From a virus, in IMG/VR virus record IMGVR_UViG_3300031517_000001, positions 1 through 30,508 of that record: a stretch of 30,508 nt of DNA; one strand, given 5' to 3'. Positions within the stretch are counted from its first letter, which is position 1. The number at the start of each line of letters is the position of its first letter. Below are positions 1 to 30,508 of this stretch, in pieces. The translations under genes and the position numbers were made by a program. Under the pieces are notes generated by a model. It saw nothing but the letters and a program-made list of their open reading frames with translations, searched no databases and was not told the origin of the DNA.

Positions 1-301
1 AGATCGCGCCGCCGACGACCCGCACCTCTGTTTCAACGCGCCCCGGAAACGCCTCGACCAGCAGCGCTTCGAGATGCGCGTGGATCGCGTCGCCGATCAG
101 TGCGGAAGGGCTGTCTGCGCGCGGCGCATCCGGCTCGCAGCCCAGCAGCCCGAAGGTGATGCGTCGGTCGCACGCGGAAATCTCGCTCGCGTACACCCGA
201 TCCCGCGCCGCGACCGGGCGGCGCTTCGCGGCGACGGCGGCGCGGATCGCGTCAACGAGCGGTTGCGGTTTTTGGATTTGGACGCCGAAAAAGGTGTTCA
301 T
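1..301 (-). CDS. Cas4/RecB-like PD-(D/E)XK nuclease, N-terminal part only
   Basis: This gene runs off the left edge, so only about 100 residues are visible. The ATG at 299-301 follows the polymerase stop by one base, and the Shine-Dalgarno GGAGG lies inside the last polymerase codons, so the two are translationally coupled. The readable part contains YASEISACDRR at about residues 37-47 and GDAIHAHLEALL at about 70-81. This is the order seen in Cas4/RecB-family exonucleases: an Ser-x-x-x-Cys-x-Arg motif followed by Gly-x-x-x-His-x-x-x-Glu. In that family the His begins the metal-binding active site, and the D and E-x-K residues follow further on, outside this window. Family membership rests on this pattern alone. 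Role inferred: DNA end processing or recombination beside the phage polymerase. Confidence 0.6.
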   Translation of the reverse strand, partial: MNTFFGVQIQKPQPLVDAIRAAVAAKRRPVAARDRVYASEISACDRRITFGLLGCEPDAPRADSPSALIGDAIHAHLEALLVEAFPGRVETEVRVVGGAI

Positions 302-302
302 T

Positions 303-2597
303 TCAGTATTTCCTCCAGTTCTTAGAAATCGGATTTGCTTCAACCGCAGGCGGGCACTGCGTCATATACCGCTGCGCAGCGTTCACCATCACTTGCTCCA
401 GCCAGCGCTGCGCCTCCGCTTCTGAAAGCGTTTCCGGTACGATAGCGAGCGCCTCATCGTAGATCGGCGCGACGATCATCCGCTCGATCCCCAACGTCGC
501 CTCAACCTCGCCCTCGCGCGGCGCGCAGAGACGGAAGGCGTCTGACATCGCTTGCGCCATCACCACCGCGTTGCCCCCTTGACAAGGGAAGTTCATCGCC
601 TGGCGCTGGATCGCGCCGCGCTGCCGCCACTGCTCGTTGTTCGACGCGGCAGGCTTCGGCAGCGTGAACCACCGGCGCAGACCGGCATACGTCGTGATGT
701 ATCCGGCGGTCGAACCGTCAGCGCGCCTGGCGCTCTGCTCGAACGGCGCGCGGGCGGCGTCCGCAAACCAGTTCGACAACACCGGATACACCGATCTGAA
801 GTCTCTAAAGAATTGTCCCGCCTCTTCGACCGACAGATGTAACTTCTTCGCCAGCCCTACCGGGGTGCCGCCGTAGAAGTAGAGGAAGGCGACGACCTTC
901 GCGGTCTGGCGCGTTGACTTCTTATACTTCTTACCGATAAGGTCGGCCAGCCCGCTCTCCAACACAAACCGCACCGTGCGCTGAGCGTCCCAGCCCGCCG
1001 GAATGATGTATCCCTCAACCAGCGTCTGCTGAAACGTCAACGTTGTCGGCTTCGGCTCCGCAACGTCGCCGCGCCGGAGGTGGAACATCAGCGCCGCAGT
1101 GACGCTGTGGTTGTCGCCGCCGGATCGGAACAACGCCAGCAACGCCGGGTCTTCTGAGAGATCGGCGGCGATGCGCTGCTCCATCGCGGCGTAGTCGGCG
1201 TTCACAAAAACGTACCCCTCCGGCGCGAGAAACGCGCTTCGGTAGTCGAGATCGTCCCCCTCGCCGCGCGGGATGTTCAGCAGATTGGGTTCGCCGCACG
1301 CGAACCGCCCGGTGTCCGCACCCGCGATCTTGAGGTTCGGGTGCACCCGCCCGGTCAGCGGGTGGATATGCGCGAGGAACGACCGCCCGTACGTCGTCAC
1401 CCGCTTCTGCCAGTGCGACCAGGTGCGGTAGAGGTCGAAAAACCGACGCCGCTCCGGATCGTCTTCGTACTCGCGTTCCGCCTCGCCCAACTCTTGCTTG
1501 TCAAGCGAGGCGATGTCAATCCCGCGCATCTTCGCCGCAGTTTTGACCAGTTCGCGCTTTGTCAAATCCTCCGGTTCGACGCCGAGGTACTCCGCGAACT
1601 GCTCAGCAGCAGCGCGCAGCCGCCGCTCCGCCTCGTCTGCTAACTCGTTCCAGCGGGCGGCGTCGATGCACAGCCCGCAGTACTCTATCGCTGCGGTCGG
1701 GACGGTGAGGCTGACGAACAGCCGCACCGCGTCCAGTACTCCCAGCGCCTCAGCGCGCTGCTGCTGGCGGCGTTGGATCGGGAAAAGAACCTCAACGTCT
1801 TTGAGCGCGTATTCCACTTGCTCCGGCGTCGGCTCCAGCACGTGCGGGTTGCTGAACGTCTCCCGCACGCTCTTATCAAGCGTTTCTCCAACCCAGCGCT
1901 CGGCTACTGCTGCGAGCGAGTGCGGAACGTCCAGCCCCAGCGTGATGACGCGATCCGCTACGACGACATCCCACGCGACGCGCGGAAAAACGCCGACGGT
2001 GTGCAGCACAAACTGCACATCAAAGGTGAGGTTCGCGCCGACCAGCGGCACGCGCTCGAATAGCGGAATGAAAACGTCGAGACCGACGCGCAGCGCGTTG
2101 AAGCAATAGGCGTCGCCGGACATCGTCGCGAATTGGACGAGGAAGATGCGCGAGGTGCGCGGGTCAAGCCCCGGGCGCACCGGGTCGTTGGCGTAGTCGC
2201 CGGTTTGGAGCAGACGGGCGACGTGGCGCATCACCCACGCCGGAACAACCTCGTCGTCAAGCGCTGCAAGCGCGTCCTCCAGATCGCCGATGCGCCGCGC
2301 CGAGGTCTTCCCGCCGCGCGGGGCGTCGGCGAGGAGACGCTGCAGGCGCTGCTTCTCGGCGAGGTGGTCAACCGGCGGGGGCAGCGGGTCGGGAAGGTCG
2401 TCGGGGTCGGGGTCAAACGTCAGACCCCACCGGTTGCGCTTGAGGTAGGTGAAATACGCCCGATACGCCGTTTTCGTCCGCTCCTTCGGGTAGTGAAAGA
2501 GCGGCTGCGTCTCGATATCGAACGCGAGCGCTTCGCATTCGAGCAGCGTCTGCACTGCGTCAAGCGCTTCGTCGCGGTGGTTGATATACTGCTTCAA
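303..2597 (-). CDS. polA-like: Family A DNA polymerase with 3'-5' exonuclease domain
   Basis: Replicative polymerase of the Pol I type, about 764 residues, without a 5' nuclease domain. The exonuclease motifs are visible in order: AFDIET near the start, GANLTFDVQF in the middle (N-x3-D), and YALKDVEVLF (Y-x3-D). The polymerase part follows with TGRFACGEPNLLNIPR, motif A NADYAAMEQRIA, motif B R-x3-K-x3-F-x3-YG (RQTAKVVAFLYFYG), and motif C IYDEALAI. Motif C has Tyr where most Pol I enzymes have His (HDE). About 60 residues of extra sequence separate motifs A and B. The chosen start is the TTG at 2595-2597, preceded by AAAGG; a longer frame to 2735 adds 46 residues with no family similarity. 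The TTG start overlaps the upstream nuclease gene by 38 bases. Phe at the nucleotide-selecting position of motif B is as in E. coli Pol I. Confidence 0.93.
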   Translation of the reverse strand: MKQYINHRDEALDAVQTLLECEALAFDIETQPLFHYPKERTKTAYRAYFTYLKRNRWGLTFDPDPDDLPDPLPPPVDHLAEKQRLQRLLADAPRGGKTSARRIGDLEDALAALDDEVVPAWVMRHVARLLQTGDYANDPVRPGLDPRTSRIFLVQFATMSGDAYCFNALRVGLDVFIPLFERVPLVGANLTFDVQFVLHTVGVFPRVAWDVVVADRVITLGLDVPHSLAAVAERWVGETLDKSVRETFSNPHVLEPTPEQVEYALKDVEVLFPIQRRQQQRAEALGVLDAVRLFVSLTVPTAAIEYCGLCIDAARWNELADEAERRLRAAAEQFAEYLGVEPEDLTKRELVKTAAKMRGIDIASLDKQELGEAEREYEDDPERRRFFDLYRTWSHWQKRVTTYGRSFLAHIHPLTGRVHPNLKIAGADTGRFACGEPNLLNIPRGEGDDLDYRSAFLAPEGYVFVNADYAAMEQRIAADLSEDPALLALFRSGGDNHSVTAALMFHLRRGDVAEPKPTTLTFQQTLVEGYIIPAGWDAQRTVRFVLESGLADLIGKKYKKSTRQTAKVVAFLYFYGGTPVGLAKKLHLSVEEAGQFFRDFRSVYPVLSNWFADAARAPFEQSARRADGSTAGYITTYAGLRRWFTLPKPAASNNEQWRQRGAIQRQAMNFPCQGGNAVVMAQAMSDAFRLCAPREGEVEATLGIERMIVAPIYDEALAIVPETLSEAEAQRWLEQVMVNAAQRYMTQCPPAVEANPISKNWRKY

Positions 2598-3006
2598 GCC
2601 GTACCATCCTTTCTCTAACGTCGTATTCTCGATGCTTCCGCAGCGCCCCGCGCCGCGTGCGCAGCCAGCGCGCAGTTGAGGGCGTGCGCAGCACATCGAA
2701 TATTGCCAGTCCGTCGAGGAAGAGAATAGCAGCATAGACGGGGATTGTCAAGCGCTTTGCCGCGTCAACGACGGATTGCGGCAGAATGGTGGTGCGGTAC
2801 GCATCAGAGCGCACCGACCGGCGCTTGACCTCCAGCGCCGCGATCGGACAATCGCCGTCCAGCAGTAGATAATCCAGCGGCGCGTAGGCGTCCAGCCGCA
2901 CCAGCGTCAGATCGAGACGATGCGGGTAGAGCAGCAGCGCCGCCGTCTGCGCGATCAGGCGTTCGTAGGGCAGCCCGAATGCGGCTTGTTCGTCAAACGA
3001 GCGCAC
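2560..3006 (-). CDS. Small PD-(D/E)XK-like endonuclease, possible Holliday junction resolvase type
   Basis: A protein of 148 residues starting at a GTG, 9 bases after the primase-helicase stop, with GGGGGCGG upstream. The core LDYLLLDGDCPIAALEVKRR matches the PD-(D/E)XK arrangement: an Asp in a beta strand, a short hairpin, then Glu-x-Lys. It is followed by an alpha-helical segment and a strand (VYAAILFLDG). This layout is shared by VRR-NUC, archaeal Hjc and other small phage nucleases; I cannot say which. The last 38 bases overlap the start of the polymerase gene, which places it in one operon with the primase-helicase and polymerase. Inferred role: processing of replication or recombination intermediates. 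Confidence 0.6.
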   Translation of the reverse strand: MRSFDEQAAFGLPYERLIAQTAALLLYPHRLDLTLVRLDAYAPLDYLLLDGDCPIAALEVKRRSVRSDAYRTTILPQSVVDAAKRLTIPVYAAILFLDGLAIFDVLRTPSTARWLRTRRGALRKHREYDVRERMVRLEAVYQPPRRSA

Positions 3007-3015
3007 CGCCGCCCC

Positions 3016-5922
3016 CTAGCGTACAGCAGCAGCAGCAGCCGTCACAACGCCGGACTTTCTTTTATTTCTATACGGTGTTGTGACAGGCGTTCCGAGAAAC
3101 TCAAACACCGGCGCGGCGCGGTCTGCGTACCGATTGCGGATGCCGGTCGTTCGTAGTCGAGCCCGCTCAACGTTGACCAGCCGGTAGACGCGCACCCGCT
3201 TCCCGCCGTCTACCCGCTGCTGTTTCCCTTCGATGTCGATGCCGATCCGCTGGAAGAGCGCGCCCACAAACGACATCGGCTTCCGGCGGAAGTCTTCGCG
3301 CACCTTGACCCCCAGCGCGGCGTGGATCAACAACCGGTTGCGCTCGACGAGATCGACAAACTCTTCGGTGATTGCAATTTCTGCACCTTCTTCAATCCGC
3401 AATTTCAGCGCGGCAAGCAGCATATTGAACCAGATCGCAAACAGCGCAAACCGGTTGCGGTCGGCGCTGAAACGCCGCGTCGCCTCCACCTCGTCCAGCG
3501 CCTTCGCAACCTCTGCGTCCTCCACCGCTGCAAGCCGTTGCGCCGCGCCGTATGCGCCGCGCTCGTCGTCGAGCACCAGATCGGCGTCAACGTCGATGCC
3601 GTAGCGCTCTTCCAGTTCGACCTTCCGCTCTGCGTCGCGCTTTTGCTCTTCCGTTTTCGCATCATCCGGCGTCGGCGCGTTGGCGATGCGCTCGGCTCGT
3701 TCGCGTTCGCGGGCGGCGCGCGCTTCGTTAAGCGTCCGGTGCATCTTACGTCGTTCGTCGCCGGTTATTTCCGGTTTGTCTCGGTCGTCGTGCACCTCGA
3801 CGCCCTCGGTGATATACGAACCGACAAAGTTCTCAAAGAACCGGTTCTTCTGCGCCGCAGTTTTGGCTTTGACAACACAGTACAGATCGAGATAGACGCG
3901 ATCCCACTCCGTCGCCGGTTCCGACGCGCCGTTCGCGCGCGAAATGCGGAAGTCATCTTCCAGTTCGCGCAGTTTCGCCAGATCGCGGTACGCCTCCGGC
4001 GATGTCGGTTCGTTCATTCGCTTGGTCTCAACGTACACGTTGATCTCGCGCTCAAGCGGATTGCGAATACGCCCCAGTTGCTGGCGGAAATCATCCACAT
4101 CGCCGACGCCGACGCCGTTTCTGGCGATCCCGAACAGTGCGAACCCCCCAACGTCAATCGAGACGCCGGTGCCGACGGACGGCGAATAAATGAATACATC
4201 AACGTCTCTCAGAATATCGTTGATGTGCTCAAGCGTTTCGTTGTTATTCTCGCTTGTTTCTGAGGTGATCTTCAGTATTCGCGCGTCCGGCAGAAACTGT
4301 CGGTAGAACAATTCCGCGCGGTCGGCGTCGGCGCGTGTGTTGCACGCAAGCGCGATTTTCCACGCATTGGTTTCGTACCACTCCAGCGACTTCTGGAGTA
4401 CGTCTTCCGGCGTTGGCAGTAGTACGAGATGGTCGATTGCGCGATGCGCGTACTCGTTTTCGACGTAGGCTATCGGCTGGTCGGGAAACGCAGACTGAAT
4501 GAACGTCAGCGTCGCTTCGCCAACATCGGCGTCGGCGAGAATGATCAGCCGCGCCTTGCGCAGGTGCTCCATCAGCGCGCCGACAGCCGAGACTTTGCGG
4601 CTTTTCAGATTGCGGTCGTTGACGATTGCTTTCAACACTTGTTCGATCTCGTCAACGATCACGAGATCATACGGCGCGTCTGTCTCGATTTTGTCGAGAC
4701 TGTGGATGGTCGTTGCGACGCGCGGGGCGTTGGTGATCCACTTTCCGTCTTCGTAGTACGGCGTGAGGTTCAGCCGCGCAGCGCTCTGGCGCACCAGCGA
4801 GACGCGGTGCCCCACAGACAACACGCGCGGGTAGCATTTCGCCGCCTCCGCCAGCCACTGTGTTTTCCCAGTTCCTTTTGCAGAACGAATTACAACGATG
4901 TTGGGGTACTGATCGTCGGGGTCAATCTCGATGTCGAGGTAGCGCTGATTGATGCGCATCGCGTCGGGCAGTTCCGGCGACGTAACGTACCCGCCGCGCA
5001 AGCCGGGGATCGTCCCTTCAAACCCGTACTGTCGGGCGAGGTTGACCAAGACGCCGATGCCGCTCTCGACGTGATCGGGCTTCCGGTGCTTTTCCCAATC
5101 ATACGTCCAACCGTCGAGCACCTCGGTCGCGTCCTCTTCCGGCAGCGCGGACTGGATCGCCCACACCGCCGCCAGCCACATATTGTACTCAAGTCCGTCT
5201 CCCGGTATATACCGCAGCAACGTCTCGATTGTCTCGCGCGTCGCCGCGCCGCCGACGCGCTTCGGCGCAAGGAGCGGACGGCGGGCGAACGCGGCGAAAT
5301 CGGCGAGGTCGTAGTAGCGGTCGCTGTTGCGGATGACGGTGACGGGCTTCTTCTGCGGTCGCTGCTTCCAGTTGTAACTCCCGATCACCCGGATCGACCG
5401 CGCCGCGTCGCTCGTGTTGTCGAGCGTCCAGCCGTAGCGCGCGGCGGTGATGCGCAGTTGCGCCTCGACGCCCGCTTGCACCGGCGCAACGTCATTGACC
5501 CAACGCGGTTCGCGCAGAACCCACATCGGCATCAGACCGTTGCCGGTGTGGACGACGAGCGTCGGTTCCGGCAAGCCGCTTTCCTTCAACAGCCGGAGTG
5601 CGTCGTCTTTCGACGCGGGGAGTTCGTCTTTCGCGTGCGCGTCGGAACGGATGTCGATGTCGGCGGTGATGACGCGCTGGAGGTGTGCAAGTTTGGCGCT
5701 GCCGGACGATCCGGGGTCTGGAATCTTATTCTGCGACGCGCGCTTGATGTAGATGTCGTATACGAGGTGTTTCTCGATATGCTTGACGATTTCGGCGCGC
5801 TGCGAGAGGCTGAATGTCTGACATTTGAAGCGACCGTCGGTCAACTTGACGCTGACGGTCGTATATGCGTCGGCATCGTCGCCGTACAGTAAGTCGAGGT
5901 AATCTGCAATTGAGATGGACAT
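3016..5922 (-). CDS. Primase-helicase replication initiator (AEP primase, PriCT-2-like, SF2 helicase; resembles CyRepA1-type proteins)
   Basis: A 968-residue replication protein. Residues about 1-220 look like an archaeo-eukaryotic primase: ADIDIRSD near 87-94 would hold the catalytic Asp pair, and RVIGSYNWK near 178-186 the late motif. Residues about 230-300 resemble a PriCT-2 domain (MWLAAVWAIQ). A helicase core follows: Walker A SAKGTGKT at 347-354, Walker B VIVDE at 421-425, an ACNTRADAD strand near 527, and motif VI-like QQLGRIR at 614-620. This order is known from plasmid replication proteins of the CyRepA1 family and from origin-binding helicases. The C-terminal tail, from residue 947, is encoded by a palindromic element (VTTPYRNKRKSGVVT) followed by a short Ala run. 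The ATG is preceded by AAGGAG. It has its own promoter at 6009-6037. Specific origin binding is inferred, not seen. Confidence 0.8.
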   Translation of the reverse strand: MSISIADYLDLLYGDDADAYTTVSVKLTDGRFKCQTFSLSQRAEIVKHIEKHLVYDIYIKRASQNKIPDPGSSGSAKLAHLQRVITADIDIRSDAHAKDELPASKDDALRLLKESGLPEPTLVVHTGNGLMPMWVLREPRWVNDVAPVQAGVEAQLRITAARYGWTLDNTSDAARSIRVIGSYNWKQRPQKKPVTVIRNSDRYYDLADFAAFARRPLLAPKRVGGAATRETIETLLRYIPGDGLEYNMWLAAVWAIQSALPEEDATEVLDGWTYDWEKHRKPDHVESGIGVLVNLARQYGFEGTIPGLRGGYVTSPELPDAMRINQRYLDIEIDPDDQYPNIVVIRSAKGTGKTQWLAEAAKCYPRVLSVGHRVSLVRQSAARLNLTPYYEDGKWITNAPRVATTIHSLDKIETDAPYDLVIVDEIEQVLKAIVNDRNLKSRKVSAVGALMEHLRKARLIILADADVGEATLTFIQSAFPDQPIAYVENEYAHRAIDHLVLLPTPEDVLQKSLEWYETNAWKIALACNTRADADRAELFYRQFLPDARILKITSETSENNNETLEHINDILRDVDVFIYSPSVGTGVSIDVGGFALFGIARNGVGVGDVDDFRQQLGRIRNPLEREINVYVETKRMNEPTSPEAYRDLAKLRELEDDFRISRANGASEPATEWDRVYLDLYCVVKAKTAAQKNRFFENFVGSYITEGVEVHDDRDKPEITGDERRKMHRTLNEARAARERERAERIANAPTPDDAKTEEQKRDAERKVELEERYGIDVDADLVLDDERGAYGAAQRLAAVEDAEVAKALDEVEATRRFSADRNRFALFAIWFNMLLAALKLRIEEGAEIAITEEFVDLVERNRLLIHAALGVKVREDFRRKPMSFVGALFQRIGIDIEGKQQRVDGGKRVRVYRLVNVERARLRTTGIRNRYADRAAPVFEFLGTPVTTPYRNKRKSGVVTAAAAAVR
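3041..3084 (-). repeat. Palindromic element copy 1, in frame inside the primase-helicase gene
   Basis: 44 bases with arms GTCACAACGC and GGTGTTGTGAC, extended inward by CCG/CGG to a 12-bp stem with one G-T wobble. It encodes residues 947-961 of the helicase, VTTPYRNKRKSGVVT. It sits near the extreme C-terminus, where an insertion is likely to be tolerated. Confidence 0.92.
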
Positions 5923-5969
5923 ATACTTCTCCTTCCCCTAAGCCCGGGCGTCCTACTATAAGATAAGAC

Positions 5970-5988
5970 GCGGCGAGCGCCGCTTTTT
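5970..5988 (+). terminator. Hairpin with T-run in the leader of the primase-helicase gene
   Basis: On the plus strand GCGGC-GAGC-GCCGC is followed by TTTTT, which looks like a small intrinsic terminator. No plus-strand gene precedes it. It lies in the minus-strand 5' leader between the promoter and the ATG. It could stop antisense transcription into the divergent promoter region, or act as a leader hairpin. The stem is short, so this is tentative. Confidence 0.35.
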
Positions 5989-6008
5989 ATTCTGCTACGC
6001 CGATCCTT

Positions 6009-6037
6009 ATTCTAGCACACAAGTTCCCGTCTGTCAA
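6009..6037 (-). promoter_or_regulatory. Sigma70-type promoter for the primase-helicase operon (divergent pair A)
   Basis: Read on the minus strand: TTGACA at 6037-6032, 17 bases, then TAGAAT at 6014-6009. It lies 87 bases upstream of the primase-helicase ATG and back to back with the plus promoter at 6073-6101. Confidence 0.85.
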
Positions 6038-6045
6038 TGGCTTTT

Positions 6046-6069
6046 GGCGGGAAATTTGTCGAAATTCGG
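6046..6069. promoter_or_regulatory. Shared GAAATT box between divergent promoters, copy A
   Basis: GGCGGGAAATTTG followed by TCGAAATTCGG. GAAATT occurs at 6051 and 6061, spacing 10. It lies between the two outward-facing -35 boxes. Nearly the same sequence lies in the same position at 22461-22483 and 24608-24640, so it is probably an operator or activator site. Confidence 0.65.
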
Positions 6070-6072
6070 CTC

Positions 6073-6101
6073 TTGACAAACCGGCGGGCGTGTGGTATAG
6101 T
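6073..6101 (+). promoter_or_regulatory. Sigma70-type promoter, plus strand (divergent pair A)
   Basis: TTGACA at 6073-6078, 17 bases, TATAGT at 6096-6101, with TGG immediately before the -10 (extended -10 type). It drives the gene at 6137. Confidence 0.9.
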
Positions 6102-6136
6102 ATAGGCGTGATAACTAGTACATAAGGAGGACAACA

Positions 6137-6445
6137 ATGCTCAAGGTTGATTGGATTGGACACGGGATCGTTATCGTTGACGACGGGAACGGGAACGTAG
6201 ACATTCGGTATCTGGTTAGCGATTTCCTTCGCGGCACCGGGTATTCCGAAGAGGTGGAGCGGCTGGTTCGCGTTCTTTTCGACCTTCGCGCGGTTGGGTT
6301 GGAGGCTCGTCAGACTGATGGTCGTTGGAACGCGACCGCTACTATCGAGATTGACGCTTGGACGGTTGTACCCCACGCAGGCGAAGGTGACACTATAATG
6401 GACGCGCTGAGCAATCTTATTTGCAACATCATCAAAAAGGACTAA
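6137..6445 (+). CDS. Small early protein, GEGDT family member 1
   Basis: 102 residues; ATG preceded by AAGGAGG. Function unknown. The C-terminal half reads as beta-beta-alpha: ARQTDGRWNATATIEID, then AGEGDTIMDALSNLI. The same pattern (Trp-containing strand, then G-E-G-x-T-x3-A-[IV]) recurs in the next two genes, which are therefore paralogues. The fold outline resembles HicB-like and phage ABA-sandwich domains, where a short strand leads into a 'GdTp-x-x-A' helix; this is pattern recognition only. The gene is a self-contained cassette with its own promoter and terminator, as expected of a phage moron gene. It is divergent from the primase-helicase and shares its regulatory box. Confidence 0.8.
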   Translation: MLKVDWIGHGIVIVDDGNGNVDIRYLVSDFLRGTGYSEEVERLVRVLFDLRAVGLEARQTDGRWNATATIEIDAWTVVPHAGEGDTIMDALSNLICNIIKKD

Positions 6446-6459
6446 CATTCCCCGCCTTC

Positions 6460-6493
6460 GCGCCCCGGTACATCGCCGGGGCGCTTTTCTTTT
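6460..6493 (+). terminator. Intrinsic terminator after the 6137 gene
   Basis: GCGCCCCGG and CCGGGGCGC form a 9-bp perfect stem around a 7-base loop, followed by TTTTCTTTT. Confidence 0.93.
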
Positions 6494-6506
6494 CCCTTCT
6501 CTCCTC

Positions 6507-6535
6507 TTGACAACCGCGCTGAAGCGCGGTATACT
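6507..6535 (+). promoter_or_regulatory. Sigma70-type promoter with a dyad in the spacer
   Basis: TTGACA at 6507-6512, 17 bases, TATACT at 6530-6535. The spacer holds a perfect dyad CCGCGC-TGAA-GCGCGG, which would place a repressor site between -35 and -10. Confidence 0.9.
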
Positions 6536-6572
6536 GTTGGTGTGACAATCATCTATCATAAGGAGGTGTACA

Positions 6573-6926
6573 ATGCTCAAGTCGGTCAAAATCGAACGGT
6601 TCAAGGAATACTCTGAGTTGATGCGCGTCGTATCGCGCTCCGAGGCTTGCCCGGCGACGAACAAAGATCGGATTGTTCCGCTCAACTACGAACTGCTGAT
6701 CGGGTCTCATTTACCCGAATCAGATTGGCATCGTTTGGGCGCTCTAGTTGTTGCCCTCTTCCGAAGTTTCGCCGTCGTCGATGTTGAAGTTTGGCAGACC
6801 GACGCCGGCATTTGGGTCGCCGATGCGCTCGTCGATTTCGGGGGCGTTCGGCGACTGCGGAAGGGCGAGGGCGACACCCCGCTGCACGCGGTGATCGAAC
6901 TCATCACCGATATTCAACGCTACTAA
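6573..6926 (+). CDS. Small early protein, GEGDT family member 2
   Basis: 117 residues; ATG preceded by AAGGAGG. Function unknown. It is a paralogue of its neighbours: VEVWQTDAGIWVADALVDF aligns with the strand region of the previous gene, and KGEGDTPLHAVIELI with its helix. The N-terminal 45 residues differ. The cassette has its own promoter and terminator and lies between two similar cassettes. Host takeover or superinfection functions are common for such genes, but nothing in the sequence shows which. Confidence 0.8.
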   Translation: MLKSVKIERFKEYSELMRVVSRSEACPATNKDRIVPLNYELLIGSHLPESDWHRLGALVVALFRSFAVVDVEVWQTDAGIWVADALVDFGGVRRLRKGEGDTPLHAVIELITDIQRY

Positions 6927-6946
6927 CCCTCGCTTCCTCGCTTTCG

Positions 6947-6980
6947 GCGCTCCGCACCAAATGCGGGGCGCTTTTCTTTT
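6947..6980 (+). terminator. Intrinsic terminator after the 6573 gene
   Basis: GCGCTCCGCA pairs with TGCGGGGCGC (one T-G pair) around a 4-base loop, followed by TTTTCTTTT. Confidence 0.9.
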
Positions 6981-6985
6981 CCCTC

Positions 6986-7014
6986 TTGACAACCGCGCGA
7001 TAGTGCGGTATACT
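6986..7014 (+). promoter_or_regulatory. Sigma70-type promoter with a dyad in the spacer
   Basis: TTGACA at 6986-6991, 17 bases, TATACT at 7009-7014. The spacer carries CCGCGC-GATA-GTGCGG, a near-perfect dyad in the same place as in the 6507 promoter. Confidence 0.9.
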
Positions 7015-7051
7015 ACAAGCGTAATCGCAATCACACTAAAGGAGGTCAACG

Positions 7052-7447
7052 ATGAAGACTATCTATCACACAAAAGACGTTTGGATGAACCGCTACTCAA
7101 TCAAAATTGAACCAATCCCCGGAACCTGGGACGCGCACGTTCGGGTGTACTACAATGAGACCCCAGAGAAAAACGATCAGTGGCAAGCCTGCTGGGGCGC
7201 GGATAACTTCCTTTCCACAACCCCGATCCCGGCGATAGATCGCCGAGAAACGGCGAAGGCTATCGAAAATCTTATCGTTTACTACGGTCTCGTTGACATC
7301 ACACTATTTGATACACGCGACGGGTGGGGCGTACACATCACCCTCTGCCCAGAACTCGAAAATCAATATCTTCGCGGCGAGGGCGCAACGCCCGCCGACG
7401 CGATCCGCAACAGCGCTCCGTACCCGCCGCCGCTGCGGAATGTGTAA
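7052..7447 (+). CDS. Small early protein, GEGDT family member 3
   Basis: 131 residues; ATG preceded by AAAGGAGG. Function unknown. It shares the strand-helix signature of the two genes before it: ITLFDTRDGWGVHITL, then RGEGATPADAIRN. The N-terminal half is longer and rich in Trp and Tyr. The protein ends in a short Pro-rich tail. It is the last of three autonomous cassettes and converges on the end of the late operon. Confidence 0.8.
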   Translation: MKTIYHTKDVWMNRYSIKIEPIPGTWDAHVRVYYNETPEKNDQWQACWGADNFLSTTPIPAIDRRETAKAIENLIVYYGLVDITLFDTRDGWGVHITLCPELENQYLRGEGATPADAIRNSAPYPPPLRNV

Positions 7448-7468
7448 CGCCCTCCGTCTCACCGAAAA

Positions 7469-7502
7469 CGCCTCAGTGAGCAACTGGGGCGCTTTTCTTT
7501 TT
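7469..7502 (+). terminator. Terminator between the 7052 gene and the converging late operon
   Basis: CGCCTCAG pairs with CTGGGGCG, followed by TTTTCTTTTT on the plus strand. It overlaps the last codons of the small minus-strand gene ending at 7473. On the minus strand the hairpin has no T-run, so it mainly serves the plus gene. Confidence 0.8.
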
Positions 7503-7634
7503 CCTCGCCCGTCGTCCCCGCTCAATCCGCACCATCAGCAGCACCAGCACCGCCGTCGCTGCGACTTGCGCCGCGTCGGGGTGAACGAACGCGAGTGCGA
7601 ACGCGCTGATAAGCAACAGAACGTCGAGTTTCAT
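7473..7634 (-). CDS. Very small two-helix membrane protein at the end of the lysis cassette
   Basis: 53 residues. ATG at 7632-7634 overlaps the stop of the upstream gene as ATGA, with GGAGG 7 bases before it, so it is translationally coupled. Two hydrophobic stretches (about residues 5-18 and 22-34) flank a short HPDAAQ turn, followed by a strongly basic tail (RIERGRRARKKK). The shape and the place next to the endolysin suit a holin, antiholin or other lysis accessory. The gene is small but its start, coupling and position support it. Confidence 0.7.
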   Translation of the reverse strand: MKLDVLLLISAFALAFVHPDAAQVAATAVLVLLMVRIERGRRARKKKSAPVAH

Positions 7635-7960
7635 TTTCGCCTCCGTTCCACGAAGCCGGCGATCTTATCGATCAGCAGCGGCAGCAGCGTCGGCGCAACG
7701 ACGCCCGCGATGAACGGGACGTAGCCGGAATAGCCGACGAGCGTCCCCGCCCCCGCGCCGACCAGCACGCGCCCCAACGCGCCGAGTTCGATGCTGTGCT
7801 GCTCGGCGTCGTAGCGCGGTAGAAACACCTCGCCGTTGGTGTCGGCGAGGTACGCCGTCGCCGCGCCGATTGCGCCAAACAGTGCGTTCCAGGCGTAATC
7901 AAGCGCGGTCAGTCCGTTGTGCCCCGCTGCCAGCAGTTGAAATACCTCAATGATGTCCAC
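7631..7960 (-). CDS. Membrane protein, holin candidate
   Basis: 109 residues from a GTG at 7958-7960 preceded by GGGAGGAAC. A longer frame to 8179 exists, but it lies inside the endolysin gene in another phase. The N-terminal half has a hydrophobic AWNALFGAIGAATAYL segment. The C-terminal half has two more: LGRVLVGAGAGTLVGYSGYV and PFIAGVVAPTLLPLLI, followed by a charged end (VERRRK). It overlaps the endolysin stop by 14 bases and the next gene by 4. Small multi-pass proteins immediately after an endolysin are usually holins; no holin family signature was recognised. Confidence 0.65.
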   Translation of the reverse strand: MDIIEVFQLLAAGHNGLTALDYAWNALFGAIGAATAYLADTNGEVFLPRYDAEQHSIELGALGRVLVGAGAGTLVGYSGYVPFIAGVVAPTLLPLLIDKIAGFVERRRK

Positions 7961-8567
7961 TTTGTTCCTCCCTCTGCCAGCGACGAATGATAGCCACGAC
8001 GAAATCTGCGTAACGCTCCGGGTTGTTGCCGTCTGACGACGGCGCGTAGCGCGGCAGTATCTGGCGCAAGCGGCACAACCCGCGCCGCTTGCAGTAGTGC
8101 TCTTTGAGCAACTCGCACCAGTCGTTGAGACCGTCCGTCCAGCGCGCGTAAACGGCAAACGGGTGCGGCGTCTGCGCAATCATTCGCTTGCCGCGCCGGA
8201 GGTTGCCCCAGTTGCGCGTGCGCGTTGCAACGCCGCGTGTTCCGAAACTGCTCTCTTTTGCGAAGAATGCTAACGCGATCGCGCGATCCGCGCCCCAGTC
8301 GTCGAGCGCCGCCAGCAGCATCTCTGTCTCAAGGAACGCCGGACTGCGCGCGCTGCGCAGTACGCGGCGGAACGTCGCGGCGCTGATGCTGTGCGGTGCG
8401 AAGATAAGCGGATTATCGTCAATCATCTCTGCCTCCCCCGCAGTGCGGACTAAACCAGATGCACTCTCGATCCTTATACTGCCCGATGCGACCGCGCCAA
8501 ACCGTCGGTTGATCTCCGGCGCAACGCTGTATTTACCGCCGATATACGGAAAGAGTTGTCGGGGCAT
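7947..8567 (-). CDS. Endolysin, glucosaminidase/lysozyme-like peptidoglycan hydrolase
   Basis: 206 residues. The segment LLAALDDWGADRAIALAFFAKESSFGT, then NWGNLRRG, FAVYARWTDGL and a helix with WCELLKEHY, is the pattern of glucosaminidase (GH73-like) or transglycosylase-like domains, with E in AKESSFG as the likely catalytic acid. It would cut cell wall glycan at the end of infection. Its place is between the tail genes and two membrane proteins, a standard lysis cassette. The start at 8567 keeps the spacing to the upstream gene at 13 bases. An internal ATG at 8424-8426 has a stronger GGGGGAGG site and would give 159 residues; either the long form is real or both are made. Confidence 0.78.
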   Translation of the reverse strand: MPRQLFPYIGGKYSVAPEINRRFGAVASGSIRIESASGLVRTAGEAEMIDDNPLIFAPHSISAATFRRVLRSARSPAFLETEMLLAALDDWGADRAIALAFFAKESSFGTRGVATRTRNWGNLRRGKRMIAQTPHPFAVYARWTDGLNDWCELLKEHYCKRRGLCRLRQILPRYAPSSDGNNPERYADFVVAIIRRWQREEQSGHH

Positions 8568-8580
8568 AAGACGCTCTCCC

Positions 8581-10038
8581 TCACCTCAGCGCGGTTACAA
8601 AATCATCCGGGTTGAACGAGACGGTATACGTCGTTCTCTCGCGCGTAATGGTGCGCGCTGTGATTTTCGCGTTGCGGTAGTAACCCGGCACAATCACGTA
8701 GTCGCTGACATCAGCAGCCCAGTTTGGAACCGTCACGCCTTCGCGCGTCAGCAGTTCGTAGTGCGAATTGTCGAGTTCGACCGTCAGTGGCGCGATCTGA
8801 CGATCCAGCGCAATCGCCGCCTCGTCGCGGCGCGCTTCCGCGATCGCTTTGCTGTCGTATTCGCCGACGCTTGCGTTGCGCGACGCAAGCATCTGGCGAC
8901 GGTATTCGAGCGACAAGATAACTGACGGCGCGGTCAGATGATCCGTCCAGTAGCCGCGGTACTGTCCGTACACGCGGTTTGGCGCTTTCGAGATATCAAC
9001 GGTGCGCATTGTGTCGGGGAAGCGCCACGTCAGCGTGCTGTCTGTACGAAAGTCGATCACCGGACGCGGCCGGTCGCGCAGAAAGCGTTTGCGCGGGTAT
9101 CTGACTTGCACGAAACTATCATCACTCTGTTCGATGATTTCTCGCAGATTGGCGTCCGGCTTCTCGATTTTTATGTTTGTTTGAGAAGGTAAATAGACAT
9201 CACAACACCAACCGAGTACGCCCAAATCTGTATATGTCAGTGCCGGGTTGATCCCGAAAATATCGGAGAGGTTGACAATTGCGCGAAACGTCACCGATGT
9301 CGTACCCGCCGTCGTCTCGATGCCGGACGCGCGCACGCCGATCACCCAGCCGTAACAGGTTGTTGCTATGACGGTATTAGTAGAATTGAGACCGGTAAAC
9401 GTCCCCAGCGTCAGCGTATATGCGTTTGGCTGCGGAATCGCCGTTACCGGCGCAACCCAGACGCCATCTGCTAACCCCGTCACTATTGCCGGGAGTATGA
9501 TAATGCTTTCGTTTGTTCGTACCGTCACGTATCGTTCCGGCTGTTCAAAAAGATACGCGATAAAAAAGAGCGTGGTGTTTGTAATTATGAACGCTTTCTT
9601 TGTGCGTATCCGCACGTGCGGAAACCCAATAGCCTCAACAACCTCATACTCCCACAAATCCCCGCGCGAATCGTACCCGCTGCCCGTCATAAACCCCGCG
9701 CCTACTGGTTTCCAGCGCGTCATATCGGTCATATTCTGCACGACCGAAATCCGCGCATCGCGCTGGAGCGCGCCGAACCCCAGCGCGTGCCAGGTGATGC
9801 TGCCGTCGCGCGCCTCCTCGATCCGCTCGATCTGCCCGCGCCAAACTGTTTTCGAGAGTTGCGTACAGTAGACGATCAGTTCATCGCCGATCTGCGTCAT
9901 AACTCCAGAGCGCGCGTAAACCGGCGGCAGCGTGACGCGCCCGCGCTCGTCGCCGTCGTCAGAGGTCGAGAACTCGTAGTCGGCGACGGTGAGCGGGACG
10001 GGGAACTGTTGATGTGGTCTGGTAATTGCAACGAGCAT
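8581..10038 (-). CDS. Distal tail or baseplate protein
   Basis: 485 residues, rich in beta strands, Thr, Tyr and Trp, with no signal or membrane segment. It lies after the tape measure and one other tail protein and before the endolysin, the usual position of tail-associated hub or receptor-binding proteins in siphoviruses. Its early part (ADYEFSTSDDGDERGRVTL, ELIVYCTQLSKTVWRGQIE) looks like a beta-sandwich or hub domain. Near residue 390 it has a helical segment with many Arg and Ala (RRQMLASRNASVGEYDSKA). No enzymatic motif is seen. The ATG is preceded by GAGGAG. Confidence 0.6.
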   Translation of the reverse strand: MLVAITRPHQQFPVPLTVADYEFSTSDDGDERGRVTLPPVYARSGVMTQIGDELIVYCTQLSKTVWRGQIERIEEARDGSITWHALGFGALQRDARISVVQNMTDMTRWKPVGAGFMTGSGYDSRGDLWEYEVVEAIGFPHVRIRTKKAFIITNTTLFFIAYLFEQPERYVTVRTNESIIILPAIVTGLADGVWVAPVTAIPQPNAYTLTLGTFTGLNSTNTVIATTCYGWVIGVRASGIETTAGTTSVTFRAIVNLSDIFGINPALTYTDLGVLGWCCDVYLPSQTNIKIEKPDANLREIIEQSDDSFVQVRYPRKRFLRDRPRPVIDFRTDSTLTWRFPDTMRTVDISKAPNRVYGQYRGYWTDHLTAPSVILSLEYRRQMLASRNASVGEYDSKAIAEARRDEAAIALDRQIAPLTVELDNSHYELLTREGVTVPNWAADVSDYVIVPGYYRNAKITARTITRERTTYTVSFNPDDFVTALR

Positions 10039-10048
10039 ATTCGTCTCC

Positions 10049-11269
10049 TCACGCGAACGCGGCGGGTTCGATCTGCCGCGCGCGAATGGTCAACGTTGCG
10101 GACGCGCTGGTGATTGTTGTAGTCATCACTCCGTTGAACACCGCTATATAACGGCTTGAGATAAGCCCCGGCGCGCCGTAGACCGTCCCGGTTGGTGTTG
10201 TTTCAAACGGACGTGAAAAAGCGCTTTGGAGATCGAGTATATGGAAATACGACAGCGTTGGCGACGTGATGACGTTCCAGACGGACACACCGTCGGTCGG
10301 GATAAGGACAATCGGCATCACCAGCGTCCCGGTCGGCACGCTCTGGATTTCGAGTGTCAGCGGAAACGTCTCGTTGCTGCGTGTGAACAGTGCGGGCGTA
10401 TACCACGAGCGATCTCCAGAGATCGTCTCTGCGATTTGCGGTTGTCCGTCCCAACTCACGAGGTAGCGCGCGTTTACCGGGGGCGTGGTCGGGCAGAAAA
10501 TCTCAATAAAGAGACGATACACGTCTTGCGGAAATGCGGCGGGGTTGATGGTGTACGTAATCGTCCCGCTTGTCGCCGAGGCGAAAAACGCGCGCGTCAG
10601 CGTCTGCCAGCCCGCGCTCCAACTCTGATTCTGCATTGTAATCCCGCTCGAGACCGTCGCGGGGCTGATTGCCTGAATGCGACTCGCCCCCGTCGCGCTC
10701 TCCAGTTCCTCAACCGCGAACAGCGCGTTGTAGAGACCCGTCATATTTGAGACGCCGTATAACAGACTGCTCTTGTAGAGATACGCATCGCTCGTTTCTG
10801 ACAGTGTAATCACCCGACGCTCATACGGCTTGAGCGACGTTACGTCAGTCTGCGCAAATGTATAGTTGAGGAACGGATTGATGAGCGTTCCCGTCACCCG
10901 CACTCGCGCAAGGACGCCGTTCGCGGTTGTCTCGACGCCCAGCAGTGTGACCGTACCGTCGCGTAAATACGACAGTAGCGACGCAGCTCCGGTTGCATCT
11001 TCTGCAACCACCGCCACGCCGCCCGCATTCGCAAGCCGCCCGCCCTGCCTCCGTTGCGCGTAACTATACAGTTCGCGCGCGAATGCATTCACCGCGTTCA
11101 GCGCCTGCTGCCGCGTCGCTCTCCGAAACGCGATCTCCGCCGCGAACGGCTGCGGATCGAAAAGCGCATTCGCGTTGAACCCGATGCCGGGCGCGTCTTG
11201 ATTGTTCGCGTCAACGATGATGTTCGTATTCGCATCGAAAACAAGCGTTCCGATCTGTCGTACTCGCAT
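10049..11269 (-). CDS. Tail protein immediately after the tape measure (distal tail protein candidate)
   Basis: 406 residues. The ATG at 11267-11269 overlaps the tape measure stop by one base (TGATG) and has GGGAGG 5 bases upstream; a GTG one codon earlier is less likely. The protein is beta-rich with many Thr, Ser and Asn and has a helical segment near residues 48-75 (ATRQQALNAVNAFARELYSY). The position straight after the tape measure is that of Dit-type proteins, which cap the tail tube and start the baseplate. Sequence similarity to a named family was not recognised. Confidence 0.6.
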   Translation of the reverse strand: MRVRQIGTLVFDANTNIIVDANNQDAPGIGFNANALFDPQPFAAEIAFRRATRQQALNAVNAFARELYSYAQRRQGGRLANAGGVAVVAEDATGAASLLSYLRDGTVTLLGVETTANGVLARVRVTGTLINPFLNYTFAQTDVTSLKPYERRVITLSETSDAYLYKSSLLYGVSNMTGLYNALFAVEELESATGASRIQAISPATVSSGITMQNQSWSAGWQTLTRAFFASATSGTITYTINPAAFPQDVYRLFIEIFCPTTPPVNARYLVSWDGQPQIAETISGDRSWYTPALFTRSNETFPLTLEIQSVPTGTLVMPIVLIPTDGVSVWNVITSPTLSYFHILDLQSAFSRPFETTPTGTVYGAPGLISSRYIAVFNGVMTTTITSASATLTIRARQIEPAAFA

Positions 11270-13536
11270 CACACCCTCCCGAACCGCGCTAAGCGCGTGA
11301 GGTTATCGATCTCGCTGCGCACCATCAACGCGAGCCGCCGCTCGTCCATTCCCGGCGCGGCGTTGACGGTAATGCCGCCGACGTTGACCGTTGCCGACGC
11401 TGGAGGCGGTTGCGTCACCGCATCGCGCGTGAGCAGCGGCAGCGGCGCTAACCCCTCGGTCAATCCCCGCAGAATACCCTCTGCGAGCGGCACGCCGACC
11501 TCGCGCGCCGCGACGCGCGACGGCGAGCGGATGCCGAGCGCCGCTTTTGCTGCGTCCAGCGCCGCCTTCGCCGCGTCCGCCGCCGCCTGCGCCAGTCCGC
11601 GCGCCGCGCTCTCCACGCCGCTGCGTATTCCGTTTATCAGCGCCGCGCCCAACGACGCCGCGCCCGCAATCGCCGAGCGGAACGCCGCTTCGAGACGCGG
11701 GTAGAGCGTCTGGAACAGCGACGAGAGCGTGTTCATCAAATTCTCCGCTGACGACCGTATCCCGTTCCAGAGCGCTTCCGCAACGCCTTTGATCGCCGTC
11801 CACGCCGCACTCCAGTCGCCGCGCAGCGCCGCAGTCCCCGCGTCAAACAACCCGCGCAACACCGCGAGCGCGGTTTCGGTCAGCGTCTTGACCTGATTCC
11901 ACGTGAACCGCGCGACGGCGGTGATCTCACTGCCGAAGTTGCGCCACACCCACTGCGCCGCCGTCGTCAGCGCCTCAATTGCTGCTTGAACGAACCGCGC
12001 CGCAGCGGTGACGACGCTCATAATCCCGTCCCACGTCTTTCGCGCAAACGCGAGAATATCCGCGCCGTGCGCGTTCCACACCCGCACAACGAGCGCAGTC
12101 GCAAACTGCACCGCTTGCTGCACTGCCGCAAGCGCGGTCTGCACCGTAGACTGCACCGCGCTCCACGCCGTCTGCGCCGAGGGCGCAAGCGCGGCGCTCA
12201 GCGCGTTCCAAGCAGAAAAGATCGCAGCCGCAGCAACGGCGACCGTCTGTTGCACGCCGTCGGTCGTCACCCCGACCAGCCCAATCTGCGCCGCGAGCGC
12301 TGCGACGGGATCGGCGGCGCTGAGGATGCCGGAAGCCCAAGCGGTAAAGGTGTTGACGCCTTCCGCCGCCGCCGCGACTAACTGTGTGAGATGCGGCAAC
12401 AGCGCGCTGCCAACGGTGATCTGCAACGTCTCGACCGCGGCGTTGAACTGGTCGAGCGTGAACTTATACCCTTGCTGCATTATCGCCGCCGCCTGCGCCG
12501 CGCCGCCCGCGTCCTTCATCGCCTGCCCCATCTCGTTGAATCCCTCTGCGCCCGCTCCGGCGATTGCAGCAGCGGCGCGGATTGCGTCAGAGCCGAAGAT
12601 GGTGTTCAATGCGAGAAATTTCTGCTCCTCGCTGAGGTTTTTCGTTGCGTCGTGCAACAACCGCGCCGCCGCCTCCATCCCGATAAACTCGCCCTTTGCA
12701 TCGAAAAACTTCGACTTCCCGTCCTTCGTTGCCAATCCCAGTTTTATCATCATCTGCGTTGCGTCTTTCGTCGTCGGGATTAGACGCTGCAAAAACGTTT
12801 TCAAAGACGTACCGGCGTCGGCAGCGCTGCTGAACGAGGGCGCGATGAGCGCCATCGTCTGCACCGTCTCCTGGAACGACAGTCCAGCGACTTTTGCGCT
12901 GCCGCCGACGTTCGCCAACCCCAACGCGAGTTCTTCAACGTCCACCGTACTCGCGTTCGCGGCAGACGCGAGCAGGTCGGCGACGTTCGCCGCGGTCACG
13001 CCGGTCTCGCCCCAGACGCCCAACTGCTTCGCAACGATTGTGGCGGCGTTGGTGAGGTCGAGCTGCGCCGCCGCCGCAAGTGCAAGCGTTGCGTCCGTCG
13101 CGCCGCCCATCACATCTTTGACGTTGACGCCGCCTTTCACCAGTTCGGTCATCGCGTCCAAGGCTTGTTGCGCACTGAATTGCGTTGACGACCCCAACTC
13201 AAGCGCTTTCGTTTTTACGTCGTCAAACGACAACCCGGCTTTCGTCAGCGAGTCGCCCGCGACGGCTTGGAAGCGGAAGAGCGCGCTCTCGAAGTTCGCA
13301 GCAACGTCAATACTGGAGCGCAGTTGGTTTCCGAGGGCTGCAATCCCCGCCGCCGCCAGATTGACCGCAGCCGCGCCGATCTGCCGCAGCGCCCCGACCG
13401 CGACTTGCTCCAGCGCGCCGAACGCGCCGCGCTGCGCGTCGGCGGCTTTCCCGACGCCGCGAACGTTCTGGGCGACGCGCTCCAGCACGCCGCTGGCGGC
13501 GTCAACTGCGCTCAGTTTGATGACGACATCGCTCAT
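11269..13536 (-). CDS. Tail tape measure protein
   Basis: 755 residues. The N-terminal half carries the PhageMin_Tail type region: FESALFRFQAVAGDS, SSTQFSAQQALDAMTELVKGG, AANVADLLASAANASTVDVEEL and LSFQETVQTMALIAP follow the family order. The rest is long, Ala-rich and helical with repeated Trp-containing segments (AARFVQAAIEALTTAAQWVW). The C-terminus (GIRSPSRVAAREVG, VPLAEGILRGL) matches the typical end of tape measure proteins. It sets tail length and is ejected with the DNA. At this size it predicts a tail of roughly 110 nm, using the usual 1.5 Angstrom per residue. The start overlaps the stop of the -1 frame chaperone extension as ATGA. Confidence 0.93.
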   Translation of the reverse strand: MSDVVIKLSAVDAASGVLERVAQNVRGVGKAADAQRGAFGALEQVAVGALRQIGAAAVNLAAAGIAALGNQLRSSIDVAANFESALFRFQAVAGDSLTKAGLSFDDVKTKALELGSSTQFSAQQALDAMTELVKGGVNVKDVMGGATDATLALAAAAQLDLTNAATIVAKQLGVWGETGVTAANVADLLASAANASTVDVEELALGLANVGGSAKVAGLSFQETVQTMALIAPSFSSAADAGTSLKTFLQRLIPTTKDATQMMIKLGLATKDGKSKFFDAKGEFIGMEAAARLLHDATKNLSEEQKFLALNTIFGSDAIRAAAAIAGAGAEGFNEMGQAMKDAGGAAQAAAIMQQGYKFTLDQFNAAVETLQITVGSALLPHLTQLVAAAAEGVNTFTAWASGILSAADPVAALAAQIGLVGVTTDGVQQTVAVAAAAIFSAWNALSAALAPSAQTAWSAVQSTVQTALAAVQQAVQFATALVVRVWNAHGADILAFARKTWDGIMSVVTAAARFVQAAIEALTTAAQWVWRNFGSEITAVARFTWNQVKTLTETALAVLRGLFDAGTAALRGDWSAAWTAIKGVAEALWNGIRSSAENLMNTLSSLFQTLYPRLEAAFRSAIAGAASLGAALINGIRSGVESAARGLAQAAADAAKAALDAAKAALGIRSPSRVAAREVGVPLAEGILRGLTEGLAPLPLLTRDAVTQPPPASATVNVGGITVNAAPGMDERRLALMVRSEIDNLTRLARFGRV

Positions 13537-13745
13537 CGCCGTTTCCGTTGATGCGCTGCGACCAGCGCTTGATGCCGCCGCTCCGCGCGCAGCGCCGCAA
13601 GATGCTGCGCGACGCGCCGGAGCGGTTGACGATCAAGCGCGTCGGGCGGGCAGTGGTAGATGTCTCTGCACAACACCAATTCTGTGTACGCGGCGGGCAG
13701 CGGCGCGAGGTCGAGCAGACCTAACGCCGTCGCCCGCGCTACTCG
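13533..13745 (-). CDS. Tail assembly chaperone extension (T part of GT), made by -1 frameshift
   Basis: An open frame of 70 residues follows the chaperone gene in the -1 phase and has no good start of its own. It reads RVARATALGLLDLAPLPAAY, then TELVLCRDIYHCPPDALDRQ, and ends in a basic helix (HQALVAAHQRKRR). It is joined to the upstream frame by the slippery heptamer GGGAAAC two codons before the upstream stop. In lambda and most siphoviruses the gpG and gpGT proteins are made this way and act on the tape measure protein during tail assembly. Its stop overlaps the tape measure start. Confidence 0.82.
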   Translation of the reverse strand, partial: RVARATALGLLDLAPLPAAYTELVLCRDIYHCPPDALDRQPLRRVAQHLAALRAERRHQALVAAHQRKRR

Positions 13746-14188
13746 TTTCCCTCTTCGGCGACGCTGTCAAAAATCTTTTTGAGCAGCAGCGCCGCCGCCG
13801 CATACGGCTCGTTGAGGATGTCCTCGCCGTAGGCTTTGATCAGCAGCGTCGCGGCGACCGGCGGGAACGCAATTTTGCGCTCACTCGCGTCGAGAAACTC
13901 GTGATACTCGCCAAGGGTGATCTCGCCGACCGCCGGGGTCAACCCCGCCACCCGCGACCGTACCGCCTCGTCCGGCTCGAAAATCTGCGGCAGCACCCGT
14001 TCGTACACCGCCTTCAGCGACCGCAAAGGGAACCGATCCGCTTGATCCCCGATTGCTTTCCTCACCAAACGCGCCACAACCGGCGCGGTCAGTTCGTTGT
14101 TGAGTACGCTTGCCGCCTCGCGGATCGTCAGCGCACTGCGGTCGACGCTGATTGCGTCGATGTCGTAAATCTCTGCCGGTGTCGTCAT
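13739..14188 (-). CDS. Tail assembly chaperone (G part)
   Basis: 149 residues; ATG preceded by AAGGAGGA. It is acidic and helical (IREAASVLNNELTAPVVARL, AVYERVLPQIFEPDEAV) and ends in LLLKKIFDSVAEEGNE. Position between tail tube and tape measure, size, and the slippery site near its stop identify it as the first of the two tail chaperone products. A fraction of ribosomes should shift to give the GT fusion of about 217 residues. The chaperones are absent from the mature particle in known phages. Confidence 0.82.
   Translation of the reverse strand: MTTPAEIYDIDAISVDRSALTIREAASVLNNELTAPVVARLVRKAIGDQADRFPLRSLKAVYERVLPQIFEPDEAVRSRVAGLTPAVGEITLGEYHEFLDASERKIAFPPVAATLLIKAYGEDILNEPYAAAALLLKKIFDSVAEEGNE
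13745..13751 (-). promoter_or_regulatory. Programmed -1 ribosomal frameshift site GGGAAAC
   Basis: On the minus strand the zero-frame codons are GAG GGA AAC GAG TAG. This puts the heptamer G-GGA-AAC (X-XXY-YYZ) in the correct phase two codons before the stop. Slippage by -1 continues as CGA GTA GCG into the T frame. The lambda site is the near-identical G-GGA-AAG. Confidence 0.88.
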
Positions 14189-14200
14189 ATTGTCCTCCTT

Positions 14201-14716
14201 TTACGTCGCTGGATTGAGGTTGGTCGGGCTTGATCCAAGCGTGTACCGGCGCAGCGACGGTGTTCGCACCGTCACCATTGCGACGTAGGGTTCGGCGTCG
14301 CCGGGGTCAAGCGCGCTCAGCGTCACACCGGTGATGACCCCCAACCCGAACGTCGTTCCGCCGTCGTTGCTCGTTCCATACGCGCGGGCGCTTGAAACGA
14401 GACCGCGGGGCGACCAGCGCACGCCGAGGGTCGGCGTGGCGCTCTGAAACCGGTCAACGATCGTGTTCGCGGCAGAGTTCGCCGCTTCGCTGTACAGAAA
14501 CGTCAGCGTGAGTTCAACCGGCTCCCGCTTTCCGATTGTTACCGTCGCGTAGTCGCTCGACCCGCCGACATACGCCTCTCCGCTCGGACGGCTCAGTTCA
14601 ACGTCGTCTATTTTGACGGTTGCATTTGAGACCGCCGTCCAGGCTGTATTGTCGGTCGAGATTTCGACCGCAAACGTACCGGCATACAGCCCGTCGATAA
14701 CTCCAGAGTGCGACAT
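14201..14716 (-). CDS. Major tail (tube) protein
   Basis: 171 residues; ATG preceded by GGAGG. A beta-rich sequence with FAVEISTDNTAWTAVSNATV at the start, GKREPVELTLTFLYSE in the middle and PYVAMVTVRTPSLRR near the end. This matches the general build of siphovirus tail tube proteins. It lies between the neck proteins and the tail chaperones, which is the conserved location. It forms the tube through which DNA passes. Identification rests on gene order and composition rather than a specific motif. Confidence 0.72.
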   Translation of the reverse strand: MSHSGVIDGLYAGTFAVEISTDNTAWTAVSNATVKIDDVELSRPSGEAYVGGSSDYATVTIGKREPVELTLTFLYSEAANSAANTIVDRFQSATPTLGVRWSPRGLVSSARAYGTSNDGGTTFGLGVITGVTLSALDPGDAEPYVAMVTVRTPSLRRYTLGSSPTNLNPAT

Positions 14717-14727
14717 CTCCTACCCTC

Positions 14728-15189
14728 CTAACTCGACGGCGCGCGGATGAGGTGCGCAAAGCGCGTCGTCATCGCAACGCCCTCATACGCCCGCTCGCCG
14801 TATCGTACTACATCCACTATTCCGCTCACGTTGAGCAACTGCACATCGCCGCGCGCGAGCCACGCGAAACGCAGTCGCGCAACGTAGTCTTCGATGTAGT
14901 CCACCAGCGCCGCCGCCGTATCCGCAACACCGCGCCCCATCCCGACATCGCGCACCAGCAGCAGATCGTCGATCTCCCACACCGCCCGCGTTGCGCGCGT
15001 TGGAGTGTAGACGCCCCCCTCAACCAGCCGCAACCCGCCGAGCGCGGGGATGATCCGCACCGGCAACTGCGCCGCGTCTGACCAGTTCGGTTGCGTTGAT
15101 AACCGCCGAACGGGAACGACGGCGCTGTTGTACTGCACCGCCAGCCCCGCCAGCAACTCAATGATGTCGGTGACGCTACTATACGACAT
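14728..15189 (-). CDS. Neck / tail terminator-like protein
   Basis: 153 residues from the ATG at 15187-15189, which overlaps the upstream gene by 11 bases and has GGAGCG nearby. A longer frame to 15342 lies within the upstream gene in another phase and is rejected. It begins MSYSSVTDIIELLAGLAVQY and has a central helix DTAAALVDYIEDYVARLRF followed by strands. Size and place, just before the tail tube gene, suit a tail terminator or head-tail joining protein. No specific family was recognised. Confidence 0.6.
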   Translation of the reverse strand: MSYSSVTDIIELLAGLAVQYNSAVVPVRRLSTQPNWSDAAQLPVRIIPALGGLRLVEGGVYTPTRATRAVWEIDDLLLVRDVGMGRGVADTAAALVDYIEDYVARLRFAWLARGDVQLLNVSGIVDVVRYGERAYEGVAMTTRFAHLIRAPSS

Positions 15190-15751
15190 CGCGGTAGCGC
15201 TCCAATATCGCGCGTACATCGTCCGGCAGCGCCGACGGTAGCAGCACCAGCCCGCCGTCGGCAACCGTCGGGCGATCCGGATCGTTCGCCGTCCCGCGTT
15301 GCCGGTACATCCACGCGGCGAGACGGATTGTTGCGTGCACAATATCGGCGGGCGGGGCGATGCTGTACCCCCACCGCGCGGTTATCGTCGCTTGCTGCGA
15401 CGCGCCGCACCAGCGCTTGCCCCGCCGCGCGAGGACGGTGTACGGCGCGTCGGGCGGGTGCGTGGCGATTTCGGTAAGCGGGATCGCATCACCGTCGCCG
15501 TCGGTCGCGCTGACCAGTTGCGCGATGTAGACGCCCGACGGCAACAGCAGATAATCCCGCCGCAACTGCGCGTCCCACAGCATCAGTTCGCGTCCGAACG
15601 TCCGGGATGTCGCCGACGGTGCACTAAACGTCTTGCGCGTCATCTGGTCGATCACCGCAGTTGCGCGCACGAGCAGATCGGTCAGCAGCGCATCGTCTGC
15701 GGTTGATGTGACGGCGAGATACGTCTTGAGTTGCGCCGGCGTTGCGTACAT
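15179..15751 (-). CDS. Head-tail connector protein (gp6-like)
   Basis: 190 residues; ATG preceded by GAGG. The N-terminus MYATPAQLKTYLAV, then LLTDLLVRATAVIDQMTRKTF, is typical of the gp6/gp15-like adaptor family: two helices, the second placing an Ile-Asp before an aromatic. A mid-region beta domain (LLLPSGVYIAQLVSA) and a C-terminal helical part (ATIRLAAWMYRQRG) follow. Such proteins form a 12-fold ring under the portal. It is in the right place after the capsid gene. Confidence 0.75.
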   Translation of the reverse strand: MYATPAQLKTYLAVTSTADDALLTDLLVRATAVIDQMTRKTFSAPSATSRTFGRELMLWDAQLRRDYLLLPSGVYIAQLVSATDGDGDAIPLTEIATHPPDAPYTVLARRGKRWCGASQQATITARWGYSIAPPADIVHATIRLAAWMYRQRGTANDPDRPTVADGGLVLLPSALPDDVRAILERYRDVV

Positions 15752-15759
15752 CGCTTACC

Positions 15760-16164
15760 TCACAACACGCGCGTCCAGTCGGTCGGCAGCGATGCGGGAA
15801 CGTCGCGCGCCGGGAACGCTGAAATCTCAATCGCAATCGGCGCCGTACCCGTTCCGGCGATGCGTACAAACATATGCGATGCGTGCGTTTTCGCTGCGTA
15901 TGCCTCCGCGCCGGTAACGAAAATCTCGTAGGTGCGGTTAGACGCCAGCGATGCGATTGCCTTATCCGTCAACTGCGTCGAGTTGTTTGTGTTGTTTGTG
16001 TCGTTGACGTGCACTTGCAACGACGCGGAACCGGTCACCGTCCCGGTGTGTGCAACGATACGCACCGCCTGCGCATTCACGATGCTGACAACCGGCGTAT
16101 CCGCCCCGGAAGCCGCTGCGTTGAAGTAACGCAGCAGCGGCTGAATGGTCTCCTGAACAAGCAT
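15760..16164 (-). CDS. Head-associated protein of unknown function (decoration protein candidate)
   Basis: 134 residues from the ATG at 16162-16164, with GGAGGAGGG upstream. The sequence is beta-rich, with a Thr/Asn-rich stretch (HVNDTNNTNNSTQLTD) and several strands such as PVVSIVNAQAVRIVAHTGTV. It lies directly after the major capsid gene, where decoration or stabilisation proteins are common. The frame stays open upstream to 16263, through the palindromic element at 16187-16230, so an N-terminally extended form from a TTG is possible but has no ribosome site as good. Confidence 0.55.
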   Translation of the reverse strand: MLVQETIQPLLRYFNAAASGADTPVVSIVNAQAVRIVAHTGTVTGSASLQVHVNDTNNTNNSTQLTDKAIASLASNRTYEIFVTGAEAYAAKTHASHMFVRIAGTGTAPIAIEISAFPARDVPASLPTDWTRVL

Positions 16165-16186
16165 TGTATGTCCCTCCTCCGGCGTC

Positions 16187-16230
16187 GTCACAACACCTGC
16201 ATCTCTTTTATTTATACAGCGTGTTGTGAC
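16187..16230 (-). repeat. Palindromic element copy 2
   Basis: 44 bases, arms GTCACAACAC/GTGTTGTGAC. The coding strand would read VTTRCINKRDAGVVT, open and in frame with the downstream gene. On that strand it ends about 6 bases upstream of the GGAGG of the 16164 start. Confidence 0.92.
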
Positions 16231-16268
16231 AGCGCCCGTTTTCTGATCAGCCGTTGTCCTCAACCGCC

Positions 16269-16312
16269 GTCACAACACCGCATCTTCTTTTATCTATATG
16301 CAGTGTTGTGAC
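16269..16312 (-). repeat. Palindromic element copy 3
   Basis: 44 bases with perfect 10-base arms. The inner bases GCAT/ATGC extend the stem. The strand reads VTTLHIDKRRCGVVT. It is the middle one of three copies in the gap between the capsid gene and the next gene. Confidence 0.92.
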
Positions 16313-16367
16313 AGTCCGCCTCACCCAAACGTAGTACTCCCCCGCGCCCGCCGGCGTCATCAGCAGC

Positions 16368-16411
16368 GTCACAACACGCGATCTTCTTTTATTTCTATAG
16401 CGTGTTGTGAC
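16368..16411 (-). repeat. Palindromic element copy 4
   Basis: 44 bases; arms extended by GC/GC to 12 bp. The strand reads VTTRYRNKRRSRVVT. It begins 11 bases after the capsid stop codon on the minus strand. The 258-base gap 16165-16422 holds copies 2-4 and no other gene. Confidence 0.92.
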
Positions 16412-16422
16412 GCCCTTGCTTA

Positions 16423-17583
16423 CTACTGCCCGGCTGCGATCTCGACGAACGGGCTGACGGTGTTCGTACCCGCGCCGTCGGCGAGGATCAGCGGCGCGTT
16501 GACCAGCGGCGCGCCGTCGATCCGCACGCCGAACAACCACACCGACTGCCGCTTGAGGAAGCGCACGTGCTCGCTGAAGGCGACGCTGAACGACGCGCGC
16601 TCAACAAAGGCGTAGTACGACAGATCGGCGAGGATGAGCGATCCCGCGCCGGTTACCGCCGGCAGGTGCTCGCTGTACGCGATTGGGATACCGGCAAGCG
16701 TATCGCCGTACACCAGCGACTGCCCGTTGACGGTATAGAGCAGCGTATCGCCCAGCCGCGTCGCCATCAAGCGCGACCGCCAGAACGGGTGGGCGATCCA
16801 GACCGCGGTAGCGCTGCCGGGCAGCAGACGCTGGATCATTGCGAGGATGGTGTTCGTATCATTGTCCGCTTGCGAACTGCTTCCCGTCGCCCGCGTCACG
16901 CTGATCGACGCGGGGTGCCCAACGATCCCGCGCGGCTGCCCGACGCCGGTTCCCCGCAGCATCACGCGCGCTTTCAGCACCGCGTAGGCGCGTCCGAACA
17001 GCGTAACGAGCGTGTCTTCCAACGCCTGCGGCGCGTCGGAGATCAGTTCGGTTGACGCCGCAACGTAGGCGTCCGCCGCGTGCGGGCGGAAGATGCGCTG
17101 CTCGAAGCGCGGTTCGCTTTCCGCAACGTCTGCGCTCTGTTCGCGCCAGACCAGCCGCACCCCGCCCACCAGCGCGCTGCTCTCGACGTTCGGCGCTTGG
17201 TCTTGCTCCAGAACCGGCAGCGCCAACTCCGCCGCGTTGGTGCGCAGCATCAACGGACCGCGTCCGGCGGCAACCAACTGGTCGAACAGCATAGGCGCGC
17301 CGACCGCGCGGATGCGTTCCTCGAACTGGGTGGGCACCAGAAAGCCGCCGCTTGCGCCGGTGGTTTCGTCCAGCGCTTTGCTGCTCTTGTAGACCGCGCG
17401 CAGACGCTGAACGTCGTTGGTTGCTACGCACTTCAAGAAGTCGCCGAACGAACCCTCGCCTTCGGCGACGGGTGTTGTCGCCACGCCGACGCTCTGCGCC
17501 TTCACCGCCGCCGCCACCTCGTCACGCAGCCGTGCGGCGATCTCGGCGGCGAGTTCCGATTGGCTCATCACAATCTCCGTCAT
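16423..17583 (-). CDS. Major capsid protein, HK97 fold
   Basis: 386 residues. The N-terminal 50 residues are helical and charged (ELAAEIAARLRDEVAAAVKA), as in HK97-type delta or scaffold segments. They are followed by FGDFLKCVATND and TTGASGGFLVPTQFEERI, the classic entry to the HK97 capsid domain. Further family features are the AYVAASTELISDAPQALE helix, GRAYAVLKARVMLRGTGVGQ and the C-terminal VRIDGAPLVNAPLILADG. The protease gene lies just upstream. The first ATG overlaps its own purine-rich Shine-Dalgarno region; an ATG five codons later has better spacing, so the exact start is uncertain. Confidence 0.93.
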   Translation of the reverse strand: MTEIVMSQSELAAEIAARLRDEVAAAVKAQSVGVATTPVAEGEGSFGDFLKCVATNDVQRLRAVYKSSKALDETTGASGGFLVPTQFEERIRAVGAPMLFDQLVAAGRGPLMLRTNAAELALPVLEQDQAPNVESSALVGGVRLVWREQSADVAESEPRFEQRIFRPHAADAYVAASTELISDAPQALEDTLVTLFGRAYAVLKARVMLRGTGVGQPRGIVGHPASISVTRATGSSSQADNDTNTILAMIQRLLPGSATAVWIAHPFWRSRLMATRLGDTLLYTVNGQSLVYGDTLAGIPIAYSEHLPAVTGAGSLILADLSYYAFVERASFSVAFSEHVRFLKRQSVWLFGVRIDGAPLVNAPLILADGAGTNTVSPFVEIAAGQ

Positions 17584-17598
17584 CTCCTTACTTCCCTC

Positions 17599-18078
17599 CT
17601 ACTTGATGACTAACCGATAGACATTCCTCAACATTGTACGCGGCTCTGCGGGCGTCGGCGTAATACTGGCGTCCAAGCCCAAGAGCCAGCGTTTGATGTG
17701 GAGCGCTTTCCCGACCGGCTGGCGCACCACGAGATGCGCAGCCGTCCCGCTTGACCAGCCCAACTCGTCCGCAATCTGGGCGAGGTAGCGGTATTTCGCG
17801 TCGAGCAGCCCGCGGATGATCACCCCCTCGTCGGTCAGTTCCAGCGCGCCGTAGCCGATCGGTTCCTCTATCAAGATAACCCCCGACGCGGTTTTGACGG
17901 GCTGCGCGTGGTTCAACCAGATCGGAGTTTCGCGCAGTCGCCCGAAGTCGGTTTCTTTTGTGAAAAACTCGTTTTCGAGGTCGGTTGCGTCGGGACTGCC
18001 GAACACCACCAGCAGCCCTTCAACGTCCCCGCTCTCGACCATCTTCAGCGCCGCGCCGGGCGCGGTCTGCCACTCCAT
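17599..18078 (-). CDS. Prohead maturation protease
   Basis: 159 residues. The family pattern is clear: GLLVVFGSPDATD near the start, IWLNHAQP with His57, LGWSSGTAAHLV with the Ser pair at 109-110 and His115, and the C-terminal WLLGLDASITPTPAEPRT, which matches the 'SLTPTPAEPR' ending of HK97-type proteases. It trims capsid N-termini during head maturation. It lies directly upstream of the capsid gene; GGAG precedes the ATG. Confidence 0.88.
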   Translation of the reverse strand: MEWQTAPGAALKMVESGDVEGLLVVFGSPDATDLENEFFTKETDFGRLRETPIWLNHAQPVKTASGVILIEEPIGYGALELTDEGVIIRGLLDAKYRYLAQIADELGWSSGTAAHLVVRQPVGKALHIKRWLLGLDASITPTPAEPRTMLRNVYRLVIK

Positions 18079-18082
18079 CTCC

Positions 18083-18439
18083 TCACCTCCCCCTCTCCTT
18101 CAGCACCGCGATTGCTTCCTTCTTCGCCGCTTCCGCCGCGTCCCTCAGCGACGCCCAGCGCCCGCGGTGAACGCGGGCTTGGGGCATTCCGTACACATAC
18201 CGCGCGTACGATGCGGTGTTCTCGACGATCCGCGACGTTTTCGACAGTTTCTTGATCCGCAACTTCTGCCGTAAGTTCCCCGTTCGTCGGTAGCGCGATC
18301 CGGCGGGCGGCGGCGGATAGATTTGCATCACGCCGTGAGCCGCAGCAGCGCCCGCGTCGAGCGCGGATTCGATCCGCACCTCACGCGGCAGCAGTTTGCG
18401 CAATGCGTTATCCAGATCGACAGCAACGCTAACCCGCAT
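18083..18439 (-). CDS. HK97 gp10-like neck/minor head protein
   Basis: 118 residues from the ATG at 18437-18439, inside the last codons of the portal gene (11-base overlap), with GGAG nearby. The segment RYRRTGNLRQKLRIKKL, followed by VENTASYARYVYG, is the signature of the gp10-like family ('TGnLr' and 'YA-x-x-v-x-G'). These proteins usually join head and tail. Here it lies between the portal and the protease rather than after the connector, an unusual order. A longer frame to 18517 is out of phase with the portal and not favoured. Confidence 0.7.
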   Translation of the reverse strand: MRVSVAVDLDNALRKLLPREVRIESALDAGAAAAHGVMQIYPPPPAGSRYRRTGNLRQKLRIKKLSKTSRIVENTASYARYVYGMPQARVHRGRWASLRDAAEAAKKEAIAVLKERGR

Positions 18440-20342
18440 CGATCCGCTCCAGTCTGACGCCGCACCGACAGCGCGGGTGCGCGGGCGGTCCGGAACGCCC
18501 GCCCCACTCGTCCTCACGCTTACCGTGGAGCGCGCCGCAGATCGGACACACGCGCTCGTCGTTGGCGGTCTCCCAAATCATCACGTACTCCAGATTGTGC
18601 TCCGCCCGCAGCCCGTCGCGGTACGCCCGCACGCCCGCGGCTGCGGCTTCAGTCGCGGCGGTGATGGCGACGGTCTCGGCGCGCTTTGCCCCGACGACCG
18701 GTTCGATCATCTGGATGAGTTCGTCGCGGTCGGCGTTCGGCATCCGCCGCCACGCCGCGACCGCGCGGGCGATGTAATCGCGCGTGTACGGATAGAGCAA
18801 TTCTTCCACCTGGCGGCGCGTCGCTTCCTCAGCCCAATCCGCCAGCAGCGCATCGACGTTGACGGTTACGCCGATCGCTGCGCGCATCTCGTCTGCAAAC
18901 AGACGCGCAATCGTCTCGATATTGCGGCGCATTGCGGGATAGAGCGTCTCGCTGAACATCTGCGCCGTAATCTCGTCTGCGCCGTCGAGCATCACCTGAC
19001 GCAACTGCTGAAACGCGCGCTTGAGGTCGCGGTAGAGTTGCACCTCGTGCGGCAGCAGTTCCGGTTCGGCTTCGTCCTTCTTCAGCGACTTCGCTGCATC
19101 TTCCTCCGGTTCCGCACTTGCCGCGCCGTTGACGCCCGCCAGCCGCAGCGCCGTTCTCGTATCGAGACCGGCAGCAACCGCTTCCCGCGCTATCGCCAGC
19201 CGGTTGCGCAGTCGCAGCAGTTCTTGGTCTGCTACGTCCTCAACGAACTGCGGCAGATCGAGACGTGCGCGGGCTTCGTTCAGTGTGAGCACCGGCTGTC
19301 CGGTGAGGCGCTGGATCGCTTCGGCTTTCTCCAGTTCGGCGTTCTGGACGGCATCAATCCGCGCCTCGTTGCAGCGTAACATCTGATTGTACGCCGCGAA
19401 GTGCGGCTGGAGCATCGCCGTAATCTCGCGTGCGCGGGTGAGGATCGTCAGAAGAATGAACGTCTGATAGTCGCGCAGCGCGGTCGCGTAGTTGCTCGCG
19501 CTGCTGAAGACCAACGACATTGGAACCTGAAACGCAGTCAGCATCAGTTCCGCCGCACGCTGCAACAGTTCCGGCTGCACTGCGTCGGAGAGCGTATCCC
19601 CCAGCGTGACGGTTTTGATCTCGCTCGACAGCGCGAGGTGCCGGAACGCATTGCGGATGCCGCTCACCAACTGTCTCAACCACTGCTCGAACCGCGACCG
19701 CTCGGCGTCGGTCGGGCGCTGGGCGAACATCCACACCGTCGGGCGCACCGCGCCGCGCTCGAAGTACGCCGTCTGGTAGCGCTCGGCAGCCAGCAGCGCG
19801 CGGGCTTGGGTCAGCGCCGTCGTCACCAGCCCGACGCCGGGTTCGACTTCGCTTCTTACAGACGGTTCCCAGATGTGCAGTAGTTCTGTTTCCGGCTCTA
19901 ACCGGATTTCGGTGTTGTTCACGCGACGGGTGAACCCGACCAGCCCGCGTTTCGCGTCGGTGATCGGAGTGATGGTACGCGGGTGCAGACGACGGAGACC
20001 AAGCGACGCTGCGGGGTCGCGCAACAGATACGCCGCGCCGTACAGACACAGATCGATCTCAATTCCGCGAATGAGCGCCGCCAGTCGCTCTGCGTCGAAT
20101 GCGACCAGCGTACCGCGCCGGGTGGTAATTTCCCACGGCAGCGACGCGAGAGCGTTCGCCCGCAACGTCACCGCCGTCCGCACCACAGCGACGCGCTCAT
20201 ACGCCGTCTCGACATCAACCGCGTCGCCGTCGCCGGTAAACACGCCCGTCCACGCGGACGGAAGGAAATCCTCCAGATTGAGCGCTTTGATGTCGTAGCG
20301 CTCAAACGGCGACAGTACGAGTTGTGCGACCGGGTTAGACAT
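18429..20342 (-). CDS. Portal protein fused to an SPP1 gp7/Mu gpF-like head morphogenesis domain
   Basis: 637 residues from the ATG at 20340-20342, which overlaps the terminase stop by 8 bases. Residues about 1-370 are portal: RTAVTLRANALASLPWEI, LHPRTITPITD, QVPMSLVFSSASNYATAL and the ARARLDLPQ segment. A Glu/Lys-rich linker (AEPEEDAAKSLKKDEAE) near residue 425 leads to the second domain: helices, then TANDERVCPICGALHGK and GPPAHPRCRCGV at the C-terminus, the Cys/His end of SPP1 gp7-type proteins. The two are separate genes in most phages. The portal ring is the DNA gateway; gp7-like proteins ride in the head. Confidence 0.9.
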   Translation of the reverse strand: MSNPVAQLVLSPFERYDIKALNLEDFLPSAWTGVFTGDGDAVDVETAYERVAVVRTAVTLRANALASLPWEITTRRGTLVAFDAERLAALIRGIEIDLCLYGAAYLLRDPAASLGLRRLHPRTITPITDAKRGLVGFTRRVNNTEIRLEPETELLHIWEPSVRSEVEPGVGLVTTALTQARALLAAERYQTAYFERGAVRPTVWMFAQRPTDAERSRFEQWLRQLVSGIRNAFRHLALSSEIKTVTLGDTLSDAVQPELLQRAAELMLTAFQVPMSLVFSSASNYATALRDYQTFILLTILTRAREITAMLQPHFAAYNQMLRCNEARIDAVQNAELEKAEAIQRLTGQPVLTLNEARARLDLPQFVEDVADQELLRLRNRLAIAREAVAAGLDTRTALRLAGVNGAASAEPEEDAAKSLKKDEAEPELLPHEVQLYRDLKRAFQQLRQVMLDGADEITAQMFSETLYPAMRRNIETIARLFADEMRAAIGVTVNVDALLADWAEEATRRQVEELLYPYTRDYIARAVAAWRRMPNADRDELIQMIEPVVGAKRAETVAITAATEAAAAGVRAYRDGLRAEHNLEYVMIWETANDERVCPICGALHGKREDEWGGRSGPPAHPRCRCGVRLERIDAG

Positions 20343-21546
20343 CAAACAACACCTCGGCGCTCTGCGCCGCGCCCCACACCGCCAGCGCGAGCGCAATTAC
20401 TCCGTCGTCGTGGCATCCTTCCGGCGCGCTGTAGCGTGCGCGACCGGACGCGCCGATCTCGACGCTGAACATCTCCAGCTCGCTGAGCAGCCAGTCCAGC
20501 GCGGGCAGCGTAATCGTTCGCTGCTCCAGCGCCAGCGCGAGCGTGTCAATCAACAGCGGCTTGCTGGCAGCGGTCGTTGTAAACGCCTGCACCGGCAGCC
20601 CGACGTGCCGGAGTTCTTCAATGTTCGGCGCGCCGATGCTGTTTGCCTCCGCAATCACCGCGCCGCACCCGTTCCGCTGCCAGAACGTAACCAGCGCGCG
20701 GCGCTGCGCTGCGAAATCCACATCAACCAGACGCTCAACGTCAACAACGCAGCGCGTCTGCGGATCGAGCGCGACAAATACCGTCGCGTCCTCGTAGCGC
20801 CCCCAGTCCACCCCGATCACCGCTGCTTCGTTGCTGCGCTCGATTGTTCCGACGCAGGCGCGGACGCTGCGGAACACCGCGCCGCCGTCGTCGAGAAACT
20901 CGGCGTCCAACTCTTGGCGCGCGGCGCGCTCGGTCATCGCGGACCGCAGCAGCGCGATGTCCGCCGGATCGAGACGCGGGTTGTCACTCGTTGACCGCCG
21001 GATCGTCGCCCAGCGCGGATCGTCAAGCGCGCTCTGGTGGATACGCCAGAAATCCCCCTTCCCCTTCGGAGTTCCCGCCAGCACCGCGCGCCCGCGCCGG
21101 TCGAGCAGCGCGGGGATCAGATTTTCGCGCCAGATTGTTTCGAGATTGCGCACCAGCCCCGCCTCGTCCACCACAATCAGATCGTACCCGCGCGACCTTC
21201 CCGCGTTCTCGTTGTCGAGCGACCAGAACTCGACGCGCCCGCCGGTTGTCGTATCGATCCGTCGCTCTGCTTTGTATTCCATTGCTGCCGGTGCACGCAG
21301 CGTTCGTCGCACTTGTTCCCAGACCGGCAGCATCAACTTGTACGTCGGGGCGAAATACCCGACCGTCTGCCGCCGCACCAGCGCGGCTTCGGTGAGCATT
21401 CGCGCCAGCAGATGTGACTTCCCCCACCGCCGCCCCGCGCGCAGATGCACAAACCGCGCGCTTCTGGTCTGTTCCGCAACCGCGCGCTGGTCGGCGTGGA
21501 GGTGTGGAAGTCGAACCTCATACCGTTTTGACGAACGCCGCCTCAT
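20335..21546 (-). CDS. terL: Terminase large subunit
   Basis: 403 residues. ATPase motifs: Walker A RAGRRWGKS at 36-44, Walker B LIVVDEAG at 123-130, coupling motif LAGTPKGKG near 157-164. Nuclease motifs: GVDWGRYEDATV (Asp247), VIAEANS (Glu300) and CHDDGVIALALA (Asp380-381). All key acidic residues are present. It packages DNA through the portal and cuts the concatemer. The ATG overlaps the upstream gene by 29 bases and has no strong ribosome site, so coupling to the upstream gene is likely. Confidence 0.95.
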   Translation of the reverse strand: MRRRSSKRYEVRLPHLHADQRAVAEQTRSARFVHLRAGRRWGKSHLLARMLTEAALVRRQTVGYFAPTYKLMLPVWEQVRRTLRAPAAMEYKAERRIDTTTGGRVEFWSLDNENAGRSRGYDLIVVDEAGLVRNLETIWRENLIPALLDRRGRAVLAGTPKGKGDFWRIHQSALDDPRWATIRRSTSDNPRLDPADIALLRSAMTERAARQELDAEFLDDGGAVFRSVRACVGTIERSNEAAVIGVDWGRYEDATVFVALDPQTRCVVDVERLVDVDFAAQRRALVTFWQRNGCGAVIAEANSIGAPNIEELRHVGLPVQAFTTTAASKPLLIDTLALALEQRTITLPALDWLLSELEMFSVEIGASGRARYSAPEGCHDDGVIALALAVWGAAQSAEVLFDV

Positions 21547-21721
21547 CGACGATCACCAGTACGCTCTGATCGGCGTTCGGTTGCTCATCGAACTGCGACA
21601 GAAACAGCCGCGCCGCAGCGACGCGCGCGCTTGCCGGCTCGTTGTCGTTGACAACGATCATAAACAGCGCACGCAACACCGCAGCGCGGGCTTCGTCTGT
21701 CAGCAGTTCGTCTACGGTCAT
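21518..21721 (-). CDS. Small protein before the large terminase, terminase small subunit candidate
   Basis: 67 residues starting within an ATGA overlap with the gene before it and ending inside the large terminase gene. It contains ARAAVLRALFMIVVNDNEPA, then SARVAAARLFLSQFDEQ, a helix pair resembling the 'ASARVRAAEALL' segment found in many small terminase-related proteins. It lacks a visible helix-turn-helix, and it is short for a small subunit. Assignment is mainly by position. Confidence 0.5.
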   Translation of the reverse strand: MTVDELLTDEARAAVLRALFMIVVNDNEPASARVAAARLFLSQFDEQPNADQSVLVIVDEAAFVKTV

Positions 21722-21945
21722 TTGTACTTGTAGTACTTCCGCGCGATAGCCTCAGCCTCGGCTTCAGTCAGCGGAATGTGGTACGAAACGACATACCCGA
21801 AGATGACCGCCAGCGCCGCCTGAACCTCAGCCGGCAGATCGATCCCGACAAACTCACGAAGCGCCCACGTAAGGACGATGATGGTCGCTGCTGCGAGCGC
21901 GCCAAAGGTCACCTTGTCCAGCGGTTGCGAAAAGGGAAGGTTCAC
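21718..21945 (-). CDS. Two-helix membrane protein, first gene of the late operon
   Basis: 75 residues from a GTG preceded by GGAGGG. Two hydrophobic segments (FGALAAATIIVLTWALREFV and AALAVIFGYVVSYHI) are separated by an acidic turn and followed by a charged C-terminal helix (TEAEAEAIARKYYKYK). This resembles small phage holins in length and topology. A second holin candidate lies beside the endolysin, so one of the two may do something else. It opens the late operon and overlaps the next gene by ATGA. Confidence 0.6.
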   Translation of the reverse strand: MNLPFSQPLDKVTFGALAAATIIVLTWALREFVGIDLPAEVQAALAVIFGYVVSYHIPLTEAEAEAIARKYYKYK

Positions 21946-21979
21946 GTGATGCCCTCCTGCTCCTCTCTCTCTCTTCAGC

Positions 21980-21996
21980 GGGGCGCTGTGCGCCCC
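21980..21996. promoter_or_regulatory. Perfect hairpin in the late-operon leader
   Basis: GGGGCGC-TGT-GCGCCCC, a 7-bp GC stem with a 3-base loop. It lies between the candidate -10 and the first start codon of the late operon, and is followed on the minus strand by a purine-only GA repeat before the ribosome site. Neither strand has a proper T-run. It could be an antitermination or mRNA-stability element. Confidence 0.4.
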
Positions 21997-22004
21997 TCAC
22001 TTTA

Positions 22005-22010
22005 ATTGTA
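22005..22010 (-). promoter_or_regulatory. Candidate -10 box of the late promoter
   Basis: On the minus strand TACAAT is found, with no TTGACA-like -35 at 16-18 bases. A late promoter needing an activator would look like this. It is the only -10-like element in the gap 21946-22061 before the 14-kb late operon. Confidence 0.35.
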
Positions 22011-22061
22011 CAGCAAAAACCCAGCATTTTCGTACGCCAGATCGCGGCGCGTGCGCGGGGT

Positions 22062-22104
22062 GTCACAACGCCTGCTTCTCTTTGATTAAGAGAAGTGTTG
22101 TGAC
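22062..22104 (-). repeat. Palindromic element copy 5 (43 bases)
   Basis: Arms GTCACAACG and GTGTTGTGAC. An inner inverted repeat CTTCTCTT/AAGAGAAG makes it a nearly continuous hairpin. It is one base shorter than the others, so its frame no longer ends in VVT. It lies in a non-coding gap, 11 bases from the terminator at 22116. Confidence 0.88.
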
Positions 22105-22115
22105 ACTGCTGACAA

Positions 22116-22149
22116 CTAGAAGCCCCGCCAGCGTTGGCGGGGCTTCTAG
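22116..22149 (-). terminator. Strong hairpin after the 22175 gene
   Basis: A 15-bp perfect stem (CTAGAAGCCCCGCCA and its complement) with a 4-base loop. It follows the gene stop on the minus strand. The T-run is weak, so it may act partly as an RNA stabiliser. Confidence 0.75.
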
Positions 22150-22174
22150 GAGGAGAAGGAGGGAGGATCGTCTG

Positions 22175-22384
22175 TTACTCGCCGCGCCGCGCGTCCTCGT
22201 ATCGCAACTGTTCCACCAGCCGCCGCGCGTCCTCAACATACGCGCGCCAGCCGACCGGCTCGCCGCGGTACTCGACCGCGTAATCCTTCGTTTCGCGGTC
22301 GAAGATGATGCGGTAGTCCTCACCTTCTGCGATAACGATTTCGCGCGCGGGTTGGGGCTTTGGTTGAGATCGTCGTTTCGGCAT
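22175..22384 (-). CDS. Small protein of unknown function
   Basis: 69 residues; ATG preceded by AAAGGAG. The N-terminus is basic and Pro/Gln-rich (MPKRRSQPKPQPAR). Then two strands follow (YRIIFDRETKDYAVEYRGEP) and a charged helix (EDARRLVEQLRYEDARRGE). No family recognised. It has its own promoter (22420-22448) and a hairpin terminator, so it is an autonomous cassette. It diverges from the gene at 22559 with a shared regulatory box between them. Confidence 0.75.
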   Translation of the reverse strand: MPKRRSQPKPQPAREIVIAEGEDYRIIFDRETKDYAVEYRGEPVGWRAYVEDARRLVEQLRYEDARRGE

Positions 22385-22419
22385 CGTTGTACTCCTTTCT
22401 GATGATCAACTACGCGCTC

Positions 22420-22448
22420 ATTATACCACGCGCGCGCCGGTCTGTCAA
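22420..22448 (-). promoter_or_regulatory. Sigma70-type promoter, minus strand (divergent pair B)
   Basis: TTGACA at 22448-22443, 17 bases, perfect TATAAT at 22425-22420, with GTGG before the -10. It drives the 22175-22384 gene. Confidence 0.92.
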
Positions 22449-22460
22449 CCCCACAAAAAT

Positions 22461-22483
22461 CGCGGGAAAATCTCGAAAATTGG
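22461..22483. promoter_or_regulatory. Shared GAAATT box between divergent promoters, copy B
   Basis: CGCGGGAAAATCTCGAAAAT followed by TGG. GAAAAT occurs at 22466 and 22475. Position between two outward -35 boxes is the same as in copies A and C. Confidence 0.6.
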
Positions 22484-22486
22484 GTA

Positions 22487-22515
22487 TTGACAAACGGTGC
22501 GAGGTGTGGTATAGT
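22487..22515 (+). promoter_or_regulatory. Sigma70-type promoter, plus strand (divergent pair B)
   Basis: TTGACA at 22487-22492, 17 bases, TATAGT at 22510-22515, with TGTGG before the -10, identical to the promoter at 6073 in this part. Confidence 0.92.
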
Positions 22516-22558
22516 ATAGTCACAGTAAATCAACACCACTTCACAGGAGGTAACCAAA

Positions 22559-22864
22559 ATGCAGAACTATCGAATTTGGGAAGGCGAGCGAACGTTTCTG
22601 CCAGGCGACGACACCAGCAAGTACACCGTTATCGAGATTGTTGCCGAGGAACTCGGTTGGTTTGAAGACGTGAACCCCGACGGGTTTTCCTGCACAGCGT
22701 ACTACGTCTACAGGACGGAGAGTGGAGAAATTATCATCAACGTTGTGAATAAAAACTACGGTATCGGTGAACCGAACTACGGCACCATCTACCGGTTCAG
22801 CAGCCTCGAAGAGGCGGCGCAGAGCGAGCAGCGATACGCACTTTCAGAACTGCGCCTCATCTAA
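22559..22864 (+). CDS. Small early protein, I-x-x-W family member
   Basis: 101 residues; ATG preceded by AGGAGG. It begins MQNYRIWEGERTFL, has YVYRTESGEIIINVV in the middle and TIYRFSSLEEAAQSEQRYAL near the end. The same pattern (I-x-[IL]-W-x-G start, a D/E-G-x-[IV]-[IV] strand, then 'FPSLEEAA' and a helix) appears in the genes at 24198, 24716 and 26890. It is acidic and soluble. Function unknown. It has its own promoter and terminator. Confidence 0.8.
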   Translation: MQNYRIWEGERTFLPGDDTSKYTVIEIVAEELGWFEDVNPDGFSCTAYYVYRTESGEIIINVVNKNYGIGEPNYGTIYRFSSLEEAAQSEQRYALSELRLI

Positions 22865-22884
22865 TCAACGAACCCGACCCGAAC

Positions 22885-22917
22885 CCCCGCGCCTTACAAG
22901 CGCGGGGTTTTCTTTTC
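22885..22917 (+). terminator. Intrinsic terminator after the 22559 gene
   Basis: CCCCGCGC and GCGCGGGG form an 8-bp stem around a 7-base loop, followed by TTTTCTTTT. Confidence 0.93.
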
Positions 22918-22945
22918 CCCGCCGTCGCCAAGTCCGCGCACTGTT

Positions 22946-22989
22946 GTCACAACACGCTGTATAAATAAAAGAGAATGATGTGTTGTGAC
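22946..22989 (+). repeat. Palindromic element copy 6, opposite orientation
   Basis: 44 bases, perfect 10-base arms. The AAATAAAAGA core is on the plus strand, unlike all other copies. It follows the plus-strand gene ending at 22864. Its VTT frame contains a TGA, so it could not be read through. It lies in a convergent non-coding gap. Confidence 0.92.
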
Positions 22990-23006
22990 ACTGCTGAACA
23001 AACAGA

Positions 23007-23032
23007 AACCGCCGGACGCGCGTCCGGCGGTT
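23007..23032 (-). terminator. Hairpin terminator after the 23052 gene
   Basis: AACCGCCGGAC pairs perfectly with GTCCGGCGGTT (11 bp, 4-base loop). On the minus strand it continues TTTCTGTTTGTT. It is placed 20 bases after the stop. Confidence 0.82.
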
Positions 23033-23051
23033 CTGGCGTTTGCGTCGGAGG

Positions 23052-23729
23052 CTAGTCGTGTTTGACGAACGGGGTGACGGCGAATGTGTGACCATACCCG
23101 TCCTCGAACGCCAGCCAGCCTTTGTCGTTCCGGCGAACGCTCAGGCGCGCCTTCGCCCCGAACAGCCGAAACCCTTTCCGCAACTGGGCGACGCTGTACC
23201 AGTTCTCATCATCGATGTCCTTCAACTGGAAGAGTTCGTATCCTTCGCGTGGATTACTCACCAACGCAACGAACTCATTCACGCTCCACTCTTTGACGTT
23301 CTTTATCCGGGGATTCTCAACGATCTGCACCCACCCGCGGCTCTCGTCGGTCAGCACCGCGAGCATCCGCTTGACCGGGACGCGCGGACAGTAGAATTCC
23401 GGCAACTTCACCTCGCAGTACTCGCCCGCCACCTCTGCGCCAAGGTGCTCGTCGTACCGCGTGGTCTGCGCGGTGACGCATACGCGGTTTCCGTCAACCT
23501 CGATGCTCCCGATCCACGTCGCCTCCGCCAGCGCCTCAAGCACCTTCGCCGCCTTCGGTGATAAGGAACCGCGACCGCGCAGGTACACCAGGTTATTATA
23601 CTTCTTGGCGACCAGCATTACGCCGTCGGTCGCCAGTATCACGCCGTCATCGACGTGAATTCCGGGGTAGGAGCCACCTTGAACGTCGATGGCGACGTTC
23701 AGAAAGTGAGCAAGCTCGTTGCTAGGCAT
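23052..23729 (-). CDS. Replication-type protein, possibly sliding-clamp-like
   Basis: 225 residues; ATG preceded by AAAGGACG. The segment HFLNVAIDVQGGSYPGIHVD, then DGVILATDGVMLVAKKY, recalls the first domain of DNA polymerase III beta clamps, where a strand ends in 'ATDG-x-x-[LM]'. It is followed by PKAAKVLEALAEA and strands (IGSIEVDGNRVCVTA). The C-terminus KGWLAFEDGYGHTFAVTPFV resembles the closing strands of a clamp. Length equals that of two-domain T4-type clamps. If right, it would serve the family A polymerase. The resemblance is partial, and an unrelated beta-rich protein is possible. It has a terminator, and may be read from the promoter at 24577. Confidence 0.45.
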   Translation of the reverse strand: MPSNELAHFLNVAIDVQGGSYPGIHVDDGVILATDGVMLVAKKYNNLVYLRGRGSLSPKAAKVLEALAEATWIGSIEVDGNRVCVTAQTTRYDEHLGAEVAGEYCEVKLPEFYCPRVPVKRMLAVLTDESRGWVQIVENPRIKNVKEWSVNEFVALVSNPREGYELFQLKDIDDENWYSVAQLRKGFRLFGAKARLSVRRNDKGWLAFEDGYGHTFAVTPFVKHD

Positions 23730-23756
23730 AACTTCTCGTCCTTTCTCTGTAATAGA

Positions 23757-23782
23757 GAGCGCCGGACGTTCGCCCGACGCTC
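23757..23782 (-). terminator. Imperfect hairpin between the 23804 and 23052 genes
   Basis: GAGCG-C-CGG and CCG-A-CGCTC pair with one mismatch around an 8-base loop. It is followed on the minus strand by CTCTATTAC. Weak; some read-through into the next gene is expected. Confidence 0.4.
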
Positions 23783-23803
23783 CACAACGTCACCCCGCAC
23801 CGC

Positions 23804-24139
23804 CTACCTCGCCAGCGCCCACACGCAGCGCGCCAGCGCTTCTGAGAGCGTCGCCGCTTCCGCTTCATACTGCGCCAGCGTTCCCAGCGCGCCGCTCCAG
23901 TACGCGACCTCAACGCGCCAACCGCCTTCGCGTCGCTCGATCTCGACGCAGACGACGCGCGGCAGTGAGAACAGCGCGTCGAGCGGCTTGTACGCGGCGG
24001 GAGAAACGTCGCGCGTGAATATGCCGAATGCGCGGAAAGCGTCGCTCGCGCGGTCAACGTTGATGATCCGGTCGCACTCGCCCGGCTCGGTAAGGACGGC
24101 GCAGATAGACTGCGGGTGTCGCTCGAATTGGATTTTCAC
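23804..24139 (-). CDS. Small protein of unknown function, HicB/ABA-like outline
   Basis: 111 residues from the GTG at 24137-24139 with GGAGG upstream; longer frames to 24313 cross the preceding terminator and are rejected. The N-terminus is VKIQFERHPQSICAVLTEPG. The C-terminus has a Trp-containing strand (REGGWRVEVAYWSG) followed by EAATLSEALARCVWALA, the same strand-to-helix outline as in the GEGDT family at 6137-7447, but without the GEG. It may be a distant member. It lies after a terminator, so it is expressed by read-through or from an unseen promoter. Confidence 0.65.
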   Translation of the reverse strand: MKIQFERHPQSICAVLTEPGECDRIINVDRASDAFRAFGIFTRDVSPAAYKPLDALFSLPRVVCVEIERREGGWRVEVAYWSGALGTLAQYEAEAATLSEALARCVWALAR

Positions 24140-24151
24140 ACCCACCTCCGT

Positions 24152-24190
24152 AAAAAGCGAAGGGGCGATCCGGCGAACCGGAACGCCCCC
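24152..24190 (-). terminator. Intrinsic terminator after the 24198 gene
   Basis: GGGGCG-T-TCCGG and CCGGA-T-CGCCCC pair around a stable TTCG tetraloop, followed on the minus strand by TTCGCTTTTT. It lies just before the ribosome site of the next gene. Confidence 0.88.
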
Positions 24191-24197
24191 AAACTGA

Positions 24198-24533
24198 TTA
24201 CCGACCGTCAACCTCTTCGAGTGTGAGCGTCGGGCGGGGAATGATCCCCGCCTGCTCCAACTCCCACCGGAATACTTCCGCCGCATCGTCAATAGATGGG
24301 AAAACGAAAACATCTGCGCGCGTTTCTTCGCCCTCCCACCGACTCCACCTCTCCTGATGGACGATTATACGCCCATCTGAAGAACGAAAAAACGTTGTCT
24401 CTACGCCGCGGGAGTCGTACTCTTCCCAACAGACTCCCAAGCACTCACCGTCAAACTCAACGTACGCGACGGTCTTATATGTATTGCCGCGTACGACGCG
24501 CTTGGTTCCTTTCCAGATGTTGATCGTAGCCAT
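24198..24533 (-). CDS. Small early protein, I-x-x-W family member
   Basis: 111 residues from the ATG at 24531-24533 with GGGAG upstream. It begins MATINIWKGTKRVVRGNTYK, then TVAYVEFDGECLGVCW, FRSSDGRIIVHQERW, VFVFPSIDDAAEVFRWELEQ and AGI. It aligns best with the gene at 26890 (VRGNTFRS, EDGRVAVHQ) and shares its first residues with the one at 24716. Function unknown. It has its own promoter and terminator and diverges from 24716. Confidence 0.8.
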   Translation of the reverse strand: MATINIWKGTKRVVRGNTYKTVAYVEFDGECLGVCWEEYDSRGVETTFFRSSDGRIIVHQERWSRWEGEETRADVFVFPSIDDAAEVFRWELEQAGIIPRPTLTLEEVDGR

Positions 24534-24576
24534 AGTTGTTACACTCCCTTCTATCAACGAAATCGATTACGCTCAT

Positions 24577-24605
24577 ATCCTACCACACCCCGCGCGAGTT
24601 GTCAA
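24577..24605 (-). promoter_or_regulatory. Sigma70-type promoter, minus strand (divergent pair C)
   Basis: TTGACA at 24605-24600, 17 bases, TAGGAT at 24582-24577, with GTGTGG before the -10. Confidence 0.85.
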
Positions 24606-24607
24606 GT

Positions 24608-24640
24608 GGGAAATTCGCGGGAAATTCGCCGAAATTGAGG
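24608..24640. promoter_or_regulatory. Shared GAAATT box between divergent promoters, copy C
   Basis: GAAATT occurs three times, at 24610, 24621 and 24631, in the context GGGAAATTCGC. Spacing of 11 and 10 bases places the repeats on one face of the helix. It lies between the two outward -35 boxes. Confidence 0.65.
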
Positions 24641-24641
24641 C

Positions 24642-24670
24642 TTGACAACCGGCGGGAAGTGCGGTATAGT
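24642..24670 (+). promoter_or_regulatory. Sigma70-type promoter, plus strand (divergent pair C)
   Basis: TTGACA at 24642-24647, 17 bases, TATAGT at 24665-24670, with TGCGG before the -10. Confidence 0.92.
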
Positions 24671-24715
24671 AGAGACGTAAGCAATAAACACACATCAAGA
24701 AAGGACGGCAATCTT

Positions 24716-25003
24716 ATGGCAACAATCTCTATCTGGCGAGGCTACCGACACTGGAACTGGGACGAAGAGAACGATTACGAAGTAGTGACGTATGAGGACG
24801 CGCGTGAACTCGGCGCTGTTCGGTTCAACGACGAGGAAGCGGACATTCAGTACCGCATCATCGAGTGGGATGAAGGCATTGTTATCTTCTACGTCAAGCG
24901 GGAAGGACACTACTGCGAAGCCGAGATTTACGAGTACCCCTCACTTGAAGAAGCGGCTAAGGAGTACCGGTTTGTGTTGAAGAAAGCGGGCGTCATTCAG
25001 TAG
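24716..25003 (+). CDS. Small early protein, I-x-x-W family member
   Basis: 95 residues from the ATG at 24716; AAAGGA lies upstream. It begins MATISIWRGYRHWNWDEEND, continues with strands (YRIIEWDEGIVIFYVKREG) and ends with IYEYPSLEEAAKEYRFVLKK and AGVIQ. It is strongly acidic. It is a paralogue of the divergent gene at 24198 (first residues MATI-x-IW-x-G) and of 22559. Function unknown. It is an autonomous cassette. Confidence 0.82.
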   Translation: MATISIWRGYRHWNWDEENDYEVVTYEDARELGAVRFNDEEADIQYRIIEWDEGIVIFYVKREGHYCEAEIYEYPSLEEAAKEYRFVLKKAGVIQ

Positions 25004-25022
25004 ACGCCCCACCGAATCCGAC

Positions 25023-25056
25023 AAGCCCCATCCGGCAACGGATGGGGCTTTTCATT
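25023..25056 (+). terminator. Intrinsic terminator after the 24716 gene
   Basis: AAGCCCCATCCG and CGGATGGGGCTT form a 12-bp stem with a 4-base loop, followed by TTCATTTCT. It touches the stop codon of the converging minus gene and may serve both directions. Confidence 0.9.
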
Positions 25057-26089
25057 TCTCCTTACACTTCCCGCAATACCCGTACCGCCGCGCAGCCCCG
25101 TACTGCTGCTGCGTCAACGCAGCATCGCAGCGCGGGCAGCGGTACGCCAGCGCAGCACGCTGCTGCTGATGCTCAGCAGTATGATGCTGCTGGCGCTGCT
25201 GATGCTGGTGCTGGTGCTGGTGCTGATGCTGCTGCTGATGCTGCTGCTGGTGCTGATGCTGGTGCTGGTGCTGGAGCATATGATCAGCAGCATCAGCAGT
25301 ATGCTGCCGGTGCTGGTGCTGCTGCTGACCGGCAGTATGCTGCCGGTGCTCAGCAGCATCAGCAGTATGCTCAGCAGCATCAGCACTGTGCTGATGCTGG
25401 TGCTGCTGGTGCTGCTGCTGGTGCTGCTGGTGCTGCTGCTGGTGCTGCTGCTGGTGCTGCTGATGCTGATGCTGATGCTGATGCTGCTGATGCTGATGCT
25501 GACCAGCAGTATGCTGCCGGTGCTCAGCAGTATGCTGCAGCATATGCTCAGCAGCATCAGCACTGTGCTGCTGGTGCTGCTGCTGGTGCTGCTGATGCTG
25601 ATGCTGCTGGTGCTGCTGGTGCTGGTCAGCAGTATGCTTGAGCATATGCTCAGCAGCATCAGCAGTATGCTGAGCAGCATCAGCAGTATGCTGCTGCGCA
25701 CTGCTGTGCAGCAACGTCGCAAGCGTATACGCCAGCGTCGCCAGCGGCGCGCTCTCCAGCACCGACAGCGCCAGCAGCAGCACATCAAACGACGCCGTAA
25801 ACGCCGCCGCGCTGCTCAACCCCGCCGGAACGCGCGCGGCATAGTCGGCGAGGACGTTGAGCGTGATCGCGGTGAGCACCGCCGCCCGCGCCACGCGCGA
25901 CGCCAACCGTTGGCGCTGCGGATCGGCGAACGCCGCGAACGCCAGCGACAGATACGCCAACTCGATCCCCACCGCCGCCAGCCAGCCTGCGAGGTCGCCG
26001 CGCGTCGGCGCAAGCGCGCGCTGGACGCCCAGCGCGCTTGGCGCGCTCAGCAGCAGCACTGATAGCGTTGCGAGAATGCGGAACTTCAC
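25052..26089 (-). CDS. Membrane protein with a His/Gln-rich repeat tract and C-terminal zinc ribbon
   Basis: 345 residues from a GTG preceded by AAAGGAG. Residues about 1-130 hold roughly four hydrophobic helices (6-24, 33-54, 66-84, 97-127). Residues about 131-310 consist almost only of His, Gln and Ala, with recurring blocks such as HTADAAEHMLQHTA and HQHQQHQQQ. The last 35 residues form a zinc ribbon (CPRC and CGKC). The four-helix region loosely recalls membrane proteins coded next to FtsK/TraB-type genes in conjugative elements. The His tract could bind metal ions or act as a flexible spacer. The codon repeat is described as a separate feature. It is the last gene of the accessory operon. 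Confidence 0.75.
   Translation of the reverse strand: MKFRILATLSVLLLSAPSALGVQRALAPTRGDLAGWLAAVGIELAYLSLAFAAFADPQRQRLASRVARAAVLTAITLNVLADYAARVPAGLSSAAAFTASFDVLLLALSVLESAPLATLAYTLATLLHSSAQQHTADAAQHTADAAEHMLKHTADQHQQHQQHQHQQHQQQHQQHSADAAEHMLQHTAEHRQHTAGQHQHQQHQHQHQHQQHQQQHQQQHQQHQQQHQQHQHQHSADAAEHTADAAEHRQHTAGQQQHQHRQHTADAADHMLQHQHQHQHQQQHQQQHQHQHQHQHQQRQQHHTAEHQQQRAALAYRCPRCDAALTQQQYGAARRYGYCGKCKEK
25144..25690. repeat. CTG/CAG-type trinucleotide-rich repeat tract
   Basis: About 550 bases built from CTG, GTG, ATG and GCT units (plus strand), with imperfect higher-order repeats such as CAGCAGCATCAGCAGTATGC and dyads around GAGCATATGCTC. It lies within the 25052-26089 gene, codes for the His/Gln/Ala tract, and leaves long frames open on both strands. 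The tract is likely to expand and contract by slippage. Confidence 0.9.
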
Positions 26090-26107
26090 GAGTACATCTC
26101 CTTTACC

Positions 26108-26151
26108 GTCACAACACGCATTCTTCTTTTATTTCTATAACGTGTTGTGAC
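26108..26151 (-). repeat. Palindromic element copy 7
   Basis: 44 bases, perfect 10-base arms, extended by one G/C pair. The strand reads VTTRYRNKRRMRVVT. It fills the gap between the PAPS-reductase-like gene and the membrane protein gene, starting 10 bases after the stop and ending a few bases before the ribosome site AAAGGAG. Confidence 0.93.
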
Positions 26152-26161
26152 AGCCGCCCGC

Positions 26162-26893
26162 CTAAGTGTCGCAGAAGCCCTCTTCGCAAAAATCACTCTG
26201 ATCCGACAGCGTATCCGCCTTCAGCACAATAATCTCGTCTTTTCCTCGCGCCCGGCGCTCATCGTTGATCCGGCGCTCCAGTTCCTCACCCATCTCGCGC
26301 AGCGCCGGATACTGTCGGATCAGTTCCGCCTGGCTGCGCACCGATCGGTACGGGCAGAACCAGCACGAAGATTTCGGCGGCGTTGCAAGCCCGGCGCGTT
26401 CAAGGATCGCGCGACAGTCGTTGCGGGTCAGGCGCTCGTCTACCAGCGGGTAGACGTTTTCGATGCGTTTCGAGCCGGAGTCTCGCATTCGGTGGAACTC
26501 GTCTACGCTGATTCCCAGCATAAGTTGTATCTTCTCGCGCCGGTACTTGTCGTACAGATAACGCCTGATCGGCTCGACTTTATACTGTCTGGTGCACTGG
26601 CGCTTCAACATAAACGACCCGTCTCGTGCGCGCCACGGCGCGGGCGTGAACGCCGGGCGTGCAAGCATATCTCCGTACAGATCGCGCTGTATAACCGTAA
26701 TGTCGCGCCGGTGCGTTTCCCGCAACCAATTCGTGAAGTATTTGACGTACTCGCGCGTTGCGGGCGACTCTGCGTCCAGCAGATCGACGTGGACGATCTC
26801 ATCTATCCGCCACCCGCGCTGCATCGCCAATACGACCAGCGCGGTGCTTTGGACGCCCCCGCCATACGAAATGACCGTTCGTTGTGCGCTCAT
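26162..26893 (-). CDS. PAPS reductase-like PP-loop protein
   Basis: 243 residues; ATG overlaps the previous stop as ATGA. The N-terminus VISYGGGVQSTALVVLAM is the modified PP-loop of phosphoadenosine phosphosulfate reductase-like proteins. Later features are MLKRQCTRQYKVEPIRRYL (a conserved Cys-Thr-x-x-Tyr-Lys motif) and SSCWFCPYRS, a Cys pair. Phage and mobile-element members of this family are common and mostly uncharacterised; DndC, which puts sulfur into DNA, is a relative. Whether this one activates sulfate, modifies nucleic acid or does something else cannot be read from sequence. Confidence 0.82.
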   Translation of the reverse strand: MSAQRTVISYGGGVQSTALVVLAMQRGWRIDEIVHVDLLDAESPATREYVKYFTNWLRETHRRDITVIQRDLYGDMLARPAFTPAPWRARDGSFMLKRQCTRQYKVEPIRRYLYDKYRREKIQLMLGISVDEFHRMRDSGSKRIENVYPLVDERLTRNDCRAILERAGLATPPKSSCWFCPYRSVRSQAELIRQYPALREMGEELERRINDERRARGKDEIIVLKADTLSDQSDFCEEGFCDT

Positions 26894-27159
26894 ACCCGCC
26901 CTCCTCGTTCCCCCTCGCCCGCGTCCAGCGCGGGGAGGATGTACGCCTCTGCGATATCAATTCCGTCATCAAGGAGGGATAGTCGCATCTGATGCACCGC
27001 CACGCGCCCGTCCTCGGTGCGGTAGAGCACACAGCGCTCTACCCACTCGTCCGCGTGCGCTACGTCAACGACGGCGAGGAACTCGCCGACAAACCGGACA
27101 CACTGCGTACTCCGAAACGTGTTCCCCCGCACCCCGCACCAGAGTTCGATATCTTCCAC
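26890..27159 (-). CDS. Small protein, I-x-x-W family member inside the accessory operon
   Basis: 89 residues from a GTG with GGAGG upstream. It begins VEDIELWCGVRGNTFRSTQC, then RFVGEFLAVVDVAHAD and YRTEDGRVAVHQMRLSLLDD, and ends with EAYILPALDAGEG. It aligns along its length with the 24198 gene (GNTYK, DGRIIVHQERW, VFPS). Unlike its paralogues it has no promoter of its own and lies in an operon between the FtsK-like gene and the PAPS-reductase-like gene, overlapping the latter by 4 bases. Function unknown. Confidence 0.75.
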   Translation of the reverse strand: MEDIELWCGVRGNTFRSTQCVRFVGEFLAVVDVAHADEWVERCVLYRTEDGRVAVHQMRLSLLDDGIDIAEAYILPALDAGEGERGGRV

Positions 27160-27174
27160 TTCTTGCCTCCTTTC

Positions 27175-29019
27175 TCAGTCATCACTCTTCAACCGCGCCG
27201 CGCGCGCCCAGTCGTCGTTGCGGAACCGCGCACCTAACGCCCGCGCCTGCTCTCGACTAACGCCCGCCCGCTGGAGCGCCGCCAGCGCAGCGAGCAGCGT
27301 ATCGTCCCCGGCCGTCGGGGACGGATCAACCCCCGTCCCCGCGCTTTCTGAAGCCAAATCAACCCCCTCAATCCGTCCCCGCGCATCAGAAAGCGTCGGG
27401 ACGGGGCTAGGGGCGTTTTGCGGCAACACAGCGCCTTGGGACGGCGCGATGTCGTCCCCGTCCCCGCTCTCGGAAACCTCCCCAAATTGGGCGTTTTCGG
27501 CGCTTTTTGCGGGTTCGGGACGGTTGGGGACGGGGACGGATACGTTCCGTCCCCAGGCATCAGAGAGCCTTGGGACGGCTCCGCCCCCGTCCCCAGGCAT
27601 CAGAAAGCCTTGGGACGGTACAATTTCGTCCCGCGGCTTGCTGACGCCTTGGGACGGATCAACCACCGTCCCCGCGCTTGCTGATGCCAAATCCGCCCCC
27701 TCGTTCCGTCCCCGCGCATCAGAAAGCGTCGGGACGGGCTTCTGCTCATCAGCCGTCACAACACTTGCTTCTCTTTTAATTAAAGGAGGTGTTGTGACAG
27801 CACTGAACAACAACGTCTCCAGCAGCGCCGCATCGTTGCGCGCGTTGATCAGTGCGTCGAAGTCTCCGACCAACGCGGACGTGCGTACCACAAACTGCTC
27901 GTTGTTGTGCCGCACAACGAATAACCCGCGCTCCCCCGGCGGCGGCGGCAGTTGCGACGGTCGGTACAGCAGCGCCTTCGGATCGCGCACCCCCAGCGCC
28001 GGCGCGTCCTGGCTTCCGTCCACCAGCGCGCCGGCGATGAGGGTTGATAGGTTCATTCGCCACTCCAGCCGCTTGCCGGTTGGGGTTTGCATCGAGACGA
28101 TCACCCGAATACCCAACGCCCGCGCCTTGCTCACCAGCGCGATGAGCAGTCGTTCCGTCTCGTCAACGACATCGATGATGTCCGTCGCCAGTACGATCAG
28201 CAGCGGCAGCGGATCGGGCGCGGTCTGATTGTACTCCTCGACGCTGCGCACCCCCGCACCGAGCAGCAATCCGAACCGACGCTTTGCTTCCTCGTTGATT
28301 GCGCCGATCGCGTCCAGTATCCGCTGCTGTCCCTCGTCGCCGTAGCCCCCGGCAGGCGGAAACAACATCTGCGGCAGTCGGGCGAGGTTCGGCGTCAGCC
28401 AGTCCCCCTTCCCGTCGAGGATCGCCCAGCGCACCCCGCGCTCGTTCAGCAGCGCCGCGAACCACAGCCGCAGCAGGTGATCCTTCCCGCAGCCGCTCGT
28501 GCCGTACAGCCCGATGTGGAGCGCGTCGCGCCCGAAGTCCAGCCAGCGGAAACGCCCGCTTTGGTCGCGCCCCAACGGAACCGCGAACCGCGCCGGGCGC
28601 GGGTCGGCGGGGTTGAACACAGAGGGAGAAGGAAGCGTCACAACATCATCTTCTCTTTTATTTCTATAGGGTGTTGTGACAACGGGCGTAGGTGTTGTGA
28701 CAGCAGCGGCGGCTGCGGCAGCAGCGGCGGCAGTCGCAGCCTCGGCGGTCTCATCAACCGTCACAACAGCATCTTCTTCTTTATTTATACGCGGTGTTGT
28801 GACAGTACGCAGCGCCGTCGGCAGCAAGCCGCGCGCTTCGAGTTGGCGCTCCACCCGGTACGCGGCGTCGTTCAGCGCGTGGTAGACACGCGCCGCCGCG
28901 TCGCGGTTGGTCGCCGCGAGCAGCGCGAGGAACGCGAAGACGCCGGCAATCGGGTCAACGCTGAACGCAACCGCGACGCCGAACAACATCAGAAATACCG
29001 CTTTGCCGCTGACATTCAC
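27175..29019 (-). CDS. FtsK/HerA-like DNA translocase, membrane-anchored
   Basis: 614 residues from the GTG at 29017-29019, which overlaps the previous stop as GTGA, with GGAGG upstream. Residues 7-36 form a hydrophobic hairpin. Residues about 73-128 are a low-complexity linker with an Ala run and palindromic-element peptides. The ATPase core follows: LYGTSGCGKDHLL (Walker A, residues 173-180), AILDGKGDW, LPLLIVLATDIIDV (Walker B position), and RALGIRVIVSMQTPTGKRLE, the FtsK/TraB segment. The residue after the Walker Lys is Asp instead of Ser/Thr. The C-terminal 200 residues are a repeat-rich linker ending in a small helical domain (LAALQRAGVSREQARALGAR). It probably moves DNA at the membrane. 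Confidence 0.85.
   Translation of the reverse strand: MNVSGKAVFLMLFGVAVAFSVDPIAGVFAFLALLAATNRDAAARVYHALNDAAYRVERQLEARGLLPTALRTVTTPRINKEEDAVVTVDETAEAATAAAAAAAAAAVTTPTPVVTTPYRNKREDDVVTLPSPSVFNPADPRPARFAVPLGRDQSGRFRWLDFGRDALHIGLYGTSGCGKDHLLRLWFAALLNERGVRWAILDGKGDWLTPNLARLPQMLFPPAGGYGDEGQQRILDAIGAINEEAKRRFGLLLGAGVRSVEEYNQTAPDPLPLLIVLATDIIDVVDETERLLIALVSKARALGIRVIVSMQTPTGKRLEWRMNLSTLIAGALVDGSQDAPALGVRDPKALLYRPSQLPPPPGERGLFVVRHNNEQFVVRTSALVGDFDALINARNDAALLETLLFSAVTTPPLIKREASVVTADEQKPVPTLSDARGRNEGADLASASAGTVVDPSQGVSKPRDEIVPSQGFLMPGDGGGAVPRLSDAWGRNVSVPVPNRPEPAKSAENAQFGEVSESGDGDDIAPSQGAVLPQNAPSPVPTLSDARGRIEGVDLASESAGTGVDPSPTAGDDTLLAALAALQRAGVSREQARALGARFRNDDWARAARLKSDD
27318..27738. repeat. Array of CCGTCCC...GGGACGG palindromic repeats with an 88-bp direct repeat, within the FtsK-like gene
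   Basis: A 32-base imperfect palindrome (arms CCGTCCCC and GGGACGG, centre GCATCAGAAAGC or a variant) occurs at 27373, 27547, 27587, 27626 and 27706, with partial copies near 27333, 27430 and 27666. From 27547 the period is 39-40 bases. A block of 88 bases at 27318-27405 is repeated at 27651-27738 with about eight differences; the offset of 333 keeps the frame. It codes for the repeated peptide PVPTLSDARGR-x-EG-x-DLAS. Confidence 0.88.
27755..27798 (-). repeat. Palindromic element copy 8, in frame inside the FtsK-like gene
   Basis: 44 bases, perfect arms. It encodes residues 408-422, VTTPPLIKREASVVT, in the linker just after the ATPase domain. The centre (CTCTTTTAATTAAAG) resembles copy 5. 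Confidence 0.92.
28637..28680 (-). repeat. Palindromic element copy 9, in frame inside the FtsK-like gene
   Basis: 44 bases, with one arm carrying one change (GTCACAACAT). It encodes residues 114-128, VTTPYRNKREDDVVT, in the N-terminal linker. Confidence 0.92.
28691..28701 (-). repeat. Half copy of the palindromic element
   Basis: GGTGTTGTGAC only, lying 10 bases beside copy 9. It encodes VTTP at residues 107-110. It looks like a remnant arm or the start of a tandem copy. Confidence 0.75.
28760..28803 (-). repeat. Palindromic element copy 10, in frame inside the FtsK-like gene
   Basis: 44 bases with one change in the left arm (GTCACAACAG). It encodes residues 73-87, VTTPRINKEEDAVVT, next to the membrane-anchor segment. 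Confidence 0.9.
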
Positions 29020-29654
29020 CGCCCGCCTCCTCCGCCGCCGGGCGCTCTGACATTCGCCGCGAGCAGCAGCGCCGTTACTGCGCACAGAATGGTGAGGAAC
29101 TCAAACGCGAACGATGCGGCAAACGTCCAGCCGACTTTTGCCAGCACCGCCGCTGCTCCTTCAAGCGCGTCCGGCAACGGCGCGAACAGTCCGCCGCGCT
29201 GCCACACGTCAACCAGAGCGACGGCTTCGCGATAATCGGTCACAATATCGAAGAAAATGAAGAAATACACCATCCACTGGAGCGCTTTGATGTCGCGCTG
29301 CACCAGCCCGACCGTCGCCAACTCGATCAGCGTCGGCAGCAGTGTGAGGAACAGCGCAAACAGCGTCAGCCATTCCGCACCCGTCGCCAATACGTCTGCA
29401 GCAATCGGCTGAATAAATCTCCACGTCGGTACGAGGTCGTAGCGGTACGCCAAAGCACCGAAGACATACGCTAGGATGAAGAAGCACGCCGACGCCACGC
29501 CCGCCGGAACGCCCCGCACCCCGCGCGCCCAGTCGACCGCGCGGCGCAGGTTGTCGCTCAGATCGAGCGCGCTCAGCAGTCCGTCGGCAACGTTGCTGTT
29601 GACGAGGGCGAGGATGACGCCCCCGGCGATGATCCAGGCGATTACATCACTCAT
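29016..29654 (-). CDS. Multi-pass membrane protein
   Basis: 212 residues; ATG overlaps the previous gene by 8 bases. It has about five hydrophobic segments: VIAWIIAGGVILALV at the N-terminus, ACFFILAYVFGALAY, WLTLFALFLTLLPTLIELA, LQWMVYFFIFFDIV, and FAFEFLTILCAVTALLLAA near the end. It ends in a Gly run. No family recognised. It is coupled to the FtsK-like gene (GTGA overlap), so it is a likely membrane partner of that ATPase. A transport pore or docking role is inference from the pairing only. Confidence 0.78.
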   Translation of the reverse strand: MSDVIAWIIAGGVILALVNSNVADGLLSALDLSDNLRRAVDWARGVRGVPAGVASACFFILAYVFGALAYRYDLVPTWRFIQPIAADVLATGAEWLTLFALFLTLLPTLIELATVGLVQRDIKALQWMVYFFIFFDIVTDYREAVALVDVWQRGGLFAPLPDALEGAAAVLAKVGWTFAASFAFEFLTILCAVTALLLAANVRAPGGGGGGR

Positions 29655-29886
29655 ACCACATCCACCCTTTCTTTTTCAACGTCCACTTCCCCACCAGATA
29701 CGCGCCGTCCGGCGCTTTGTCTCCAGGCGCGTATTCCGGCGTCGTTGATCCCTCACGCACGAAGAGCACAAAAACACCGGCGGCGCGCGACATTGGATCG
29801 CGTTTTGCTTTGTTCTCGCAACGCACGAGTGCGCGCTCCCACTCTTCCAACTCTTTATGCGGAATTTCTTCAATCTTCCACCACAT
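29647..29886 (-). CDS. Small Trp/Lys-rich protein of unknown function
   Basis: 79 residues; ATG preceded by AAAGGAAG. It begins MWWKIEEIPHKELEEWERAL and ends YLVGKWTLKKKGWMWYE, so aromatic residues cluster at both ends. The middle has a strand GVFVLFVREGS. It overlaps both neighbours (17 bases upstream, 8 downstream), which supports it being translated. No family or function recognised. Confidence 0.7.
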   Translation of the reverse strand: MWWKIEEIPHKELEEWERALVRCENKAKRDPMSRAAGVFVLFVREGSTTPEYAPGDKAPDGAYLVGKWTLKKKGWMWYE

Positions 29887-30325
29887 TTCGATGCTTCCTT
29901 TCTAACTCCTTCACCAGTAGTTGTACAACCGTCTCGTGGACATACCCCCACTTCAGACACACCGCCGCCAGATCGCGGTACGGTTGCCGCAGCCGCTTCG
30001 CAGCGGCGTGGAGGTCGGAAACGACGGTTAGCACAACATCATCCAAACGCCAGCACAACCCCAGATGCGCTTCTGTCGCTGCGTCGGGATCGGTGTACGT
30101 TTCTCCGACCGCCGCGCTCTCGTTGAGCGCCGGGATGTGGTAGCGTAGGAAGTAGCGGATGTACGTCGGTCGGTACCCGACCGTCAGCATCAGTTCTGCG
30201 ACCGCCTGCGCGTCGTTGCGCAGTTTGTGGCGCGTCCAGCGCAGCAGTCGCGTCTCGTCTCCATCAACGCCGCGCAAGCGTTCGGCGAAGAACGACATCG
30301 CGGCGCGCAGATCGTCGTCACGCAT
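29870..30325 (-). CDS. Helical protein of unknown function
   Basis: 151 residues from the ATG at 30323-30325, preceded by AAAGGGGACG; an upstream ATG at 30358 would overlap the previous gene more and lacks a ribosome site. The sequence is mostly helical: RAAMSFFAERLRG, RLLRWTRHKLRNDAQAVAEL, VVLTVVSDLHAAAKRLRQPY and VHETVVQLLVKELERKHR. The segment DLAAVCLKWGYVHETVVQL could be a helix-turn-helix, so a DNA-binding role is possible but not shown. It overlaps both neighbours in the operon. Confidence 0.65.
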   Translation of the reverse strand: MRDDDLRAAMSFFAERLRGVDGDETRLLRWTRHKLRNDAQAVAELMLTVGYRPTYIRYFLRYHIPALNESAAVGETYTDPDAATEAHLGLCWRLDDVVLTVVSDLHAAAKRLRQPYRDLAAVCLKWGYVHETVVQLLVKELERKHRNVVED

Positions 30326-30508
30326 CGCCGTCCCCTTTGTTCTTCCCGACGAGTTCATCTAACACTCGCCGGGGCATCATCACCCACTCCCGATCCACCC
30401 GCGCGCCGTTCTCCGTTCTGGTCGGCACATCGTCGCCGAACACCAAAACGAACAGCGGGATGCGCTCAAAGCGCGCCGCGCGGTCTATCGTCTGAAGCAG
30501 CGCGTCAA
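30318..30508 (-). CDS. C-terminal fragment of a resolvase/nuclease-like protein, cut by the window edge
   Basis: The last 62 or so residues are visible, ending at a TGA that overlaps the next gene by 8 bases. It reads DALLQTIDRAARFERIPLFV, then LVFGDDVPTRTENGARVDRE, WVMMPRRVLDELVG. The order helix, 'P-L-x-x-L-V-F' strand, then 'W-V-x-M' and a helix is common at the C-terminus of small phage nucleases of the PD-(D/E)XK resolvase type, but the active site would lie beyond the edge. Confidence 0.5.
   Translation of the reverse strand, partial: DALLQTIDRAARFERIPLFVLVFGDDVPTRTENGARVDREWVMMPRRVLDELVGKNKGDGDA

Follow-up and report, generated by a model that had tools for sequence, protein, structure and literature searches.

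What are three palindromic elements doing in a row between the major capsid protein gene of a phage and the gene that follows it? The window, by which we mean the whole analysed stretch of 30,508 nucleotides, carries the capsid gene at 16423..17583 on the minus strand (Pfam PF05065 Phage_capsid, E 1.1e-29) and, on the other side of the gap, a minus-strand gene of 134 aa at 15760..16164, recognised from its ORF and by gene calling written for this analysis; the longer ORF at 15760-16263 matched no Pfam family, and a PHROG match was limited to one, at E 0.28. The first-pass annotation had described a gap of 258 bases with three elements about 38 and 55 bases apart, and had read them as hairpins that tune capsid mRNA. 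The description was accurate: the gap (16165-16422) runs from the capsid stop at 16423 to the start codon at 16164, and its elements S8 (16368..16411), S9 (16269..16312, the middle copy) and S10 (16187..16230), all on the minus strand, 44 bp long and with exact arms, are separated by 55 and 38 bases. Direct reading of the sequence also places S8 11 bases past the capsid stop, as had been claimed, and S10 lies 22 bases ahead of the next start codon, with a Shine-Dalgarno-like GGAGGAG between S10 and the ATG. The copy numbers 2, 3 and 4 used in that annotation follow the order along the window, copy 1 being the element at 3041-3084. The gap belongs to a system that extends over the whole genome, and a local hairpin reading is too narrow for it.

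A family of elements at shared places in related phages

The element consists of two inverted arms around a core, GTCACAACAC-N24-GTGTTGTGAC, over 44 bp. Ten exact copies of GTCACAAC-gap-GTTGTGAC occur in the whole window (nine of 44 bp, one of 43 bp) and none of 100 shuffled windows held an exact copy; GTCACAAC alone occurs 21 times against 1.03 expected. The arms, of 10-11 bp, are nearly invariant (TGTCACAACAC / GTGTTGTGACA), and the core of 22-24 bp is nearly constant in length and AT-rich, with a G+C content of 31% in a window of 62%. The core is also directional, its reading on the minus strand, which is that of the late genes, being close to TATARATAAAAGAAGATG. Outside the capsid gap, S1 (3041..3084, minus strand), the first copy along the window, lies in frame in the C-terminal tail of a primase-helicase gene (3016..5922, minus strand), and S2 (28760..28803), S3 (28637..28680) and S4 (27755..27798), all on the minus strand, lie in frame within an FtsK/SpoIIIE-like gene (27175..29019, minus strand; phrog_1358, E 6.6e-17). 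S5 (26108..26151, minus strand) stands 10 bases past one gene and 18 ahead of the next, S6 (22062..22104, minus strand) is the 43-bp copy and lies upstream of a late-promoter-like sequence, and S7 (22946..22989, plus strand), flanked by two convergent predicted terminators, is the single window copy in the opposite orientation. The cores of S4 and S6 are the two that are nearly symmetrical. Rfam models gave no match to the window at gathering score, the capsid gap found just two weak matches each among known phages and plasmids (E 0.2 to 0.8), and among the matches listed in a search of the open-licence literature none dealt with this group of phages or with the element.

A search of viral contigs for both 8-bp arms, correctly spaced, yielded 107 stretches, which together with the window gave 351 matches, 324 of them of 44 bp. 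A relaxed scan of the same sequences produced 373 candidates, of which 14 lacked the core and were dropped; the others include 170 distinct 44-mers, again with nearly invariant arms. Family counts refer to 25 contigs, the window and 24 others, G019 being excluded; 25 of 28 selected records were fetched. Across 216 matches in these contigs, the 8-bp arms showed no mismatch in 199, one in 16, two or three in none, and four in a single chance-like case, compared with 15 matches in a reversed-sequence control, all with three or four mismatches. The elements recur at the same places: at the end of the primase-helicase gene (S1), within the FtsK-like gene (S2-S4), before the gene at 25052-26089 (S5), upstream of the late operon (S6a, S6b), between the capsid gene and the next (S8-S10) and, for S7, about 60 nt downstream of the gene at 23052-23729 in most contigs. 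Only 17 of 202 elements stand at none of these places. With symmetrical cores and those of other lengths excluded, core similarity was 0.794 when one site was compared over contigs and 0.674 when different sites were compared, and such site-specific cores argue against copying or homogenisation of whole elements as the simple reason why the arms are alike.

Beyond the family, the 52.7-kb contig G019 holds a single element, and three of its 60 called genes match the window; that element (47863-47906, or 7863-7906 in L276) lies between two divergent predicted promoters, beside a relative of the gene at 23052-23729. A search of 152 non-family sequences for the same architecture with other arms gave one match, a Bifidobacterium locus with GTCACAAC arms (L161, about 749-1050), where four inverted pairs of GTCACAAC, each about 42 bp long, are probably unrelated to the element. 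A separate scan of genome contigs returned at least 120 stretches, about the order estimated by chance for 16 fixed bases; only its Chloroflexota loci served as entry points, and its loci are also among the control sequences. Two further observations concern the window itself. Dense repeats of the GCTGCTGAT type fill 25150-25700, within the gene at 25052-26089. Gene order in relatives suggests that the window ends, 1 and 30508, are close together on a circular map, and the window may therefore hold nearly all of a genome some 32 kb long.

Relatives of the capsid gap itself were collected by a search with the capsid protein, independent of the motif, which gave 64 loci; elements were counted in 50 of these and in the window. 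The 51 gaps contained three copies in 33 cases, four in 14, two in two, and five and one in one case each, and all 47 gaps readable as far as the next gene carried two to five copies; at the other four (L295, L059, L322, L323) the contig ends before that gene. Most of the 14 loci left out break off inside the capsid gene or just at its end, and L344, L345 and L348, also among the 14, are only about 28-30% identical; in L344, no element was found in the 700 bases past the stop, and L345 is readable only as far as its capsid match. Wherever related gaps could be read, the first copy lies 7-18 nt past the capsid stop, and the 63 capsid-gap copies in the 25 contigs comprise 55 in sense orientation, eight symmetrical and none reversed. 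One gap (L327) has a shortened element with both arms and almost no core, and lone half-sites, GTCACAACAG, lie in the spacers of several gaps.

Selection on the arms at the DNA level, and the question of RNA structure

Copies within protein genes offer a view of the element away from any gap, and 56 of the 202 elements lie within genes longer than 900 bp. In 17 FtsK-like genes (16 of full length and the partial one of G021), every exact copy is in frame 0 and falls in linkers between conserved parts of the protein. The 15 codon columns covered by arms in this gene had a third-base difference of 0.000 over 16 sequences, against 0.299 in other valine and threonine columns; the five columns in the helicase gene likewise had 0.000 over 13 sequences, against 0.355. 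Random draws reached values as low in none of 20000 trials for the FtsK-like gene and in four of 20000 for the helicase gene. No synonymous change was found over the 20 arm codon columns of the two genes, and three non-synonymous changes were found in FtsK-like arm codons. The arms are under selection at the DNA level. The C-terminal linker of the FtsK-like gene, whose length differs among relatives, also carries, at 27318-27738, several copies of another palindromic repeat, CCGTCCC...GGGACGG.

How does the hairpin reading of the capsid gap, under which the folded copies would shield the 3' end of the mRNA or take part in its processing and so set protein ratios, fare against this background? 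Part of the earlier claim stands. Copies follow the capsid gene in 47 of 47 readable gaps, the first of them close behind the stop and with sense orientation kept, and the RNA is predicted to fold: the mean energy of 115 distinct elements of the family is -15.3 kcal/mol at 37 C, and at 60 C it is -7.7. Given this position, orientation and predicted folding, it is plausible that the elements help to set how strongly the genes beyond the capsid gene are expressed. Among 60 distinct capsid-gap copies, moreover, inner-stem pairing amounted to 154 against 115.7 (sd 6.8) when halves were dealt anew, and to 0.458 in register against at most 0.304 with the partner column slid, and no such excess was seen at S5-S7 or S1-S4. 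The part that ties the element to capsid mRNA does not hold: the arms are kept equally well within two protein genes and in terminator-isolated gaps, where there is no capsid mRNA. The inner-stem covariation, significant on raw distinct sequences, was lost once cores differing by two bases or fewer were collapsed (38 against 34.4, sd 3.8, p 0.21); G-U pairs were without excess (39 against 42.4), A-C pairs were not depleted, and the pair 10-35 was broken in 19 of 39 distinct copies within genes. Because the pairing excess disappears on collapse and G-U pairs are not favoured, we treat the RNA structure of the element as unproven, and consider RNA hairpins unlikely as the account of these copies. 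The evidence points to a DNA site first, with any RNA role secondary.

Orientation relative to transcription

Orientation separates the elements by context. In DNA that is probably transcribed, meaning genes and same-direction gaps free of a predicted terminator, 120 elements have their core along transcription and three against it, compared with 24 along and 18 against in terminator-isolated gaps (symmetrical cores excluded from both); the contigs are related and the counts therefore not independent, and the terminators are predicted, so no probability is attached. By class, the 202 elements include 50 along, six symmetrical and none against within genes, where orientation is also tied to protein sequence; 70 along, 12 symmetrical and three against in same-direction gaps lacking a predicted terminator; 15 along, two symmetrical and 13 against in same-direction gaps after a terminator; and nine along, none symmetrical and five against in convergent gaps with two terminators. 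The other 17 lie in reverse-direction gaps (five), divergent gaps (three), at contig edges (eight) and in a convergent gap with one terminator (one). Another cause may be at work. Read in reverse, the core is rich in U, and elements in G002 and G020 are overlapped by terminators predicted on the reverse strand; the sense orientation may merely keep a U-rich core out of the mRNA.

Two conventional roles in transcription were examined and rejected. An intrinsic terminator acting along the gene direction is ruled out by the lack of a T run, and in the window no match of the terminator scan spans a whole element; two weak partial matches at single arms (16221-16235 and 22058-22073) are on the plus strand, against the late genes. 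The core, which is TATAAATA-like, resembles the late promoter box of T4. A promoter reading is nevertheless out: in four of 17 contigs (G001, G003, G004, G008) the nearest copy faces away from the late operon, and some cores, being symmetrical, lack the box. In G009, G014 and G027 the nearest copy, with one mismatch, also faces away, and in G023 the nearest perfect copy does so, but a one-mismatch sense copy is closer. The promoter reading is further countered by a separate late-promoter-like sequence (CTGGCGTACGAAAA, then TACAAT; 22005..22040, minus strand, the TACAAT coordinate counted by hand) between S6 and a holin-like gene, which is kept, ending in TACAAT or TATAAT, in 17 of 17 aligned contigs and whose motif occurs once in the window. 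The element is not the late promoter. The late-promoter-like sequence has no TTGACA and stands upstream of the holin-like, terminase and head genes; a single-subunit RNA polymerase found no match among the scanned genes, some small ORFs being outside the scan. Elements in G021 stand between small genes, every one of which has a predicted promoter and a predicted terminator to itself, the promoters lying outside the element. Three small genes in a row at 6073-7505 of the window, on the plus strand and thus opposite to the late genes, each have their own TTGACA-N17-TATA promoter and intrinsic terminator.

A probable protein-bound DNA site and its alternatives

From the patterns in the sequence, the element is probably a binding site on DNA for a putative protein. 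The three capsid-gap copies are members of a family of DNA sites that this phage group retains at some ten constant positions of its genome; each arm is most likely held by one of two subunits of the same DNA-binding protein, which the phage itself would encode. Since the core runs along transcription in probably transcribed DNA, we infer that the bound site may act on passing RNA polymerase in an orientation-dependent manner, as stoperators do; the two to five copies behind the capsid gene could in this way leave the head and tail genes farther downstream at a lower expression than the capsid gene itself. Such a roadblock is a tentative suggestion, possible rather than probable, since the orientation might also arise from keeping a U-rich core out of mRNA. 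The family reading as a whole, phage sites bound by protein and acting on transcription, strikes us as evenly balanced between right and wrong.

Two candidates for the binder are encoded in the window. One is a 151-aa protein (29870..30325, minus strand) in which alignment suggests two helix-turn-helix-like units; its best AlphaFold model (pLDDT 81) has two similar three-helix units, three of the five models being near 80 and the other two at 50 and 39. An orthologue matches PF12833 HTH_18 at E 0.0027, below Pfam's cut-off, and against solved structures the protein gave no significant Foldseek match and a best VIA-align Z of 3.2. The other candidate is the primase-helicase, which matches PF02399 Herpes_ori_bp (E 1.3e-9) over residues 339-494 only, has a primase-like N-terminus, and matches phrog_4913 (replication), phrog_3712 (replication origin binding) and phrog_2478 (DNA polymerase/primase); its C-terminal part is modelled poorly (pLDDT 58) and has no solved relative. 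No integrase was found among the genes scanned, and a lysogenic repressor is thus not evident.

The second candidate invites an account in terms of replication, in which the primase-helicase binds the arms and the AT-rich core opens, the elements being origins or loading points. Herpesvirus oriS has just such inverted recognition boxes around an AT-rich spacer, and the inverted arms around a core so much poorer in G+C than the window, the origin-binding family and primase-like N-terminus of the helicase, and the copy at the end of its gene all fit. A stem-loop 3' of a primase-helicase gene has, moreover, been proposed as used by the primase-helicase proteins of pRN1 and phage BIP-1, but these carry a different helicase family, SF3 (PMC4234260). 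About ten sites at several places speak against origins, skew at fourfold sites along the genome has no single clear shift, the helicase match and model are limited as described, and a link between orientation and transcription is not predicted. We regard replication sites as quite unlikely, and the narrower version, in which oriS-like start sites read by the primase-helicase are dispersed over the genome with some in frame in linkers, as more doubtful again.

Were the element a mobile or selfish palindrome comparable to REPINs, MITEs or the palindromic elements of Rickettsia, one that had spread through the genome and into coding linkers as well, this would account for the in-frame copies there, for the two to five copies per capsid gap and for the one copy in the almost unrelated phage contig G019. 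Rickettsia palindromic elements are read in frame within protein genes, and are longer and dispersed as mobile elements; ours are likewise in frame within genes, but occupy shared sites and have nearly invariant arms. The sites are common even to a contig whose helicase is 67% identical, decay ends at one mismatch and cores are site-specific, so that the non-shared positions and decaying copies that mark REPINs and MITEs were not seen, and the genes scanned include no transposase. The element is absent from all of 400 Chloroflexota genomes sampled evenly across the phylum, a result to be read with the proviso that the phylum, chosen with hot-spring mats in mind, may not be the host's. This explanation is very improbable. 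Recombination joints that allow gene cassettes to be swapped, comparable to the PeSL of T4-type phages, would fit the arrangement in G021, and a comparison of the window with G005, where the three capsid-gap elements are identical and the gene after them is 69% identical. Linkage across elements (rank correlations 0.40, 0.02, 0.32, 0.34 and 0.12), however, is not clearly below that at other junctions (-0.13 to 0.67), and of all these readings joints seem to us the most far-fetched.

Among known systems, the PeSL of T4-type phages resemble the element as repeated units between small gene cassettes, but a PeSL, as summarised where it is cited in PMC4503421, combines an early promoter with a stem-loop, whereas here predicted promoters lie outside the element. 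The SAS and ESAS of Cluster K mycobacteriophages are, like ours, spaced inverted repeats found at many places and conserved with neighbouring genes; they differ in being tied to start codons and in having a variable spacer, mostly of 4-13 bp (PMC3203893). Stoperators of Cluster A mycobacteriophages share with the element its many sites across the genome and an orientation linked to the direction of transcription, and they fail when reversed (PMC9283540). They are asymmetric 13-bp sites bound by a known lysogeny repressor (PMC9283540), whereas ours are 44-bp inverted repeats in which only the core is directional.

The closest kind that we found is a 17-bp dyad repeat of Corndog and other Cluster O mycobacteriophages, which likewise has invariant inverted arms, an AT-rich centre and many, mostly shared, sites, part of them within genes, in phages that are not evidently temperate (PMC4351075). 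The arms there are of 7 bp (TGTTCGG/CCGAACA) around a 3-bp centre, compared with 10-11 bp around 22-24 bp here, and the sequences are unrelated. The authors of that study gave the function as unknown and judged a transcriptional role unlikely (PMC4351075). The element shares features with Cluster O repeats and with stoperators and corresponds fully to neither. Dispersed invariant palindromic sites being already known from Cluster O, the family described here is an added example with much larger sites, and it corrects the view, natural enough, that the capsid gap houses a local cluster of mRNA hairpins. Two features make the question of what such sites do testable: the copies in protein linkers, whose arms have no synonymous freedom, and the link between orientation and transcription, which is slight in Cluster O repeats and present here.
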